A stretch of 64,000 nt of DNA. Origin: an uncultured Methanomicrobiales archaeon (lineage in GTDB: Archaea; Halobacteriota; Methanomicrobia; Methanomicrobiales; Methanospirillaceae). The translations under genes were made by a program, and so were the position numbers. The number at the start of each line of letters is the position of its first letter. Positions within the stretch are counted from its first letter, which is position 1. The stretch spans positions 62,001 through 126,000 of the forward strand of contig CAIYHQ010000050.1 in NCBI GenBank assembly GCA_903926075.1, in the 5' to 3' direction. Shown here piece after piece: positions 1-64,000 of this stretch. The notes below the pieces were generated by a model that worked only from the letters and a program-made list of their open reading frames with translations, did no database searches and was not told the DNA's origin.

Positions 1-371
1 CTGTTATCTGCCTCCTGCTTGGATGCCTCTCAATAATATCGGCAGAAAAAATTAATTCAACAAAAATTAACGGGACAAAAATATCGGAAAATTTATTGAT
101 AATTACTAAAAATACCTCGGTAAATAAGATAATTTCCCAAAAAAATGTTACAAATAAGAGTGTAAAAACTAATCAGACGGTAAAATTAAACACAACGAAT
201 ATCAGTATTCAGGCGAGTACGCCAAAAATTCCTAACCGGACACCTCTGGCAAACTTATCAGTTTTAAATTATCCTCCTATAACTCTTACTCCGTCAGGAT
301 GGGAGACATTTAATGGTCTCGCCAAAGGCTGCGATTCAAGCTGCAGCGGGGCATCTGCCATTATATGGTAA
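1..371 (+). CDS. C-terminal part of a secreted protein, cut by the window start
   Basis: The frame is open from base 3 with no start codon before a hydrophobic stretch (VICLLLGCLSIISA), so the N-terminus lies outside the window and this stretch is probably the core of a signal peptide. About 110 residues follow, very rich in Asn, Thr, Lys and Ile, ending in a short Gly/Ser/Cys segment and a TAA at 369-371. A later TTG at 96 exists, but starting there would cut off the signal sequence. It looks like a small exported protein. No known domain was recognised. It converges with purL, five bases away. Confidence 0.55.
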   Translation, partial: VICLLLGCLSIISAEKINSTKINGTKISENLLIITKNTSVNKIISQKNVTNKSVKTNQTVKLNTTNISIQASTPKIPNRTPLANLSVLNYPPITLTPSGWETFNGLAKGCDSSCSGASAIIW

Positions 372-376
372 AAAAA

Positions 377-2476
377 TTATTTTTTCCTTTCCAGAGTTTC
401 TGTAAGCGTTTCAAATGCATGTGTTCTTTCGTCATCATTTATGATAATAGACCGGTTGCCGCACTGGATAAAAAGTGAATCTCCGTCTATAGTCCCGATT
501 ACCTGGTAATCGAGTCCTTTAAGGTTTGATTCATTTGAAAAAGCCACAAGAAAACGGCCATATGTCTCTGAAAAGAGGTTCGTCACTGCGTCGCCTTCAA
601 GTTTAACCCTGGCATGCGGGGTAAGCTCTGCAAGGCCTGCAAGCAGGCCCCCTTGCGAGAGGTCTGTAACCGAGCCGACAAAAGTTGAATTCACGTAATC
701 ATGTATTTTCTGTAGGCAGGATACGTCAGGGACAGTAGGAGGAGCAGCGCCGCCACAACCTGTTATTGTGTCGATTACAGACCCGCCGAAGTGTTCTCCT
801 GTAACTCCGACAAGAGCTATTTCAGAACCTTCTTCAGGCACTTTATGCTGTAAAATGTCGCCCTTACCTAGAATTCCTATTGATGGCGTTGGGAGAATTG
901 TGGTATTGAACTCATCACTTTCATTATAGAGTGAGACATTTCCCCCTACGACCGGGGTTTCAAGTTTTCTTGCCATCGTGCCCATTCCTAAAACCGATTC
1001 TTCAATCTGCCATGCTATATCCGGGTGCATGGGACTAGCAAAGTTGAGACAATTGACAATACAGAGTGGTTTAGCCCCTACACAGGCAAGATTTGCTGCG
1101 TTTTCATAAACTGTATTTTCAGTTCCTGGACGCGGAGCAAGATATATGTGCCTGGGGTTACAGCCACAGGAAAGTGCCAGCATCTCACCTCCAAGTCTCA
1201 ATAAAGCTGCATCATGGGCAATGCTGATCGTTCTTAACTGGACATCATGATCGTACTGGGTAAAGACCCAGTCCTTTCCTGCAACTTCTGGATGTGATAA
1301 GACATTCAATGCCAACTCTTTAAGGTCCATCTGGACGGGAGAATACGGTTTCTCCGGAAAATATGGCGTTTTTACCCACTCACATGGAGGAGCACCGTCT
1401 ACAAGAAGGTCAAGAGGAAGATTGCAGACTATCTCACCATTTAAATAGATCCGGTAATAAGGTTCAGTAATAACTTTCCCGATATCTGACCACATCAGGT
1501 CATATTTTTCGGCAATTTTTCCGATTAAATTGACGTCAGAGGGGCTTACTTCAACAAGCATGCGTTCCTGTGATTCAGAAAGCATTATCTCGACTTCATT
1601 CATTCCGGTTTCACGCATGTGGACGCGGTCAGCATGAAATTCTCCCCCGAGTTCCCCGCACATCTCACTTGATGCACCTGCGAGCCCTGCTGCCCCAAGA
1701 TCACGGCATGCAAGTAACTTTCCGGTCTCTGCCATCTCAAGGATAGCTTCAATAAGTAATTTCTCTGTATATGGGTCTCCAATCTGCACACTGGGCCGGT
1801 CTTCAGCCTCCGACTCCTCTGAAAGGTCCCTTGATGCAAATGAAGCACCACCTAGTCCGTCCCTTCCTGTCCTTGAACCGATAAGTACAAGGTGGTTTCC
1901 GGCTTTTTTTACCCTCGCAGTAAGGAAGCGGCCCGGAGATACGGTCCCCACACAGACAACATTCACTAAAGGGTTCCCCTTGTAAGAGTTATCAAAAACG
2001 AGGTCCCCCCGTACTACAGGCACACCGATACAGTTCCCATACCCCCCGATTCCGGCTACCACATGTTCAAGGAGATAACGGTTCTTCTCTTCATTGAGAT
2101 TGCCGAAGTAAAGGGGGTCCATAAGGGCTATCGGACGAGCTCCCATTGACAGGACATCCCTGACAATTCCCCCCACACCGGTTGCAGCACCGTCATGCGG
2201 GTCAACATAACTCGGATGGTTGTGACTTTCCATTCCCACTGCGAGCGAAATGGTGTCACTGAACCTGACTATGGCAGCATCATCTCCTGGTCCGAGAATT
2301 ACTCCTGGGCCTGTTGTGGGCAGTGTCCTTAGCAGGTGACGCGTTGAGCGATAACTGCAATGCTCACTCCAGATATTTTCAAAGCAGGCAGATTCCAGCG
2401 GAGTAGGTTTCCTGCCGAGAGCAGCAAATATCGCTCCCTGGTCTTCGGGGGATAACATGGAAGAAAGGTCATTCAT
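377..2476 (-). CDS. purL: Phosphoribosylformylglycinamidine synthase subunit PurL
   Basis: This is the large synthetase subunit of the FGAM synthase complex (with PurQ and PurS), which converts FGAR to FGAM with ATP in purine synthesis. At 699 residues it is the small PurL type, without a fused glutaminase. Visible motifs are [10 protein letters not shown] near residue 36 (His39 in the conserved active-site position), the GPGDDAA and ESHNHPS motifs of the first AIRS-like half, DLGAAGL in the middle, and [10 protein letters not shown] in the second half. No purQ or purS is adjacent. It is divergent from the aIF2-beta gene, with 85 bases between the start codons. Confidence 0.95.
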
Positions 2477-2561
2477 AGTGATTAATAAATATCCTGCTTT
2501 TTGTTACAGAAACTTGCAGTCTCGAGTGGCTTTTTCTCCATTCCCGATCAACGTTAACCCT

Positions 2562-3173
2562 ATGACTGAATCATATGAGTCGCTTCTCCACAAAGCCTAT
2601 GCAAATGTGGGCGAGATCACTGAAGCGCAGGACCGACTTGTAGTGCCGGAGGTGAAGGGGTATATAGAGGGCAAAACCACAGTTTTTGAAAATTTTTCCG
2701 AAATAGCAAGTATTACCCGCCGTGACCCGGATCATCTGATGAAAACAATGCTGGGTGAACTCGGTACAGCTGGAAAGATCGACGGCAACAGGGCCATATT
2801 CAACGGGAAATTTGAGATTCACCTTATTAATTCGCTTGTCAGGAATTATATCGACGATTATGTCATATGCTCCGAGTGCGGAAAACCGGACACACGTCTC
2901 GTTAAGGACGACCGTGTCCTGCTCTTACGCTGTGAAGCCTGTGGTGGTCACAGGCCGGTAAGAAAAAGAAGGGCAAGAACAGAGCCGGTATCTTCTACTC
3001 CAGAGCAGGGCCAGATAATTGATATCGAAATTGAATCACTCAGTAGAAGAGGGGATGGAGTCGGAAAAATTGGACGTTACATTGTATATGTCGCAGGTGC
3101 CAAGCCAGGTCAGACCATTAAGGTGCGTATAACGAAGGTTGCAGGACAGGTCGTGTTTACAGAGAGAGCGTGA
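2562..3173 (+). CDS. Translation initiation factor aIF2 subunit beta with a C-terminal TRAM domain
   Basis: Beta subunit of the heterotrimeric factor that delivers initiator tRNA to the small ribosomal subunit. The 203-residue protein has the aIF2-beta core (about residues 1-105), a four-Cys zinc ribbon (CSECG ... CEACGG) to about residue 130, a basic linker, and a TRAM RNA-binding domain (GQIIDIEIE through the C-terminus, about 145-203). The TRAM fusion is known in methanogens of this lineage. The frame extends upstream to 2457, but that extension overlaps purL on the other strand and lacks family similarity. The ATG at 2562 gives the usual MTESYESLL-type N-terminus. Confidence 0.92.
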
Positions 3174-3311
3174 AAAACTAAAACTGATTGCATCTTTGAA
3201 CTGGTTTAAAAACAGTTAAAATATATTTTTTCTTTTAAGAATAAAGTATATACAATAAATCTTTTTAATATCCTATTTTAGCGAAAATAACCATGAAATT
3301 ATACTGGATAA

Positions 3312-3587
3312 CTATTTTAAGTCCTTAACTATATTTTTCATTATCGTATCACAATACTTTCCGATATGCGTACAAGCTTCATCAATAACTTTTAGGGGTT
3401 CTTTCCCTCCTTTTGTTGTTACAAGTAGTTCAGGGTCCGAAAATTCAAATTCCAGTCTGTATTTAGCCACATCTACTGCAGGATCCTGCAGGATTTCTGT
3501 CACAAGAGCATTTATAAAAGTGTGCCCCTCTCCTTCGAGGAGCATCCGCACTTTCCTGTCTGTATGTTCGAGGATCTTAATATTCAT
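3312..3587 (-). CDS. rpoL: DNA-directed RNA polymerase subunit L
   Basis: Small assembly-platform subunit of archaeal RNA polymerase, homologous to eukaryotic RPB11; it pairs with subunit D. The 91-residue length and the GEGHTF-x-NAL segment near the N-terminus (the conserved dimerisation motif of the RPB11/AC19 family) identify it. A purine-rich AAGGTAGGGAAAG precedes the ATG as a ribosome-binding site. It stands alone, downstream of the MBL hydrolase gene, with an AT-rich 138-base gap separating it from the convergent aIF2-beta gene. Confidence 0.93.
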   Translation of the reverse strand: MNIKILEHTDRKVRMLLEGEGHTFINALVTEILQDPAVDVAKYRLEFEFSDPELLVTTKGGKEPLKVIDEACTHIGKYCDTIMKNIVKDLK

Positions 3588-3630
3588 CTTTCCCTACCTT
3601 ATACGCGTTCAAACTACTTAGTCCTTCTTC

Positions 3631-4353
3631 TTATAGAAAATTAAATGTCTCACCGTCACGTCCTATATAGGGGTAATCCCACGGGATCTGATGGCTCATA
3701 TGGATACAGCGGAAGTCTGCGGGTGCAAGTTTTTTCGTTAGATCAAGTGCTTCTGCATAATTCATATGCTTGTATACTGAATACCCGGGCGGGTTAAGTG
3801 CATCAACAAGGAGGAGATCAACACCGGTAATTAATCTAAGTGAATCTTCCGGAATATCCGCACGCGTGTCGGATGTATACCCGATTGCTTTTGTCCCTGA
3901 TTCTATCCTCACGCCATATGAGGGAACAGGTGGATGGTTTACAGGGAAGAGTGTAATTGTAAGCCCAAATAGTGAAAACGGTAAAAATGGCTCGATTATC
4001 TCTTTTTTATTTATAAGAAAACGAAAAATGCTTCCACAATAGTCCATGACCTCTTTTTCTGCATATACAGTCGGCACTTTCTGAACCCTGTAAAAGTCAC
4101 CAAATCCCATAAAATGGTCATAATGTCCATGTGTCCATATAAGTGCATCAATATGGGGAGAGCCTGAATGCAGGAGCTGGGTCCGAAGGTCGGGTGAGGA
4201 ATCGATGAGGAGGTTTTTTCCCTCATTCTCGATTAGAACTGATGTCCTTAAACGCTCAACCTTATTTTCCGACGCAAAACTACATTGGGCACAACTGCAC
4301 CCTATTTTTGGAGTCCCTGTGGCATCTCCGGTCCCGAGGAGTGTGACCTTCAT
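3631..4353 (-). CDS. PhnP-like metallo-beta-lactamase-fold hydrolase
   Basis: A 240-residue MBL-fold enzyme. The metal-binding motif THGHYDH places His75, His77, Asp79 and His80. An N-terminal Cys cluster (Cys19, Cys21, Cys24 in GCSCAQC) resembles the structural zinc site of the phosphodiesterase PhnP, so a cyclic-phosphate or phosphodiester substrate is plausible. The true substrate is unknown and no phosphonate genes are nearby. Its start codon directly abuts the stop codon of the upstream AAA ATPase gene, so the two are almost certainly co-transcribed and translationally coupled. Confidence 0.85.
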   Translation of the reverse strand: MKVTLLGTGDATGTPKIGCSCAQCSFASENKVERLRTSVLIENEGKNLLIDSSPDLRTQLLHSGSPHIDALIWTHGHYDHFMGFGDFYRVQKVPTVYAEKEVMDYCGSIFRFLINKKEIIEPFLPFSLFGLTITLFPVNHPPVPSYGVRIESGTKAIGYTSDTRADIPEDSLRLITGVDLLLVDALNPPGYSVYKHMNYAEALDLTKKLAPADFRCIHMSHQIPWDYPYIGRDGETFNFL

Positions 4354-5625
4354 CTAAATCCATTTCATATGCCGTACATCACTGCGGCTTTTTATGGAAT
4401 GTAGCCCTGTTTCAAAATCCTTCTGTACGAGTGATTCACGCTTATCCATGAGGGCATTCATTATAGCTTCCTTGACAAGCATGCGGAGGTCTGCACCTGA
4501 CAGCCCCTCAGTATTCGCAGCAAGTGCATTGAGATCTGCTGAAAATGTAAGTGTCTTGACAACAGAGTTGATTATTGCTTCCCGCATTAAGATGTCAGGG
4601 AGTTCGAACGGGACTATCTCATCAAAACGCCGCCAGGCAGCCTCGTCAAGGAGCTGAGGGTGATTCGTCGCAGCGATTAGAAGGACTCCGTTTTTTACAA
4701 GAGAGACCTGGTCTATATTCTTGAGGAGAGAGTTTACAGCCCTCTTCATCGCACCATGGTCATCAGTAACCCTGCTCTTTGCAACAAAATCGAATTCGTC
4801 GATAAAAAGAATACTAGGAGATAACTTCTTTGCAAAATCAAAGATCCTGTCAATATTCTTTGAGGTCTCGCCAAGGTACTGGGAGGTTATCATCGATAGT
4901 CTGACTTCGAGCAGGGGTAGATGAAGTTCCTTTGAAAGTGCAAGCGCAAGAGAGGTTTTTCCTGTGCCCGGAGGCCCGACAAAGAGAAGTTTCCCCACTT
5001 CATGTATGCGGTGTTTTTTTAGGAAATCCCTGTTCTCCTGCGCAATATGGACTTTCTTAATGATGTCTTTCTGTTCTTGTGTGCAGATAAGGTCCTCAAG
5101 GGACGATTCAACCTCTTCAGGAGCCGAGACAATTATAAGGTCAAGTCCGGAACGGAGTCGCTCATCATCTTCAAGAGCCCTGGCTATGCGCGCATCAAGG
5201 TGCTGGCGCGTATCCTCAAACTTCGGGTTGCTCTTCTTAGCATTTTCATATTCATGAAAGTTTTTATCAGTCTTCTCAAGGTAATATGCGATCGAAGGGT
5301 TTTTCATGATATATGGCAGCCCATCATTCTTTCTGAACCATTGCACTGCAAGGTCCAGGTTTGTAAGGTGAAGCCTGTGTCCGAACTCCTCGTACCTGAT
5401 AAGTGGATGGCGGTTAACGCGCTCGTGGATATCAGATATCCCAAGCACTCTTCCTATGATACTTTCACTAACGACTACCGGCCGCTTCACTTCACCACTT
5501 CCGTTGTGTGAGAATAACTCGCGGCAACGCGGAGTTAGATCATTTGTCACAAGTTCTGTGTTTGTATTGAAAATTTCAGCGGATAACAGAAGTTCAACTA
5601 TAACGAGGGATATCTCATCTGGCAT
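4354..5625 (-). CDS. AAA-family ATPase, single AAA module, unknown client
   Basis: A 423-residue protein with an N-terminal region of about 190 residues that I do not recognise, then one AAA module: Walker A GPPGTGKTS (about 215), pore-loop region around residue 245, Walker B ILFIDEFD (about 275, with DEFD where DEID is common), sensor 1 AATNHP and an RRFDE arginine-finger segment. The C-terminal lid (SGADLRMLVKEA) is typical of classic AAA proteins such as Cdc48, PAN and spastin. It is the promoter-proximal partner of the MBL hydrolase gene and follows two M24 peptidase genes by 44 bases. A remodelling or protein-quality role is inferred only from the fold and neighbours. Confidence 0.85.
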   Translation of the reverse strand: MPDEISLVIVELLLSAEIFNTNTELVTNDLTPRCRELFSHNGSGEVKRPVVVSESIIGRVLGISDIHERVNRHPLIRYEEFGHRLHLTNLDLAVQWFRKNDGLPYIMKNPSIAYYLEKTDKNFHEYENAKKSNPKFEDTRQHLDARIARALEDDERLRSGLDLIIVSAPEEVESSLEDLICTQEQKDIIKKVHIAQENRDFLKKHRIHEVGKLLFVGPPGTGKTSLALALSKELHLPLLEVRLSMITSQYLGETSKNIDRIFDFAKKLSPSILFIDEFDFVAKSRVTDDHGAMKRAVNSLLKNIDQVSLVKNGVLLIAATNHPQLLDEAAWRRFDEIVPFELPDILMREAIINSVVKTLTFSADLNALAANTEGLSGADLRMLVKEAIMNALMDKRESLVQKDFETGLHSIKSRSDVRHMKWI

Positions 5626-5669
5626 GTCTGTAACCGTAAATCTTTGGCAGAGAGAGGGATAAGACTTGC

Positions 5670-6545
5670 TTATCGTGTGGTAACAATGCAGCCGTCTGAC
5701 GTAACAATAAGAGTATGCTCATGCTGCGACACAAGGGAACCAGGAGCGTCTGAGAGGACCGGGTAACCTCGTATTACTCTCTCACGCATAAGAGCAGCAA
5801 GCCCTAGATCTGCTTTATTGTATTGGATTGCGCGCCTGCAAAAAGGAAGCCCTTTCCTTTCTTTTATCTCGTCCATAACTTTTCTTGCATTAGGATGTCT
5901 CACCGGTCTTTCTCTAATCTGGGAAAATATTTCACAGCGTGATTTTTCACTGACGATTCCTGTGCCGGTAGTCGCAAAAGGTTCAATCGCAAATATCATC
6001 CCTTCTTCGAGCACCGGCCCACCCGGATGGGATATGTTAGGTATCGATGGAGGGTTGTGAACTGAAAACCGGCCAAGACCATGTCCGGTAAGATTGCTTA
6101 TAGGTTTATATCCATATTTTCCAATCGCAGACTGAATTGCAGCTCCGATTTTTCCGACATTTATTCCGGGTCGCACCGACCTTATGGCAGATTCCAGTGC
6201 CTCCTCAGATGCCTTTAACAGAGAACCATTATTCCCAAGGTCAATCGTTGTTGCTGTGTCTGCTATGAAACCGTTTAAGTGCACTCCCAGGTCAACCTTA
6301 ACCACATCGCAGGGCAAAAATACCCGGTCATCATTGATTGAGGCAGTATCGTGGGCAGCATCTTCATTTATTGAGACATTCAGTGGAAAAGCTAGTCCCA
6401 TCCCCTCTTCTGCCACAAGGTTTTCAATGGTAATAACAAATTCAAGGTAGGACTCTCCGGGTTTTACGAGGGTTCCTGCCTCTTTCAAAATCTTTGCAGC
6501 CACACTGCCTGAATTTATATAACTTTCAAATTCTTCATCATTCAC
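5670..6545 (-). CDS. map: Methionine aminopeptidase, type II
   Basis: Removes the initiator methionine from nascent proteins. The 291 residues follow the archaeal type II pattern: metal ligands in VDLGVHLNGFIADTATT (two Asp), HGLGRFSVH (His), FAIEPF (Glu) and the C-terminal HEHTLIV (Glu), with the helical insert between the last two that marks type II enzymes. The gene start overlaps the end of the upstream M24 peptidase gene by four bases (ATGA), so the two are translationally coupled. Confidence 0.94.
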   Translation of the reverse strand: MNDEEFESYINSGSVAAKILKEAGTLVKPGESYLEFVITIENLVAEEGMGLAFPLNVSINEDAAHDTASINDDRVFLPCDVVKVDLGVHLNGFIADTATTIDLGNNGSLLKASEEALESAIRSVRPGINVGKIGAAIQSAIGKYGYKPISNLTGHGLGRFSVHNPPSIPNISHPGGPVLEEGMIFAIEPFATTGTGIVSEKSRCEIFSQIRERPVRHPNARKVMDEIKERKGLPFCRRAIQYNKADLGLAALMRERVIRGYPVLSDAPGSLVSQHEHTLIVTSDGCIVTTR

Positions 6546-7669
6546 AGGATAAGCTCCTCTGGATATCTTGTGATGTTAATAAAACCGTCTGCAGTTATCA
6601 AACCCATATTTTCTAGTCTGACTCCTCCGACAGAGTTAAAGTAAAGGCCTGGTTCAATTGTGATTACATTACCCGAAGAGAGGACTCCTCCACTTGGCCC
6701 GACTGTGGGGGGTTCATGGACTTCAAGTCCAATTCCATGGCCGGTATTATGGGTAAAACCCTCTTTTCCGGAAGGATATCCAACTTCCCTGAAACTATCC
6801 ACTACAACAGAATGGACTTCTGAACCGGTTACTCCGGCCTTTGCAAGGTTCATCGCTTTGGAAGCTGCATCTTTTACTGCATGCCACATCTCGGTAATTT
6901 CCGGGGCAGGTTCCCCATGCACAACCGTCCTTGTCATATCTGCATAATAACCGGTCGCATCGTCCTGTGGGAATATGTCAATAACTATAGGAGAATCTGA
7001 TAATAAGGGGCCGTTTCCCATCATATGAGGGAGTGCGCTGTCAGGTCCGGATACAACAATCGTATCGCATGCATTGCACCCTCTGTCCAGGAGAACTTTA
7101 TGCATCGCGCTTTTTACCATCCCGGATGTCAGGGGTGCATCATTAAGATACAACCCGCCGTTATGGGGTTTGGAATTTTTTATAAGATTAATTGCAGTAT
7201 CTACCGCTTCTTCTGCGGCTCTTTGTGCTAATGTAATTGAATTCAACTCAGTTTCTGATTTGACTGCACGCAGGCCTGAAACTATCTCTCTATCAACTAT
7301 AACCGGGACTCTCTCAAGAAGTGCGTGGCCAAGTGCGTACGGGAATAATTCTGGGATAAGTACGGGTCCATTTGTAAGTCCTGTAATCATTTTTGCAAGA
7401 GATTCCCAATGATCACACCCTTCTTCAATAATACGGATAAGGCCTGCTTCGTTGCGTGTCATTACCTGGCAGGAAGCCTCTCTCATCGCCCTTTCATACT
7501 CCATCTGGGAAACAATGATAAATCCGGGCTCTTCTTCTCTTCTGATGTAAATAACCGGGTCACTCGTGCGAAACCCGGATAAATAAACAATCTCCGGCGT
7601 AATCCTGGAACCATATGCACAGTATGCACCTGCTCCATGGTCGTGAAGAGCAGCGTCTGAAATTAACAT
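6542..7669 (-). CDS. M24-family peptidase, Xaa-Pro aminopeptidase-like
   Basis: A 375-residue pita-bread-fold peptidase with an N-terminal creatinase-like domain (1-125) and a C-terminal M24 domain. Metal ligands are visible in IDIFPQDDATGYYADMTRT (two Asp), HNTGHGIGLEVHEPP (His), ITIEPGLY (Glu) and VRLENMG (Glu). The likely activity is cleavage of N-terminal Xaa-Pro bonds or of Xaa-Pro dipeptides. It is the first gene of the minus-strand set peptidase, map, AAA ATPase, MBL hydrolase, and is divergent from the small membrane protein gene at 7732. Confidence 0.88.
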   Translation of the reverse strand: MLISDAALHDHGAGAYCAYGSRITPEIVYLSGFRTSDPVIYIRREEEPGFIIVSQMEYERAMREASCQVMTRNEAGLIRIIEEGCDHWESLAKMITGLTNGPVLIPELFPYALGHALLERVPVIVDREIVSGLRAVKSETELNSITLAQRAAEEAVDTAINLIKNSKPHNGGLYLNDAPLTSGMVKSAMHKVLLDRGCNACDTIVVSGPDSALPHMMGNGPLLSDSPIVIDIFPQDDATGYYADMTRTVVHGEPAPEITEMWHAVKDAASKAMNLAKAGVTGSEVHSVVVDSFREVGYPSGKEGFTHNTGHGIGLEVHEPPTVGPSGGVLSSGNVITIEPGLYFNSVGGVRLENMGLITADGFINITRYPEELIL

Positions 7670-7731
7670 GAATAAGAATTATTGGCTTTTCAACCAAAAG
7701 TACTTTTTATTTCACTACTCAGGTATCAGAG

Positions 7732-7959
7732 ATGGATGCTGCATCGCGCGAAGTCTTCAGGTGGAAGTTTTACCACCTTGTAATTGTTCTGAATGTGGTT
7801 ATATTTGCAATAGCCATTGCTGTTGTAACCGCTTTTCTGGCTCCTTTTCCGTTCAGGGTAATTATTCCCCTGGCAGGAGTAATTGTCGGAGCCCTGGCGG
7901 GATTTTACTTTCACAGAAAATACCATGAAGTGAAAATATGGCTGGATGAGAATGCCTGA
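7732..7959 (+). CDS. Small membrane protein with two transmembrane helices
   Basis: A 75-residue protein. A short charged N-terminus is followed by two hydrophobic segments (about residues 16-38 and 43-60) and a basic/acidic tail. The ATG at 7732 gives a compact protein. Upstream ATGs in other frames encode no recognisable sequence. No family was recognised. It lies 23 bases before the wHTH gene and may share its transcript. Confidence 0.65.
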   Translation: MDAASREVFRWKFYHLVIVLNVVIFAIAIAVVTAFLAPFPFRVIIPLAGVIVGALAGFYFHRKYHEVKIWLDENA

Positions 7960-7982
7960 GTGTCAGATAGAGGTTTAATTTC

Positions 7983-8276
7983 GTGCTTCATAAGATGAAA
8001 TCTGAGATAGCGCTCCTGGGACGCCATATCCAGGTCCTGAGGGCAGTCTATGAGCATGGGCCGATAGGGATAATCAAACTCTCTGAGATGCTCTCTCTCC
8101 CTCATCACAGGATCAGGTATTCATTGAGGGTACTTGAACAACTGGGTTATATTCTCGCATCTCCGTCTGGCGCAGTCACTACTGAACGTGCGCATACCCT
8201 CCTTCACTCTCTTAATGAGGACCTTGACGACCTTGTCCACCTTATTGAATCTATCCGGGACAGGAGTAATACATGA
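7983..8276 (+). CDS. Winged-helix transcriptional regulator
   Basis: A 97-residue protein. Residues about 15-70 fold as a winged helix (ILAVYEHGPIG-like first helix, IKLSEMLSLPHHRIRYSLRVLEQLGYI as the recognition region). The start is assigned to GTG 7983 because a GAGGT ribosome-binding site at 7970-7974 is correctly spaced from it and too far from the ATG at 7995. The target is unknown; local regulation of the membrane-protein gene upstream is possible. It precedes two tRNA genes on the same strand. Confidence 0.75.
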   Translation: MLHKMKSEIALLGRHIQVLRAVYEHGPIGIIKLSEMLSLPHHRIRYSLRVLEQLGYILASPSGAVTTERAHTLLHSLNEDLDDLVHLIESIRDRSNT

Positions 8277-8360
8277 TTGAGCCCTCTGTGACATCAGATC
8301 CAGGGTTTTGATAGTTATCTATAAAAAGAGTAAATCCACAAGTTATAAGGCAATTTCTGT

Positions 8361-8433
8361 GCCGCCATAACTCAGTTGGTAGAGTGGCTGGCTGTTAACC
8401 AGCATGTCACAGGTTCGAGTCCTGTTGGCGGCG
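8361..8433 (+). tRNA. tRNA-Asn (GTT)
   Basis: A full cloverleaf is visible: acceptor stem GCCGCCA with TGGCGGC and discriminator G, D-arm CTCA...GAGT, anticodon loop with GTT, and T-arm CAGGTTCGAGTCCTG. No CCA is encoded and no intron is present. It lies 16 bases upstream of the next tRNA. Confidence 0.96.
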
Positions 8434-8449
8434 CTTTTTCTTTCATTGC

Positions 8450-8524
8450 GGGCCTGTAGCTTAGTCCGGTCAGAGCGCCCGGCTCATAACCGGGCGGTCA
8501 TGCGTTCGAATCGCATCAGGCCCA
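8450..8524 (+). tRNA. tRNA with CAT anticodon, probably tRNA-Ile2
   Basis: Acceptor GGGCCTG pairs with CAGGCCC, discriminator A. The anticodon loop carries CAT, so automatic annotation would give Met. It lacks the AGC start of archaeal initiator tRNA. Its anticodon stem (CCCGG/CCGGG) and T-arm (ATGCGTTCGAAYCGCAT) are almost identical to the tRNA-Ile(GAT) at 18491-18564, which favours an AUA-reading tRNA-Ile2 whose wobble C becomes agmatidine. Elongator tRNA-Met remains possible. Confidence 0.93.
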
Positions 8525-8559
8525 TTCTGAACTTTTCATAACTGATATCCTGCGGTCTC

Positions 8560-9591
8560 ATGAATTCATGTCCGGTATGTGGTGGCCCCTGCATAGAGTC
8601 TGCATCTTCACTTATCTCAGTCCTCTCTTCCCGTTTCTCTCCCTGTCCCAGGTGTAAAGGCATCATAAAGGACAAAGATTCCCCGGTTTCAATAAACCGC
8701 TGGGAAGAAGTATGTACTTGCAATAAACGCTTTATTGATGACGTATTTGCCCACATCGGCTCGATAATGGCAGAGGAGGGTGTAATAAGTCCCATCGCCC
8801 CTCTAAAATCCATAGGCACGCCACTTATACACCCAGGTTATTCTATCAAAACTCATCCTTTTCTTCCTCCGCGCTCACTTGTTTTTCTCTCTCCTCATGT
8901 TGACAAAAAAACGGCAGAAAGGCTGCAAAACGAAGTAATTGAGATAAAAGCAGTGATTAAATCCTCCCCATTTACACCAGGTCTCTCTACAGGATCATTA
9001 AAAGGGCCTGTCAGGACCTATAAAACTCTGTCAGGATGCGATGTCCGTGCAGACATTTTTGAAACTCCTTATGGGCCGATTGTACTTTACAAACCTCAAT
9101 CACTTCTTCACATAGAATTTCCAAGAGGAAATGACCCGAAAATTGCAAACCTTGCCGGAACTCTCTCCCGAAAGCAGCCATCTACTGTTCTTGATGCCTG
9201 CTGCGGGGTCGGGACACTTGGGATAACTGCAGCTCTTTTCGGAGTGAAAAAGGTCACCTTCAATGATGCCTGGTTTGCATCTGCCTATTTTTCAGGGCTG
9301 AATCTTCTCGTTAACAGTTCAGCCCTGGGCCTTGAGTCCGTTACTTTCACGAGGGACTGGCACCAGATGAAGAAACATCCGGTAAGCCGGCGGCCTCTGT
9401 GCGTTGCCTATTGTGGGGAAGATCGCGATTTCCAGGTATGGCAGGGTGATTATCATGAAATAGTTGCACACCTGAAGGGAACACCCGATCTGACTATAAT
9501 TGATCCTTTCCAGAAAGGCAGCCCAGGGCTTGTTACACATATAAAAGATGAATGGAGGGCAATATCAGGCGGCGAGGCTTTTATTCCCTGA
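8560..9591 (+). CDS. SAM-dependent methyltransferase with N-terminal zinc ribbon
   Basis: A 343-residue protein. The N-terminus carries paired cysteines (CPVCGGPC, CPRCKG, then CTC) that suggest zinc binding. The central part is unassigned. The C-terminal half has a class I methyltransferase motif I (LDACCGVGTLGI, about residue 205) followed by an acidic motif (FNDAW) and an IIDPF segment in the motif IV position. The substrate is unknown; RNA or a ribosomal protein is possible given the zinc ribbon. It sits between the tRNA pair and the SRP RNA gene. The TAG/TGA region ends cleanly before the RNA gene. Confidence 0.72.
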   Translation: MNSCPVCGGPCIESASSLISVLSSRFSPCPRCKGIIKDKDSPVSINRWEEVCTCNKRFIDDVFAHIGSIMAEEGVISPIAPLKSIGTPLIHPGYSIKTHPFLPPRSLVFLSPHVDKKTAERLQNEVIEIKAVIKSSPFTPGLSTGSLKGPVRTYKTLSGCDVRADIFETPYGPIVLYKPQSLLHIEFPRGNDPKIANLAGTLSRKQPSTVLDACCGVGTLGITAALFGVKKVTFNDAWFASAYFSGLNLLVNSSALGLESVTFTRDWHQMKKHPVSRRPLCVAYCGEDRDFQVWQGDYHEIVAHLKGTPDLTIIDPFQKGSPGLVTHIKDEWRAISGGEAFIP

Positions 9592-9607
9592 TACGTGAAT
9601 ATAGTAT

Positions 9608-9888
9608 GGGGACTAGCCCGGGTGGTTCGGCGTCACTTATAACCTGAAACCGTCGGCATGCAGGGGGCGAAGTTCGAGGAAGGGTGTTACGGTCACTCCG
9701 ATGCAGTTAGAGCCTGACTGAGAAACCTCGTCCTGTGAGGTCGGTGGAAAGGACTCATAAACTCCGGAGGGAGTGGCGGCCTCTTGCTGTGGAAACCGGT
9801 CGAGGCCCGGAAGGGAGCAGACTTACCATAGACATCCGGCGCCCACAGGGTTGCGGGGCGGAGGATGGCTCTCCCGGCTAGGAATGAA
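9608..9888 (+). ncRNA. Signal recognition particle RNA (archaeal 7S RNA)
   Basis: The conserved SRP54-binding helix 8 is plain at about 9796-9835 (GGTCGAGGCCCGGAAGGGAGCAG, read in two parts: GGTCGAGGCC and CGGAAGGGAGCAG). The 5' end CTAGCCCGGG (9613-9622) pairs imperfectly with CCCGGCTAG (9873-9881), closing helix 1 as in archaeal SRP RNAs. The 5' domain contains the helix 3/4 hairpins. The exact ends are estimated from the pairing. Open frames running through this region are spurious. Malate dehydrogenase starts about 40 bases downstream. Confidence 0.92.
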
Positions 9889-9928
9889 ACGTGCATTCGA
9901 CCAAAAACATGTCCCCAAGGTACCTTTT

Positions 9929-10894
9929 ATGGGAAAAGTCGCAATTATCGGAGCTACAGGCAATGTCGGGGCATTCGCTGCGCATGCAATATCTGAGATT
10001 CCATATGTCAGGAAAATTCTTTTATATGGGCGTAAAGGTAGAGAAAACCTTCTCTCCGGGCTCACAAATGACCTAAACGACTCATTTGCAGCAAGCGGAA
10101 ACTCAATGGATATCGGCTGGACTACTGAAATTGAAGACCTGAAAGGGTTTGATATTGTGGTTATCACAGCAGGTAATGCAAGGGTGCCTGGACAGGACAG
10201 GCTTGATCTCGCTCTTGGAAATACAAAAATAATAGCTCCCCTGGTACAGGATATTGCTGCGGTCTCTCCATCTATCAAGATATTTATGGTGACTAATCCG
10301 GTTGACGTAATGACTGCAGTAGCTCTCAGATATTCAGGGCTGCCTCCCGAACAGGTCTTTGGTCTGGGGACTCATCTCGATTCAATGAGGCTGAAGTCGC
10401 TTATAGCCGAGTATTTCAAAGTCCATGTCAGCGAAGTCCACACCCGTATCATCGGAGAGCATGGTATGAGTATGGTTCCTTTGTGGTCTGCAACAACCAT
10501 AGGGGGAATCCAGATATGCAATCTCCCGGCGTTTTCAAGTCTGCCGGTAGATGACATCATGAAATTTGTTAGAGATAGTGGAGAACGGATAATAAAAAAT
10601 AAAGGTTCCACTGTATACGGCCCTGGAGAAGCGATAGCGTTCCTTGTCAGGACTATTCTTGGTGAACAGAACCGGATTCTCACTGTGACGGCGTACATTA
10701 AACGAGAAGTCCATGGAATCGGCGATGTTTGTATAGGAGTCCCTGCGCGAATCAATAAAAACGGGGTTTATCCGTTAACAATAAAAATCGACCCTGAAGA
10801 GATTACTCTTTTCAGAACATCAGTTGATAAAATAAAAAGCATTACTTCTGAAGTTTTTAATGAATATGAGAAATTTCTAAAATTGCAGGAATAA
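9929..10894 (+). CDS. mdh: Malate dehydrogenase (LDH/MDH family)
   Basis: Interconverts malate and oxaloacetate with NAD(P). The 321-residue form starts MGKVAIIGATGNVG, a Rossmann dinucleotide-binding motif. In the substrate loop NARVPGQDR, an Arg occupies the specificity position where lactate dehydrogenases carry Gln, which supports malate over lactate. The catalytic IIGEHG histidine motif is present. The open frame extends upstream to 9773, but that part lies inside the SRP RNA gene, so the ATG at 9929 is chosen. Confidence 0.92.
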   Translation: MGKVAIIGATGNVGAFAAHAISEIPYVRKILLYGRKGRENLLSGLTNDLNDSFAASGNSMDIGWTTEIEDLKGFDIVVITAGNARVPGQDRLDLALGNTKIIAPLVQDIAAVSPSIKIFMVTNPVDVMTAVALRYSGLPPEQVFGLGTHLDSMRLKSLIAEYFKVHVSEVHTRIIGEHGMSMVPLWSATTIGGIQICNLPAFSSLPVDDIMKFVRDSGERIIKNKGSTVYGPGEAIAFLVRTILGEQNRILTVTAYIKREVHGIGDVCIGVPARINKNGVYPLTIKIDPEEITLFRTSVDKIKSITSEVFNEYEKFLKLQE

Positions 10895-10915
10895 AAGAAT
10901 TGAAAGACCAGATTC

Positions 10916-11173
10916 TTATGTAAGGGTCAGTTCAATTATCTCGGCGCGTTCTACGCCTGGAATTTCACTTAATGCCTTCTCTATAGCGTCACTCTCGCCC
11001 TGTGCATCCGAAACAATAACTGCAAGTTTCAGGGCTTTGAGGCCATATCCTATGGGGTCTTCCTGAATGTCACGTACTTGCGGGACTTTTTTCTCTATCT
11101 CTGCTTTTAGTACTGCAATATCAACATCTGGTGATTCAGGCATGATACGGAGGATAAGTGCAACATTTCCCAT
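10916..11173 (-). CDS. Translation elongation factor 1-beta
   Basis: Archaeal EF-1 beta, the guanine-nucleotide exchange factor for EF-1 alpha. The 85-residue protein has the ferredoxin-like fold sequence MGNVALILRIMP ... DPIGYGLKALK ... GVERAEI, which matches the family in length and layout. The ATG at 11173 is chosen over one at 11197 because the latter lies in the upstream zinc-finger gene. It follows that gene with two bases between stop and start, so they are coupled. Confidence 0.92.
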   Translation of the reverse strand: MGNVALILRIMPESPDVDIAVLKAEIEKKVPQVRDIQEDPIGYGLKALKLAVIVSDAQGESDAIEKALSEIPGVERAEIIELTLT

Positions 11174-11175
11174 TT

Positions 11176-11337
11176 TTATGGCCCCCCAAACCCACATGCT
11201 GGACAGAGGTAGGGGATACTTTGCTCACGGCAGTTGACACACCTTAAAACCTGTGCGCCACAGTCCGGACAACCGAACCATGTTGCACCTGTCTTTGCAA
11301 GGGGTGCATTGCATGAGGTACATCGCTTTTCATTCAT
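11176..11337 (-). CDS. Small zinc-finger protein, HVO_2753-like
   Basis: A 53-residue protein starting MNEKRCTSC with four CxxC-type knuckles: CTSC, CPDC, CVNC and CPAC. The last ends GFGGP. This matches the short archaeal two-zinc-site family that is encoded directly upstream of EF-1 beta in many euryarchaea. Its size hides it from standard ORF cut-offs. The role is unknown; linkage to EF-1 beta suggests a translation-related RNA or protein contact. Confidence 0.88.
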   Translation of the reverse strand: MNEKRCTSCNAPLAKTGATWFGCPDCGAQVLRCVNCREQSIPYLCPACGFGGP

Positions 11338-11383
11338 CTAATACAGCCTCAAATATATCTTATTATTTTGATTCTTTAACCAC

Positions 11384-11983
11384 TTAAAAGGTTGGACAAA
11401 TTCTCGTCCCAATACATGCCTTACCCATAACGGCTGCAAATATCCTTTCAGGGTACCTGCCATTTATTATTATTGTAGATACCCTGTTGAAAAAGACAAA
11501 ATTTAAAAAACAGGGATCAACCTCTTCACACGTAATCGGCGAAAGCAACACTTCAACCAGTTGTCCGTCTTTTGTGATACCGTCAAGTGATTTAAGGAGG
11601 ATAAGATCACCATTCATCATCATCGCCACCCATGCAGCTATGGTATCAGATGTGATCTCCCATGAATGGATAAAAGGGTCATGTTTTCGAAGAACTCCAT
11701 ACGGTAATATTACAGATCGACTTTCATTATATTCGAGATCAAACCTGGGTAATATACCAAAAGACGATAAATACCAGCCAAATTGTTCCATCCCGCAGAC
11801 AGCCATCCAATGTCCGCTCGTCCCATGCGACCCGCTTTTTCGCACCAGATCGGCAAATATGCCTCCGCCTGGTACTATTACTACTGGTCTTTCAAGGTTT
11901 TTAAGGACATTAATTATCTGACCTGACAGATCGAAAAGACTCCCTCCAACTTTAACTATAACTGGTCTAAACAAAGATAACAC
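11384..11983 (-). CDS. mfnE: Amino acid kinase-family protein, probable MfnE of methanofuran synthesis
   Basis: A 199-residue amino-acid-kinase fold: N-terminal IVKVGGSLFD phosphate-binding motif and VVIVPGGGIFADLVR, followed by a KSLDG-I segment in the C-terminal nucleotide site. The length and layout match MfnE, which phosphorylates the aminomethylfuran phosphate intermediate of the C1 carrier methanofuran. This fits a methanogen, but the assignment rests on family resemblance and no other mfn gene is adjacent. It is divergent from the phospholipase D gene across a very AT-rich 43-base promoter. Confidence 0.7.
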   Translation of the reverse strand: MLSLFRPVIVKVGGSLFDLSGQIINVLKNLERPVVIVPGGGIFADLVRKSGSHGTSGHWMAVCGMEQFGWYLSSFGILPRFDLEYNESRSVILPYGVLRKHDPFIHSWEITSDTIAAWVAMMMNGDLILLKSLDGITKDGQLVEVLLSPITCEEVDPCFLNFVFFNRVSTIIINGRYPERIFAAVMGKACIGTRICPTF

Positions 11984-12026
11984 TCATTCCATAAATTTAT
12001 ATATAATTTATTTAAAATCCTTATTT

Positions 12027-13709
12027 ATGAAAGCATATATAACAATATTTTTAATACTACTTGTTTCAAACGCACATGGATTAATTATCAGTGAATTTTG
12101 TCCTGATACTGCTCTTCCTGATGATGCAGATGAATATGTTGTGCTGGAAGGACATGAATCTCTTGACTCTGTCATGGTATCAGACGGTGAAGGTTCCTTT
12201 CGGTTTCCTGAAGGTGCAAAAATTGACGGAAAACTTGTGATATCAATGAATGGTGAAGCATACCGTTCTACTCATAATTCGTTTCCAGATTATGAATATT
12301 ACAATTCTTCTTCTTACGTTTCCGATGTTATCCCTTCAGGCAGATTCAAACTCGCTAACTCTAAAGATGAAATAATTCTTTATAAAGCTGGAAAAGAGAT
12401 AGAAAGAGTCTCATGGCCTCGTGATGTAAAACCCAGGAAAGAACAGGTCCATTACTTCAAAGACGGGACCTGGGACCCGGTGCCGTATTTTACAGGGCAG
12501 TCCAGGTTCAATACAACGACTTTTACAGATGTATCCGGAACTGCATTTCTCTCACCTGACTGTTCTTATGAGATATTCAGGAAGGCAATAGAATCTGCCC
12601 ATGAGTCAGTTTTTGTTAACGTCTATGAGTTTACAAGCACAGATATGGCTGAAGACCTTGTCAGGGCACACAACCGTGGTGTCAACGTGAGTGTGCTTGT
12701 TGAAGGTGTGCCGGTCGGTGGTATGAGTTCAAATGAACGCTATGCTTGCAGCCAGATGAATACATCCGGGATTCCCATCTATCAGATGGGAGTTAAATCA
12801 GTTAAAAAAGGAGAAAAAAAGACAAGAGAACTCTATCGGTATGATCATGCCAAGTACATCATAATTGATAATTCCCAGGTCTTCATAACGAGTGAAAATT
12901 TCAAATCTAACGGTTTCCCTGCACATAATGAATCAGGAAACCGCGGATGGGGGCTTTTAGTTAGAAGCCCGGAACTTGCAGCCTATTTTTTTCAGGTTTA
13001 TGCCCATGACAGTGAAATAACAGATATTCATCCATTTGAAGCAGGAAAAGGTGAGAGTGAGGTATGTGACGAAGAGGTCTATCAGGAAAAAATTCAGCCT
13101 TATAGTTTCAAGAACGCTACGATAATCCCTGTTCTTGCGCCTGATACATCCGATGGAATTAAAAGCCTCATAGATGGAGCTACACAATCGATTGATATAG
13201 AACAGGCTTATATCAAGAATGAGACCGGGGGAGGGTTGAACAGGTTTTTAAAAGCTGCACTTGACCGTTCCAGGAAAGGCGTAAAAGTGAGAGTCCTCCT
13301 TGATTCCTATTACTATAATGTGCAGGACAATGCTGATAATGATGAAATGGTGAAATGGATTAACAGGTATGCAAAAGCGAATTCACTCCCTGTTGAAGCG
13401 CGGTGTATCGACCTTGAAAAGAGTAAACTCCTTAAAATTCATAACAAAGGAGTAATCGTTGATGGGTCTTTTACCCTGATTTCAAGCATTAACTGGAATA
13501 CAAATTCCCCTGATTTTAACCGCGAAACAGGGATAATTATCCTGGATAACAAAACCGCCCAATATTTTTCAGAAGCGTTTTCGCGAGACTGGGAAGACCC
13601 TGTCAAAAAAATTTCAAATGGTCCTGACTTTGTTAAAATAATGGTTGCAGTCTTTATTATCGGGATGCTTTTGGTTATTTATGGAATAAGACGGTATAAG
13701 AGAAGATAA
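12027..13709 (+). CDS. Secreted, membrane-anchored phospholipase D-family protein with a lamin-tail-like N-terminus
   Basis: A 560-residue protein. The signal peptide is residues 1-18. Residues about 20-130 (IISEFCPDTALPDDADEYVVLEG) resemble a lamin-tail domain. Two phospholipase D modules follow, with intact HKD motifs: HAKYIIID at His274 and HNKGVIVD at His472. A C-terminal transmembrane helix (about 535-553) and a basic tail place the catalytic part outside the cell. A nuclease or phosphodiesterase acting on extracellular DNA or lipids is plausible. The TATA-like ATTTATATATAATTT just upstream puts transcription start close to the ATG, so the mRNA may be nearly leaderless. Confidence 0.85.
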   Translation: MKAYITIFLILLVSNAHGLIISEFCPDTALPDDADEYVVLEGHESLDSVMVSDGEGSFRFPEGAKIDGKLVISMNGEAYRSTHNSFPDYEYYNSSSYVSDVIPSGRFKLANSKDEIILYKAGKEIERVSWPRDVKPRKEQVHYFKDGTWDPVPYFTGQSRFNTTTFTDVSGTAFLSPDCSYEIFRKAIESAHESVFVNVYEFTSTDMAEDLVRAHNRGVNVSVLVEGVPVGGMSSNERYACSQMNTSGIPIYQMGVKSVKKGEKKTRELYRYDHAKYIIIDNSQVFITSENFKSNGFPAHNESGNRGWGLLVRSPELAAYFFQVYAHDSEITDIHPFEAGKGESEVCDEEVYQEKIQPYSFKNATIIPVLAPDTSDGIKSLIDGATQSIDIEQAYIKNETGGGLNRFLKAALDRSRKGVKVRVLLDSYYYNVQDNADNDEMVKWINRYAKANSLPVEARCIDLEKSKLLKIHNKGVIVDGSFTLISSINWNTNSPDFNRETGIIILDNKTAQYFSEAFSRDWEDPVKKISNGPDFVKIMVAVFIIGMLLVIYGIRRYKRR

Positions 13710-13713
13710 AGTC

Positions 13714-14025
13714 TCAATCAAATTTTTTCTTTGCACAACGGCAGAGGTCGCAGATTGTTACCTGCGGCTCTCCACCCATCACACCGATCGCCCATTTTTC
13801 AAGAACATCGCTCATCTCATTTGATACTGTGAGAGAAGACGCACCCCGTTTTTTACTCAGATATTGTGATATTGCAGCTCTGCTCACCCCTAAGCGTTTT
13901 GCAACATCTATCTGGCTAACGCCCCTCTCATAGACAAGTCTGTAAACGAGTTCTGCCCTCATGCAGGGCAGAATCTTTCGTGCCATCTCATCGCAGAGTG
14001 TTATCTCACAGCGGGTTCTATTCAT
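13714..14025 (-). CDS. HTH transcriptional regulator with Cys clusters
   Basis: A 103-residue protein. The central helix-turn-helix of Cro/XRE type (SQIDVAKRLGVSRAAISQYLSKKRG, quoted in two parts: SQIDVAKRLGVS and RAAISQYLS) is flanked by cysteines: Cys6, Cys11 and Cys21 before it, and Cys92, Cys95 and Cys97 (CDLCRC) at the C-terminus. Six cysteines in a small DNA-binding protein suggest a metal or iron-sulfur sensor, though this is inference. Its start overlaps the end of the upstream wHTH gene by four bases. Confidence 0.82.
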   Translation of the reverse strand: MNRTRCEITLCDEMARKILPCMRAELVYRLVYERGVSQIDVAKRLGVSRAAISQYLSKKRGASSLTVSNEMSDVLEKWAIGVMGGEPQVTICDLCRCAKKKFD

Positions 14026-14255
14026 GCAGTAGCCATCGGCGGTGAACTTTTGTACTGGTAAATTATCTGACGTGCGTCTCTGAAATTAAATTTTTCGACT
14101 ATCAGATGGTTTTCTTTTAATTTCTTTAATGCATACCTGACGGTTCGTGGAGCCAGATGGCTCTTCTCAACCAGTTGTTTATGTGTCATCGCCCCCCCGC
14201 CATACAGGATCTGAAGGATCACCTGTGAGGAGGGCGGAAGGTTGTCAGTTGTCAT
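14022..14255 (-). CDS. Winged-helix DNA-binding protein
   Basis: A 77-residue protein that is almost entirely a winged helix (ILQILYGGGAMTHKQL then RTVRYALKKLKENHLI). It is MarR/ArsR-like in layout but has no visible ligand-binding extension. It is the first gene of a two-regulator operon and lies 10 bases from a perfect palindrome at 14265-14285, which suggests autoregulation and control of the divergent OB-fold gene. Confidence 0.8.
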   Translation of the reverse strand: MTTDNLPPSSQVILQILYGGGAMTHKQLVEKSHLAPRTVRYALKKLKENHLIVEKFNFRDARQIIYQYKSSPPMATA

Positions 14256-14264
14256 ACTGTGTAT

Positions 14265-14285
14265 TATGTTAACGCCGTTAACATA
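14265..14285. promoter_or_regulatory. Perfect 9-bp inverted repeat, candidate operator
   Basis: TATGTTAAC and GTTAACATA flank GCC with no mismatch. The site lies in the 74-base divergent space between the wHTH regulator (start at 14255) and the OB-fold gene (start at 14330), just upstream of the TATA-like sequence of the latter. This is the expected position for a dimeric regulator encoded by the adjacent gene pair. Confidence 0.7.
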
Positions 14286-14329
14286 TGAAGGTGTCGATAA
14301 ATACCGGATAAATCTAATCCATTATTCTG

Positions 14330-14683
14330 ATGTTTGAAACAGAAGAAAAAATTGCATTCGGGCTTCTTGTTGCAGTATTATCCATAATCGGTGCTGCAGT
14401 AATAATTATCACCTATATGGGAACCGGCTCTTTTGCTACTCAGTATACTTCCACTCTTCCTGATGGTACCCTTGTTCAGTTTCAGGGTCATGTTGAGAAG
14501 GTATCACTAACAAAAGCAGGGGATCACCAGATCCTTACCATAACAGGTGTACAGGTTTTTGCTCCAACAGGCGATACCCAGGTCAATGAGGGGGATGCGA
14601 TAGCCGTCACTGGTATTGTGCAGAGTTACAAAGGAAAAAGGGAAATTCTTGTAAACAGTTTATCTGATATCAGAAATTTATAA
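14330..14683 (+). CDS. Membrane-anchored OB-fold protein
   Basis: A 117-residue protein with an N-terminal transmembrane helix (about residues 8-30) and a C-terminal OB-fold (about 45-115; VQFQGHVEKVSLTKAGDHQILTIT in part: QFQGHVEKVS, and GDAIAVTGIVQSYKGK). OB-folds of this kind bind nucleic acid or oligosaccharide; here it is tethered to the membrane with the OB domain probably outside. A TATA-like GATAAATA near 14297 implies a short or absent leader. It is probably controlled by the palindrome at 14265. Confidence 0.7.
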   Translation: MFETEEKIAFGLLVAVLSIIGAAVIIITYMGTGSFATQYTSTLPDGTLVQFQGHVEKVSLTKAGDHQILTITGVQVFAPTGDTQVNEGDAIAVTGIVQSYKGKREILVNSLSDIRNL

Positions 14684-14888
14684 AACCCAACTCTTTTTTC
14701 ACTTAATTAACGTTCGTTCCATTCTCTCATAATTGAAGGTAGTCTAATCAAATCCAATTTTGTGTATAGCATTATATGGTTTATAACAAAATATAGCCGA
14801 AATAAGAGAGAAAAATTATTGAATAAAAAAGATCGAAAAAATTACTTTATGGATTACATTTATTGAAAAATTGTTAAAAAGGTCCAAA

Positions 14889-15746
14889 TTAGCAAACAGA
14901 GGTAATTTTCAAGCTTATATCAATATTTTTAACACTGTGTGTCAGTGCACCAAGGCTGATAATATCAATATCCAGGGCTGCATATTCCCTGATATTGGCC
15001 CGCGTGATATTTCCTGAGACTTCAAGTCTGACGGAATTCCGCAAAGAGCAGGAATTAAGCAGTTTTATTGTTTCACTAACTTTTCCTGGAGACATATTAT
15101 CCAGGAGAATAATATCTGCACCATACTGTGCTGCTTTTACAGCATCGCTAGGTATTGTGATCTCTACCTCAATCGTTTTATAAACCGAAAAAGACCGTGC
15201 ATTAGTTATTAACTCTTTTAAAGGGAGGACTGCAAGATGGTTATCCTTGATTAGGATGCAGTCACTTAATGAATACCTGTGAGGTTCACCACCTCCAATT
15301 ATTACAGCTTTTTTATCAAGAATACGAAGTCCTGGTGCAGTCTTTCGCGTTGCTGCAACTTTACAGTCTGGATTCACTTCGTAAATTATCTCCTGCAGCT
15401 CCGAGGTAATTGTTGAAATTCCGCTCATCCTGCCCATAATATTGAGAACAGTCCTCTCAAGTAATAGTATACTATCAACGCTCCCGGTTAATCGCATTAT
15501 TGTTTTATTGGCCTTTACTCGCTCACCATCTCTTCGTGACTCAGAAATTTCAATAGAATATTTGTTAAAAATGGATGTGGCCTCGTCAATTCCGGCGATA
15601 ACCGCTGGTTCCTTAAGAACTACTGAAGCATCAGCCACTCCCGATATTCCTGTAGCGATTGTAGTAATGTCGCCGAATGGAGAATCTTCCAGCACAAATG
15701 AGTTGAGGTACTGAAATGGTAGTTGGGGATTTTTTGACATTCGCAT
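14889..15746 (-). CDS. nadC: Nicotinate-nucleotide pyrophosphorylase (quinolinate phosphoribosyltransferase)
   Basis: Converts quinolinate and PRPP to nicotinate mononucleotide in NAD synthesis. The 285 residues show the type II PRTase pattern: EDSPFGDITT near the N-terminus, RMSGIST, the AATRKTAPGLR substrate-binding segment, GGGEPHRYSL, IKDNHL, and the EVEI ... LLDNMSP barrel motifs. The start overlaps the nadX stop by one base (TGATG). An in-frame ATG two codons later is equally possible. About 200 bases of AT-rich DNA follow its stop, with nothing recognised. Confidence 0.95.
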   Translation of the reverse strand: MRMSKNPQLPFQYLNSFVLEDSPFGDITTIATGISGVADASVVLKEPAVIAGIDEATSIFNKYSIEISESRRDGERVKANKTIMRLTGSVDSILLLERTVLNIMGRMSGISTITSELQEIIYEVNPDCKVAATRKTAPGLRILDKKAVIIGGGEPHRYSLSDCILIKDNHLAVLPLKELITNARSFSVYKTIEVEITIPSDAVKAAQYGADIILLDNMSPGKVSETIKLLNSCSLRNSVRLEVSGNITRANIREYAALDIDIISLGALTHSVKNIDISLKITSVC

Positions 15747-16504
15747 CAGGTACCAATTATAATGGGGGAGTCTATCTGGGTCAACAGTGTGATAACGGAT
15801 AAAGCTGCAAGGTAACTTGTTGAAGGGTTATCTGGACTCGGATTATTTTGTACTTTGATATAGGCCTCTCCAAATTCTCCTGAAACAAAAATCTCATGGA
15901 CATTTTTCTCAGCGGCCGGGTCAACCCAAAGCTCGACGTCAGGTTCAATGCCGCATGCAAGGCCGAGGGCTACTGACACATTCATGTTTTTTGGGAAACC
16001 TTTTATGCATTCCCTGGCTTTGCCTTTAAATATAAGCTTTTTATCATCAGAATCAAGTTTCAAAGAACCAGGGCCTTTTGTCGTCTTCAATAGCACACTG
16101 TCTATTCTGGAAATCATTCCTACTTTCAGATTGTCTAGTCCGAATATCGCACCGCTTGGGATGTAGATCTTTCTTCCTTTTAAATGGGCAAGTTCCAAAA
16201 GTTCTCTATAAAAAATCTCATCAGAAAGTGCTCCGACGCTCATTATAACCAAATCTTTTCCATTCAAGAGAACTTCTTTTGCAAACATGTGAACTGCTTC
16301 AACAGATGCCGCTTCGATAATAAGGGAACAGTCAGAAGTGAGTAATTCTGAAAAATCCCTATAAGCAGTTCCGTTTGTAATTTGCGCAAGCATGTCTGCC
16401 CTTTCATGCAGCACATCAAAAAGAGCACAGATCTCAATATCTCCCCTTAATTTTGCAATTATGTGCCCGATATTCCCACAGCCGAGCAGGCCTGCACTCA
16501 CCAT
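15746..16504 (-). CDS. nadX: L-aspartate dehydrogenase
   Basis: Makes iminoaspartate from aspartate with NAD(P), the first step of quinolinate synthesis. The 252-residue protein starts with a Rossmann motif (GLLGCGNIGHIIA) and keeps the EAASVEAVH and PSGAIFGLDN segments of the aspartate dehydrogenase family. It is the first gene of the nadX-nadC unit. The quinolinate synthase gene nadA is not in the window. Confidence 0.93.
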   Translation of the reverse strand: MVSAGLLGCGNIGHIIAKLRGDIEICALFDVLHERADMLAQITNGTAYRDFSELLTSDCSLIIEAASVEAVHMFAKEVLLNGKDLVIMSVGALSDEIFYRELLELAHLKGRKIYIPSGAIFGLDNLKVGMISRIDSVLLKTTKGPGSLKLDSDDKKLIFKGKARECIKGFPKNMNVSVALGLACGIEPDVELWVDPAAEKNVHEIFVSGEFGEAYIKVQNNPSPDNPSTSYLAALSVITLLTQIDSPIIIGT

Positions 16505-16631
16505 AGAAAGACATTTTTATGGCTCCGAGTGGTTAAGCGTTTTGTTCTATAACGTGTGAACAGAGTTTTTTTGCATATCCTGATGTGGATGAAATTTACT
16601 TTAGATGTAACGTATTAATATTGAAGGACTT

Positions 16632-17852
16632 TTGAAAGCGCTTTCACTACTAACAAATAAAGCAGTTTACGTCGAGACTTTCGGCTGTGCCTATAACGCA
16701 GGCGACACCAGAAAATTTGTTGAAGTACTCAAATCTGCCGGTTGCACAATAGTTGAAGACCCGATAAATGCAGATGCCGTCTTTTTGAATACATGCAACG
16801 TTACCGAAAGGACAGAGAGGAAAATTTTAAGGAGGATAATAGAACTTAAAGGCAAACCAATCTTTTTAAGTGGTTGCCTGGTTAAAACCAGCGAGGAGCG
16901 CCTGCGGGAGATTTCTAACCCGACTATTATTGATCCGGATGAGATTCGTGAAGAATATAAGAAAATATCAACAGTATCTGAGTCATCAGTAGCAATAATT
17001 CAGATAGCGTCCGGTTGTACTGGCCTGTGTTCATATTGCAGTACGAAATTAGCCCGTGGAGACCTGAAAAGCATTCAAATACACGAAATTCTCAATGAAG
17101 TCAGACTTTCGGTTCTGAAAGGTGCAGTGGAAATCCAGCTTACAGCCCAGGACGTCAGTTCATGGGGTCTCGATATCCAATCTGATCTTTCAACACTATT
17201 GAAAGAGATCTCCCTTGTTCCAGGAGATTTTTTAGTGAGAACCGGAATGATGAACCCGCTTACGCTTAAGAAACGAATTGATGATATCAAAACAATATTT
17301 TCTTATGATAAAATTGCCAGGTTCCTTCATATGCCGGTCCAGTCCGGATCTGACACAATCCTTGCAAAAATGAACCGGGGGTACACAATAAAAGAAGTTT
17401 ATGAAGTTCTTGCAACATTTCGGGATGCGTACCCCGATATCACGTTTATTACTGATATGATAGTCGGATTTCCGGGAGAGAATGAAGATGATTTTAAAAA
17501 GTCGCTTGACTTTATCAGCAATGCCCATCCAAACAAAGTTAATATAACGCGATACTCCCAAAGAAAGGGCACAAAAGCGGAAAATTTAAGGGATACCCTT
17601 GAAAGGACAAAAAAAGAGCGTTCAAGAGAGATGTTCCGTATCGCAACCCTCGTCGCACACAGAATGAACCATGAAATGATCAATAAAGTAGTCCCTTTTA
17701 TAGTTACAGAACAAGTAAAACGAGGTTCAGCCGTGGGCCGTACACCTTCATATCAGATGATAGTTCTTCCTGAGGAGTTTCCCTCGGGATATAGGGGTTA
17801 CGCAAGAATAACTGGTGAGAAGGTATATTATTTCACTGCAAATCATAATTAG
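16632..17852 (+). CDS. tRNA (N6-threonylcarbamoyladenosine 37-C2) methylthiotransferase, e-MtaB type
   Basis: Radical-SAM enzyme that adds a methylthio group to t6A37 of ANN-decoding tRNAs. It has 406 residues. The N-terminal iron-sulfur domain has Cys19, Cys55 and Cys82. The radical-SAM motif GCTGLCSYC places Cys129, Cys133 and Cys136. A C-terminal TRAM-like region (from about 345) follows. The start is TTG 16632, with a GAAGGA ribosome-binding site five bases upstream. Confidence 0.92.
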   Translation: MKALSLLTNKAVYVETFGCAYNAGDTRKFVEVLKSAGCTIVEDPINADAVFLNTCNVTERTERKILRRIIELKGKPIFLSGCLVKTSEERLREISNPTIIDPDEIREEYKKISTVSESSVAIIQIASGCTGLCSYCSTKLARGDLKSIQIHEILNEVRLSVLKGAVEIQLTAQDVSSWGLDIQSDLSTLLKEISLVPGDFLVRTGMMNPLTLKKRIDDIKTIFSYDKIARFLHMPVQSGSDTILAKMNRGYTIKEVYEVLATFRDAYPDITFITDMIVGFPGENEDDFKKSLDFISNAHPNKVNITRYSQRKGTKAENLRDTLERTKKERSREMFRIATLVAHRMNHEMINKVVPFIVTEQVKRGSAVGRTPSYQMIVLPEEFPSGYRGYARITGEKVYYFTANHN

Positions 17853-17916
17853 AATTTTAATTAAAATAAAAAATGACTGGAAACAGATAATAACATAAAA
17901 AAAATAGAGGAATTCA

Positions 17917-18480
17917 ATGACAGAATCAGACAATTCAATAATTGAAGAGGGTTTTAATGCCCTCATTACAAAGATAGAAGATATTAAAAAAGAATCTGAA
18001 CCCCTGAAATCCGAGGTCCTTAAAAATGATGCCCTTCTCTTTTCAAGGATGGGACGAAAGAGTAGTTCATTTGTGAAGGAAATTGGGCTTAATATGCTTA
18101 AAATTGGAAAGCAGGATACAAAAGGGGAACTTTACGGGGCAGCCTACTATCCTGAAAAGATGATATTACTTGGAAGAACCGATCCCGCACCATACCGGCC
18201 TGACGACCCTACAAAAGCTGTTACTGATGAGTTCTGCGTACTTTCAGAGAAAGGAAAGTTTTTCAATCTGATGTACAGTTCAGATGGTTTTCTTGTCGAT
18301 TCGTTTCTCCAGCCTTTTGAACCTGGGGAGGCGTTGGATCTTTATGGCTACGAGATAATGCTAATGCTTTACCGGGCAATGAGGGACAATCTTAAAGAGG
18401 ATGAGGACCTGGTAAAAGGCCTTTGTACGACCATTGAATTTATTGCCGGTAAAAAAAGTGAGCATAATCCTTTGAAATAA
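17917..18480 (+). CDS. Conserved-looking protein of unknown function
   Basis: A 187-residue soluble protein, mixed helix and strand by composition. It has a charged helical N-terminus (1-45), a Gly/Tyr/Pro-rich middle (YGAAYYPEKMILLGRTDPAPYRP) quoted in part as YGAAYYPEK and LLGRTDPAPYRP, and a hydrophobic helix near 145. No catalytic motif or family was recognised. A GAGG ribosome-binding site precedes the ATG. It lies between the methylthiotransferase and tRNA-Ile genes. Codon use matches its neighbours, so it appears native. Confidence 0.7.
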   Translation: MTESDNSIIEEGFNALITKIEDIKKESEPLKSEVLKNDALLFSRMGRKSSSFVKEIGLNMLKIGKQDTKGELYGAAYYPEKMILLGRTDPAPYRPDDPTKAVTDEFCVLSEKGKFFNLMYSSDGFLVDSFLQPFEPGEALDLYGYEIMLMLYRAMRDNLKEDEDLVKGLCTTIEFIAGKKSEHNPLK

Positions 18481-18490
18481 AAAAGAAGAA

Positions 18491-18564
18491 TGGGCCCGAT
18501 GCGGTTCGAACGCATGACCTCCCGGTTATCAGCCGGGTGCACCACCAGACTATGCTACGGGCCC
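18491..18564 (-). tRNA. tRNA-Ile (GAT)
   Basis: On the minus strand the acceptor GGGCCCG pairs with CGGGCCC, discriminator A. The anticodon loop CTGATAA gives GAT. The T-arm is ATGCGTTCGAACCGCAT. No intron and no encoded CCA. Confidence 0.95.
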
Positions 18565-18677
18565 ACGATTGTACTCACATACATGATTCATCAGAGTTTT
18601 TATAGGTTATGAAATTCGGACGGTTCCCGGGTTTTATGAACACAGGGAGCAATACGATATAAGCAGGATCGAGGCCA

Positions 18678-20447
18678 ATGGGACGTAAATATCTTTTAGG
18701 AAATGAAGCAATCGCGCACGGATGTCTCAGTGCAGGAGTCAGTTTTGTTTGTGGCTATCCTGGAACTCCCTCATCAGAAGTTATAGACTTCTTAAGGTCG
18801 CGGGAAGAAAGGGATTACTACCTGGAGTGGTCAATAAACGAAAAAGTGGCGCTTGAAAATGCAATTGGAGCGTCATGGTCGGGACTCAGGTCATTCTGTA
18901 CCATGAAGCATGTAGGTCTGAATGTCGCATCCGATCCATTTATGACCCTGGCTTATACCGGTGTTAAAGCAGGGCTTGTTATCATGAGTGCGGATGATCC
19001 ATTTGCACATAGTTCACAGAATGAGCAGGATAGCCGCAATTATGCAAAATTTGCGAAGGTCCCATGTTTTGACCCGGCAAATATTCAGGAATCCCACGAT
19101 ATGATACCTGTTGCCTTTTCTCTTTCTGAAGAATTTGAGCTGCCGGTTCTATTCCGCCCAACTACCCGTGTCTGCCATTCAAAAGGTGACGTTGAGATCG
19201 GTAAAAATGTATCCGGGCCGAAAAAAGGTCACTTTGAGCGTGATGTTCCGAGATATGTGGTTGTCCCGGTGAATACGAGGGAGCTTCATAAAAAGCTTAA
19301 TCATAAACAATCTTCACTGAAAAAACGGATTATTGAACTAGGATTAAATACTTCTGAAGTCCGGGGTGACACGGCTGTAATCTCAAGCGGCGTTTCTGCC
19401 GAATACGTCCGGGAAGTTCTTCACGATTCAGTCTCCTTTGCAAAAATTGGTGCATATCCTATTGATGAAGACTGGTTACGTTCATTTGTTGAAAAACATA
19501 AAAGGGTCGTTGTAATTGAGGAACTTGATCATGTTATTGAATCCAGGGTCCGTGAAGTTGCCTGTAATGTCATTATAAATGGCAAGATGGACGGAAAAGT
19601 TCCGTACGAAGGAGAATTTGCACCAAATATTGTTTCTTCCATTCTTCAGTCTTGTAATATCAAAGTCAGGTGCAGTTATCCTGCAAGGACTCCGGTTCAG
19701 GGACTCCCCCCACGCCCTGCCATCCTCTGTGCAGGATGTGCACATCGGGCCACATTTTATTCAATAAAACGGGTGTATTCAAATGCAGTCTATCCGAGCG
19801 ATATAGGTTGTTATACCCTGGGACTGCAACTGGATGCAGTAGACACAACCGTATGCATGGGCGCATCAATAACTATCGGAACCGGAATATCGCATTCTAC
19901 TGAAGACCAGAATGTAATATGTACAATTGGCGACTCTACATTCCTTCACTCTGGATTGACCGGTCTTCTCAATGCAGTTTACAATGATTCGGACATAACA
20001 GTGGTAATTCTCGACAACCGTACCACTGCAATGACAGGTCACCAGCCGAATCCTATGTCAGGTTGTGATGCATGTGGCCAACCAAAAGAGACAATATCCC
20101 TCGATGCATTGTCGCGTTCCTGTGGTGTGAAATTCGTTGAAACCATTGACCCGTATGACCTTATGGCAACGAGGGAAGTACTAGAAAAAGCAAAAAAAGA
20201 AAGGGGGGTCCGTGTGATAATTGCAAAAGCATCGTGTGTGATATCCAGACGACGAAGCGGGGGTAAATCCTCGCGTTATACCGTTGATATTGATCGGTGC
20301 AATGGTTGTGGCTCATGTATACGATTTGGATGCCCTGCTCTTTTTTGGATAGATGACCAGGCCCATATTGATAATACGTGCACAGGATGCACAGTCTGTG
20401 AACAGATATGTCCACAGGGAGCAATACGTAAGGAGGCCATAAGATGA
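18678..20447 (+). CDS. iorA: Indolepyruvate:ferredoxin oxidoreductase, alpha subunit
   Basis: Oxidatively decarboxylates aryl pyruvates to aryl-CoA with ferredoxin; in methanogens it also runs in reverse to make aromatic amino acids from arylacetates. The 589 residues contain the N-terminal pyrimidine-binding domain (GYPGTPSSE near 25), the TPP-binding GDS...N motif (IGDSTFLHSG about 415), and two C-terminal [4Fe-4S] motifs (CNGCGSCIRFGCP and CTGCTVCEQICP). It overlaps iorB by four bases. Confidence 0.95.
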   Translation: MGRKYLLGNEAIAHGCLSAGVSFVCGYPGTPSSEVIDFLRSREERDYYLEWSINEKVALENAIGASWSGLRSFCTMKHVGLNVASDPFMTLAYTGVKAGLVIMSADDPFAHSSQNEQDSRNYAKFAKVPCFDPANIQESHDMIPVAFSLSEEFELPVLFRPTTRVCHSKGDVEIGKNVSGPKKGHFERDVPRYVVVPVNTRELHKKLNHKQSSLKKRIIELGLNTSEVRGDTAVISSGVSAEYVREVLHDSVSFAKIGAYPIDEDWLRSFVEKHKRVVVIEELDHVIESRVREVACNVIINGKMDGKVPYEGEFAPNIVSSILQSCNIKVRCSYPARTPVQGLPPRPAILCAGCAHRATFYSIKRVYSNAVYPSDIGCYTLGLQLDAVDTTVCMGASITIGTGISHSTEDQNVICTIGDSTFLHSGLTGLLNAVYNDSDITVVILDNRTTAMTGHQPNPMSGCDACGQPKETISLDALSRSCGVKFVETIDPYDLMATREVLEKAKKERGVRVIIAKASCVISRRRSGGKSSRYTVDIDRCNGCGSCIRFGCPALFWIDDQAHIDNTCTGCTVCEQICPQGAIRKEAIR

Positions 20448-21034
20448 ACGGGAGTTTTGATGTCCTCATTGTTGGTGTAGGTGGACAAGGTACGATACTT
20501 GCCTCTAATGTACTCGGTGAGGCATGCCTTATTGAAAATAAACCTGTACGTGCGGCTGAAACTCATGGAATGGCCCAGCGTGGAGGTTCGGTAGAAAGCC
20601 ATGTCAGAGTCGGCTGCGAATTCGGTCCTCTTATCTCTCCCGGAACTGCCGATCTTATCCTTGCATTTGATATGCTTGAAGCGTTACGGGCATCTCATTT
20701 CCTTAAAGAAGGTGGTTTAATTATTGCAAGTTTACAACTCATTGTTCCCGTTTCCGTTTACATGAAGAAACTTGACCCGCCTACTATTCAGTCGATTAGA
20801 AATGCACTCATGGGTAAAGACGCGATATTTATCGATGCGGAGGAATGTGCAGTCCGTGCTGGAAGTCCTCTGACAACAAACATGGTTATTATCGGAGCAG
20901 CTTCACCTTTGATCCCTCTTTCGCTATCTTCATTAAAAAAAGCAGTAGCAAAGCGCGTTCCCGCTAAGACCCTTGAAATAAATGACAGGGCGTTTGAAAT
21001 CGGCAGAGAGGAATATCTGAAGGCGAAAAGTTGA
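20444..21034 (+). CDS. iorB: Indolepyruvate:ferredoxin oxidoreductase, beta subunit
   Basis: A 196-residue gamma-domain-type partner of IorA. The N-terminal GVGGQGTILASNVLGEA motif and AETHGMAQRGGSVESHVR segment are diagnostic of the POR/KOR gamma fold. Translation is coupled to iorA by an ATGA overlap. A tRNA-Ser gene follows on the other strand. Confidence 0.95.
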   Translation: MNGSFDVLIVGVGGQGTILASNVLGEACLIENKPVRAAETHGMAQRGGSVESHVRVGCEFGPLISPGTADLILAFDMLEALRASHFLKEGGLIIASLQLIVPVSVYMKKLDPPTIQSIRNALMGKDAIFIDAEECAVRAGSPLTTNMVIIGAASPLIPLSLSSLKKAVAKRVPAKTLEINDRAFEIGREEYLKAKS

Positions 21035-21046
21035 ATAATATTATCA

Positions 21047-21133
21047 CGCTGAGGGGGAGAGTTGAACTCCCGAGGGGCGAAAAGCCCCACAGGCTTTCCA
21101 GGCCTGCGCCTTACCAAGCTAGACTACCTCAGC
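21047..21133 (-). tRNA. tRNA-Ser (GGA)
   Basis: On the minus strand GCTGAGG pairs with CCTCAGC, discriminator G. The anticodon loop CTGGAAA gives GGA. The long variable arm (GTGGGGCTTTTCGCCCCTC) marks a class II tRNA. Total 87 bases, no intron. Confidence 0.95.
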
Positions 21134-21148
21134 AATAAGATGCGGTTT

Positions 21149-22111
21149 TTAATTTCTCGCTTTGAAAGGTTTAATCTTATCTCTATTTCGCGCCGGTCTC
21201 CCTAAATCTGTCTTTGGTCTCTTTTTCCAGCAGGAGGGATAGCGCCCCCGCTCCATCAGGGTCACCCTGGGTGCAATGACAAGTCCGTGATCACCAGGTT
21301 CAAATGCACTGGAATCTACTATTGCTTCTCCAATAGAAACAATTTCCCCTTTTTCTGTGATAATTCCAACAAGGTCACGTTGTTTAAAGTTCGTCTTTTT
21401 TATAACACCCCTTGCTGCGAGAGCTGCTCCGTTGCATATGGCATCAACCGATGTGTCCCTTATAACAACTGAAGCAATATTTGAAGATATTGTGTCCATC
21501 GGGAGAATCATTGAAGAAATGGGTAAAAAATTTTCATTTTTTGCGAGGGTTGTTGCATCCATCAGTTCCTGAAGTGACCACGCATTTGTCTCATCAAATT
21601 TTCCAGAGCGCACTCTCCTTAGTTCCTGCATGTGTGCCCTGGTCCCGAGCGCGTAACCGATGTGAGTGCATAGTGATCTGATATAAGTACCTGCATCACA
21701 GTGGACCCGAAAAAGAACAAGTCTGCCGTCTTTATCAAGAAATTCTATTTTGTTTATCGTTCTTATCCTTAATTTTCTCTTTACAGCACTTTTCTTGGGA
21801 GGACGCTGATAAATTCTGCCCGTAAACTCCATAAGCACTTTTTTTACAGAAGAGTCATCAATGTCAGAATGCAGTCTCATGAGGCAGATATATTCCTTAT
21901 CATCCGCAAGCAGTATCCTTGCAAGTCTCGAAGCTCTGCCCAGCATCATTACAAGGATACCTGAAACGCGAGGGTCAAGTGTTCCGCTATGACCGACCGG
22001 CACTCCAAGCATTTTTGATACCCAAGCTGACACTTCATGGCTTGAAGGACCCCGAGGTTTATCTATTACCAGAATTCCGGTTTTTAGTGTTGAAGAAAGC
22101 ACAGATTTCAC
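21149..22111 (-). CDS. cbf5: RNA pseudouridine synthase Cbf5 (TruB family)
   Basis: Catalytic subunit of the H/ACA guide-RNA pseudouridylation complex, and possibly the tRNA Psi55 synthase. The 320-residue protein has a TruB catalytic domain with Asp46 in HSGTLDPRVSG, the GTYIRSL segment near 148, and a C-terminal PUA domain (about 225-300) with a basic tail. In many archaea this gene closes the cmk end of the ribosomal superoperon; here it is uncoupled from it. hemD is six bases upstream. Confidence 0.93.
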   Translation of the reverse strand: MKSVLSSTLKTGILVIDKPRGPSSHEVSAWVSKMLGVPVGHSGTLDPRVSGILVMMLGRASRLARILLADDKEYICLMRLHSDIDDSSVKKVLMEFTGRIYQRPPKKSAVKRKLRIRTINKIEFLDKDGRLVLFRVHCDAGTYIRSLCTHIGYALGTRAHMQELRRVRSGKFDETNAWSLQELMDATTLAKNENFLPISSMILPMDTISSNIASVVIRDTSVDAICNGAALAARGVIKKTNFKQRDLVGIITEKGEIVSIGEAIVDSSAFEPGDHGLVIAPRVTLMERGRYPSCWKKRPKTDLGRPARNRDKIKPFKARN

Positions 22112-22117
22112 GAAGGA

Positions 22118-22849
22118 TCAGTCCTCCTTCTGGTGCAGGACCTCATTATTAAGAGTAGTAATTCCCCTCTGTTCCAGATATACGTTAAGTGCAGTCAATG
22201 TCCCTTCAAGTGAGCCATCTCCGGTAACCGCAGGAGGAAAACCGCCTTTAACCATTGCTTCTGCAGTCACTTTTCCGATTGCAAGAATGAGAAAACCCGA
22301 TCTTCTTTTCCAGATTGCATGTCTGAATGACATTGCACTTGTGAAAAGAAGTGCATCAGCACCAATAAGCCCAAGTCCCTCGCCTGTCGGCTCGAGGGAA
22401 TAGCATCGGACTTCACAGGGTATACCTCCCTTTTCGATAATATCTTCCAATAATTTTGTATTTGGCACATCCGCTCTCAATATTCCTATCTTCTTCCCTT
22501 TCAGCCACGGACCAAGATATGGAACAAGTTCCTGAGAATAAAACCTGGGCAGGACCTCAACCGGTATCCCTCTTTCCATAAACACTTTCCCGGTTTCCGG
22601 TCCTATTGCGATAATCCGGATCCCTGGATTTATCAGTGGAGCTGCCAGTTTCGCAGGGAGGGCACTCGTAAGGAATATGCAGTCGTAATCTCCATTATTT
22701 GCGGCATCTGCAAATTCTCTCACCTTATTGTGAAAGATCTCGGCACGCAGGGGTGATACCCGGAAGCATTCATGACCAAATTTCGCACAGCGGGCTGTAT
22801 CTGTTCCTTCTTTCCCCATAAGTCGTGTAACTGCGATCTTCATTGCCAA
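22118..22849 (-). CDS. hemD: Uroporphyrinogen-III synthase
   Basis: Closes and inverts ring D of hydroxymethylbilane to give uroporphyrinogen III, precursor of coenzyme F430, cobamides and siroheme. The 243-residue protein shows the two-domain HemD layout: IFLTSALPAKLA near 57, AIGPETGKVF (about 80), ILRADVPN (about 122), and LLFTSAMSFRH (about 165). Sequence conservation in this family is low. It is probably co-transcribed with cbf5; no other tetrapyrrole gene is close. Confidence 0.85.
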   Translation of the reverse strand: MAMKIAVTRLMGKEGTDTARCAKFGHECFRVSPLRAEIFHNKVREFADAANNGDYDCIFLTSALPAKLAAPLINPGIRIIAIGPETGKVFMERGIPVEVLPRFYSQELVPYLGPWLKGKKIGILRADVPNTKLLEDIIEKGGIPCEVRCYSLEPTGEGLGLIGADALLFTSAMSFRHAIWKRRSGFLILAIGKVTAEAMVKGGFPPAVTGDGSLEGTLTALNVYLEQRGITTLNNEVLHQKED

Positions 22850-22930
22850 CTCTTTAGCCTTCAGGGGTTATGAGCATAGCTTTTGAATACCTTTCGTCAT
22901 CTTAAGGGAACCATCACGCAATATATATTT

Positions 22931-24136
22931 ATGATGGTCTTCATTTTTGCCACCATTGTCGGTCTTCTGCTTGGTGTTTTGGGAGGTCTTATCCCAGGAT
23001 TACATTCTAATACCATAGCCGCGGTTGTGATTAGTGCGCAAGCTTTTTTTATCTCATTTCTCGGTTCTGAAGGTCTGTCTGTGGCATTGTTTGCGATGCT
23101 CATAACTCATGGCTTCATCTCATTAATACCTTCGACTTTTCTGGGAGTACCCGATTCTGGCTCTGCATTGTCTGTTCTTCCAGCCCATTCGTTATGTCTG
23201 AAAGGAGATGGAGAGGAGGCAATACGGTTGGCTGCTCTTGGTTCAGTATATGGTTTATGCCTGTCCGTACCGGTAGCATACATAATTATGGCGTTATTGC
23301 CTGATTTTCAACAGTATATAGATTGGGGCACTGGTATATTCATAGTCGGTGTAATGGGATACTTGATAATTTCGTCTGAAACACCACTTATTGCTTTAAT
23401 TATTTTCCTTACAACAGGAATCCTTGGAGTTTTTTCAATTTCGTATTCATTTTTGTGTTCACATGCATTCGGAGCTGACACTATTCTTATGCCACTTCTT
23501 ACAGGCCTTTTTGGGATTTCGGTACTTGTGAACGCAGGTGAGGGAAATATTCCGGATCAAAATTTCAAAGGGTTAGGAATTAAACAAAAAATTATTCATA
23601 GGTCTGCATTTTTCGGGACTTTTGCAGGGACTCTGGTCGGATGGCTCCCCGGACTGTCAAATGCAACAGCAAACGCCGTAATTTCTGCAAAATTTGGCTA
23701 CAATATTGATAAAAGAGAGTTTTTAATCTCAACCGGAGCTTCAAACAGTGCAAATGCAGTTATCGGTCTTGCTGCTTTTTCTGCTTTGGCAAGGACCAGA
23801 AACGGAGTAATGGCAGCAATTGGTAACCTTAATCCTCCTTCATTCATCATCATGCTTGCAACCGGGGTAATAACGGCAGCGGTGGTATATCCAGTGACCG
23901 TCACTCTCTCATCAGAAGCAGTTCATCTGGGTAACCTTAACATCAAATTGATAAATCGCCTGGTAATAGTTTTTCTTACTTTTCTGACGTTTGCATTAAC
24001 AGGTGTATTTGGAATGATGATCCTTGCCCTGTCTGTTGCACTGGGTCTCATCCCCTCTCTCCTGGAAGTTCCAAGGCTCTACTGCATGGGTGCAGTGATG
24101 ATACCCGTGATTCTCTTCTCCTTTGGACTTCTATAA
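22931..24136 (+). CDS. TctA/DUF112-type multi-spanning permease
   Basis: A 401-residue protein with about ten hydrophobic segments. Two related signatures, GVLGGLIPGLHSNT near the N-terminus and GTLVGWLPGLSNAT near the middle, show the internal duplication typical of the TctA/DUF112 membrane family. TctA transports tricarboxylates with a periplasmic binding protein; no such partner is seen here, so the substrate is unknown. The frame extends to a TTG at 22883, but the ATG at 22931 (or 22934) begins the first helix and is preferred. Confidence 0.8.
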   Translation: MMVFIFATIVGLLLGVLGGLIPGLHSNTIAAVVISAQAFFISFLGSEGLSVALFAMLITHGFISLIPSTFLGVPDSGSALSVLPAHSLCLKGDGEEAIRLAALGSVYGLCLSVPVAYIIMALLPDFQQYIDWGTGIFIVGVMGYLIISSETPLIALIIFLTTGILGVFSISYSFLCSHAFGADTILMPLLTGLFGISVLVNAGEGNIPDQNFKGLGIKQKIIHRSAFFGTFAGTLVGWLPGLSNATANAVISAKFGYNIDKREFLISTGASNSANAVIGLAAFSALARTRNGVMAAIGNLNPPSFIIMLATGVITAAVVYPVTVTLSSEAVHLGNLNIKLINRLVIVFLTFLTFALTGVFGMMILALSVALGLIPSLLEVPRLYCMGAVMIPVILFSFGLL

Positions 24137-24217
24137 TTTTCAATGTTTAACAGAACAGAATGACAGAATTCTGGAAAATATGCGTAAATGGATGTAATTA
24201 ACAGGGATTGATTTGAA

Positions 24218-24290
24218 TAGCCCGGAGCAGATTCGAACTGCTGTCGGGGGATCCAGAGTCCCCCATGATTGACCGCTACACTACCGGGCT
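24218..24290 (-). tRNA. tRNA-Gln (CTG)
   Basis: On the minus strand AGCCCGG pairs with CCGGGCT, discriminator A. The anticodon stem GGGGA/TCCCC closes loop CTCTGGA, giving CTG. T-arm AGCAGTTCGAATCTGCT. No intron. Confidence 0.93.
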
Positions 24291-24346
24291 ATGCGGTATT
24301 CAGGTTGCTGCTCTACAATAATTAATGTGATCTATTGTTCTCAATT

Positions 24347-25057
24347 TCATGTGCATTTACCACAGATTGAACACACTTCTGTAACCGGGCGTATTTTAAC
24401 TCGATTCTCGCAAAATGAGGCAATATCCGATATATCTCGTTTAAAATATATATGGGGAACCAGTGAAATATGGGTGTATGTGCCGCACGCCACGTTAAGG
24501 GTTTGCGAGATATATTCCTGAAGTCTTACAAGAGCATACATATTTGCTCCTGCGGCTGTGAGCATATCATTGCTTCTGAAAACAACTGACATGATAAGTG
24601 AATCCTTTCTTATAATACACTGAATAAGCTGAAGACAGGGACAATCCTTTCTTTTCTCATCAATTGGCGGATTCCAGGTGATTGCTACAGCCCTTCTGCT
24701 TTCTTTTGTATTTCCCAGTTTTTTTACGATGTAGTCTATCTGGTCTGTTGAGATCATTGTGTTTCCCAGCATGATTCCTTGTCCCCAGCGAAAGAGACGT
24801 TCATGATAATCGTACTCAAACACGTTATCAGTACCTTTAATCAGAGCTTCGGCATAATGGTCCATAAAGAGTTTCTGAAATCTGCATGCGCTGCTGATCA
24901 AAGAACCTTTTAAAGGTTCAGTGACAACAAGTGTTAATGGTGAAATTTCCAGTGTTGCCTCACCATCTTCGGTAATAATTGCGTTTCCCTTCTCTAATAC
25001 CAATTTAACTGCAAGTTCGTGAGCACTGGCAATATCGTGTGCTTTCAATACCCTCAT
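24347..25057 (-). CDS. thyA: Archaeal-type thymidylate synthase with a Cys-rich tail
   Basis: Converts dUMP to dTMP. The 236 residues match the shorter archaeal ThyA class: RRAVAITW near 121 (phosphate-binding Arg pair), CPCLQ (139-143, carrying the catalytic Cys), and RSNDMLTAAGANMYAL (161-176) for dUMP recognition. The C-terminus ends CSICGKCT, a CxxCxxC motif at residues 229-235 not needed for the known chemistry. The folate donor in methanogens is thought to be a tetrahydromethanopterin derivative. A tRNA-Gln gene lies downstream. Confidence 0.88.
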   Translation of the reverse strand: MRVLKAHDIASAHELAVKLVLEKGNAIITEDGEATLEISPLTLVVTEPLKGSLISSACRFQKLFMDHYAEALIKGTDNVFEYDYHERLFRWGQGIMLGNTMISTDQIDYIVKKLGNTKESRRAVAITWNPPIDEKRKDCPCLQLIQCIIRKDSLIMSVVFRSNDMLTAAGANMYALVRLQEYISQTLNVACGTYTHISLVPHIYFKRDISDIASFCENRVKIRPVTEVCSICGKCT

Positions 25058-25179
25058 ATCAATAAGATTTAAGCCATACCATTAGTAAAAGGTGACGTAA
25101 TCGCGTGTATCTTCTTACCCGGTATAAACCGGAAGATTCGCGAATATCTCAATTAATTAAGGGATATACCTCCAAAAAG

Positions 25180-25367
25180 GCTTTTTATAAAGGTAAACTT
25201 CCGGGGCTCCAACCACAAAGGATATATTGCGTGTTCCACAAATATTGGATCATATTCCGTTATTCGGAGTATTGCATGATGGAGCAGTAATTCTTTAAAA
25301 TGAGTTCTGTTTTACCATGTATGGATTTTATGAACAGTATTTTAGAATTGAAGTAGGAGGAATATAA
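25180..25367 (+). promoter_or_regulatory. Promoter and leader of the S-layer gene
   Basis: The space between thyA and the S-layer gene is 310 bases with no gene. It holds two TATA-like elements, CTTTTTATAAAGG at 25180-25192 and GATATATT at 25221-25228. A hairpin at 25252-25272 has an 8-bp stem with one G-U pair and a TTATT loop. AGGAGG at 25355-25360 is a strong ribosome-binding site seven bases before the TTG start. If the second TATA box is used, the mRNA would begin almost at the hairpin. Confidence 0.6.
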
Positions 25368-27965
25368 TTGACAAAACGTTTTAGTTTAGCACTCCTGAGT
25401 ATTGCCGTGCTCGCACTGCTGGTTCTTCCGGCAATGTCAGTACCGGTAATCCCGAGTGTTCCACAAGGTGGAGACGTGTTCATTGGTGAGCAGGGTCTCG
25501 ATGTATCCGCTGCCATAGGCAATGCAACAGCAGTTGCATGGTGGCAGTCAGGGACGAACCCTTCGACCGATGTACCAAATAAGATGATCCAGGTTTCTAA
25601 CCCTGCAGATTTCTATGTGGCACCATCCGACTTTGTCGGCAAGACTGGTAACTGGTACCAGCTTGACGCGAACGGAAAGTCACAGGGAATTGTTGCATTC
25701 GTGGTTAATGACCCAAGCATAGACGTCAAAGTCTGGGATCAGAATTCACAGAAGGACGTTACAGGTCAGAGCATCCCAACCGGTGACTACCTGAACTTCC
25801 GTGTAGAAACAAACCTTAACAACGTTGAAGCGCAGAGAGGAGCAAGTACCGGATTTGTTACAATTAAAGTCAAGACCGCAGATGGAGCAGTTTATGATAA
25901 CCTCTATCAGGCGGATGGCGTAACACTCCCACTCGCAGATATCGCAGTCAATGCACAGCCATATTACTGGGTGCCAGTAAATGATGCAACCCAGGGATGG
26001 TGGACTGGATATACTGACTCTACCGGCAACAAACTTTACAAGGCAGGTACCTACACAGTCACAGCCGAATCGAACCTTAACAGTATGAAAGACAACTACA
26101 AGGACGCATCCGGCAATGACTACACTGGGAAGACTATCTCAGCGACAAAGACAGTTGTGATCACATCCGACAGTGTTAAGATCGAGGCAAGCAAGGACTC
26201 AGTAGTCCGCGGAAACCCCTTCTCAGTCACTGTAAAAGGCAGACCAAATGAGTACTACTACATGTGGGTAAAAGGCACAAGCTCTATGAAGGGCACTGGC
26301 GACGACCAGCCACCACAGGTAGGACCAAACCAGGACAGTGTCTGGTATCCAGGTGGAACACTCCCCTCAGATTTCCAGGGAGCAGCTATCCTTGATTACC
26401 AGTTCCAGAATGGTGGAGGGCGTACCATTGGTCAGGATGTTCCAGCAGTTCAGACAGAAGACCCAGCGTCATACAACTACGCAGCCTTAGTAAAGACATC
26501 GAACGGCGGTACAAGGACTGTCGAGTGGCAAACCACTCGCGACACCAATAATAAGAAATATACAATCCGTGTCGAGAGACAGAACCTTGAAGATAACACC
26601 TACAAGTCCGATGAGGTAGATGTGAAGATAGAGAAGGGAGCGGTTACAGTAGTCGCATCTGGTTCACAGAGCTACTACCTTGGTCAGGAGATCAAGCTTA
26701 CCGGAACAAATTCCGAAACTTCAACTTCATATCTGTTCATTACTGGTCCGAACCTCCCATCGTCAGGTGGAAAACTTGAAACCCCAAGAGACGCAGTCGT
26801 TAGCGGAGATGCTGCAACATTCACCACCGCCGACGTTCTCGACGACAACACATGGGAATTCAAGTGGCAGACCTCAAACATTGCGATTGACGCAGGTACA
26901 TACACAATCTATGCAGTAAGTTCACCCAACAACAAGAATGATCTTGGTAATGCACAATACGGTACAGTTTCCGTAATCGTAAGGAAGCCGTTCGTATCAG
27001 CATCAGCAGATTCAGGCGACGTTGCACGTGGTGACAATGATTACATACGCGGCACTGCAGAAGGCAAGCCCTCTGATGGTGTAGCTATATGGATCCTTGG
27101 AAAGAACTTCGTAGCATATTCAACAGAAAGCGTCAACGATGATGGTTCCTTCGAATACGAGATCAAGGACTCTGTAACACGAGACATGTCAGCAGGACAG
27201 TACTTCGTTGTTGTCCAGCACCCGATGTACAATGACAAGTTCGATGTCTTCCCCAACGCAGACAACACCTTAGTTCAGGGAAGCTACCCAACAGACCCAA
27301 GTACCAAGTTCACCCTTTCAGGCGCAGGAAGCCTCCAGGGTTCCGATGCAGCAGAAGCACTTGTAGCAGCATTAACCGATCCTGCAGTCGATGATACATA
27401 CACGAAACTGCAGTTCATGATCGAAGAACCAACCATCCGTATTGCTCCAATCGGCGAGAAGATGGTCGGCGACAAGTTCAGCATCGATGGTACAACCAAC
27501 CTCAAGCCAGATGATGAAATACTCGTAGAAGTCACCTCTTCGTCCTTCAAGCCGACGGACAAGTCCCAGAGTGGCGAATTCAGCGGTGCAACCGGAACTG
27601 TAAAAGTTCAGAAGGGCACTGAAGGGTTCAACACATGGAACTTCAGTGTTGACTCATCAACATTCAAGCCAGACGAGTACATTGTCAAGGCACAGGGTGT
27701 TGTAGTTGACAGTGCAACCGCAACCCAGCTATTCAACGTAGTTGAGAGCGGTGCGACACCATCAACAACTGCAACAACTGCACCAGCAGTAACAACTGCA
27801 GCAGTAACAACCGCAGTAACAACTGCAGCAGTAACAACTGCAGAAACAACTGTAGCAACGACCGTGCCAACCACAGTCCCGACAACAAAGAGTCCGGGCT
27901 TTGGAGCACTCCTCGCTATGATCGGTCTTGGTGCAGTCGCACTCTTTGTAGTGCGCAGACACTAA
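25368..27965 (+). CDS. Major S-layer protein, DUF3821-like, PGF-type C-terminal anchor
   Basis: An 865-residue surface-layer protein. Signal peptide at about 1-24. An N-terminal DUF3821-like domain (VFIGEQGLDVS..., about 33-230) is followed by several Ig-like beta domains, a Thr/Ala/Val-rich stalk (about 797-840) and a C-terminal SPGFGALLAM hydrophobic segment plus RRH, the layout processed by archaeosortase. Many N-x-S/T sites suggest glycosylation. Translation starts at TTG with an AGGAGG site. Codon use is strongly biased, as expected for an abundant protein. It probably forms the cell surface lattice. Confidence 0.85.
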   Translation: MTKRFSLALLSIAVLALLVLPAMSVPVIPSVPQGGDVFIGEQGLDVSAAIGNATAVAWWQSGTNPSTDVPNKMIQVSNPADFYVAPSDFVGKTGNWYQLDANGKSQGIVAFVVNDPSIDVKVWDQNSQKDVTGQSIPTGDYLNFRVETNLNNVEAQRGASTGFVTIKVKTADGAVYDNLYQADGVTLPLADIAVNAQPYYWVPVNDATQGWWTGYTDSTGNKLYKAGTYTVTAESNLNSMKDNYKDASGNDYTGKTISATKTVVITSDSVKIEASKDSVVRGNPFSVTVKGRPNEYYYMWVKGTSSMKGTGDDQPPQVGPNQDSVWYPGGTLPSDFQGAAILDYQFQNGGGRTIGQDVPAVQTEDPASYNYAALVKTSNGGTRTVEWQTTRDTNNKKYTIRVERQNLEDNTYKSDEVDVKIEKGAVTVVASGSQSYYLGQEIKLTGTNSETSTSYLFITGPNLPSSGGKLETPRDAVVSGDAATFTTADVLDDNTWEFKWQTSNIAIDAGTYTIYAVSSPNNKNDLGNAQYGTVSVIVRKPFVSASADSGDVARGDNDYIRGTAEGKPSDGVAIWILGKNFVAYSTESVNDDGSFEYEIKDSVTRDMSAGQYFVVVQHPMYNDKFDVFPNADNTLVQGSYPTDPSTKFTLSGAGSLQGSDAAEALVAALTDPAVDDTYTKLQFMIEEPTIRIAPIGEKMVGDKFSIDGTTNLKPDDEILVEVTSSSFKPTDKSQSGEFSGATGTVKVQKGTEGFNTWNFSVDSSTFKPDEYIVKAQGVVVDSATATQLFNVVESGATPSTTATTAPAVTTAAVTTAVTTAAVTTAETTVATTVPTTVPTTKSPGFGALLAMIGLGAVALFVVRRH
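27760..27860 (+). repeat. Imperfect tandem repeat encoding the Thr-rich stalk
   Basis: Units related to GCAGTAACAACTGCA recur several times with small changes, giving ValThrThrAla repeats in the S-layer protein. The low complexity also opens long artificial frames on the opposite strand. Copy number is likely to vary between strains. Confidence 0.75.
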
Positions 27966-27976
27966 ACCCACCAATA

Positions 27977-27985
27977 TTTTTTTTT
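27977..27985 (+). terminator. Poly-T terminator after the S-layer gene
   Basis: A run of nine T starts 12 bases after the S-layer stop codon. Archaeal RNA polymerase terminates at such runs without a required hairpin. Confidence 0.6.
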
Positions 27986-28104
27986 CTCCACCAGTACACG
28001 AGTAATTCCTCCATTCAGATCCTTCTTATTCTTTGTAACTTTTCGGAAGAGATAAGGAAGGAGAGTACCTAAACGGATACAGGATATTCGGGTAGGGTAG
28101 GGGT

Positions 28105-29631
28105 ATGAAACTCACAGTACGGCTTCTTGATATCGAAAAGCGGGGAGTGCTTATTCATAATGAGGATGCACGAAACCTCGGTGTTTTGAAAGGTGACCGG
28201 GTCCAGATCTTAAATGCTGTAAATGGAGAATCAACAGCTGCATTTGTAGATACAACAAGTACAATTCTCGTTCCTGGAAATGTAGGTCTATATCGTAATA
28301 CTAATGAGAAAGTTGGATTTAACGAGGGAGAATCGGCAGAGATCAGTGAATCAGGAAGACCCGTCTCACTTGATTATATAAAAAAGAAGATGAATGGAAA
28401 AAGGCTCACAAAAGATGAGACATATTCCATTGTTAAGGATATTGTCAGCGAAGATATATCTCCCTCTGAATTAATGGCCTATATCACGGCGACATATATC
28501 AACACGATGGACATGGATGAGATTGAATTTCTCACCCGTGCGATGGTTGATACCGGTGAACAACTCAGTTTTCATACAAAGCCGATTGTCGATAAACACT
28601 CTGTCGGAGGGGTCCCTGGGAATAAAATTTCGCTCGTAGTGGTCCCTATCATTGCAGCAAGCGGGCTTAAAATCCCCAAAACCAGTTCAAGGGCTATAAC
28701 CGGAGCTGCGGGTACCGCAGACCTCATGGAGGTTCTGGCACCTGTTAATTTTTCTGCAACAGAAGTCCAGCAGATGACACAAAAGGTTGGAGGAACAATT
28801 GTCTGGGGTGGGGCAACCAATATCGCACCTGCAGACGATAAAATTATTATCCAGGAGTACCCGTTTAAGATTGATGCGAGGGGCCAGATGCTTGCAAGTG
28901 TGATGGCAAAGAAATATGCAGTAGGTGCTAACCTTGTTGTGATAGATATACCGGTAGGAAAGAATACCAAAGTCGTATCTGTCCAGGATGGAAGAAAGCT
29001 TGCACGAGATTTTATTGAACTTGGTGAAAGACTGCACATGAAAGTCGAATGTGCAATGACCTATGGATCTTCGCCAGTTGGTCATTCAATCGGTCCAAAT
29101 CTTGAAGTTGCAGAAGCTTTGCGGGTCCTTGAGGGTGATCCTGAACCCTCATCACTTATCGAGAAGAGTCTTTCACTTGCAGGAATTGCACTTGAGATGT
29201 CTGGAAAGGCTGCAAAAGGAAATGGCATCAAAGTTGCTCGCGAAATCCTCGAGAGTGGAAAAGCTCTATTAAAATTTAAGGAAATTATTAGTATTCAGGG
29301 AGGTGACCCCAAGGTCAGTTCGGCAGACATCTTACCTGGAAAATACAAGTTTGTCGTAAAATCACCAGTAAATGGTTATGTTGTCGATTTTGATAATAAA
29401 GGTCTCATCACCCTTGCAAGAATGGCAGGTTCACCTCAGGATCGGGGGGCAGGGATACTCCTCCATGCCAAACGGGGTACAAGAATAGAAGCTGGAGACC
29501 CACTATTTACGATATTTTCAGAAAGAAACTGGCGACTCAATAAAGCGGTTGAAGAGGGAAGAAGACTGATGCCTGTCCTTGTTGAAGGGATGCTGCTTGC
29601 ACGTATTCCTGATGATATCAAATGGGAATAA
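28105..29631 (+). CDS. deoA: AMP phosphorylase
   Basis: Phosphorolyses AMP to ribose-1,5-bisphosphate and adenine, feeding the archaeal AMP-to-3-phosphoglycerate route with R15P isomerase and RubisCO. The 508-residue protein has an N-terminal archaeal extension (1-85), the thymidine-phosphorylase core with [11 protein letters not shown] (about 160), and [21 protein letters not shown] (quoted in part as [11 protein letters not shown]), and a C-terminal PYNP domain. The extended N-terminus separates it from bacterial thymidine phosphorylase. The other two pathway genes are not in the window. Confidence 0.93.
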
Positions 29632-29644
29632 GGTAGATGATATT

Positions 29645-31066
29645 ATGGTATGTATAAAATCTGTCTTATCTGTGTTTTTTCTATTGGTTATTTTTTTAAT
29701 TGCACCAATGGACGCTGCAACATTTAGTGTAATTGTTTTTGAAAAAACCTCAAATTCTACTTTGAGTATTCCATATGCCCTTGTTTATGCGAATAATGCA
29801 TATTTAGGAAGGACTGACAAAGATGGAACCCTTTCATTTACACTTCCTGGTGACGGTCCTTACCCGGTAAGTGTTGTAAAACCCGGATATACTACTTTCT
29901 CAGGTGAAATTGATGCAAATAACATGTCAATTCTTGTTCCACTGACAAAAGGAGATGAGAATGTTTCAATCCAGTTATTTGATGCAGACTCAGTAACTCC
30001 TGTTAGTGATGCGGATGTATTAATCCGGGGTGTAAATATCAGTACAATGCTCAAATCAGACTCAAATGGTTCAGTGAATTTCTTTGTCCCTGGCCAGAAC
30101 AGTTATAATATTGAGATGTCTGCCGCCGGATACGACCCAAGGATTGAGCATATCGATGTCAGTGTCGAGGACCAGAACCTCCAGTACTGGCTCTACAAAG
30201 AGGGAAGGTCTTCAATCATTGTTTCAGATGAGAATAATCGACCTATCTCCGGGGCAACAGTAATAAATGATGATCAGACCGTCGGAACTTCAAATGATAA
30301 TGGGATAGTTGTTCTACACCTATCACCAGGTGTATCTTACCCTGTGAAGATAAGGAAAGATGGGTTTGCAGAAAAAAGTATAACGCTCACAGGTTCAGAC
30401 AGACATGCATTAGAGAAGGTGACACTCAATAAGGCAGAAGATCAGGTCTCTATTCTTGTGTATAATGGCACCCATGAAGCGGTAGCCGGAGCTCAGGTCT
30501 CCTTCAATGGAACTATAGCAGGTTCGACGAATGAATTTGGAAGGTTGCGTTCAACTGGTTTCTACCGGGGAACGATAAACGTCAGTATTGTCCATCCGAT
30601 GTATGAGCCTGTAAACACAGAAGTTACATTCGATCAAGGGGATAATGAAAAGATCTTCATTCTTGAACCTGCTCGTGTCTCTGCGGTTCTTAATCTGATG
30701 GATGACAATGGAACCATCATCAGGGATGCCCAGGTAAAGATGAATGGTATTGAAATGGGTTTTACCGACAATGATGGTAATATTCTGCTTATGACCGCAA
30801 AAGGAGAACCAATTCATGTTACCGTGAACAAATCAGGTTATCAGCCTCTTTCAACAGACATCCCGGTACCTGGGGACCTCAACTCACTGAATATTACACT
30901 TAAACTTACAAAGATAGTAAAAAAAGAGGTCCCGGCACCGATGGCAATAGAAAATTATACCTGGCTTCTTGCAGTTCCTGTAATATTGATAGCCTGCCTT
31001 ATAATTGGTCTCATCCTGCGGCGTAAAGAGCATAAAGGTCATAGGAGAGGCGGTAGAGACCTCTAA
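29645..31066 (+). CDS. Surface protein with five carboxypeptidase-regulatory-like/PEGA repeats
   Basis: A 473-residue protein with a signal peptide (about 1-24), five modules of 75-95 residues each built as VSIxVxD...ISGAxVxxN...GxTxxxG...YPVxVxKxGY, and a C-terminal transmembrane helix with a basic tail. The modules resemble carboxypeptidase-regulatory-like or PEGA beta-sandwiches used as surface spacers. It starts 13 bases after the deoA stop. The frame reaches back to 29579 inside deoA, but ATG 29645 directly precedes the signal peptide. It is probably a cell-envelope adhesin or spacer; the ligand is unknown. Confidence 0.8.
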   Translation: MVCIKSVLSVFFLLVIFLIAPMDAATFSVIVFEKTSNSTLSIPYALVYANNAYLGRTDKDGTLSFTLPGDGPYPVSVVKPGYTTFSGEIDANNMSILVPLTKGDENVSIQLFDADSVTPVSDADVLIRGVNISTMLKSDSNGSVNFFVPGQNSYNIEMSAAGYDPRIEHIDVSVEDQNLQYWLYKEGRSSIIVSDENNRPISGATVINDDQTVGTSNDNGIVVLHLSPGVSYPVKIRKDGFAEKSITLTGSDRHALEKVTLNKAEDQVSILVYNGTHEAVAGAQVSFNGTIAGSTNEFGRLRSTGFYRGTINVSIVHPMYEPVNTEVTFDQGDNEKIFILEPARVSAVLNLMDDNGTIIRDAQVKMNGIEMGFTDNDGNILLMTAKGEPIHVTVNKSGYQPLSTDIPVPGDLNSLNITLKLTKIVKKEVPAPMAIENYTWLLAVPVILIACLIIGLILRRKEHKGHRRGGRDL

Positions 31067-31088
31067 AATCAATTTCAATCTAAAAGAA

Positions 31089-31160
31089 CGGATCTAGCGG
31101 GGATCGAACCCGCGTCCTTGGGTTCGAAGCCCAAGAGGATGTCCGCTACCCTATAGATCC
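31089..31160 (-). tRNA. tRNA-Arg (TCG)
   Basis: On the minus strand GGATCTA pairs with TAGATCC, discriminator G. The anticodon loop CTTCGAA gives TCG. T-arm GCGGGTTCGATCCCCGC. 72 bases, no intron. Confidence 0.94.
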
Positions 31161-31212
31161 AGCCCCTAGATAATATCGCAACCTATTTAGGCGTTTTGAT
31201 TGATTTATTGGT

Positions 31213-31650
31213 ATGATACTATCCTCCCACGAGATAGTAAAGAGGCTTGAGGGAGATATCCCTGGTCCGCGACTTGTGATAGATCCGTATTCAGATAAAA
31301 GCCAACAGCCGGCATCATATGATCTAAGGGCAGGCGAGGATGTTATGCTCCGTCATGGACGCACCACACTTGTTGCATCCATGGAATGGGTTGAACTCCC
31401 GGTTGATCTTGCCGCAACACTAAGATGTAGATCAAGTTATGGACGGCGTGGAATTCTTTTGGGCGCAGGTTTTGTAGACCCTGGCTTTCGTGGTCAACTG
31501 ACTTTATGTCTTGTAAATATGGGCACAGAAGATGTCTCTCTTCTCCACGGTGAAAGAGTGGTCCAGATGATATTGCATGAAGTGAAAGGAAGCAATGATC
31601 TTTATCGTGGCCGTTATCAGGATAGTACCGGAGTAGTTGAAGCAAGATGA
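31213..31650 (+). CDS. dut: Probable dUTP diphosphatase, archaeal dCTP-deaminase-like family
   Basis: A 145-residue protein of the dCTP deaminase/dUTPase superfamily, with RSSYGRRG and the core GAGFVDPGFRGQLTLCL. In dCTP deaminases a catalytic Glu follows the DPG motif (xVLE); here the aligned residue is Cys (TLC), and the C-terminus is shorter than in deaminases. These two points favour plain dUTP hydrolysis, which supplies dUMP for thymidylate synthase. It overlaps nrpR by four bases, so they are translated together. Confidence 0.8.
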   Translation: MILSSHEIVKRLEGDIPGPRLVIDPYSDKSQQPASYDLRAGEDVMLRHGRTTLVASMEWVELPVDLAATLRCRSSYGRRGILLGAGFVDPGFRGQLTLCLVNMGTEDVSLLHGERVVQMILHEVKGSNDLYRGRYQDSTGVVEAR

Positions 31651-32597
31651 TTCATACCGAAAGAAAATATATTGAAATTCTCAGAATCTTAAAAGAACAT
31701 CAGGAACCGGTCGGAGCAAAACGTCTGTCTGAACTGATGGCTGAACGCGGTTTTGTCATGAGTGATCGTGCTGTTCAGTATTATCTTAGTTATCTTGATG
31801 AAATGGGTTTCACACAAAAGGTAGGAAATTATGGAAGAATTCTCACCGAAAACGGGACTTCAGAAACTGAGCGCGCACTTGTTGGAGGTAGAATCGGGTT
31901 CATAATCTCGAAACTTGAGAGACTTGCTTTCAGAAGTACATTTAATCCAGATACTGGGACTGGAGAGGTGGGATATAACCTTACACGTGTGCCTGAACCC
32001 ATTCTTGAAGGTGTGATTAGTTGTTTTGAGCAGGTTAAAAGATCAGGTCTTGGGTTTTTTAACGGTTACCGGATTATTGATAAAGACCCAAGAATCCCTA
32101 AAGGGAACGTTGGAATTATTAGTGTGTGTAGTATAACAATGGACGGAGTTTATCAGCGGCTGGGTGTACCGGTTAGAATGGCATTCGGAGGCCGGCTTTC
32201 AATAAAAAAGAATTCTCCTGATTGTTTTCTCGACGTGATTGCGTATTCAGGGACAACTGTAGATCCTCTTCAGATCTTCATCGCAGCAGGCCTCACATCA
32301 GTTCAGAATATTGTCCGAACCGGGAACGGTGTAGCCCTTGCAAATGTGCGTGAAGTTCCTGCGATGGCTGAAGGGATTATAAAAGATGTATCGGAATCAA
32401 TGGTCAAATGTGGTTTTAATCCCCCGGTATGTGTGGGAAGAGAAGTTCTTAACCTGCAGCCTGAACCGTCCAGAATTTCAATAGTCTCTTTTAGTGGAAT
32501 GAATTATATAGGAAATGCATGCGAACAGGGCTATAAACTTGAAACTGAAATAGGAGCAGGCAACATACCTTTTTCAAAGATATGTGAAGATAACTAA
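31647..32597 (+). CDS. nrpR: NrpR-family transcriptional repressor, single NrpR domain
   Basis: Nitrogen-assimilation repressor that binds 2-oxoglutarate in methanogens. The 316-residue protein has an N-terminal winged helix (about 5-65, GAKRLSELMAERGF, DRAVQYYLSYL) and one NrpR effector domain (about 80-316, including RLGVPVRMAFGGR and YSGTTVDPLQIFIAAGLT, quoted in part). Some lineages have two NrpR domains or two genes; this is the one-domain form with DNA-binding part. It follows dut in an overlapping operon. Confidence 0.92.
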   Translation: MIHTERKYIEILRILKEHQEPVGAKRLSELMAERGFVMSDRAVQYYLSYLDEMGFTQKVGNYGRILTENGTSETERALVGGRIGFIISKLERLAFRSTFNPDTGTGEVGYNLTRVPEPILEGVISCFEQVKRSGLGFFNGYRIIDKDPRIPKGNVGIISVCSITMDGVYQRLGVPVRMAFGGRLSIKKNSPDCFLDVIAYSGTTVDPLQIFIAAGLTSVQNIVRTGNGVALANVREVPAMAEGIIKDVSESMVKCGFNPPVCVGREVLNLQPEPSRISIVSFSGMNYIGNACEQGYKLETEIGAGNIPFSKICEDN

Positions 32598-32611
32598 AAA
32601 AAAGGTAATAT

Positions 32612-33727
32612 TTATTCTTCAGATTCCTGAAAGTAAAAAGGGAATCCTGAAGCAATGATTACAACTGCAACAAAATGCGAATGTGGTACCGGGTAATCAC
32701 CTCCACGGATCTCACCCCCGGGAATCAAACGGTTTAGCCACTCCCTTGATGCCATGTACCCTTTCATAGAGAGTTCACGAGGTGGCCCTGCTACTAATAT
32801 AAGGGCCTTTTCTGCCATATGAGGATTGAATCTACAGGAGGGGTACTGATGGAGTGCCTGATGAGCAAGGTTCATTATACGAGTTGCCCTGGACTCGTCA
32901 TTGGTATAGCTGTCGCCAGATGAGAGCAAATCGCTAAGTCCGGATTTCAGGCCCTTTACCTGCTCTCGAGCATAACAAAGTGATATTAATCCTGTAACTT
33001 TTAAGGTGTTGATAATATCTCCTGCATCGACAACAACTTCCCCTGGTTTTTTTCCACTTTCACAGGCAGGTTCGCCAGCCCTGAGTATGACACTTATCCT
33101 GCGTGCTATTTCAATATTGAATAAACTCCACTCCTCTTTTTTTATCTCCTGAATATTAGGCTCCTGATTTTTCAGGAATGGTATCTGGATATCTCCCGAA
33201 TGTGATACTTTTGTTTTGATTGTCAAAGGGTCAGGTGTAATAAGATCATTTTCAAAGAGAAAAATCCCGTCAAGCTGGCCAGAAACTTTTTTTAGATCAA
33301 TTATTGCCTTCTCTCTCTTTTCAGGCTCATATTTAGGATCAGGTATAACAAAAATTCCAAAAACAGGTTCAATAACTGATGATCTTATGGTCTCAATGAG
33401 AGGACCGATATATTGAATTGAGGAACCGCCGAGACCACATATAAGAAAAATTGCGTCTGTCTCTCCAGTATCGTGGTTTAAAAGAGCCTCGGTTACTGCA
33501 TGGGGTTCGGGTCCTTTTTCAAAAGGACCGTCCGGTCCTACATGTATACGGGGGAAAAAAAGTTTCTGCCCTTCAGGCATGAGTTCGAGAGACTTTAATA
33601 CATCAGGATCAGTATTGACCGCAAGACCCGTAAAAGTCCTGGTCACTCTCTTTTTGTTTTCAAAATTATGCAAAGCTTCAACTATTCTCGATCCGGCTCC
33701 GCCCATTCCCACTGCAAGGACCCGCAT
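32612..33727 (-). CDS. Divergent tubulin/FtsZ-superfamily protein
   Basis: A 371-residue protein with the FtsZ-like N-terminus VGMGGAGSRIVEAL and AVNTD (36-40), but the GGGTG[ST]G tubulin signature is replaced by GLGGSSI (98-104). In the T7 catalytic-loop region VVDAGDI, Asp234 and Asp237 are kept while the usual Asn is not. A C-terminal GGEIRGGDYP segment is conserved-looking. It is neither canonical FtsZ nor clearly CetZ. It may be a non-canonical filament or a GTP-binding scaffold. It converges with nrpR and is divergent from mer. Confidence 0.78.
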   Translation of the reverse strand: MRVLAVGMGGAGSRIVEALHNFENKKRVTRTFTGLAVNTDPDVLKSLELMPEGQKLFFPRIHVGPDGPFEKGPEPHAVTEALLNHDTGETDAIFLICGLGGSSIQYIGPLIETIRSSVIEPVFGIFVIPDPKYEPEKREKAIIDLKKVSGQLDGIFLFENDLITPDPLTIKTKVSHSGDIQIPFLKNQEPNIQEIKKEEWSLFNIEIARRISVILRAGEPACESGKKPGEVVVDAGDIINTLKVTGLISLCYAREQVKGLKSGLSDLLSSGDSYTNDESRATRIMNLAHQALHQYPSCRFNPHMAEKALILVAGPPRELSMKGYMASREWLNRLIPGGEIRGGDYPVPHSHFVAVVIIASGFPFYFQESEE

Positions 33728-33865
33728 AATGCTCTCCTTTTCCTATAATCAGGAAATATGAGTAAATATGTTCGCGTCGTCAGGGGAAAAAGGCGATCAT
33801 TATGAAAACAAAATAACAATCTATTTAAATTTCCCAACTATAATAAAAGATGAAGTGAATTAAAA

Positions 33866-34852
33866 ATGAGTTATGGAATAGAGTTTGTACCAGGAAACGT
33901 AAACGTCAAGCAGGTAGTCAATTATTGTAAACTTGCTGAGTCAAAAGATATTGATTTTGCATGGATAACCAACCACTATAATAACCGCCACTGCTATCCT
34001 ACACTTGCAGCAATTGCGCAGGCAACGACAACGATCAAGATGGGACCAGGGATAATGAACGCCTTTACTGACACACCGGCAGCAATGGCATCATTTATCT
34101 GCACATTGAATGAAATTTCCGATGGCCGTGCAGTGCTCGGTATCGGACCAGGTGACTTGTCAACACTTCCAAAGCTTGCAATTAACCCTGAAAAGCCGGT
34201 AGCAAGGCTTGAGGAAGCTATCAGCGTGATAAGGAAACTATGTACTGGTGAAGAGACCACCACACCTGAGAACCAGTTCTTCAAATATTCAGGTGCAAAA
34301 CTTACTGGTGTCAATCTTCCAGGTAAGAAGGGCATATCCGTATACGTTGGTGCACAAGGTCCTAAAGTTCTTGAACTCGCAGGGAAAGTCGGCGATGGAG
34401 CACTTATCAATGCATCAAATCCTAAGGACTTCGAAGTAGCAATACCAATCATCAAAAAGGCTTGCGAAGCAGTCGGAAAGAAAGGATTTGATATTGGTGC
34501 ATATACAGCCATGTCAATTGACATGAACGAGAAGAAAGCAAGAAATTCAGCAAAAATTGTTGCGGCATTCATTGCAGCAGGATCGCCACCAGACCTTCTC
34601 AACCGTCATGGCCTTGACCTGAACAAAGTAGCAACAATCAAGTCTGCACTTGCAAAATTCGATTTCAAGACAGCAGGTGAGAATGTTGATGACAAGACCA
34701 TCGATGCATTTACAATTGCAGGCACACCTGACACTGTAAAGCAGAAGTGTGAAGACCTCATGAAGGCAGGGGTTACACAGATCATCTTTGGATCACCACT
34801 CGGTCCGGACATGACCACTTCAATCCGTCTGCTTGGGAAATATATCGTATAA
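33866..34852 (+). CDS. mer: 5,10-methylenetetrahydromethanopterin reductase
   Basis: F420-dependent reductase of the CO2-to-methane pathway: methylene-H4MPT plus F420H2 gives methyl-H4MPT. The 328 residues fit the luciferase-like TIM-barrel family: MSYGIEFVPG N-terminus, AWITNHYNNRH, GPGIMNAFTDTPA, and the YVGAQGPKVLELAGKVGDG segment (quoted in part as YVGAQGPK). Codon use is strongly biased, as in the S-layer gene. A TATA-like TATTTAAATTT near 33821 gives a short leader. Confidence 0.97.
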   Translation: MSYGIEFVPGNVNVKQVVNYCKLAESKDIDFAWITNHYNNRHCYPTLAAIAQATTTIKMGPGIMNAFTDTPAAMASFICTLNEISDGRAVLGIGPGDLSTLPKLAINPEKPVARLEEAISVIRKLCTGEETTTPENQFFKYSGAKLTGVNLPGKKGISVYVGAQGPKVLELAGKVGDGALINASNPKDFEVAIPIIKKACEAVGKKGFDIGAYTAMSIDMNEKKARNSAKIVAAFIAAGSPPDLLNRHGLDLNKVATIKSALAKFDFKTAGENVDDKTIDAFTIAGTPDTVKQKCEDLMKAGVTQIIFGSPLGPDMTTSIRLLGKYIV

Positions 34853-34886
34853 TTCCCCCCTTTTTTCAGAGTTATTTCCCTTATTC

Positions 34887-35819
34887 ATGTTCTCTGAACG
34901 TGTTTACTCAACAGATACGAACACACTCCTCTATCGGGAGGAGGATCTAACAGGTCACTCCTGCCGGATAAGTCCTGAACGTATAGAGAGGGGGATAGAC
35001 CATGGCTTATCTTTACCGGAGGATGGAGGAAATTGCCCTTTTTGCCTGGATTTACGTGAAAAAGTTACCCCCGTATTCTCCAATGGTAAACGAATAAAGG
35101 TTGGAGAGAGCCTGACCTTCCCCAACCTATTTCCTTTTTCCGTGTGGCATACTGTAACAATTGTTTCATCAGATCATATCGTGTCTGTATTCTCCCAAAA
35201 GCAGGTAGAAGATGCTTTGCATGGTCAATTTGAATCATTAAAAAATATCGAAGGTTTTCCGTCAATAAACTGGAATTATCTGCCTTCGGCAGGTGCGAGT
35301 ATACTTCATCCTCATATGCAGGGGATTTGCGACCCAAGACCTACTCATTTTGTTAAACGTTATCTCTCCTGTGAGCAGGAATTTTTTTGGAACCATGGGT
35401 TCTGCTACAGGGATTATGTTATTGGTCATGAAGAGGACTCTCCACGCTTTCTGTTTGGAGATGAAATATTCTGGTATGCTCATCCAGTGCCAGTCGGCGA
35501 ACGTGAAATACGTGCGATGCTCCCGTTTACACATCTTTCACATCTTCCTTCCTATATTGAAACTCTTGCTTCAGGAATAAGACGGGTTATAGAACTCTAC
35601 AATGATTCAGGTTCTTTTGCGTTTAATATGTCTCTTTATTTTGATAAAGAGGAAAGAAAAAACTGCGGTTTCAATGCATTTCTATCCATGATTGCGCGGA
35701 TAAACCCGAGCCCGTCTGGAACAAGTGACAGTGCATATATGGAAAGACTCCACAATGAACCTGTTATAATGACATTGCCCGAAGACCTCGGACGGAGTTT
35801 CAGAGCACTAAAAGGTTAA
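34887..35819 (+). CDS. Galactose-1-phosphate uridylyltransferase-like protein
   Basis: A 310-residue HIT-superfamily protein. The active-site motif is HPHMQ (the catalytic His pair of GalT) and an N-terminal CPFC metal-binding pair is present. It may transfer UMP or another nucleotide between sugar phosphates, in surface glycan or glycogen metabolism; specificity cannot be told from sequence. The frame reaches back to 34833 inside the end of mer, but ATG 34887 starts the family-like N-terminus. It follows mer by 34 bases. Confidence 0.8.
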   Translation: MFSERVYSTDTNTLLYREEDLTGHSCRISPERIERGIDHGLSLPEDGGNCPFCLDLREKVTPVFSNGKRIKVGESLTFPNLFPFSVWHTVTIVSSDHIVSVFSQKQVEDALHGQFESLKNIEGFPSINWNYLPSAGASILHPHMQGICDPRPTHFVKRYLSCEQEFFWNHGFCYRDYVIGHEEDSPRFLFGDEIFWYAHPVPVGEREIRAMLPFTHLSHLPSYIETLASGIRRVIELYNDSGSFAFNMSLYFDKEERKNCGFNAFLSMIARINPSPSGTSDSAYMERLHNEPVIMTLPEDLGRSFRALKG

Positions 35820-35829
35820 AAAAAGAATT

Positions 35830-36672
35830 TTATTCTGGTTTGCTGATGAGTTTAGTCTTTGCTACGAGTACACCATCTTTCTTGTGTGGTTTCCGGATTA
35901 CTGCGTCACAACCTTTCTCTATTTCACGCGCTTCATCACAGAGTATGGCAGCACAACGCATCATCTCATGCGCGCTCGTTACTATTGGGATATATGCTTC
36001 CCACTCTTTAGTCATAAAGCAACCCTTGACATTCACTCCTGCAACAGCCTGTGCAATTTCGTAGGCTGCGCGAGCCTTGGCCATAGCATAGGGGTTCGTG
36101 AATTCTGCTTCAACTGCCTTGTCCGATGTCATTACAATTTTTGGAAGTTCCAGAGCGTCGCCTGATTTTCCTGCCTTCACCTGGTCAATAACTTTGTCAA
36201 GTGCGAGCTGCATTTTTCTGAATGCTCCAGTTAATGCAAGAACTTTTACAAGGTTACCATTGTAGTCAGCCATTTCTACAGGGTCAAGGAATTCACGCCT
36301 TGCCCCAATCATGGCATCTGCTTTCATTATGATATATCCAAATTTACTTGCCTTGAGTGCTTCCCACTCCTCTTTCTTTGTGGTAATGTCATCTGTGATA
36401 ACTACACAGGGAATCCCTGCCGCAAGGAGCTGTTCACGTGCACCTTTTGGGCCTGGGAGGACACCATTGGGTGAGACGACGATAGCAAAGTCAGGTTTCC
36501 AGGCCTTCATGTTGGAGACTACTCTGTCGATATCTTCAGGCTGAAGTTTTGTTCCGCTCGTTGCCATGAACGTCTGAACATCTTCTCTGTCTGCACGCTC
36601 ATCGAGGAGGAGTTCTCCCATAACACCACTTGCGATGTTTCCAAGTTTTGCAATTCCAACTTTTACAACCAT
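35830..36672 (-). CDS. mtd: F420-dependent methylenetetrahydromethanopterin dehydrogenase
   Basis: Reversible reduction of methenyl-H4MPT to methylene-H4MPT with F420H2, the step just before Mer in methanogenesis. The 280 residues match the Mtd family throughout: [15 protein letters not shown] at the N-terminus, [19 protein letters not shown] (quoted in part as [14 protein letters not shown]), and [18 protein letters not shown]. It is divergent from tfx, with 178 bases between, and converges with galT. Confidence 0.97.
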
Positions 36673-36689
36673 TTTATACCTCGTTTCAG

Positions 36690-36748
36690 CTTGTTATTTC
36701 GCGAATTACGGATATAAACATTTTGAAACTGTTTTCTCTAATAACAAG
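36690..36748. promoter_or_regulatory. 9-bp inverted-repeat arms flanking the mtd TATA box
   Basis: CTTGTTATT (36690-36698) and AATAACAAG (36740-36748) are exact inverted copies 41 bases apart. The minus-strand TATA-like TGTTTATATC lies between them (36711-36720), with the expected mtd transcription start near the first arm. They may bind a regulator at both sides of the core promoter. Confidence 0.45.
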
Positions 36749-36776
36749 TAGACCGATAATATTCAGTAAGAAAGAT

Positions 36777-36798
36777 TTTCTTAATTATTTCTTAATTA
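36777..36798 (+). repeat. Two exact tandem copies of an 11-bp element upstream of tfx
   Basis: TTTCTTAATTA occurs twice head to tail. The pair ends about 17 bases before the TATA-like TTTAAATTATA (about 36812-36822) of tfx. Eleven-base spacing puts both copies on the same face of the helix, as expected for a cooperatively bound regulator. AT-rich chance duplication cannot be excluded. Confidence 0.5.
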
Positions 36799-36850
36799 TT
36801 GACTGAAATTCTTTAAATTATAAACACATAATTGAAAGAAGGATTAGGAT

Positions 36851-37243
36851 ATGCTAACTGAAAGGCAGAAGGAAGTACTTCGGTACAGGAAAGAGGGCCT
36901 GACCCAGCAGGAGATAGCAGACATAATTAAAACTTCAAAAGCGAACGTTTGTACAATTGAGCGTCTTGCCATGGATAATATCCGCAAGGCCCGTGAGGCA
37001 ATAGACTTCTATTATTCACTCGACAGTCACCACCTCTGTTCTATTGAAACTGATTCGGATATTAGTGATTCTATTGAAGAAATTTACCGCAAAGCAGAAG
37101 AAATTGGGATTAAAGTCAAATTCGATAGCATACAGCTTATGGCGCGGATAAGGGACTCGCACCCTGATCGTTTTCAACACAGGCGTGTAAAGAAACCAAT
37201 TGAAATTTATCTCTCAAATGACGGGTTTATTTATACTGCATAA
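36851..37243 (+). CDS. tfx: Tfx-family DNA-binding protein
   Basis: A 130-residue regulator. The N-terminal helix-turn-helix (LTERQKEVLRYRKEGLTQQE quoted in part: LTERQKEVLRYRK and LTQQEIADII) is of LuxR/sigma-4 type and the C-terminal acidic domain is characteristic of Tfx, first described as a binder of the fmdECB promoter for molybdenum formylmethanofuran dehydrogenase. Divergence from mtd suggests it also controls a methanogenesis gene here. Ribosome-binding site GAAGGATTAGG precedes the ATG. Confidence 0.9.
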   Translation: MLTERQKEVLRYRKEGLTQQEIADIIKTSKANVCTIERLAMDNIRKAREAIDFYYSLDSHHLCSIETDSDISDSIEEIYRKAEEIGIKVKFDSIQLMARIRDSHPDRFQHRRVKKPIEIYLSNDGFIYTA

Positions 37244-37369
37244 TCAAGATGAGCCAGTTCAATGATTTTATTGAAAAAGCAGTCGTAACTATTTTAATCT
37301 TATGAGTCCCAAATTTATGCACACCCTTTCAGAGGTTGATATGATATCCCGTATAATATAGCAGATATC

Positions 37370-37589
37370 ATGCCGGATTTAATGCTTCTGGAAAAATTGT
37401 GAGCACCACAAGGGTTGAGTATGTAGGATCTGACCTCTCTGCGAGGGCCGCCATCCCTTAATGGAATGTGCCCGGGATACGGAGAGTTTCTCTGTTATCA
37501 GCATAAAAGGTCAGGATCTCTTAAGAGAGACTGGTGAAAAGGAAATTGTGAGAGTGCTAATCAGGAATATCCCAAAATTTTCCGGGTAA
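37370..37589 (+). pseudogene. Decayed AAA-ATPase (Cdc48-like) gene fragment
   Basis: The 482-base gap between tfx and rpl3 has no open gene. Translation in one frame from 37370 gives MPDLMLLEKL, stop, APQG, two short segments broken by a stop, then LRGPPSL (to 37459). A frame change at 37458 continues LMECARDTES, VISIKGQDLL, GEKEIVRVLIRN to a stop at 37587. In order this mirrors the Cdc48 pattern of FEKLGxxPPKG, LLYGPPGTGKT, VKGPELL, GESEKAVREIFR. The Walker A lysine region is lost. Two stops, a frameshift and missing flanks mark it as dead. Confidence 0.5.
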
Positions 37590-37725
37590 TGGAATATGGG
37601 ACAACTTTGCCATAAAAGCAAAGAGCGCTGAATATGTACTTTTTTCACTCCTCACACTGAATCTCGGTTAATTCAGGGACCGTCTGGTTTCAAAAAACAG
37701 GAAAAATTTAAGGACTGATAGGTAA

Positions 37726-38739
37726 ATGCCAAAAATAAACAGACCACGAAGGGGTTCTCTTGCGTATAGTCCAAGAAAACGTGCGAAGAGCCCTGTTCCA
37801 AAGTATCAGTCTTGGCCTCAATATTCAGGCGAGCCCAAACTCATGGGTTTTGCAGGATATAAGGTTGGAATGACCCACATCGTCATGGTTGATGACCATA
37901 AGTATAGTCCTACTGAAGGAAAGGAGCTTATGGTACCCGTGACTGTAGTTGAAGTGCCAAAAATGCTTGTAGCTGCTGTCAGGTTTTATACCTCTGACAC
38001 CTATGGCAAGAGGCCACTTTCAGAGATCTGGGCAGAGAACCTTAAACATGAGCTTGGAAGAAGGATTAACCTTCCAAAGAAAGCTCAATGGGCAAAGGCC
38101 AAGGAAGAGATCGAAAAGAGGATTGAATCAGGAGAAGTCGTTGAAGTGTACGCTCTGATGTATACTCAGCCTGACCTGATTACAGGTGTTCCAAAGAAAG
38201 TCCCTGATCTTATGGAAGTTAAAGTTGCAGGCGGGACCATTTCGGAGCAATTTGTATATGCAACTTCTCTACTAGGCAAAGATATAAAAGTAAATGATGT
38301 CGTTGAGCCCGGCAGTTATGCCGACATCACTGCTATTACAACCGGCAAAGGGACACAGGGACCGGTAAAACGCTGGGGAATTATGCTCCGCAAGCGAAAA
38401 CATTCACGTGGCGGAAAGAAGAGGCATATCGGTTGTCTTGGACCATGGAACCCTCACCACGTACGCTGGCAGGTGCCCCAGATGGGTCAGATGGGATACC
38501 AACAGAGGACTGAATTCAATAAACGAGTCCTGAAGATAGGTGAAAACGGAGCAGATATCACACCCAATGGTGGTTTTTTGCATTATGGTGAGATCAGAAA
38601 CAATTATGTCCTCATTAAAGGCTCCGTTCCCGGCCCGGCAAAGCGTCTGATACGAATAAGGCCTGCAATAAGGCTTGGTGAACATGTGGTACGCTCTCCG
38701 GTTATTGAATACACCAGTGTCCAAAGTAAACAGGGGTGA
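37726..38739 (+). CDS. rpl3: Ribosomal protein uL3
   Basis: First gene of the ribosomal superoperon; binds 23S rRNA near the peptidyl-transferase centre. The 337-residue archaeal form begins [20 protein letters not shown] (basic N-terminal arm, quoted in part as [14 protein letters not shown]) and contains the [10 protein letters not shown] loop region. An AT-rich AAAAATTTAAGG about 25 bases upstream may be the TATA element. Confidence 0.97.
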
Positions 38740-38744
38740 TATGA

Positions 38745-39494
38745 ATGAAGGCAAATGTAAAGAGAATTGATGGTGAATTTGATAGCGAGATAGATCTTCC
38801 TGCCGTATTTGGAGAGGTATATCGCCCCGACCTCATTAAAAAATCGGTTATTTCGATTCAGAGCAGACGTCGTCAGCCCCATGGAACAAATCCCTATGCC
38901 GGAATCAACAATTCAGGTTTAGGGTGGGGCAGTGGTAGGGGTGCTTCTCATGTACCGCGTCTTAAAAACGGCTCAAGAGCAGTAAAAGTCCCTCAGGCAC
39001 GAGGAGGGCGCGAAGCACATCCGCCGAAGGTTCAGAAGATCATTGTAAGGCGAATCAATAAAAAAGAGAATGCAAAAGCTCTCAGTTCGGCTATTGCTGC
39101 AAGTTCATGTGACGAACTAGTCAGGCTGAGAGGTCACAGATTCAGCTGTGAGCTTCCGATTGTACTGGAAGACCGTTTTTCAGAACTTTTGCGGACAAAG
39201 GATGTTGTAACAACACTCAATGCAATTGGTGTTTACCTGGATGTTGAGCGTTCCCGTACTAGCAGGAAAGTCCGTGCAGGCCGAGGAAAAATGCGTGGAC
39301 GCCGTTATAAACAGCGGACTTCTGTCCTTATTGTAACTGCGGATTCACCTCTGAAAGCAGCCCGCAACCTTGCAGGTGTCGATGCTGTCACGGTTAATGA
39401 ACTGAATACAGAACTTCTGGCCCCAGGTACACAGGCAGGACGCCTTACTATCTGGACAAAGGGAGCTCTTGAGAAGATGGGAGGTAAAATATGA
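38745..39494 (+). CDS. rpl4: Ribosomal protein uL4
   Basis: 249-residue archaeal uL4, with the long extended loop reaching the exit tunnel (HGTNPYAGINNSGLGWGSGR in part: GLGWGSGRGASHVPR). It starts five bases after rpl3 and overlaps rpl23 by four. Confidence 0.97.
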   Translation: MKANVKRIDGEFDSEIDLPAVFGEVYRPDLIKKSVISIQSRRRQPHGTNPYAGINNSGLGWGSGRGASHVPRLKNGSRAVKVPQARGGREAHPPKVQKIIVRRINKKENAKALSSAIAASSCDELVRLRGHRFSCELPIVLEDRFSELLRTKDVVTTLNAIGVYLDVERSRTSRKVRAGRGKMRGRRYKQRTSVLIVTADSPLKAARNLAGVDAVTVNELNTELLAPGTQAGRLTIWTKGALEKMGGKI

Positions 39495-39739
39495 TCCTGA
39501 AAAATCCGTTTGTCACAGAAAAAGCTTCCATGATGCTTGAAAACGAGAGCAAAATTCAGTTTCTTGTCCAGCCAGGCGCAACAAAGGAACAGATCAAGCG
39601 GGATATCGAGAAATCGTTCGGTCAGAAAGTGACAAAAATCCGAACGATAATGACAACAAAAAACGAAAAAAAGGCTATAGTAAGTTTTGAAAACTCAAAG
39701 GCAGCTGAAGAGATCTTAAGCCGCCTTGGAATCATGTAG
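39491..39739 (+). CDS. rpl23: Ribosomal protein uL23
   Basis: 82 residues, the short archaeal form. uL23 lies at the tunnel exit and contacts the SRP. Start coupled to rpl4 by ATGA overlap. Confidence 0.96.
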   Translation: MILKNPFVTEKASMMLENESKIQFLVQPGATKEQIKRDIEKSFGQKVTKIRTIMTTKNEKKAIVSFENSKAAEEILSRLGIM

Positions 39740-39748
39740 GTGTGAGTT

Positions 39749-40465
39749 ATGGGACATAGAATTACAACACAGAGCCGAGGAAAGGGAGGTCCGACATACA
39801 GGGTCCCCTCTCACAGATATAAAGCCCAGCTGAAACACTTCGGTTCAGGTGAGGAGACGGTTACAGGCGAGGTTATAGATATTGAGCACGATCCAGCCCG
39901 ACACACACCTATTGCACTTGTAAAACTTGAAGACGGCTCAAAAGAATATTCACTCGTCACTGAAGGAGTCGGTATAGGTGATATTATAGCATGGGGTCCG
40001 AAAGCCCTTGTAAAAAACGGGCATACACTTCCACTCGGAGCAATTCCGACAGGGGCCTATATCTGTAATATCGAGGCCAGACCAAACGACGGTGGAAAAT
40101 TTGTCAGGGCCAGCGGCGTTCAGGCGATCGTCCTTGACAAAACCGATGAGAAGGTAGCAGTCCAGATGCCGAGCGGAGCAACAAAGTGGTTCAATATCCG
40201 TTGCAGAGCGACAATCGGTATTGTCGCAGGTGGAGGACGCGGTGAAAAACCGTTTGTAAAGGCAGGAAACAAGTTCCATAAAATGCGTAATACTGCTTCG
40301 AACTGGCCACGTGTCAGAGGTGTGGCAATGAATGTCATCGACCATCCTTTTGGTGGCGGAGGGCATCAGCACCCGGGCAGGCCAAAAACCGTAGCACGTG
40401 GAACCTCTCCCGGAAGAGCAGTGGGTCATATGGCAGCGAGAAAGACAGGAAGAGGAAAGAAATAG
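39749..40465 (+). CDS. rpl2: Ribosomal protein uL2
   Basis: 238 residues. The conserved C-terminal HPFGGGGHQHPGRP segment, with the functional His near the peptidyl-transferase centre, is intact. Confidence 0.97.
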   Translation: MGHRITTQSRGKGGPTYRVPSHRYKAQLKHFGSGEETVTGEVIDIEHDPARHTPIALVKLEDGSKEYSLVTEGVGIGDIIAWGPKALVKNGHTLPLGAIPTGAYICNIEARPNDGGKFVRASGVQAIVLDKTDEKVAVQMPSGATKWFNIRCRATIGIVAGGGRGEKPFVKAGNKFHKMRNTASNWPRVRGVAMNVIDHPFGGGGHQHPGRPKTVARGTSPGRAVGHMAARKTGRGKK

Positions 40466-40475
40466 GTGATCATGT

Positions 40476-40889
40476 ATGGCAAAGAAAATTCAGAAGCGGC
40501 TGCCGAGAAGGAGGGAGGAGTTCACCTTCCATGGTCACCGTATTGACGATTTAAAGGAGATGGCAATGAGTGAATTAATTCCAATCATGCCATGTCGTGT
40601 AAGGCGTAAGATTAACCGTGGACTTTCGAGAGGTGAAGAACACCTTCTTGCAAGGTTTCGGGCCGGTAGTACAAAAGTCAGGACTCATCTGCGTGATATG
40701 GTCATTCTCCCGGAAATGGTAGGGAAAGAGGTTGAGATCTACAATGGCAAGGAATTTACCAAAGTGGAAATTCAACCTGAAGCAGTTTTTCACTATCTTG
40801 GTGAATTTTCACTCACAAGGAGACGGGTATCGCATGGCAGTGCGGGTATCGGAGCCACTCGGTCAAGTAAATATGTACCTCTGAAGTGA
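40476..40889 (+). CDS. rps19: Ribosomal protein uS19
   Basis: 137 residues, archaeal length. It binds the head of 16S rRNA. The C-terminal GEFSLTRRRVSHGSAGIGATRSSKY region (quoted in part as GEFSLTRRRVSHG) is characteristic. Confidence 0.96.
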   Translation: MAKKIQKRLPRRREEFTFHGHRIDDLKEMAMSELIPIMPCRVRRKINRGLSRGEEHLLARFRAGSTKVRTHLRDMVILPEMVGKEVEIYNGKEFTKVEIQPEAVFHYLGEFSLTRRRVSHGSAGIGATRSSKYVPLK

Positions 40890-40894
40890 TTGCA

Positions 40895-41356
40895 ATGGGA
40901 CGAACAGAATATTCTCAAAAATTTGACGGGGCCAATTATGTCAGGGGCAAGGCAAATGAACTTCCAATCTCTCCGAAACATGCAATTGAGATTGCGAGTT
41001 TTATCCGCCATAAAAAAGTCAATGACATGATCGATTACCTTGATCTAGTTATTGCTGCAAAGAAAGCAATCCCATTCAGGACATTCAGAAGAAATATAGC
41101 TCATAAGAAAGATCTTCCTGGCTGCCCTTCAGGCAGGTTTCCCAAGAAGGCAGCACTTGCTTATAAAAGACTCCTTCTTCATCTCAAGAAGAACGCTGAG
41201 TTTTCAGGTGTTGACCAGGAAAACCTTGAGATTGTACATTCGTCTGCAAACCGTGGACGGACAGTCAAGGCTTTCTTTCCGCGTGCAATGGGAAGGGCAA
41301 GTCCAAAACACAAGGAGAGTGTGAATATCGAGATAGTTGCACGCGAGGTGGAGTGA
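40895..41356 (+). CDS. rpl22: Ribosomal protein uL22
   Basis: 153 residues starting MGRTEYSQKF at ATG 40895. An in-frame GTG at 40886 overlaps rps19 and is less likely, because the GAAGTGAT ribosome-binding site is positioned for 40895. It lines the exit tunnel with uL4. Confidence 0.96.
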   Translation: MGRTEYSQKFDGANYVRGKANELPISPKHAIEIASFIRHKKVNDMIDYLDLVIAAKKAIPFRTFRRNIAHKKDLPGCPSGRFPKKAALAYKRLLLHLKKNAEFSGVDQENLEIVHSSANRGRTVKAFFPRAMGRASPKHKESVNIEIVAREVE

Positions 41357-41357
41357 A

Positions 41358-42077
41358 ATGGCAATAGAGCGGAAATTTGTTTCAGAGGGTGTCCGGAAGG
41401 TCAGGGTTGAGAAACACCTGGAGAAAGAACTCAAGCGGGCAGGATATGGTGGAATGGATATCCAGAGGACTCCACTTGGAACTCAGGTAACAATCTTTGC
41501 TGAAAAGCCTGGAATTGTCATCGGAAAAGGGGGTAAACTCGTCCGCCAGCTTACCCAGGACCTTCATACAAAATTCGGAGTGGAATCTCCACAAATTGAG
41601 GTACAACAGGTCCAGAACCCAAGTTTCAATGCCCAGATTATGGCCGAAAGACTTGCGAACGCTCTTGAGCGTGGCTGGTACTTCCGGAAGGCCGGCACTT
41701 CGATAATCAGAAGAGTGATGGAATCAGGAGCACTTGGCTGTGAAGTTGTTATTGCCGGAAAGCTGACAGGAGCGAGGGCCCGTATTCAGAAATTCTCTGA
41801 TGGCTATGTGAAACATAGCGGCGAACCTGTGAACACTATTGTACTCAAAGGGTTTGCGGTTGCAATAAAGAAACTCGGGGTCATAGGTGTCCAGGTCAAG
41901 ATTATCCCACCCGGATCAAAACTCCCTGACCACTTTGAGATCCGTGAACGAAAAGAACCCAGACCGACAGTGGTTCCCCTGACTGTAACAACAATCGGCG
42001 ATGAAATTGAAGATGAAATCCTTGAAGAAGAGATAATCGAAGAGGATATCAATGGAGAAGAGATGGAGGATCAGTGA
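41358..42077 (+). CDS. rps3: Ribosomal protein uS3
   Basis: 239 residues starting MAIERKFVSEG at ATG 41358, one base after the rpl22 stop. The KH domain has GIVIGKGGK. The C-terminal 25 residues are very acidic (EDEILEEEIIEEDINGEE, quoted in part as EEEIIEEDINGEE), an extension beyond the conserved core. Confidence 0.96.
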   Translation: MAIERKFVSEGVRKVRVEKHLEKELKRAGYGGMDIQRTPLGTQVTIFAEKPGIVIGKGGKLVRQLTQDLHTKFGVESPQIEVQQVQNPSFNAQIMAERLANALERGWYFRKAGTSIIRRVMESGALGCEVVIAGKLTGARARIQKFSDGYVKHSGEPVNTIVLKGFAVAIKKLGVIGVQVKIIPPGSKLPDHFEIRERKEPRPTVVPLTVTTIGDEIEDEILEEEIIEEDINGEEMEDQ

Positions 42078-42278
42078 ATGGCAATTTACCGGACTCGTGA
42101 GATTCACCAGATGAGTGACATTGAACTTACAGAACAGGTAGACAAACTAAGGCTGGAACTCTTGCAGTATTATGGGAAAGTGAGTGCTGGAGGTGCCACG
42201 GAAAATCCGGGGCATATCCGCGAACTTCGCAGGACCATCGCCCGTATGATGACTGAAAAAAACCAGAGGCTGCAGTAG
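42078..42278 (+). CDS. rpl29: Ribosomal protein uL29
   Basis: 66 residues, helical, with the conserved ENPGHIRELRRTIARM segment. It starts directly at the end of rps3. Confidence 0.95.
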   Translation: MAIYRTREIHQMSDIELTEQVDKLRLELLQYYGKVSAGGATENPGHIRELRRTIARMMTEKNQRLQ

Positions 42279-42566
42279 ATGATACTCCCCTCAAATATCC
42301 TCCGGCACGAGTTCATCGGCCTTTTCACCGATGTTCTTTCGGCCCCAAACCCAACGCACAAAGGGATATCGGGTACAATTATTGATGAGACCAGGCAGAT
42401 GTTCCTGATAAATTCAGAAGACAAACGTCGCATGGTTCCAAAGCGATATGCAATATTCCAGGTAAAATTACCTGATGGGAGGAAAGTTGAGGTATCGGGG
42501 TCGGCTCTTGTTATGTCACCCGAAAAGCGGGTAAACCTGCGTCTGAAGAATGTGAGGAATAAATAA
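42279..42566 (+). CDS. rnp1: RNase P protein component 1 (Rpp29/Pop4)
   Basis: 95 residues of Sm-like fold; stabilises the RNase P specificity domain with Rpp21. Its place inside the ribosomal superoperon, between rpl29 and rps17, is the usual archaeal one. The other RNase P proteins (rnp2, rnp3) are at 59-60 kb. Confidence 0.93.
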
Positions 42567-42892
42567 TGGCAAGAAATATAGGATTGGATGTTCCATTCCC
42601 GGAAAAGGAGTGTAACGACATTAACTGTCCGTTTCATGGCAGTTTACCGGTGCGCGGCCAGGTGATCACCGGTAAAGTCGTGAGCGACCGTATGATGGAT
42701 ACAGTGGTAGTCCAGCGGGACTATCTCCATTACGTGAGAAAATACAAGCGGTATGAGAAGAGGAGTAAAAAACTTCATGCACATAACCCACCCTGCCTGA
42801 ACGTTAAACCCGGGGATTTGGTCTCAATTGCTGAGTGCAGACCTCTTTCAAAGACTGCAACTTTTGTTGTTGTGGAGGTGAAGGGAGAATGA
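42566..42892 (+). CDS. rps17: Ribosomal protein uS17
   Basis: 108 residues, OB-fold. The N-terminus [18 protein letters not shown]...CPFHG has paired cysteines typical of the archaeal form. It overlaps rnp1 by one base and rpl14 by four. Confidence 0.96.
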
Positions 42893-43287
42893 AGGCGAAA
42901 CAGTCAAAAATCCCAAGAGCCCTTCACACTGGTACCAGGATGATATGTGCTGACAATACTGGTGCACGTGTCGTTCAAATAGTCTCTGTCTTTGGTTATC
43001 ATGGTGTAAGGAGAAGACAACCAAAGATGGGTCTCGGGGACCTCGCAACCGTATCAGTTAAGAAAGGAACTCCTGATATGAGGAAAAAGCTTGTAAGAGC
43101 TGTAGTTATCCGTCAGAAGAAAGAATTTCGAAGGCCGAACGGTATCAGGGTCTCATTTGAGGATAATGCAGTTGTTGTTGTTGATGAGAAGAATGAACCA
43201 CGAGGGACTGAGATTAAGGGGCCTATAGCACGTGAAGTTGCAGAAAGGTTTCCAAAGCTTGGGTCAATGGCAACAATTATTGTGTGA
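42889..43287 (+). CDS. rpl14: Ribosomal protein uL14
   Basis: 132 residues starting [10 protein letters not shown] at ATG 42889, with the CADNTGARV motif. An earlier in-frame ATG at 42835 lies inside rps17 and is not used. Confidence 0.96.
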
Positions 43288-43296
43288 GGTGCATCA

Positions 43297-43659
43297 ATGA
43301 CGAGGATTATAAGTAAACAACCAAGAAAACAGAGAAAATCCAGGTTTACTGCCCCAAATCATGTACGTGGGCGTTTTCTCCGTGCACCCCTGTCACTTGC
43401 ATTACGCGAGGAATATAAAAAGAGAAATATGCGTGTAATAAAAGGCGATACAGTAAAATTATACCGTGGGAACCACAAGGGAACTGAAGGTCTGGTCGAC
43501 GAAGTGGATATGAGAGCACTGAAAATCATAGTTCATGGTGTTTTTATAAAGAAGGCTGACGGTACTGAAGTTCCAAGACCAGTTGATCCCTCCAATGTTC
43601 AGATAACAAAACTGAACCTGAAGGATAAACGCCGGGAAGAGAAGATTGAGGTGAAATAA
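43297..43659 (+). CDS. rpl24: Ribosomal protein uL24
   Basis: 120 residues with a KOW motif (VIKGDTVKLYRGNHKGTEG in part: GDTVKLYRGNHKG). Assembly initiator of the large subunit. Confidence 0.96.
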   Translation: MTRIISKQPRKQRKSRFTAPNHVRGRFLRAPLSLALREEYKKRNMRVIKGDTVKLYRGNHKGTEGLVDEVDMRALKIIVHGVFIKKADGTEVPRPVDPSNVQITKLNLKDKRREEKIEVK

Positions 43660-43661
43660 TC

Positions 43662-44384
43662 ATGGGAGATCATTTAAAAAGACTAAATGCTCCGGGATCG
43701 TGGCAGATACCAAAAAAGATCAGAAAATTCATTCTCAAGACCTCGCCCGGACCACACAACGCAAATGCAATACCGCTTGCTGTCTGGTTACGTGACAAGA
43801 TGGGATTTGCAAGAAATCTAAAAGAAGTCAAACAGATTTTAAACGACCGGGTGGTTCTTGTAAATGGCCGGGTCGCAACAGACCCGAAACTGGGTATTGG
43901 GATCTTTGATATAATCGCAATTCCAAAAATCGGGAAATATTATAGAATCCTGCGTGATAAGCAGGGCCGGCATAAGACAATTGAGATAGATTCAGAATCA
44001 GCAAAGACAAGGCTTTGCAGAATCAATAACAAGACAACAATAAAAGGTGGTGGAGTCCAGCTCAATCTCCGTGATGGAACAAATGTAATTGCTGACAACT
44101 CCTACAAATCAAAAGACTCGATTGTTATCTCTCTTGAACCTGAAAGCCGTTTAAAAATTCTTGATCACTTCCCATACGCCGTTGGAAACATGGCAATGAT
44201 CATCGGAGGAAAACACTCTGGAAAGATTGCACGAGTTGTCTCGATCGAGACTGTTCTCAGCAGTGTTTCAAACAGGGTAATTCTTGAAGATGAGCAGGGT
44301 GAAAGGTTTGACACAATTGAATCATACATCATCATGGTAGGCCGTGACACTCCTGCACTCTCACATTGGGGGATTGAAGAATGA
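43662..44384 (+). CDS. rps4e: Ribosomal protein eS4
   Basis: 240 residues in the eS4 order: N-terminal segment, S4 RNA-binding domain (about 40-100), central domain, and a KOW (IIGGKHSGKIA). Archaeal/eukaryotic only. Overlaps rpl5 by four bases. Confidence 0.96.
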   Translation: MGDHLKRLNAPGSWQIPKKIRKFILKTSPGPHNANAIPLAVWLRDKMGFARNLKEVKQILNDRVVLVNGRVATDPKLGIGIFDIIAIPKIGKYYRILRDKQGRHKTIEIDSESAKTRLCRINNKTTIKGGGVQLNLRDGTNVIADNSYKSKDSIVISLEPESRLKILDHFPYAVGNMAMIIGGKHSGKIARVVSIETVLSSVSNRVILEDEQGERFDTIESYIIMVGRDTPALSHWGIEE

Positions 44385-44887
44385 ACTCAATGCGTGAAAT
44401 AACGGTTGAAAAAGTCGTTGTCCATATGGGTGTCGGAGAGAGCGGAGAGAAACTGGTCAAGGCAGAAGAGATCTTAAAGTCCATTACCGGCCAGAAACCT
44501 GTCCGAAGTGTTGCAAAGCACACAGTCCCAGCCTGGGGAGTCAGGAAAGGTGCACCGATAGGATGTAAAGTTACACTTCGTGGAGAAACCGCCGTAAAAT
44601 TTCTTGAGACCTCGCTAGGGATATTGAACAAGAGAATTTCAGAGAATTTATTCGACAAACGCGGAAACTTTTCTTTTGGTATTGAAGAACATACAGATTA
44701 CCCTGGGATGTCTTATGACCCCCAGATAGGCATCTATGGAATGGACATAAATGTGGTCCTTGCAAGGAAAGGGATTCGTATTGTGCGAAGATTCACTGAG
44801 AGACGTGCTATTCCCCAGAAACAGGTTGTTAATACGGCTGATGCGAAGCAATATCTCAAATCATCCTATGATGTGGAGGTGCAGTAA
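44381..44887 (+). CDS. rpl5: Ribosomal protein uL5
   Basis: 168 residues. It carries the [20 protein letters not shown] region (quoted in part as [13 protein letters not shown]) that contacts 5S rRNA with uL18. The next gene begins one base after the stop. Confidence 0.96.
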
Positions 44888-44888
44888 A

Positions 44889-45044
44889 ATGGCTGGTGTG
44901 AGGACTAAAAAGTTCGGACGCGGTGCGAATGAGTGTAAAATGTGCGGAAGAAAGCAGGGACTCGTCAGACGCTACCAGATCATGTTCTGCAGGCAGTGCT
45001 TCCGTGAATGGGCCCGTAAACTTGGGTTCAAAAAGATGAGCTAA
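44889..45044 (+). CDS. rps14: Ribosomal protein uS14, zinc-binding form
   Basis: 51 residues starting [10 protein letters not shown]. The four zinc-binding cysteines are in CKMCG and CRQCF. The short length is normal for archaeal uS14. The start ATG 44889 is one base after the rpl5 stop; a longer frame from 44751 is an rpl5 shadow. Confidence 0.95.
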
Positions 45045-45059
45045 GGAGGGATTCGAAAA

Positions 45060-45452
45060 ATGACACGTTTGAACCCAATTGCGGATGCAATGACTACTAT
45101 TAAAAATACTGGCGATATCGGAAAGCCTGAGTGTATCGTAGAACCTGCGAGTACCCTTCTTGGTTCGATGCTTAAGGTGATGCAGGATTCAAAATACATC
45201 AGGAGTTATGACGTTATCGAGGATGGAAGAGGGTCCCAGTTCCGGGTCATCCTTAATGGCCGGATAAATAAATGTGGTGCCATTACTCCCAGGTACTCTG
45301 TGAAACTGGATGAAATGGAATACTGGGAGACCCGGTACCTGCCATCGAAAAAGTTCGGGATCCTGATAATCTCGACCTCTAAAGGCGTAATGTCACATGA
45401 GCAGGCACGTAAGGAAGGTATTGGCGGAGAACTGCTGGGGTACGTATTCTAA
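45060..45452 (+). CDS. rps8: Ribosomal protein uS8
   Basis: 130 residues. Primary 16S rRNA binding protein. Preceded by an AAGGAGGG ribosome-binding site at 45043-45050. Confidence 0.96.
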
Positions 45453-45465
45453 GGGTGCGTAAAAA

Positions 45466-45987
45466 ATGGCAACAAGAAATGTTACACTTTCGCCTTCTGT
45501 GAAAGCTGAGATAACCGGAAATACGATAAAAATTTCAGGTCCCAAAGGAGAGCTGAAAAGAGATTTCAGGTATCCCTGGGTAGTTATGTCAGTTTCAGAA
45601 GGGGAAGTAATAATCTCCACCGAAAGCACGAAGAAATTGATTGTGGCAATGGTCGGAACCATTACCGCACATATTGCAAATATGTGTAAAGGTGTTGAGA
45701 ATGGATTTGAGTACCATATGAAAGTGGTCTACAATCATTTTCCTATTCAGCTGAAACTTATTGGAAATGAACTTGAGATCCATAATTTCCTGGGTGAAAA
45801 GAAGTCAAGATTTGCAAAGATCGAGCCTGGTGTTTCTGCCAAGGTCGGAAATGAAGAAATTGTCCTGTTTGGGATAAATAAAGAGTTAGTGGGCCTCTCT
45901 GCTGCAAATATTGAGCATGCAACAAAGATCCGTAACCGTGACCCCCGTGTCTTTCAGGACGGCATCTATATTATAAAGAGGGAGTGA
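45466..45987 (+). CDS. rpl6: Ribosomal protein uL6
   Basis: 173 residues of two related alpha/beta domains. The conserved NRDPRVFQDGIY C-terminal segment is present. Confidence 0.96.
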   Translation: MATRNVTLSPSVKAEITGNTIKISGPKGELKRDFRYPWVVMSVSEGEVIISTESTKKLIVAMVGTITAHIANMCKGVENGFEYHMKVVYNHFPIQLKLIGNELEIHNFLGEKKSRFAKIEPGVSAKVGNEEIVLFGINKELVGLSAANIEHATKIRNRDPRVFQDGIYIIKRE

Positions 45988-45995
45988 AGCACGAA

Positions 45996-46388
45996 ATGGC
46001 AGATGAAAAGAAGAGACTTCTCACCGAGCGGACAAAGCGGCGTGCGAGGTTTAAGAGGGATGGATTTGGAAAAAAGTCCCAGTTATCCTCCTCCTGGAGA
46101 CGTCCCCGCGGACTTCATAACAAACAACGGAAGCATAAGAAAGCAAAAGGGCCACTCCCCACACCAGGATATGGGAGTCCGCTTGCAATACGGTCGATGC
46201 ACCCAAGCGGTTATTATGAGGTCCTTGTCTCAAACCTTGACGACCTGGAGGGAATAGACAAGTCACAGACTGCAATCAGAATTGCAGGCAGTGTCGGAGG
46301 ACGAAAAAGGGCATCAATTTACGAAGTCTCACTTGAGAGAGGTTTAAAAGTCCTGAATCCCCCGGCAAACAAGGAGGTGAAGGAATGA
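45996..46388 (+). CDS. rpl32e: Ribosomal protein eL32
   Basis: 130 residues starting MADEKKRLL. The SSWRRPRGLHNKQR core identifies eL32. ATG 45996 is preferred over GTG 45984, which overlaps rpl6. Overlaps rpl19e by four bases. Confidence 0.95.
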   Translation: MADEKKRLLTERTKRRARFKRDGFGKKSQLSSSWRRPRGLHNKQRKHKKAKGPLPTPGYGSPLAIRSMHPSGYYEVLVSNLDDLEGIDKSQTAIRIAGSVGGRKRASIYEVSLERGLKVLNPPANKEVKE

Positions 46389-46837
46389 GCGACCTTTACA
46401 ACCAGAGAAGAATGGCTGCATCCATAATTGGTTGTGGTTTAAATCGTCTTTGGCTTGATCCTGAGCAGGCTACTGAGATTAAAGGAGCAATAACACGGGC
46501 AGCTGTTAAGGAGCTTATCTCCGACGGCGTGATAAAAGCTCACCAGAAAAAAGGCGTAAGCAGAGGCAGAGCCCGTGAGAAGATTGCAAAGCGTTCATAT
46601 GGGCACTGTAAAGGTCCTGGCCGCCGCAGAGGGGCAAAAGGAGCCAGAAACCCAAGAAAGACGGTATGGGTACATAAAATCCGTGCAATAAGGAGAACCC
46701 TGCGGGAACTGCGTGAAGCAGAGACTATTGACCGCCATACCTACCGGCTTTTGTATCGCAGGTCTGCAGGTGGACAGTTCAGGAGCATATCTCACCTCAA
46801 GGCGCATGTTGAAGGCGCAGCATCAGGGAGGGCTTAA
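46385..46837 (+). CDS. rpl19e: Ribosomal protein eL19
   Basis: 150 residues, highly basic and helical, with [13 protein letters not shown]. Forms an inter-subunit bridge in archaea. Confidence 0.96.
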
Positions 46838-46839
46838 CC

Positions 46840-47367
46840 ATGGCATCAGGTCCAAGGTATTTTGTTCCATTCCGGAGACGGAGAGAGGGAAAGACGAATT
46901 ATTATAAGAGATCCAAGCTTGTCGTTGCAGAACAGCCGCGTATGGTTGTTAGAAAGACCAACCGTTACATTATCATCCAGCTTGTGAGGGCTGAAGCAGA
47001 AGGCGACAAGACCCTTGTCTCTGCAAATTCAATTGAATTGAAAAAATTTGGATTTGAAGGTTCCTGCTCCAGCACACCGGCAGCATACCTGACAGGTATT
47101 CTCTTTGGAGTTAGAGCATTGAATAACGAATATAGTGGTGCAGTTCTTGACATAGGGCTTAACAGGGCTACATATGGAGCAAAGGTATTTGCAGCACTAA
47201 AAGGAGCAGTCGTTTCAGGTCTTGATGTACCGCATAATGAGTCGATCCTCCCTGACGAGAGCAGGCTCCGGGGAGAGCATATTGCGTCATATGCACCAGA
47301 TCGTGCAGCAGGACTCGTCAGTAACGTTGAAGCGACAGTTGATTCCATAATGAAGGAGTTGAAGTGA
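46840..47367 (+). CDS. rpl18: Ribosomal protein uL18
   Basis: 175 residues, archaeal long form. Binds 5S rRNA. N-terminal [15 protein letters not shown] is characteristic. Confidence 0.96.
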
Positions 47368-47368
47368 G

Positions 47369-47986
47369 ATGCCAGTCGAAAAAATAGAGTGGATCCCTCT
47401 GACCGGTCTTGGAAGAAAGGTCGCAACAGGCGAGATCACGAATATCGATCAGGTTCTTGAAAGCGGCCGGCCAATAAAAGAGCCACAAATTGTCGATTTC
47501 TTCCTTCCTGACCTGCAGGATGAAGTGCTGGACATCAAGATGGTGCAGCGGATGACCGACTCTGGAAGGCGTGTTAAATTTCGTGCTGTAGTAGTGGTAG
47601 GAAATAAGAATGGATATATCGGGTTTGGTCAGGGCAAGGACGTTCAGGTAGGAGACGCAATTAAAAAGGCAATCTTCCATGCAAAGACCAATCTCATCAA
47701 GGTACAACGTGGCTGTGGAAGTTGGGAATGTGACTGCGAATCTGTCCATTCAATCCCAATCAAGGTACAAGGTTCAGCCGGAAGTGTGAGGGTAACCCTT
47801 AATCCTGCTCCACAGGGTGTAGGGCTTGTTACAGGTGACATCGCAAAGAAGGTACTTGAACTTGCAGGGATTAAGGATATCTGGGCCTCATCCAGGGGAC
47901 AGACAAGAACCACAATCAACTTTGCAAAAGCCACCTTCAATGCGCTTAAAGCAACAAATATGATCCGTATTGGAGGGAATGAGTGA
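47369..47986 (+). CDS. rps5: Ribosomal protein uS5
   Basis: 205 residues, double-stranded-RNA-binding fold plus S5 C-terminal domain with [16 protein letters not shown]. Stop codon shares one base with the rpl30 start. Confidence 0.96.
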
Positions 47987-48447
47987 TGTATGCAGTCGTT
48001 CAGATACGTGGTGTTGTAAATACAAACAAGGAGATTAAGGACACACTTAAAATGCTCCGTCTTCATCACATAAACCACTGCGTACTACTTCCGGAAAACC
48101 CGGCAATACTTGGAATGATCCGGAAAGTAAAGGACTATGTGGCGTATGGAGAAGTTGAAATTAATACTCTTGAAACACTTCTCCGTACACGTGGCAGAAT
48201 AATAGGAAACGATCCCCTGACTGATGAGTATGTGAAAGAGAACTCGACTTTTGGGAGTATCAGTGAACTTGCAGATGCCATTACGAAAGGAGCGGTCCGG
48301 ATGAATGATCTTCCTGGTTTAAAACCGGTTCTCAGACTTCATCCCCCTCGGAAAGGCCATAAGACCACAAAGAGAACGTATCAGCAGGGCGGCTCACTTG
48401 GTTATCACGGGAGTGCAATCAACAGTCTGCTATACAGGATGAGGTGA
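47986..48447 (+). CDS. rpl30: Ribosomal protein uL30
   Basis: 153 residues, archaeal long form, beginning MYAVVQIRG at ATG 47986 (overlapping the rps5 TGA by one base). A GTG one codon earlier adds nothing. Confidence 0.95.
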   Translation: MYAVVQIRGVVNTNKEIKDTLKMLRLHHINHCVLLPENPAILGMIRKVKDYVAYGEVEINTLETLLRTRGRIIGNDPLTDEYVKENSTFGSISELADAITKGAVRMNDLPGLKPVLRLHPPRKGHKTTKRTYQQGGSLGYHGSAINSLLYRMR

Positions 48448-48452
48448 GTTCA

Positions 48453-48875
48453 ATGCCAGTAAGCAAACGGGCAAAGTACCGTGGTTCAAGGACATGCGGT
48501 GGAGGAACACATAAAAACCGTCGCGGAGCAGGAAATCGTGGCGGTAGAGGCCACTCTGGTGGTTGTAAACATCATTTTGTCAAGTACTATCTGCTTGAAG
48601 GAAGAGTTTTTGGCAAGAATGGGTTTAAAACTGCGAGAGAGACTCTGAATGTAATAGATATCGGGAATCTTGACCTTATGATCCCTTCACTTATCAGTTC
48701 TGGAAAAGCGAAAGAAGAAGGGGGCGTCGTGCATATCGATGTATCTTTATTAGGTTATGACAAGGTGCTTGGAGGAGGAAGGGTAACCCGGAAAATAAAT
48801 CTCTCTGCACCATCACTATCAGAAAGGGCTAAAGAGAAGATTGAGGCTGTTGGTGGTCAGGCGGTCAATATCTGA
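48453..48875 (+). CDS. rpl15: Ribosomal protein uL15
   Basis: 140 residues starting MPVSKRAKYRGSRTCGGG, with the Gly/Arg-rich N-terminus typical of uL15. ATG 48453 is preferred over GTG 48444, which overlaps rpl30. Confidence 0.95.
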   Translation: MPVSKRAKYRGSRTCGGGTHKNRRGAGNRGGRGHSGGCKHHFVKYYLLEGRVFGKNGFKTARETLNVIDIGNLDLMIPSLISSGKAKEEGGVVHIDVSLLGYDKVLGGGRVTRKINLSAPSLSERAKEKIEAVGGQAVNI

Positions 48876-48898
48876 CCCCCTAAAAATCAGGTGAGAAA

Positions 48899-50332
48899 AT
48901 GGGACAAATTCTTGATAGAATGGAACCAATCCTTGCCGCAATGCCCGCGGTAAAGACTCCTGAAGGGCATGTCCACTTCAAAAACAAGTTATTGTGGACG
49001 CTTGCGGTCCTGATTCTTTACTTTGCCCTGACAAATGTACCACTTTTTGGTCTTTCGACTGAATCAATGGACATGTTCTCAGTCTGGAGAGCATTGCTTG
49101 CAGGTGCGTATGGCTCGCTCATGCACCTTGGTATAGGACCTATTGTTACAGCATCCATTGTGCTTCAGCTTCTCAAGGGTGCAGATATTATTAAGCTTGA
49201 TACTTCTGACATGCGTGGACAGGTCATGTACATGGGTCTTCAGAAGATCCTTATCATTGTAATGATAATAATTGAAGCACTCCCAAACCTTATTGGAGGT
49301 TTTCTACGTCCTGACCCCGTGATTGCCCAGACTTTCTTTGGTGGCAATCTCTTTGCAGTGTCGTTTCTTATATTTATTCAGATCTGCGCAGGAGGTTTTC
49401 TCGTCTTTCTTATGGACGAGGTGGTCACAAAATGGGGTATCGGTTCAGGAGTAGGACTATTTATCATTGCAGGGATATCTCAGGCGATTGTTAACGGTCT
49501 TATCAACTGGCACCCGGCTACAGATCTATATCCTGTGGGATTTTTCCCGCGTCTAATAGCTATAGGAATGGATGGCGCAAGCTATGTGCAGTACTTTGGA
49601 GCGGATCTGCTGGCTTTTATAACTACCATTGTCATATTCCTTGTAATCGTGTATGTCGAGTCTATGCGGATTGAAATCCCTCTCGCACATGCACAGGTAA
49701 GAGGAGCAAGGTCTAAATTTCCTGTAAAACTTATTTACGCCAGTGTTCTCCCTATGATCCTCGTTCGTGTGCTTCAGGCTAATATCCAGATGGTAGGGCT
49801 GTTCCTCTATAACATTGGAGTCACGATTCTTGGAACATACCAGGGCACAGCAGCTCAAAGTGGGTTAATGTATTATCTTGCTCCAATCAACGGGCCTTCA
49901 CAATGGATGTGGTGGGTTACTGATCTTGGACACCCGCCATGGCAGGTACTCATAAGGCTTGGTGTTGATATGATTTTCATGATAGTTGGAGGAGCTATCT
50001 TCGCTTTGTTCTGGATCAAAACTGCAGGTCTTGACTCGAAAGATGTTGCAAGACAGATTCAGATGTCAGGGCTCTCAATTCCCGGGTACCGGAGAAACCC
50101 CCAGGTCCTTGAGAAATATCTTTCACGATATATTCCCAGAGTGACTGTAATTGGTGGGGTTTTTATTGGCATCCTGTCTGTTGTCGCAAATCTCTTCGGG
50201 GTTATAGGTCAGGTCAGTGGTACCGGACTCCTCCTTACTGTGAGCATAACTTATCGTCTCTATGAGGAGATTGCCAGTCAGCAGATTATGGAGATGTATC
50301 CATTCATGCGTACATTCTTTGGAAAGGAATAG
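48899..50332 (+). CDS. secY: Preprotein translocase subunit SecY
   Basis: 477 residues, ten predicted transmembrane helices, forming the protein-conducting channel with SecE and Sec-beta (genes not in the window). The plug and pore-ring helices near 60-90 (YGSLMHLGIGPIVTASIVLQ, quoted in part as HLGIGPIVTASI) are conserved. It follows the ribosomal genes as usual. Confidence 0.96.
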   Translation: MGQILDRMEPILAAMPAVKTPEGHVHFKNKLLWTLAVLILYFALTNVPLFGLSTESMDMFSVWRALLAGAYGSLMHLGIGPIVTASIVLQLLKGADIIKLDTSDMRGQVMYMGLQKILIIVMIIIEALPNLIGGFLRPDPVIAQTFFGGNLFAVSFLIFIQICAGGFLVFLMDEVVTKWGIGSGVGLFIIAGISQAIVNGLINWHPATDLYPVGFFPRLIAIGMDGASYVQYFGADLLAFITTIVIFLVIVYVESMRIEIPLAHAQVRGARSKFPVKLIYASVLPMILVRVLQANIQMVGLFLYNIGVTILGTYQGTAAQSGLMYYLAPINGPSQWMWWVTDLGHPPWQVLIRLGVDMIFMIVGGAIFALFWIKTAGLDSKDVARQIQMSGLSIPGYRRNPQVLEKYLSRYIPRVTVIGGVFIGILSVVANLFGVIGQVSGTGLLLTVSITYRLYEEIASQQIMEMYPFMRTFFGKE

Positions 50333-50335
50333 GAA

Positions 50336-50908
50336 ATGAAGGGCAAAAAAGTGGTGATAACCGGGATTCCGGGAGTCGGCAAGACTACCGTAATTACGGG
50401 CGCTATCGAAAACCTCATGAATGAAGGGATTCCCTTTCAAAGTATCAATTTTGGTACTTTCATGTTTGAGATGGCTGAAAAGGAGGAGCTCGTAAAAGAC
50501 CGTGACCAGATGAGGACCCTGGATAGATCAATACAAAAAGAACTACAGGCAAGAGCTGCCGAGAATATCCGTAATATTGATGGGAATGTTATTGTTGACA
50601 CTCATGCATCTGTTAAGACGTCCCAGGGTTTTCTGGCAGGTCTGCCTCAATGGGTTCTTCAGGCTTTATCACCTGACAGCATTGTCCTTGTTGAAGCTGA
50701 TTGTGATCAGATCCTACTCCGCAGGTTATCTGATGAATCACGTACACGTGACATGGAGGGTTCTCGTTCCATTGAGGATCACCAGCAGTTCAACAGGTCA
50801 ATTGCAGCCGCATATTCTGCAATGAGTGGATGTACTGTAATTATTGTTAAAAATCATAACGGGCTTCTAAATCAGGCTGTTGAAGATCTTGTAAAAGCTA
50901 TAAGGTGA
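50336..50908 (+). CDS. adkA: Archaeal adenylate kinase AdkA
   Basis: 190 residues, P-loop GIPGVGKTT near the N-terminus. The archaeal AdkA family differs from bacterial Adk and is typically next to secY. Interconverts ATP + AMP and 2 ADP. Starts three bases after secY. Confidence 0.94.
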   Translation: MKGKKVVITGIPGVGKTTVITGAIENLMNEGIPFQSINFGTFMFEMAEKEELVKDRDQMRTLDRSIQKELQARAAENIRNIDGNVIVDTHASVKTSQGFLAGLPQWVLQALSPDSIVLVEADCDQILLRRLSDESRTRDMEGSRSIEDHQQFNRSIAAAYSAMSGCTVIIVKNHNGLLNQAVEDLVKAIR

Positions 50909-50915
50909 GAAACTT

Positions 50916-51515
50916 ATGAATCTGAAGAAGTATGGGGGTTATATAGCCCTCCTTATTGCCCTCATTCTTGTGATGATCTCGGGAAATCAGTCGATACGTG
51001 GCAATGTCGGAAATGGAATGGACATATTCCTTGGTCCTTTTGTCAACGAGTGGCATGTTCCATTTTATATTCTTATAGTGGTCCTCTCTGCCATTACCGC
51101 ATTGTATTCTTCCATAGTTCAGAAATACACTATTGATTATAGGAAGATGCAGGACATTCAGTCGCGAATGAAAGAATTTCAAAAAGAATTCCGCGAAGCC
51201 CAGCTCTCTCAGGATGAAAAGAGGATAAAAAAACTGGAAGCAAAAAAAGAACGGGTAATGCAGGAGCAGATGGAGATGTCAAAGCAACAGTTTACCCCCA
51301 TGGCTTTTATTATGCTCCTGACGATTCCAATTTTTTTCTGGCTCCTTTTCAGACTTGCACATGATCATAGCCAGATAGTAATGCCAATTATTGGCCAGAG
51401 TCTGCTTGCAAGCGCGGTTCTTGGGCCTGTGCCTGCATGGATGCTCTGGTACATGATGTGTTCCCTTACGATAAGTCAGGTGGTAAGGAAATCACTTGAT
51501 ATCGGGGGTATTTGA
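50916..51515 (+). CDS. EMC3/TMCO1-family (Oxa1-like) membrane protein, DUF106
   Basis: 199 residues with an N-terminal transmembrane helix, a second near 45, a long charged coiled coil (about 70-120: MQDIQSRMKEFQKEFREAQ, in part), and further helices. This is the archaeal DUF106 group related to YidC/Oxa1/Get1, probable insertase for membrane proteins. Its stop shares one base with the cmk start. Confidence 0.9.
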   Translation: MNLKKYGGYIALLIALILVMISGNQSIRGNVGNGMDIFLGPFVNEWHVPFYILIVVLSAITALYSSIVQKYTIDYRKMQDIQSRMKEFQKEFREAQLSQDEKRIKKLEAKKERVMQEQMEMSKQQFTPMAFIMLLTIPIFFWLLFRLAHDHSQIVMPIIGQSLLASAVLGPVPAWMLWYMMCSLTISQVVRKSLDIGGI

Positions 51516-52048
51516 TGCGCATAACCGTGAGTGGACTTCCCGGTAGCGGGACAACATCCTTCTCACGTCATATTGCTAATCAATACGGTTTTAAACTTGT
51601 ATCAGCTGGAGAAGTTTTCAGGGCGATGGCAGCTGAACGTGGGCTTGACCTTGCAGAATTTGGCAGGCTTGCAAAACAAGATCGCTCTATTGATATTTCA
51701 ATAGATGAAAGGCAAAAAGAGATTGCCGAAATAAGCGATGAAATCATTCTTGAAGGGCGTTTATCCGGTTATTTTATTCCGGATGCAGACCTGCGAATCT
51801 GGCTTTCTGCCTCCCTTTCTTGCCGTGTAGAAAGAATCAGGTCAAGGGATTTGCTGGATGATAAAACAATTTCGCAGAGACTTACCCTTGAGAGGGAGAA
51901 TTGTGAAGCGTCGAGATATATGGAATACTATTCAATTGACATTCATGATCTTTCAATATATGATATTGTCCTTTCCTCTGAAAAGTTCGGAGTCGAAGAC
52001 CTGGGAGAAATAGTGGGTGTTGCAATCAAGCGAATCAGAGAGAATTAA
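51515..52048 (+). CDS. cmk: Cytidylate kinase
   Basis: 177 residues, P-loop SGLPGSGTTS and an RSRDLLDD-type LID segment. Phosphorylates CMP and dCMP. Last gene of the superoperon here; in many euryarchaea genes for eL34, eL14 and Cbf5 surround or follow it, but none is present at this site. Confidence 0.93.
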   Translation: MRITVSGLPGSGTTSFSRHIANQYGFKLVSAGEVFRAMAAERGLDLAEFGRLAKQDRSIDISIDERQKEIAEISDEIILEGRLSGYFIPDADLRIWLSASLSCRVERIRSRDLLDDKTISQRLTLERENCEASRYMEYYSIDIHDLSIYDIVLSSEKFGVEDLGEIVGVAIKRIREN

Positions 52049-52117
52049 AAGACAGAGTAAGAATCTCCACAGATTGAAATAGAGGATAATTCATAATAGA
52101 TGTGATGTGGTACAATA

Positions 52118-53026
52118 ATGGTACAATTACGTCATTATTATGAGATTCATTTTAACAGTGTTTTAATTGCTATAATCTTTTTTTTTATGATCTTTTGTTG
52201 CATCAATGCATCAGCACTTATCTTAAAGGGTACTGATGTTTATTTCTCAAAATCGGGAGACCAGATGCCTGTGGATATTATAGCAGAGAATGCAGTAAAC
52301 GGAATCTCGCATTATAATATCAGTATCAAGGTAGACTCACCTGATATTGCTACTGTTTCACGCCTTTTTTTCCCACTCTGGGCTGAAAATCGTCTCCGAA
52401 CTGAATTGCCTTCTCCCGAAGTCTGGATGTCTGCAGATGATACTGGTAATATAATTGAAAAAGGTACAGCACATACGAGACTTGGGATGGTAATGTTGTC
52501 TTCTCTTGGAGCTGGGGAAACAGGTATTACACTTAATGTGAATTCGCTGGTAGACGATGATAACACGGAACTTTCAGGTTCAGGCGCTAACGACCTTTTA
52601 CTCTCACTCGTTCCTAACAAAACCATAACTTTGGCGGCACCATCCTTGACTCAGACTTCAATGGTATCAGTTACTCCGCTTCTCACACCGGAAGTTTCAG
52701 CAACTACCGGGACAAGAATAAACAGTTTCAAATCACAAAATGTTTCGGCTTTAAACTACTCTTTTACAAGTACTATAACTCCTGCTTCATCAAGTGGTTA
52801 TGCAATAACGTTTACGGCATCAGAATTTCCGCAGTATGTTAGCCCAACAACTCCTTATTATTCGTTTAGCACACCGGAGGTTACTAAAACGCTCTCTTAC
52901 CATGTTCAGATTACCGAAGTAACTCAAAAATCTGAAGGGACTGACATATTTGGATTAAACTCTTTACCTTTCATTATTTCAGGTATTTTACTTATAATTG
53001 CATTTGCCCTGTTGATAAGGTGGTGA
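52118..53026 (+). CDS. Secreted protein with a Ser/Thr-rich stalk and C-terminal membrane anchor
   Basis: 302 residues. A hydrophobic signal region (about 14-33) is followed by a beta-rich domain (about 38-175; LILKGTDVYFSKSGDQMPVD in part: DVYFSKSGDQMPVD), which resembles cohesin-like surface domains only in general layout. Then comes a Thr/Ser/Pro-rich stretch (180-270) and a transmembrane helix (about 280-299) ending in RW. Function unknown. Its own AT-rich upstream region suggests a transcript separate from the superoperon. Confidence 0.65.
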   Translation: MVQLRHYYEIHFNSVLIAIIFFFMIFCCINASALILKGTDVYFSKSGDQMPVDIIAENAVNGISHYNISIKVDSPDIATVSRLFFPLWAENRLRTELPSPEVWMSADDTGNIIEKGTAHTRLGMVMLSSLGAGETGITLNVNSLVDDDNTELSGSGANDLLLSLVPNKTITLAAPSLTQTSMVSVTPLLTPEVSATTGTRINSFKSQNVSALNYSFTSTITPASSSGYAITFTASEFPQYVSPTTPYYSFSTPEVTKTLSYHVQITEVTQKSEGTDIFGLNSLPFIISGILLIIAFALLIRW

Positions 53027-53253
53027 ATACTGTTTTAACTCCATTTTTTTGTAAGGTGAATATTAATAAGAAGTTGCGGGACACTATAAGTTAAGCATAT
53101 TTGTTTTGCATTTAAGATGAAATTAGCGTGATTTAATGATATCAGGCCTTGAGATCTTATTAATACAAGAAATACGAAAAAATTTAAAGACATATGGCAA
53201 AATGATTCCAAATATCCCTTTTTTTTTTTTGGTTATCCTGAAAATAGAGAAAA

Positions 53254-53325
53254 CTTATTAAAAGACGGGAGCTAAAAAGAATGGTTGATGCTGAGAGTAT
53301 CAGCATGAAATGTAGGAGGAAAAAA
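53254..53325 (+). promoter_or_regulatory. Promoter and hairpin leader of the 53326 secreted-protein gene
   Basis: The 299 bases between the two secreted-protein genes hold no gene. Promoter elements lie at the end: TATA-like CTTATTAAAAG at 53254-53264, then a perfect 7-bp hairpin ATGCTGA-gagta-TCAGCAT (53288-53306), then AGGAGG at 53314-53319, six bases before the ATG. Transcription starting 24-26 bases after the TATA centre would put the hairpin at the very 5' end of the mRNA. A 12-T run at 53219-53230 may terminate upstream transcription. Confidence 0.6.
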
Positions 53326-54255
53326 ATGAAAACAACCGTATTCTCAGGTATTGTCATTCTCGCAATGGCAATGCTCCTTGCTATCTGTGGCATTGCATCG
53401 GCAGACGTTCTGCCTTTCCAGGTCCCAGAGACCCAGGGCATATCAGTAACTACTGCAGTAGTTGCAAATGGAAACGTCGTCCACACTGATGACCTTGCAT
53501 GGCAGATGACCACAGGACCAGCAATCAACGACCCACCACTTGGTGCAATATGGCCGTCTGTAGATGGCGCTTTTGCCCCATATACAAGCTATATGACTCC
53601 AGGCACAAATGGTGAGATCGCAATGGTCAATGCCTACAAGGACTCAATCAATGCTCAGCAGGGTGTAACTACTCTCCAGAAGACTGTAGCCATCAACACT
53701 GCAAACCAGGTAGCAATTGAGGACAATGTCAAGGTAAGCAAGAACATGGAGTTCATCCCAATCGAAGGCGGAGCAAGCCGCATCGTTGAAGATGAAGAAG
53801 CCATGATCGACAACATGGGCCAGGGACAGTTGACTTCAAGCGTTATGCTCTGTCCATTTGGTGCAGGTGCATCCGCATATGTTCCGCTCTTCTGTAACCG
53901 TGTCACCATGGGAAGCGATATTGACATGACTCAGGTTTCAATTGCAACAGAGATGTACTCACGCTCAGTAGCAGCAACCGCAGATGTCCCAGCAGAACTC
54001 AAGTACACAATCAATGTTAAGGGACCACAGAGCAATGCAGTAGCAGGTGTTCCATCAGTAGCAATTGGAACTGTTACCGCACGTATGAGCGCTCACATTA
54101 CTGAAGGACGCTACTTCGGTCTTGTTGCTCCAGGTTTACCAGTTCTCCCAGACACTCCGTCAGAGGATGTTGCGTATTCAACTGAAACCACTGCAGCAGG
54201 CCAAATCACTCAGTTCATCAAAGCGATGAGCTACGTATCTGGAATGCGCAGGTAA
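53326..54255 (+). CDS. Probably abundant secreted protein of unknown function
   Basis: 309 residues with a clear signal peptide (about 1-25, ending ASA-D). The mature protein is Ala/Val/Thr-rich with few charges, has two cysteines near 190-197 (CPFGAGASAYVPLFC) that could form a disulfide, and no transmembrane anchor. Codon use is as biased as in the S-layer and mer genes, and the ribosome-binding site is strong, so high expression is likely. No family was recognised. It may be a sheath, spacer or other envelope component. Confidence 0.78.
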   Translation: MKTTVFSGIVILAMAMLLAICGIASADVLPFQVPETQGISVTTAVVANGNVVHTDDLAWQMTTGPAINDPPLGAIWPSVDGAFAPYTSYMTPGTNGEIAMVNAYKDSINAQQGVTTLQKTVAINTANQVAIEDNVKVSKNMEFIPIEGGASRIVEDEEAMIDNMGQGQLTSSVMLCPFGAGASAYVPLFCNRVTMGSDIDMTQVSIATEMYSRSVAATADVPAELKYTINVKGPQSNAVAGVPSVAIGTVTARMSAHITEGRYFGLVAPGLPVLPDTPSEDVAYSTETTAAGQITQFIKAMSYVSGMRR

Positions 54256-54309
54256 GCAGGATTGTTGAAGAGAAGAATTAACTTCTCCTCTTCCCCTCCA
54301 AAATAACAA

Positions 54310-54318
54310 TTTTTTTTT
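54310..54318 (+). terminator. Poly-T terminator
   Basis: A run of nine T 55 bases after the stop of the secreted-protein gene, in the right strand and place for archaeal termination. Confidence 0.5.
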
Positions 54319-54518
54319 ATTTTCTACGAATTTTCTATAACCTGTTTTCTGGTAAACCAGGAAAAAATAAAATTCTGATCTGCTTTTATCAGTTCTAGTC
54401 TTATTGTATCAGAAGCAGAGACTATTTTGTATCTTATCTCTGGCTGTCAGGCATTAATTACCGTATGAAAAGAACTTTTTTTAGTATTCTGAAAAGAAGA
54501 GTTTTTGATAAGAATTAA

Positions 54519-54591
54519 CGCCCAGGTCGGAATTCGAATCCGAGTCGTCTGCGTGACAGGCAGACATGATAGGCCGCTACACTACCTGGGC
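54519..54591 (-). tRNA. tRNA-Asp (GTC)
   Basis: On the minus strand GCCCAGG pairs with CCTGGGC, discriminator G. Anticodon loop CTGTCAC gives GTC. T-arm CGGATTCGAATTCCG. No intron. Confidence 0.95.
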
Positions 54592-54618
54592 TTATTGTCA
54601 CGCCTGATTTATAAGATA

Positions 54619-54723
54619 TCCCGCCTCCCGGAGTCGAACCGGGGACATCGCGGTAGCCGCGCAGTTACCAAAACGGTAATCCATACTACAGCCGCGCACT
54701 CTACCAGTCTGAGTTAAGGCGGG
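54619..54723 (-). tRNA. tRNA-Tyr (GTA) with a 31-base intron
   Basis: On the minus strand CCCGCCT pairs with AGGCGGG, discriminator A. The anticodon stem CGCGG and CCGCG is interrupted after position 37 by about 31 bases (54655-54685). With it removed, the exons (54686-54723 and 54619-54654) give a 74-base cloverleaf with loop CTGTAGA, anticodon GTA. The intron contains an inverted repeat (GTTACC/GGTAAC type) that forms its hairpin, and the exon-intron junctions should fold as a bulge-helix-bulge. Confidence 0.92.
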
Positions 54724-54825
54724 GGCGTGCCTATAAATGTTGTCCTGATTCTATATTAATCATATTGTTTACCTATTCTAAATCCGGACAGAAGGTTATT
54801 TATAAACCGGAGTAGACTTTTATTC

Positions 54826-54873
54826 ATGTCGCAATTGACAGTTTTTGCGGCGGATCGTCTTCTCCGTCGATAA
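54826..54873 (+). other. Short open frame overlapping the start of the LeuA/CimA gene
   Basis: ATG 54826 opens a 15-codon frame MSQLTVFAADRLLRR, ending at 54873 in a frame different from the synthase. A TATA-like TATTTATAAACC (about 54798-54809) would start transcription very near this ATG. It could be a leaderless upstream peptide, or the true N-terminus of the synthase if one base is missing or extra in the sequence. Confidence 0.35.
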
Positions 54874-56380
54874 CAAGAAACGTAAAGTGACTATTTTTGA
54901 CACTACCCTCAGGGATGGCGAACAGACACCTGGGGTATCATTTACGAAGGTACAGAAATGTGCGATAGCTGGTGAGTTATCATCCCTCGGTGTGCATTTT
55001 ATTGAAGCCGGGTTTCCTGCATCATCTGAATCAGAACGTGACACAGTACGTGAGATTGCTCATATTGGTCTCAATTCAAAGATATGTGGGTTGTCCAGAT
55101 CAGTACAGGCTGATGTAGATGCCTGTCTGGACTGTGATGTGGATATGGTCCATGTCTTCATACCAACATCTGAAGTACAAAGGATGCATACCATCAGGAA
55201 AAGCCCTGAAGAAGTGATTGAGATAACCGGGAACATTATCAGATATGTACGAGACCATATTGGCCTATGTATGTTCTCAGCGATGGATGCAACAAGGACA
55301 GACCCACAGTTTCTGATAGATGTATGTAAAGCTGCAGACGATGCAGGGGCAACCATCATAAATGTCCCTGATACAGTGGGAATATACACACCCAACAGAA
55401 TGCATAAACTTATCACGGGTCTTCTTTCTCACGTTCAATGTCCGCTAGATGTCCATTGTCACAATGATTTCGGACTCGCGGTAGCGAACACTGTTGCAGC
55501 AGTAAATGCAGGTGCATCCCAGATGCAGGTAACAGTTAATGGGATGGGTGAACGTGCCGGAAATGCCGACCTCGCACAGTCTGTAATGATACTCGAATCC
55601 ATTGAAGGTATCTCAACTGGTATAAAAACTGAACACCTGGTGCCGGTTTCAAAACTTGTCTCCAGATATTCAGGTCTCTCAATCCCTCCAATCCAGCCAG
55701 TTGTGGGTGATAATGCCTTTTCACATGAGAGTGGCATACATTCTCATGGAGTGATTGCATGCTCTGCTACATTTGAACCCGGGATAATGACCCCCGAAAT
55801 GGTAGGCCATAAAAGACGCCTGACCCTGGGTAAACATGTAGGGAGACATGCAGTCCGCCAGATGCTTGAAGAAGTTCATATTCATCCGGGTGACGTGGAA
55901 CTTGACCAGATTGTTGATAAGATCAAATTTATTTCAGGGAAAGGTAAAAGGATCACTGACGCTGACCTGTACGAAATTGCGGATAGCGTTACTGGAACCG
56001 CTAATGGGTCACGCACAATTATTCTGGAAGATTTTGCAGTAATGACCGGAAATCATGTACTTCCAACTGCAAGTGTCCGTGCACTTGTGAATGGTAAAAA
56101 AGAAACTTACAGCAGTACAGGTACTGGCCCTGTCGATGCAGCCCTAAATGCAATTCTCGGAATGTCACCATTCCGCGTTCAGTTAAAGGAGTTCAGGGTG
56201 GAAGCCATTTCTGGTGGTTCTGATGCAATTGGGCATGTTACCATTGCAGTTGAGGATGAAGGAGGGTCTACTTTTGATGCGAGTGCATCAGGAGACGATA
56301 TTGTGCTCGCGTCGGCTGAAGCAATGATAAATGCATTGAATCTTCTTTACCGAATCCGTGAACAGAAAAAAAATCCCTGA
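54845..56380 (+). CDS. 2-isopropylmalate synthase or (R)-citramalate synthase (LeuA/CimA family)
   Basis: 511 residues. Condenses acetyl-CoA with 2-oxoisovalerate (LeuA) or pyruvate (CimA) for leucine or isoleucine synthesis. The HMGL-like barrel has DTTLRDGEQTPG near the N-terminus, HCHNDFGLAVANT, and the GERAGNADL motif. A C-terminal LeuA-type regulatory domain (about 385-500) separates it from homocitrate synthase AksA, which lacks it. Specificity is not resolved. The start is uncertain: TTG 54845 or GTG 54887. Confidence 0.88.
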   Translation: MRRIVFSVDNKKRKVTIFDTTLRDGEQTPGVSFTKVQKCAIAGELSSLGVHFIEAGFPASSESERDTVREIAHIGLNSKICGLSRSVQADVDACLDCDVDMVHVFIPTSEVQRMHTIRKSPEEVIEITGNIIRYVRDHIGLCMFSAMDATRTDPQFLIDVCKAADDAGATIINVPDTVGIYTPNRMHKLITGLLSHVQCPLDVHCHNDFGLAVANTVAAVNAGASQMQVTVNGMGERAGNADLAQSVMILESIEGISTGIKTEHLVPVSKLVSRYSGLSIPPIQPVVGDNAFSHESGIHSHGVIACSATFEPGIMTPEMVGHKRRLTLGKHVGRHAVRQMLEEVHIHPGDVELDQIVDKIKFISGKGKRITDADLYEIADSVTGTANGSRTIILEDFAVMTGNHVLPTASVRALVNGKKETYSSTGTGPVDAALNAILGMSPFRVQLKEFRVEAISGGSDAIGHVTIAVEDEGGSTFDASASGDDIVLASAEAMINALNLLYRIREQKKNP

Positions 56381-56414
56381 TTTTTTTTAATTCCCAGGGG
56401 AAATAAGTTATTTA

Positions 56415-56771
56415 TTACTCTGCGGGGGGTTTCCCTTCAAGAGCAAGTTTAATCTGGCCTTGTAATTGCTCAAAACGTGACTGTAGCGCTTTTTCCTGTT
56501 TTTCAAGTGATTTTATCCTCAGGTCAAGTGTTTCAGCCTTATCAGAAAGGTCTTTAATCACATCATCGCGCTTTTTCTGGACCATAATAGTCCCGACACT
56601 CATAAATATAACCGTATCCTCATTTACAGGTTCTATCTCCTCAGTTGCCCGTCGTGTCTCTTTTGCTGCAATTTCATACTGGTTTTTCTGATGGAGGATG
56701 TTCTGAAGCTGTTGTTGTATCTGCTGAAGCATATTTATCTGGTTCTGAATTTTTGGAGGGATTGAGTTCAT
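56415..56771 (-). CDS. pfdB: Prefoldin subunit beta
   Basis: 118 residues, two long coiled-coil helices around a beta-hairpin (VIFMSVGTIMVQKK), the standard prefoldin beta layout. Holds unfolded proteins for the thermosome. Last gene of the minus-strand operon, overlapping pcc1 by four bases. Confidence 0.94.
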   Translation of the reverse strand: MNSIPPKIQNQINMLQQIQQQLQNILHQKNQYEIAAKETRRATEEIEPVNEDTVIFMSVGTIMVQKKRDDVIKDLSDKAETLDLRIKSLEKQEKALQSRFEQLQGQIKLALEGKPPAE

Positions 56772-57031
56772 AAAATGTTAGCTCCTGATTTCTGGTTTGT
56801 GTATTCAAATATTTCGTCTGCTACGCCTACAAGTCTCAACCACGTATTCAGTGAAGCCCGCAGTGCGTGTAGATCCTCTGCTGAAATTGTAAGTATAAGC
56901 GAATCTTTGTCATTCGAATTTATTTCTACAGATGAACGTGAATAGTCCTCCTGAGAAATGTCAGGAATGAGTGCCTGCATCAGGAGTGATGGGTTTGTGA
57001 GCCCAAACCTGAAGATGGCATAATTTCGCAT
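56768..57031 (-). CDS. pcc1: KEOPS complex subunit Pcc1
   Basis: 87 residues, small alpha/beta dimerisation subunit of the KEOPS complex that makes t6A37 in tRNA. The C-terminal segment LHALRASLNTWLRLV matches the family. Sits in its usual place between rpoP and pfdB. Confidence 0.85.
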   Translation of the reverse strand: MRNYAIFRFGLTNPSLLMQALIPDISQEDYSRSSVEINSNDKDSLILTISAEDLHALRASLNTWLRLVGVADEIFEYTNQKSGANIL

Positions 57032-57079
57032 AATTTTTTTCTTAAATAGTAAATTGTTATTTTTCCAGGGTGAATCTGA

Positions 57080-57217
57080 TCAACGTGCTTTGATCTCTTT
57101 TATTGCGGCTCCGCGTTCCTTGAAAAGAATCCGGTGTCCACAGAAAGGACAACGTACATTCACATCAATCTCAACTTTCTGTTTACAGCGGGCACATTTA
57201 TATGAAGACCCTGCCAT
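57080..57217 (-). CDS. rpoP: DNA-directed RNA polymerase subunit P
   Basis: 45 residues starting [11 protein letters not shown]. The zinc ribbon has CARC and CPFC, then the conserved [10 protein letters not shown] segment of the RPB12/RpoP family. Too short for normal ORF cut-offs. Five bases after rpl37ae. Confidence 0.94.
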
Positions 57218-57222
57218 AATCG

Positions 57223-57516
57223 TTACTCCCTTGTCTTTTCAATACTGCGCTCGATTGTACGCAGGGCTACCTTTAGAGCAGGTGTCTGGGGCTGGTAAGC
57301 TCCGCCGGCAAATTTAAATCCACACTTCCTACAGGCCCATATACCGGTACCTTCACGTTTTACAGCTTTTACTTCACAGCGGGGGCAGGTGTGATAAGCC
57401 CTGCTTATTCTCTCTGTTTCGGCTACTCTCTTTCTGATAAAACGGCCATATCTGCAACCAAATCGTCCAGATGAGCCCACAACTTTTCCTTTTGCCTTTT
57501 GGTATGATCGTGCCAT
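57223..57516 (-). CDS. rpl37ae: Ribosomal protein eL43 (L37Ae)
   Basis: 97 residues starting [12 protein letters not shown], with a C4 zinc ribbon (CPRC ... CRKC). ATG 57516 begins the family N-terminus; a longer frame to 57555 does not. Normally preceded by exosome genes; here SBDS lies 41 bases upstream. Confidence 0.94.
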
Positions 57517-57557
57517 AGTTACGCTCGATAAATGCCTTATAAAATCTGTAGTCAAGG

Positions 57558-58262
57558 CTAATATATTTGATCGAGAATCTTCACATCTGCCTCACCTTTT
57601 GTGATGCGGTTGAGAAGCTCGTAAAATTCACTTTGAGCGCCTGCAGGGATACGTACGACGCATATCCACGATCCATCATTCTGCCACTCATCGCGCTCCA
57701 TCGTAGCCGCGCCTGATATATCACTAAAAGCTTTTGCTGCGAGAAGTGGAGGGATCTTAACTGCAAGCCTGACTTCCTGAAACCTTATGGGTATTAATGG
57801 ACGAAGCGCTTTCATCGTCTCTTTGACGAGAACATCAACATTTTTAAATGGGTCAATATTCACCCTTGCCTCTTCCATTGCCATTTCAATTCGCTGTGGA
57901 GGATGAGGTAGTCCGGTTTGCGGATTTACAGCGTTTCTTGCTATATAACTGATAACTTTTCTTCTCTTCTCCTCTACTATTTGTCTCCGCTGTTCGGAAG
58001 TTAGGTGAATCTCTCCATCTTTTATAATTACTTTTGCTATTTCATCAAAATTTGTTGTCTTAAAGACCTTCAGCAGGTCTTCATCAGAAGACCTGCTTGC
58101 ATGTGAGGCACTTTCGAATACATGCAATGCTGCTACAGCGTCTTCTATCGTTATCTCTTCACCATGACGTATCAGGGCTGCTTTATCCGGGTCAACCAGA
58201 ACTTCGAACCGAAGTCCATGACGTTCAAGGCGTGCCACTACTGCATTATCAAGAGGGATCAT
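57558..58262 (-). CDS. SBDS-family ribosome maturation protein
   Basis: 234 residues, three-domain SBDS layout: N-terminal FYSH-like domain ([19 protein letters not shown] in part: [14 protein letters not shown]), helical middle (about 90-160) and a ferredoxin-like C-terminal domain. Eukaryotic SBDS releases eIF6 from the large subunit. It is next to psmA as in other archaea. Confidence 0.93.
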
Positions 58263-58279
58263 CTTATTTCGGATGTAAT

Positions 58280-59005
58280 TTATGAACTCTCTATGTTCTC
58301 AACAAACTGTGCAACTTCTGATTTACTCATTTTTTTAAAGCTGGCGCTTGCTGTTTCAATAGATCCGATTTCAACTGTGTTAACATCAAATTTTCCTTCA
58401 GTAGCCTCATGCAGAGCTTTTAAACCGAGTGAAACTGACGAATCGAGGTCTGCTTCTTCATCGTACTTTTCTTCAAAGACTTTCATTACTGCAGGACGCC
58501 CGATACCTATCCCTGTGGCTTTATATTCAAGCAATGTTCCACTTGGGTCTGTTTCAAAAAGGCGTGCATAGCCATCACTCACCCCTGCAATGAGGAGAGC
58601 AGTGCCATAAGGACGTGCACCTCCAAACTGGGTGTATGTCTGCATGTGGTCACAAAGTTTCTTTGAGAGTACTTCAACATCGATCTTTTCATCGTATGTT
58701 ATTTTGTTTATCTGGCACTCAATTCTCGCTCTGTCAACTAAAGACCTTGCGTCTCCAACAAGACCTGATGACGCGACACCTATATGGTCATCAATTTTAA
58801 AAATTTTCTCAATTGATGTCGCTTCAAGAAGTCTCGAGCTGACTCGTTTATCAACAATAAGGATAACTCCGTCCCTGTATTTTATTCCAAGGGCTGTTGT
58901 CCCTCTCTTTACCGCTTCGCGTGCATATTCGACCTGATAGAGTCTTCCATCCGGACTGAATACAGTAATGGCGCGATCATATCCCATCTGGTATTGTGGT
59001 TGCAT
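58280..59005 (-). CDS. psmA: Proteasome subunit alpha
   Basis: 241 residues starting MQPQYQMGYDRAITVFSPDG. The N-terminal RAITVFSPDGRLYQVEYA motif is the alpha-subunit signature (gate and PAN docking). ATG 59005 is chosen; the GTG at 59017 is in the region giving the ribosome-binding site GGTGTGAT. The beta subunit gene is not in the window. Confidence 0.96.
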   Translation of the reverse strand: MQPQYQMGYDRAITVFSPDGRLYQVEYAREAVKRGTTALGIKYRDGVILIVDKRVSSRLLEATSIEKIFKIDDHIGVASSGLVGDARSLVDRARIECQINKITYDEKIDVEVLSKKLCDHMQTYTQFGGARPYGTALLIAGVSDGYARLFETDPSGTLLEYKATGIGIGRPAVMKVFEEKYDEEADLDSSVSLGLKALHEATEGKFDVNTVEIGSIETASASFKKMSKSEVAQFVENIESS

Positions 59006-59071
59006 TTTATCACACACCTTTTTTTTCTTATCTCTCGCACAATAGTTTAGTTTCAGTCAAAAAAATCCTTC

Positions 59072-59422
59072 TCATTGGTTCCTTCCATTTCGCTTCATGA
59101 AACGATCTTTAAGGCTTTTCATAGTTCCTGACGTTGCCAGAGGGCGTAATGCAATTCCTTGTCCGAAACCAGAGGTTACGGTGGCAGTAATCGCAAGAAG
59201 CATCTTCTCTTCTCCACGCCGGCACCTTATGATACAGTATTTGTCCTGCTTTATTATGAGTGAGGGGTTAACAAGCGAAAAACCATTATCTCCGATAAGC
59301 GAACGCCCGCGTTCAGCAATGGTCTGATAAATGTATTTTTTCTCCAAAGATGTGTCAGGGGGGTCTATTTCATACAGAATATAGCGGTAGTTCTCTCTTA
59401 AGGTAGGAGGCAGGGGTTTCAT
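59072..59422 (-). CDS. rnp2: RNase P protein component 2 (Pop5)
   Basis: 116 residues, RRM-like fold. The N-terminal PPTLRENYRYILYEI segment and CIIRCRRGEEKMLLAI strand are typical of Pop5. Overlaps rnp3 by four bases; the two proteins form a heterotetramer that activates the RNase P RNA catalytic domain. Confidence 0.92.
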   Translation of the reverse strand: MKPLPPTLRENYRYILYEIDPPDTSLEKKYIYQTIAERGRSLIGDNGFSLVNPSLIIKQDKYCIIRCRRGEEKMLLAITATVTSGFGQGIALRPLATSGTMKSLKDRFMKRNGRNQ

Positions 59423-60063
59423 ATTATTAACCTTACTGGTTCAGGCCTCTCCATTCTCCTTTTTATTGCAGAAAATGTCTCTTCCAGTTCATTTTCAGCG
59501 AGTCCGAAGAGTGAAGCAAGAGCACTAAATTCACGTGGAGAACGCATATCAATCGATATCTCAGCACTTGTAGATATTGATATTGGAAACCTGAAAATCC
59601 TTTGAAATTTTAATATTTCTCTATATCTTTTTAATGCATTTTGCCTCGCATGTTCTTCACCATGTATTATAGGGAAAAGGCTCAGGTCCAATATTATACC
59701 TTTTTTTGCAATGAGACGTGCGATAACTTCATCAAATGAATTTTTTGGAGCCCGGTGAATTCCATAAAGGATGTCTATACCAGGAAATGACGAAATACTT
59801 CTGTTGAATGAGTTTTCACCGGCATGTACAAGAATTAATTTGTCCTGTCTTTTAGATCTCTCAATCATTGACTCTGCTTTTGCAATTGATTCACTTTTAA
59901 CCAGTATTCCTTTAATAATGGTGAGTCCAAATGAGGTTTCAAAAGGGTTTTCAGTTACAAGGACAAGTGTCCTGAATTTTAATCTTTGTGCAGTTTTTAT
60001 AATTTTTGTAATTGCTTCTGTATCAATGGTCATATCCGGAATGCATATGTCTGTTGCATTCAT
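59419..60063 (-). CDS. rnp3: RNase P protein component 3 (Rpp30)
   Basis: 214 residues, TIM-barrel PHP-related fold, with the ILYGIHRAPKNSFDE and IILDLSLFPI segments of the Rpp30 family. Partner of Pop5. Confidence 0.92.
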   Translation of the reverse strand: MNATDICIPDMTIDTEAITKIIKTAQRLKFRTLVLVTENPFETSFGLTIIKGILVKSESIAKAESMIERSKRQDKLILVHAGENSFNRSISSFPGIDILYGIHRAPKNSFDEVIARLIAKKGIILDLSLFPIIHGEEHARQNALKRYREILKFQRIFRFPISISTSAEISIDMRSPREFSALASLFGLAENELEETFSAIKRRMERPEPVRLII

Positions 60064-60090
60064 GAAGGAAGAAAAATAGAAGAGATTAGA

Positions 60091-60681
60091 TTATTTCCCT
60101 TGATTTGCATGAGAACGGATGCTTGGCCTGGTTTTTTCTGTACCTCGTCCCTTATGACGCATCCCGCGGCCCTTCATACCTGCGCTTGTTTTACCACGTT
60201 CCGCTCTTCCTCTATGAGTTGGATTTGAAACCCATGCAAGGTGAGGATCATTTTTAACGGACGGGTGATGCGGGTCAATTAGGATGACTTCGTACCACTT
60301 CTGTTTTCCGTCTTCTCCTACCCAGTAAGAGTTTAAGACTTCCATGTTCGGGAACCTCCTGGATGCTCTCTCTTCGGCAATTCGCTGAATACTTTTTCCC
60401 ATGGTAAGCCGATTAACACCCATTCGCTTGGAACGACGGGCCCGGACATAACGTGATGTCCTTCTCCCGCCACGCCTTACTTTTACTCTTGCAACCGCAA
60501 TCCCCTGCTTTGCCTTGTATCCTAGTGTTCTTGCCCTGTCAATTCTGGTTGGTCTGCGAATTCGCAGAACGGCAGGTTCTTTTCTCCACACCTGGAGTCT
60601 GTCCCACAGGAGCGCTTTTACTGGAGATTTTGCGGGGTTTTGCCATGCCTCCCGCACATATGAGTACATTGATCGTACCAT
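60091..60681 (-). CDS. rpl15e: Ribosomal protein eL15
   Basis: 196 residues, starts [13 protein letters not shown], highly basic, with the [21 protein letters not shown] segment (in part: [18 protein letters not shown]). First gene of the minus-strand information-processing operon, with a TATA-like TTTAAAGTGC/TATATAGG region just upstream. Confidence 0.96.
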
Positions 60682-60762
60682 TGTATTACCTCAGGTTCGG
60701 CCGAATCTGGCCACATTCCTCAACGGGACGGATCCCGCATTCCTATATACATGCACTTTAAA

Positions 60763-61236
60763 TTATAAAAAGTCCTCTTTTAACTTCTGTATCACCTGAA
60801 TATCGCTTATTTTGGTAAAAGGATATTGTCCCTCCTTATCTTTCTCTGCTGATTTTACCATATCCCATATTGTCAGAAGTGCGGTCGAAACGCCGGTAAG
60901 AGATTCCATCTCGACTCCTGTCTTTCCAACTGACCTGACCGTGACTGAAACAGAAATTGATTCTTTCTCTTCTGTAAATTCAACAGTGATATTTGTTATC
61001 GGAATCTGATGACACATCGGGATCAAAGAAGGTGTCGCTTTGACTGCAAGAGTTGCAGCGACTCTCGCAGTTGCAAGTACATTTCCTTTTGTAACATTCC
61101 CTCCTTTTATTGCAGCAAGAGTTTCAGGTTTCAGAAATATCCTGCCTGTGGCAGTGGCAGTTCTTAAAAGGGGCGTTTTTTCTGATATATCTACCATCTC
61201 TGCCCTCCCCTCTTTAATATGTGTGAATTCTGTCAT
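60763..61236 (-). CDS. moaC: Cyclic pyranopterin monophosphate synthase MoaC
   Basis: 157 residues. Second step of molybdopterin synthesis, needed for the molybdenum or tungsten formylmethanofuran dehydrogenase and formate dehydrogenase. MCHQIP and GVEMESLTGVS motifs are intact. It overlaps nnr by four bases. No other moa gene is near. Confidence 0.95.
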   Translation of the reverse strand: MTEFTHIKEGRAEMVDISEKTPLLRTATATGRIFLKPETLAAIKGGNVTKGNVLATARVAATLAVKATPSLIPMCHQIPITNITVEFTEEKESISVSVTVRSVGKTGVEMESLTGVSTALLTIWDMVKSAEKDKEGQYPFTKISDIQVIQKLKEDFL

Positions 61237-62630
61237 CTTTTTTCGTCTCCATAAAGAAGTCCTGGGATAAATTTAATAAGATCTGAACCTATCAATCCGT
61301 CTCCTTTCTCTTTTGCTGCAATCTCACCGGTTTTTCCATTCAGATATGCTGCAGCACATGCAGCTTCAAATGCAGAAATTCTGCATAGTAAACCCCCGGT
61401 AATTCCTGCAAGTACATCACCGGTTCCTCCTGTAGTCATTTCAGAGCACCCGGTACTGTTAAAACGTATTCGGGTCCCGTCTGATATGATATCAATTTCG
61501 CCTTTTAGGAGAACTGTTCCTTTTCCTGCCTTTTTTCTGACAATATTTGCTCTTTCAACTGGATGGGAGGGAGGTCGCACCCCGTAAATACGCTCAAATT
61601 CATGGGAATGTGGTGTATACACAACTTCTTCGGGTAAAGGTAGAGGTAAACGTAGAGCATCAGCATCAATTACTGCTTTTTTTGCACAGGAAACAATACC
61701 CAGGACAGCTTCGTGACTATCCGGGCCAAGTCCGTTGCCGCATATAAGGACATCCGCCCTTTCTACATACGGGAGCAATGTTTCTATATGATCTTTCGTC
61801 AAAAACTGACCATCGAGCCTCGTATAGATCAGGTCAGGTTCAGTGTAACTGTCAGGTGATGCAATTCTTACAATATCAGCGCCTGACCTCAGGGCTGCCA
61901 TACCTGCAAGGTACGGTGCACCCTGATAAGGTCCTCCTCCCACAACAAGAACTGATCCTCCTTCACCTTTGTGCGCCGAATCTTTTTTCCGCTTTATCCC
62001 GGCAAGATCTCCAGGGCCTGTAAAAATTTCGGCCTCAATTGGAATTCCTATTGGAACTGTAAACGAACCCTCAACTTTAGCCCTATGAAACGCGCATATA
62101 GTCGTTGCCCTAATTCCAGGGGTAGGGATATCAACTGAAAGGACCGGAACATTTGCATCGTTGACACAAATGACGCATGTTTTCAAGGGTTCGTTAAGTT
62201 TACCTGATACACCGGTGCCTACAAGGGCATCAATGACGAGGTCTGTGCTGGAAAGCGAATTAATTAGATTCTGAAGATCAAATTTACTTATAAACGGGAA
62301 AAGGCGTAATGATGTTGATAACAACAACCTGAATTGGAGTTCAAATTCAGGAGATTTGTTCTCTGAGTCATAATACCATACTTCTATGTCAGCAGAACCG
62401 TCAAGATAGCGTGCTGCCACCAATCCGTCAGCACCATTATTACCTTTTCCACATAATATCAGGATTTTTGCAGGGGACATTTTTTTTGCATATTCAGCTA
62501 TGGATCTCCCAGCGCACTCCATCATCTGGAGTGAAGAAAGTCCAAGAGCCATTGCATTTATTTCAATAGCACGCATTCTGGATGGTGTTACGAGTCCGGT
62601 TTCCAGAAATTCTCTGTATGAATAGTCCAT
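61233..62630 (-). CDS. nnr: Bifunctional NAD(P)H-hydrate epimerase / ADP-dependent dehydratase
   Basis: 465 residues repairing hydrated NAD(P)H. N-terminal YjeF domain (epimerase) with ILCGKGNNGADGLVAAR near 55, then a C-terminal ribokinase-like domain with the GGTGDVLAGI signature that carries the catalytic Asp. Overlaps moaC by four bases and is divergent from the RecJ-like gene over 103 bases. Confidence 0.94.
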   Translation of the reverse strand: MDYSYREFLETGLVTPSRMRAIEINAMALGLSSLQMMECAGRSIAEYAKKMSPAKILILCGKGNNGADGLVAARYLDGSADIEVWYYDSENKSPEFELQFRLLLSTSLRLFPFISKFDLQNLINSLSSTDLVIDALVGTGVSGKLNEPLKTCVICVNDANVPVLSVDIPTPGIRATTICAFHRAKVEGSFTVPIGIPIEAEIFTGPGDLAGIKRKKDSAHKGEGGSVLVVGGGPYQGAPYLAGMAALRSGADIVRIASPDSYTEPDLIYTRLDGQFLTKDHIETLLPYVERADVLICGNGLGPDSHEAVLGIVSCAKKAVIDADALRLPLPLPEEVVYTPHSHEFERIYGVRPPSHPVERANIVRKKAGKGTVLLKGEIDIISDGTRIRFNSTGCSEMTTGGTGDVLAGITGGLLCRISAFEAACAAAYLNGKTGEIAAKEKGDGLIGSDLIKFIPGLLYGDEKR

Positions 62631-62733
62631 CCCATTACCTGAAATATCAATTACGGTTCTATAATGAATAAAACCGCATGCCTGATGTACGAGTGCAATC
62701 TCTTTTCCCCTTACAAGCGAAATTATCTAATTA

Positions 62734-64000
62734 ATGAGCCTTGCATCTGCGATAAAAGAGGCACGCGATCTGGTCCTCGAAAAAAAAGAGATCACAATAA
62801 TTTCTCATATCGATGCTGACGGAATCGCGAGTGAGGCAATTCTTTCCCAGGCATTTTCCCGAGCAGGTATTGAGATCAAATCAGTCTTCGTGAGACAACT
62901 TGAACCATTAACCATGTCAAGAGTCCCTAAAGACTCATCATTTAAAGTATTTTCAGATCTGGGTGCTGGCCATCAGCAGTTATTAGAGGAGAAGGGTCTT
63001 GCTCTGGACGAAGTCCTGATACTTGATCACCATATCAGTCAGCCGGGTAAAATTAATTATCACCAGGTAAACACCCTTCAGTACAACTATTCAAAGATGA
63101 GTGCAAGTGGTCTCTGTTACCTGCTTGCGCGTGAAATTGATTCTGCAAATACCGACCTTGCGAAGATCTCAACAATCGGAAATGTTGGTGACATGATGGC
63201 CCGTGAGGACGGCGGGCTTGTGGGCCCGGCACGTGATATAGTTGAGGATGGTATCCTTTATGGCAATATTGAAGCGAGAAAGGATATAGGGTTTTACGGC
63301 CTTTCGACACGGCCCGTATATCTTTGCCTCACATTCCATGATGATCCTTTTATACCAGGAATATCGAACAACCAGTCTGCAGCAATAAAATTCATAGAGA
63401 AAACCGGAGTCCGTCTGAAGGAAAATGGTCGGTTTTTAGTCTGGGAGGATATGACTTTTGATGAACAGAAGAAATTTACAAGTAGCTTCATCCAGTACCT
63501 CCTTGCCAATAATGTCCAGGTTGATAAGTTTTTCATTGAACATTACATGTTCCCAGATGAACCTCCGAGGACATCTCTTAGAAATGCCCAGGAGTTTGCA
63601 ACATTACTTAATGCCTGTGGTCGCTGGTCAAAGCCAAGAGTAGGAGCAGATGTCTGTCGAGGAGACCGTGGAGCTGCCTACAGGGATGCGCAGTATATGC
63701 TTACGAACCACAGGGCCGTTATACGTGAACTTCTTGAATATATCATCGATACAGGGGTAACTGAACTATCACATCTGCAGTATATCGACACCGGTGACAA
63801 ATATCCTGATACGATTGTTGGCATTGGGGCTGGAATGGCATTATCAAAATTGAACAGAAGGAAACCGATCCTCGTAATATGCTCACTCCCAGAGGAGCCT
63901 GAGGTATGTAAAGTCTCAATGAGAACAAACTCGCAGATGGTGGAAGAGGGGCTTGATCTTCAGGATGCACTTTGCAGGGCCTCCCAGGAAGTAGGAGGGG
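62734..64000 (+). CDS. RecJ-like DHH-family exonuclease, cut by the window end
   Basis: The frame is open from ATG 62734 to the end of the window (422 codons) with no stop. Visible DHH motifs are HIDADGIAS (residues about 25-33), SDLG near 76, LDHH near 97 and a later GNVGDMMA segment. This suits archaeal RecJ/GAN-type nucleases, which work with the GINS-MCM replisome or in RNA turnover. In archaea such genes are often near rps15, which would lie outside the window if present. Confidence 0.85.
   Translation, partial: MSLASAIKEARDLVLEKKEITIISHIDADGIASEAILSQAFSRAGIEIKSVFVRQLEPLTMSRVPKDSSFKVFSDLGAGHQQLLEEKGLALDEVLILDHHISQPGKINYHQVNTLQYNYSKMSASGLCYLLAREIDSANTDLAKISTIGNVGDMMAREDGGLVGPARDIVEDGILYGNIEARKDIGFYGLSTRPVYLCLTFHDDPFIPGISNNQSAAIKFIEKTGVRLKENGRFLVWEDMTFDEQKKFTSSFIQYLLANNVQVDKFFIEHYMFPDEPPRTSLRNAQEFATLLNACGRWSKPRVGADVCRGDRGAAYRDAQYMLTNHRAVIRELLEYIIDTGVTELSHLQYIDTGDKYPDTIVGIGAGMALSKLNRRKPILVICSLPEEPEVCKVSMRTNSQMVEEGLDLQDALCRASQEVGG

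Follow-up and report, generated by a model that had tools for sequence, protein, structure and literature searches.

A CetZ-derived member of the tubulin superfamily, with degenerate phosphate loops, conserved across the Methanomicrobiales

The window analyzed here, a 64,000-nucleotide stretch of contig CAIYHQ010000050.1 from an uncultured Methanomicrobiales archaeon, carries a tubulin-superfamily gene in the following setting.

31213..31650, plus strand: dCTP deaminase-like gene, a conserved neighbor
31647..32597, plus strand: gene for an NrpR-like regulator (HTH_12 and NRD1_2), convergent neighbor ending 14 bp from the open reading frame (ORF)
32612..33727, minus strand: ORF of 371 amino acids, encoding a CetZ-derived protein of the tubulin superfamily whose phosphate loops are degenerate (ORF call, Pfam, tree and structure)
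32645..33136, minus strand: CetZ_C domain, residues 198-361 (Pfam)
33732..33741, minus strand: Shine-Dalgarno-like AAAAGGAGAG 5' of the ATG (read from the sequence)
33866..34852, plus strand: mer, encoding F420-dependent methylene-H4MPT reductase, divergent neighbor

Elsewhere in the window, positions 29579-31066 encode a surface-type protein in which carboxypeptidase-regulatory/PEGA-like domains are repeated, with a hydrophobic segment at its C-terminus.

The window protein matched CetZ_C (PF21011) at 8e-34 (117 bits; cut-off, 21.6), and the same domain was matched by 36 of 36 family members. Its score against Pfam Tubulin (30.9 bits) fell under the curated cut-off of 33, and that against the FtsZ equivalog TIGR00065 was 23.9 bits where 295.2 are needed. 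By sequence, its closest solved relatives are CetZ1 (4b46) and CetZ2 (4b45) of H. volcanii. An AlphaFold2 model built on the family alignment (mean pLDDT 86.8, pTM 0.87) retrieved 4b45 and then 4b46 as its top Foldseek matches, with TM values of 0.71-0.80; the structure comparison proposed in a preliminary description of this DNA thus shows a CetZ fold for the predicted protein. Every motif quoted in that description (GMGGAGSRIV, AVNTD, GLGGSSI and VVDAGDIINT) is present in the ORF.

Our phylum survey detected an ortholog in 83 of the 83 genomes listed from the same family or order, with best E values of 1e-68 or below, while the next matches, outside Methanomicrobiales, start at 9e-53 and are other CetZs. 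Of 41 genomes in a survey of relatives, 39 have the ortholog; the other two are incomplete drafts (73% and 62% complete). Named members come from Methanoregula, Methanoculleus, Methanolinea, Methanofollis, Methanogenium and their relatives, all Methanomicrobiales; one contig labeled as a Thermoplasmata archaeon (L090) also carries a member and is probably mis-binned or mislabeled. The source genome encodes one further CetZ, which is canonical, and two FtsZs. All 83 genomes of the phylum survey likewise pair the ortholog with a canonical CetZ, and sampled genomes also encode two FtsZs and SepF. In a tree of 94 sequences, the 38 sampled members (38/38) form a single clade (support 100/99) that nests in the CetZ clan and is separate from both FtsZ and Methanosaeta-type CetZ. 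The branch joining the family with CetZs rather than FtsZ has support of 100/98. The exact sister group is uncertain, since the family's stem and the window protein's branch are both long. A grouping with Methanosaeta-type CetZ (3zid) was not supported, as those proteins retain GGTGSS and sit elsewhere, on the FtsZ side of the tree. The family is best read as a single-copy, order-restricted, vertically inherited branch found in essentially all Methanomicrobiales. A specialized archaeal tubulin group, offered earlier as a possibility, is what emerged: one clade with one copy per genome, confined to one order and with the T4 loss common to all members.

That loss concerns loops which, in tubulin and FtsZ structures, are established to contact the phosphates, the base and the next subunit. 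Their positions in the window protein, all on the minus strand, are as follows.

33686..33709, minus strand: T1 loop GMGGAGSR, residues 7-14, with the same glycines throughout the family
33608..33622, minus strand: T2 region AVNTD, residues 36-40, where the consensus of the family is A[IV]DxD
33503..33553, minus strand: T3 (gamma-phosphate) loop region, residues 59-75; canonical VKGHGVGTDN absent family-wide
33416..33436, minus strand: degenerate T4 loop GLGGSSI, residues 98-104, replacing GLGGGTGSGG
33245..33256, minus strand: T6 FEND, residues 158-161; Asn160 invariant, the expected base contact
33005..33037, minus strand: T7 loop VVVDAGDIINT, residues 231-241; Asp234 invariant, residue 237 Glu or Asp
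32687..32815, minus strand: S8-H10-S9 block, residues 305-347, among the best conserved parts of the family

GLGGSSI had been reported in place of GGGTG[ST]G, and the comparison bears this out across the family: the T4 motif is missing from 126 of 126 members, which rules out a sequencing artifact or a misread loop. In the 38 members aligned with canonical CetZ paralogs, T4 is one residue shorter and reads GLGG[ST][MVL]xD or similar, against the canonical GLGGGTGSGG, and in every one (38/38) the T3 segment VKGHGVGTDN is deleted, a feature beyond the T4 observation made earlier. The canonical CetZ encoded in the same genome retains G[ST]G[ST]G, as do its two FtsZs. Among the 126 sequences, Gly7, Gly9, Gly12, Gly100 and Gly101 are essentially invariant, with the subsequent T-G-S-G lost; Asp234 and an acid (Glu or Asp) at 237 occur in all 126, Asn160 in 125 and Asn204 in 123. 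The mean frequency of the major residue is 0.84 in T7 and 0.88 in S8-H10-S9, compared with 0.44 in T3 and 0.63 overall. At the sequence level, these patterns demonstrate strong constraint on the T1 glycines, the T6 and H7 asparagines, the T7 acids and the H10 block. From this pattern of loop conservation across the family, we conclude that erosion has affected the phosphate side but spared the base side and the catalytic T7 face.

The VxDxxD form of T7, previously regarded as anomalous, turns out to be ordinary, since VxDxx[ED] is the CetZ norm; T7 reads MVVDSSEIINT in 11 canonical CetZ paralogs. The second acid is Glu in 124 of the 126 relatives, making Asp237 a rare variant. Because valine in T7 is the normal CetZ state, only the T4 and T3 losses are unusual. 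The T7 acids may be retained for structural reasons. Altered nucleotide binding, also suggested earlier, is well supported by the family-wide comparison, and we consider it likely that the GTP cycle is impaired throughout the family. As the T1 glycines and the first glycines of T4 remain, binding of a diphosphate or even of GTP is possible. One alternative, to which we give an outside but real chance, is that these proteins still bind GDP or GTP, using T1, T5, T6, H7 and the GG left in T4, and assemble as unusual CetZs with slow or no hydrolysis. The near invariance of the T1 glycines, Gly100/Gly101, Asn160 and Asn204 would fit this, as would the Glu found at T5 residue 133 in 121 of 126 relatives. 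However, that residue is Tyr in the window protein, and in every member T3 is deleted and the Gly-Ser/Thr-Gly of T4 is swapped for bulkier residues.

The same data bear on whether the gene is simply decaying. Four close pairs with usable dS gave dN/dS values of about 0.10-0.13 for the family, compared with about 0.02-0.05 for canonical CetZ; the family evolves faster than its canonical counterpart yet is clearly constrained, and the dN/dS values led us to reject a pseudogene for the family. A CetZ duplicate that is eroding as selection relaxes, and is nearest to loss in the window lineage, would account for the terminal branch of the window protein, at 2.16-3.1 changes per column the longest in the tree, and for its lack of the C-terminal tail described below. 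This explanation is largely refuted at the family level by the presence of one ortholog in all 83 same-order genomes listed, by the dN/dS of about 0.1 in relatives and by the invariance of the T7 Asp and other columns, and we regard it as very improbable.

The preliminary description also drew attention to the position beside mer and nrpR. The mer, NrpR-like and dCTP deaminase-like genes adjoin the ortholog in 29-33 of 37 loci, and the wider block, comprising mer, a galT-like ORF, mtd, a ribosomal cluster and the NrpR-like and dCTP deaminase-like genes, is conserved in about 25-33 of the 37. The galT-like label is our own reading of the sequence; Pfam returned no match for this ORF. A Tfx-type transcriptional regulator adjoining mtd (window positions 36851-37243) is likewise conserved in the neighborhood. 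The mer/nrpR setting is therefore present but not peculiar to this genome: its occurrence in about 30 of 37 loci marks it as ancestral synteny, and chance adjacency is ruled out. Such a neighborhood could mean that the tubulin fold has been reused as a scaffold clustering enzymes of central metabolism (methylene-H4MPT reductase and dehydrogenase, and nucleotide enzymes), a proposal that also draws on the cofactor and nucleotide genes noted near cetZ genes in the main text of Brown and Duggin (PMC9856176). Against it, the gene diverges from mer and converges on nrpR, and so is not co-transcribed with either, and the conserved block extends into the ribosomal-protein cluster, as plain ancestral synteny would. 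We consider a scaffold improbable.

The window protein is much shorter than most of its relatives, whose tail is a second feature beyond the earlier description. After the globular domain these relatives carry a disordered-looking linker (median about 263 residues) and a conserved end peptide, D-D-G-I-[TS]-W-I-(R), for example DDGITWIR, which is present in 75 of 116 complete ORFs. Of 98 long tails, 66 have the terminal motif (0 after shuffling) and 58 have a [KR]DEMI-type linker motif (0.46 expected from shuffling). The [IL]EPLF-type C-terminus of canonical CetZ is absent, tailed members ending instead in ITWI(R). In this order, FtsZ1 and FtsZ2 terminate in peptides such as EIDFLK, GGLIDFIR and LLEWVG, and the family terminus resembles these C-terminal peptides (CTPs) at a level reached by 0.0045 of same-column permutations, a resemblance that depends on about five residues; most members have Thr or Ser at the position of the Asp in the GID of FtsZ. 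In the same control its resemblance to CetZ ends gave 0.26, leaving an inherited CetZ terminus unsupported as the source of the tail end. Archaeal FtsZ1 and FtsZ2 are similarly built of a globular domain, a linker and a short conserved C-terminal peptide, but archaeal FtsZ keeps its GTPase motifs, whereas the family lies in the CetZ clan and its linker is far longer. Archaeal SepF binds FtsZ C-terminal domains centered on the GID motif (PMC8178401), and SepF was found in 41 of 41 surveyed genomes. The peptide state switches at least 5 times on the tree, and the tail is lost in the lineage of the window protein, whose ORF stops just short of the nrpR-like gene. Given these switches and its absence from the window protein, tethering to SepF is not the core function.

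Tubulin-superfamily filaments normally run on a complete GTP cycle. The family protein, by contrast, would carry no nucleotide, or just a GDP-like one, and would lack a GTP cycle of its own. Through its intact T7/H10 ("bottom") face, it could then attach to a canonical CetZ or FtsZ subunit at that subunit's nucleotide face, and would there cap the ends of CetZ or FtsZ filaments, regulate them or serve as their adaptor. The window protein is probably such a non-catalytic cytoskeletal accessory protein and not a one-off oddity. Taken as a whole, an order-wide, CetZ-derived pseudo-GTPase docking on canonical filaments through its T7/H10 face is the account we favor, at somewhat under even confidence; docking through the T7 face, considered as a step by itself, we hold a shade more tentatively. 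In tailed lineages, the FtsZ-like peptide on its disordered linker would probably tether the protein to SepF or another adaptor, with SepF itself a candidate that we rate as rather doubtful. A still bolder version, in which an ancient, order-wide pseudo-GTPase branch with an FtsZ-style SepF-binding tail supplies a non-catalytic cap or adaptor subunit that connects CetZ-type filaments with the division ring, strikes us as unlikely. If phosphate loops have indeed been stably lost across an order with the T7 interface kept, the family would provide a natural test of the roles of the two subunit faces, and the FtsZ-like terminal peptide offers a direct, cheap test of a link between CetZ and division.

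Plant plastid-division ARC3 contains an FtsZ-like domain that acts as a regulator rather than as a polymerizing GTPase. It may offer a functional analogy, although it is not homologous to the family at the subfamily level; our literature search for ARC3-type analogs found none. The nearest known system is the canonical, "Halobacteria-like" CetZ of Methanomicrobiales, as termed in the main text of PMC9856176, which shares with the family its fold, CetZ_C domain, VxDxx[ED] T7 and genomes. Canonical CetZ, however, retains T3 and GGGTGSG and ends in an IEPLFE-type peptide, neither of which the family does, and its mean column identity is about 79%, against 46% for the family. The main text of Brown and Duggin 2023 (PMC9856176) reports that each Methanomicrobiales genome has two CetZs, of which one branches more deeply, so the proteins are already known as sequences. 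Because the genomes we checked hold just two CetZs besides FtsZs and weak partial hits, the "non-Halobacteria-like" CetZ of that text probably includes this family; there it is grouped with Methanosarcinales CetZ (PMC9856176), in contrast to the separate positions of the family and the 3zid-type proteins in our tree. In that main text we found no mention of the loop loss or the tail. What appears to be new is the pseudo-GTPase signature shared by the whole family, together with the FtsZ-like tail and the motif in its linker.

Our searches also returned divergent CetZs from haloarchaea. L200 (1633-2838 and 2874-4046), L201, L202 and L203, from haloarchaeal genomes, carry tandem pairs of a canonical-like and a divergent CetZ, the divergent partners forming a clade of their own. 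In the divergent partner of L203 (3514-4827), the pattern used did not find the T4 signature, a possible parallel loss, and a very divergent CetZ-like protein in L230 (42-1205), also haloarchaeal, has no recognizable T4 motif. Finally, proteins of ~1060-1100 amino acids with a weak partial tubulin match (G025:C1:190870, G037:C1:996200, G191:C1:1798977, G253:C1:724655 and G253 C2:530329) are perhaps of the FtsZ-like 1 type.

Follow-up and report, generated by a model that had tools for sequence, protein, structure and literature searches.

Loss of the exosome gene block from the proteasome/ribosome superoperon of Methanomicrobiales, and an RNB protein with a substituted catalytic residue

The exosome genes rrp4, rrp41 and rrp42 appear to have been lost as a single block from the proteasome/exosome/ribosome superoperon in the common ancestor of Methanomicrobiales, which would also have lost the Csl4 cap protein. 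The flanks would then have closed on a short seam, which those sampled descendants that carry both flanks retain, and the lineage of the uncultured archaeon studied here would have additionally lost a Brix-type gene two genes downstream. Such a cell would thus be left without an exosome, carrying RNase J, which the literature describes as acting 5'-3', together with a single RNB (RNase II/R-type) protein that probably either predates the exosome loss or was exchanged between lineages. In genomes devoid of the RNB protein, another enzyme, e.g., the RecJ3/4-aRNase J complex known from the literature, would have to act. We regard this account as a whole, from the ancestral loss of the block and Csl4 through the closed seam and the later Brix-type loss to an older or exchanged RNB protein, as very probable. 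The absence of the genes and the seam were observed by comparison of genomes, from which we infer the deletion and its placement in the ancestor of the order; the timing is read from patterns of presence and absence, not from a dated species tree.

Exosome loss in the genome under study is a known trait of its clade and not particular to it. As the earlier note on this DNA had stated for some methanogens and haloarchaea, the loss has already been published for Methanomicrobiales and Halobacteria (PMC8481954, PMC4227792). Those reports concern the same order and the same complex, but the accessible parts describe neither the seam, nor the Brix-type loss, nor the RNB variant presented below.

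Gene order around the seam

The window, i.e., the whole stretch of DNA that was analysed (64,000 nt), corresponds to bases 62001-126000 of contig C50. Its minus strand carries the series rpl15e, RNase P p30, Pop5, psmA, SBDS, rpl37ae, rpoP, pcc1 and pfdB, the identity of each being supported by Pfam (Table 1). The archaeal exosome superoperon was reportedly described by Koonin et al. in 2001; the window keeps its order psmA-SBDS-...-rpl37ae-rpoP-...-pcc1-pfdB, but lacks both rrp4-rrp41-rrp42 and the Brix-type gene. The spacing of 41 bases between SBDS and rpl37ae, from which the earlier note had deduced that exosome genes are missing, was borne out by the coordinates and by the Pfam matches on both flanks, and no gene lies inside the interval. 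Its statement that all flanking genes are present in order holds for the flanks confirmed by Pfam, but not for the Brix-type gene, which is absent between rpoP and pcc1.

Table 1. Features of the superoperon region, in positions of the window
Feature	Position	Strand	Basis or remark
pfdB (prefoldin beta)	56415..56771	-	Pfam Prefoldin_2
pcc1	56768..57031	-	Pfam Pcc1
Second seam, 48 nt	57032..57079		Position of the Brix-type gene in most relatives; locus comparison
rpoP (RNA polymerase subunit P)	57080..57217	-	Pfam Zn_ribbon_RPAB4 on 57080-57220; start codon by sequence reading
rpl37ae	57223..57516	-	Pfam Ribosomal_L37ae
Seam SBDS/rpl37ae, 41 nt	57517..57557		Site of rrp4-rrp41-rrp42 in exosome-bearing relatives
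TATA-like element AAATATATTAG, overlapping the SBDS stop codon	57558..57568	-	Possible rpl37ae promoter (putative)
SBDS protein gene (Sdo1)	57558..58262	-	Pfam SBDS_N, domain II and C
psmA (proteasome alpha)	58280..59017	-	Pfam Proteasome
RNase P subunit Pop5/Rpp14	59072..59422	-	Pfam
RNase P subunit p30	59419..60063	-	Pfam
rpl15e	60091..60681	-	Pfam L15e

A search with SBDS yielded 80 named loci. We treated 47 of these (L029-L075) as Methanomicrobiales, either by title or, where the title gave Euryarchaeota only, by their place in the ranking. Except for L067, which ends after SBDS, all of them carry both flanks, and none of these 46 loci matched Rrp4, Rrp41 or Rrp42. The comparison across the order that the earlier note had asked for hence found the exosome block absent from every two-flank locus. 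The gap between SBDS and rpl37ae measures 40-62 nt in 45 of the 46 loci and 241 nt in the remaining one (L074); in 10 further genomes of the order it is 43-72 nt. As an outgroup we used 33 loci (L076-L108) assigned to Methanosarcinales, Methanotrichaceae or Methanocellales by title or rank. In 31 of them the first of the searched genes to follow SBDS is rrp4, and in 27 rrp4, rrp41 and rrp42 were all matched. Among the four rrp4-positive but incomplete loci, L092 and L106 end inside the block, and L083 and L097 gave no match for rrp41. The two loci without rrp4 are L103, which stops after SBDS, and L102, in which no searched downstream gene was found in the available stretch. Both Methanocella-like loci carry rrp4 and rrp41 in the stretch available.

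Exosome genes elsewhere in the genome and in the order

RNase_PH, the domain of Rrp41 and Rrp42, was not matched in the genome of the window, nor in any of the 150 Methanomicrobiales genomes searched, with 12 of 14 controls being positive; matches were obtained in 220 of 392 genomes of the phylum, all 220 outside the order. Haloferax volcanii and Methanocaldococcus jannaschii were not among the RNase_PH-positive controls, though both were positive for RNase J, which fits the literature. ECR1_N, the N-terminal domain of Rrp4 and Csl4, was likewise undetected in the 150 genomes including that of the window, and was found in the Sulfolobus acidocaldarius and Methanosarcina acetivorans controls; the absence of Csl4 is based on this one short domain model, which it has in common with Rrp4.

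The genome of the window (3.14 Mb) is 96.94% complete in 134 contigs, and a stray exosome gene in an assembly gap would therefore be possible if this genome were taken alone. Nevertheless, the seam is contiguous sequence, and the exosome-negative genomes of the order, in which neither RNase_PH nor ECR1_N was found, include single-contig ones. Relocation of the exosome genes, or their concealment in a gap, was rejected on these order-wide searches and appears highly improbable; the loss of the block proposed by the earlier note is the reading that they support.

Families outside the order that were positive for RNB and negative for the exosome are taken here to be haloarchaea, judging by the controls, among which Haloferax was positive for RNB. 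If a single exosome loss was common to Methanomicrobiales and haloarchaea, the absence of the exosome from the former and from the RNB-positive, RNase_PH-negative genomes assigned to the latter would be accounted for at once, and two further observations agree with this: the DnaG proteins of both groups cluster (PMC4227792), and a single clade of the RNB proteins of both groups was not rejected (see below). The same paper states that DnaG is retained in archaea, and its DnaG tree, the legend of which names Methanospirillum, Methanocorpusculum, Methanoplanus and Methanosphaerula, separates exosome-less from exosome-containing Methanomicrobia. On the other hand, the nine genomes assigned to haloarchaea gave no match to L37ae or the exosome in the 1,500 bases examined after SBDS, unlike the closed seam of Methanomicrobiales, the RNB proteins of the two groups are only ~28% identical, and two losses were counted in PMC8481954. 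Thus, one shared loss seems rather unlikely to us. Opposite-strand ORFs come after SBDS in L144 and L145, two of the nine loci in question (L144-L152).

A second loss between rpoP and pcc1

In 29 of the 43 named Methanomicrobiales-like loci that contain both rpoP and pcc1, the two are separated by a short gene. It comprises 132-144 codons, its product starting like MTxVTTSRKP, and we presume it to be of Brix type, a label taken from the gene order of the archaeal superoperon. The Pfam Brix model was discarded as a test for this gene, as none of the controls was positive, and a profile built from 14 copies out of the loci was used in its place. This profile detected the gene in 115 of the 150 Methanomicrobiales genomes; those without it include the genome of the window and, within its family, every genome sampled from genera g2, g3 and g4. 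Consistent with the search, the gap of 48 nt between rpoP and pcc1 in the window holds no Brix-type gene. The lineage of the window has therefore undergone a second loss, as found for its own genome and for the sample of g2, g3 and g4, which the earlier note had overlooked. Related Methanoregula-like loci with short gaps between rpoP and pcc1 are likewise without the Brix-type gene.

A candidate promoter in the seam

Of 32 Methanomicrobiales junctions, 23 contain a TATA-like hexamer starting 45-54 nt upstream of the rpl37ae start, both the hexamer and its position window having been picked after inspection of the 47 junctions from which these 32, the window included, were dereplicated by removal of near-identical ones. 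Shuffled junctions gave a mean of 2.2 and a maximum of 7 such hexamers, against the 23 observed. The hexamer is near background ahead of six other genes at this locus, and at the rpl37ae starts of exosome-bearing genomes it was found in none of 10 dereplicated junctions (28 before dereplication). The rpl37ae gene is preceded by a G-rich stretch at positions -9 to -12; the column statistics of the junctions exclude L074 with its long gap. In the 10 further genomes, two of whose junctions are identical to named ones and two near copies of each other, the hexamer was in place in 3, against 0.67 expected by shuffling, and it was absent from the three genomes of genus g21 among them. An exact TATA motif throughout the order was dropped on this result. 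We hold with moderate confidence that the seam may provide a promoter for rpl37ae in part of the order.

An RNB protein with an altered active site

The genome of the window encodes one RNB protein of 488 amino acids, outside the window (match C65:11517-12509; the gene also appears as L027:4371-5837). Pfam places the RNB domain at residues 50-380 (E 1.2e-79) and a C-terminal S1 domain, PF18614, at 428-486. Only 49 residues precede the RNB domain, and Pfam matches down to an E-value of 0.1 included neither of the two N-terminal cold-shock domains expected of an active RNase II/R exoribonuclease. Against TIGR02063, the NCBIfam equivalog model for RNase R, the protein scored 258.3 bits, below the curated cut-off of 597.85. 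Of the 150 exosome-less Methanomicrobiales genomes, 108 gave an RNB match (90 of 109 good-quality ones) and the remaining 42 gave none (19 of 109). The genomes without a match include all 24 of genus g21, which we take to be Methanocorpusculum and in which RNase_PH was not found either (0/24), 12 of these genomes being at least 90% complete; the three genomes of genus g22 were also negative. The two phylum-wide searches overlap in 385 genomes, of which 13 carry RNB together with RNase_PH. One relative assembled as a single contig shows its RNB gene as two adjacent matches (G328:C1:225157-226153), owing to a frameshift or a sequencing error. A search for RNB in viral contigs gave no match.

In the phylogeny, the RNB proteins of Methanomicrobiales fall into a single clade (support 100/100) with those of two Methanocella-like genomes (G009 and G019) and of four genomes of family f22. 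We take family f14 to be Methanocella and genus g73 to be Methanosarcina. Mean identity among the Methanomicrobiales RNB proteins is 61%, and 50-51% to the Methanocella-like and f22 relatives; mean values to haloarchaeal, Methanosarcina and bacterial proteins are 28%, 25% and 28%, respectively. As the Methanocella-like and f22 genomes retain the exosome, the RNB protein either predates exosome loss or moved between lineages, and we consider that one of the two is probably the case. A clade uniting methanogen and haloarchaeal RNB proteins to the exclusion of bacterial ones was absent from the best tree; nevertheless, the constraint was not rejected (p-AU 0.321), so that the AU test does not support treating the two as demonstrated separate acquisitions. 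A second RNB tree omitted Alteromonas because of its long branch and did not include L223 and L226.

The clade deviates from canonical RNB proteins in its active site. We examined 59 of its proteins, 53 from Methanomicrobiales (out of the 108 RNB-positive genomes) and six from exosome-bearing relatives. All 59, the protein of the genome under study included, carry the motif DxxxxxDxDQ, in which the fourth catalytic Asp is replaced by Gln and the first three are retained; none shows the canonical DxxxxxDxDD. The comparison set of 23 proteins (nine haloarchaeal, four Methanosarcina and 10 bacterial) has DxDD throughout. Three further positions distinguish the clade, being invariant in its 59 members: Ala 362 (Ser in 23/23 of the comparison proteins), Asn 364 (Ile in 21/23) and Val 277 (His in 22/23). 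That the Gln is unique to methanogens was rejected, since two of 17 bacterial RNB proteins examined (10 + 7), those of a Streptomyces and a Thiodictyon, share DxDQ. These two join the methanogen clade weakly (81/41), and the C-terminal S1 family of the methanogen proteins is present in the Streptomyces protein and absent in that of Thiodictyon.

Two readings of this protein have to be weighed. In the classical one, it would be an active 3'-5' exonuclease of RNase R type that took the place of the exosome, as has been said of Haloferax; exosome-less organisms are described as using RNase R (PMC2943090). In favour of such a replacement are (i) the wide occurrence of RNB in the exosome-less order, (ii) the small number of genomes in the phylum sample (22/385) with neither RNB nor RNase_PH, (iii) the invariance of the Gln, which implies that it is under constraint, and (iv) the existence of bacterial RNB proteins with DxDQ. 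Moreover, Dss1 carries Glu in place of the second Asp, indicating that one substitution is tolerated. Nevertheless, the substituted residue is catalytic, and RNB homologs without such residues are presumed to be pseudonucleases (PMC8097288). RNB was also not found in the 42 genomes described above, including the entire sample of g21, is present in exosome-bearing relatives too, and Haloferax RNase R itself was reported to be inactive at high salt (PMC10470531). We therefore hold replacement by an active enzyme to be plausible but somewhat doubtful.

Alternatively, the protein may be an RNA-binding pseudonuclease, and the RecJ3/4-aRNase J complex may perform 3'-5' decay. The DxDQ motif would fit this, and according to PMC10470531 the parts of the complex co-occur in exosome-less archaea, namely haloarchaea and certain methanogens. 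The pseudonucleases of the RNase II family, Ssd1 (PMC8097288) and Zam (PMC9145284), similarly have altered catalytic acidic residues. In contrast to them, the methanogen protein is altered at the fourth Asp only, with an invariant Gln there and the other three Asp kept in all 59 cases, which speaks against a dead nuclease. This second reading is, in our view, a tentative possibility. The Gln could be the signature of an ancient subfamily that uses its own chemistry, or else of a binding protein.

Candidates for 3' decay

The earlier note held that, if the genome has no exosome elsewhere, RNA 3' decay must depend on another enzyme, with RNase R and RNase J types as examples, and both suggestions proved weak. 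In the case of RNase R, the likeness to haloarchaea lies in having an RNB-domain protein in an exosome-less archaeon; the haloarchaeal proteins have DxDD where those of Methanomicrobiales have DxDQ, and identity between the two ranges from 25 to 31% over the Methanomicrobiales entries. The Gln in place of the fourth Asp, the 42 genomes in which RNB was not found and this low identity leave it unproven that RNase R replaced the exosome. As for RNase J, 141 of the 150 Methanomicrobiales genomes scored above the cut-off of the model; with a looser E-value threshold all 150 were positive, but so was E. coli, and the looser search is hence not specific. Since archaeal RNase J degrades RNA in the 5'-3' direction according to PMC10221803, it is no direct stand-in for 3' decay, although the direction is less strict in PMC10470531, where Haloferax RNase J showed no strict 5'-3' preference under the conditions of that study. 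The same paper reports that the RecJ3/4-aRNase J complex of Haloferax volcanii acts mainly as a 3'-5' exonuclease. An RNase D-type exonuclease (PF01612) was also considered as a stand-in and dropped, no match having been obtained in 24 genomes, with eight of 14 controls positive. Altogether, it is not safe to assume a simple takeover by RNase R or J.

Implications for RNA degradation in Methanomicrobiales

It is attractive to speculate that Methanomicrobiales have no canonical 3'-5' exoribonuclease at all, that the DxDQ protein is possibly an RNA-binding pseudonuclease dropped by genera like Methanocorpusculum, that bulk 3' decay is the work of an unrecognised enzyme or of a complex resembling RecJ3/4-aRNase J, and that the seam became a new promoter splitting the superoperon in two; taken jointly, these propositions are unlikely to hold. 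Neither DxDQ in a methanogen RNB protein nor the lack of both enzymes in Methanocorpusculum was noticed in the titles and abstract openings covered by our literature searches. Labelling the protein "RNase R" would presuppose an activity for which its active site offers no guarantee, and the DxDQ clade is thus a clear target for enzyme assays. The seam itself is of modest interest, the greater question being how RNA is degraded from the 3' end in this order. One phylum offers a natural series of genomes with the exosome only, with exosome and RNB, with RNB only, and with neither, and this series could reveal whether archaea can do without a processive 3'-5' exoribonuclease.
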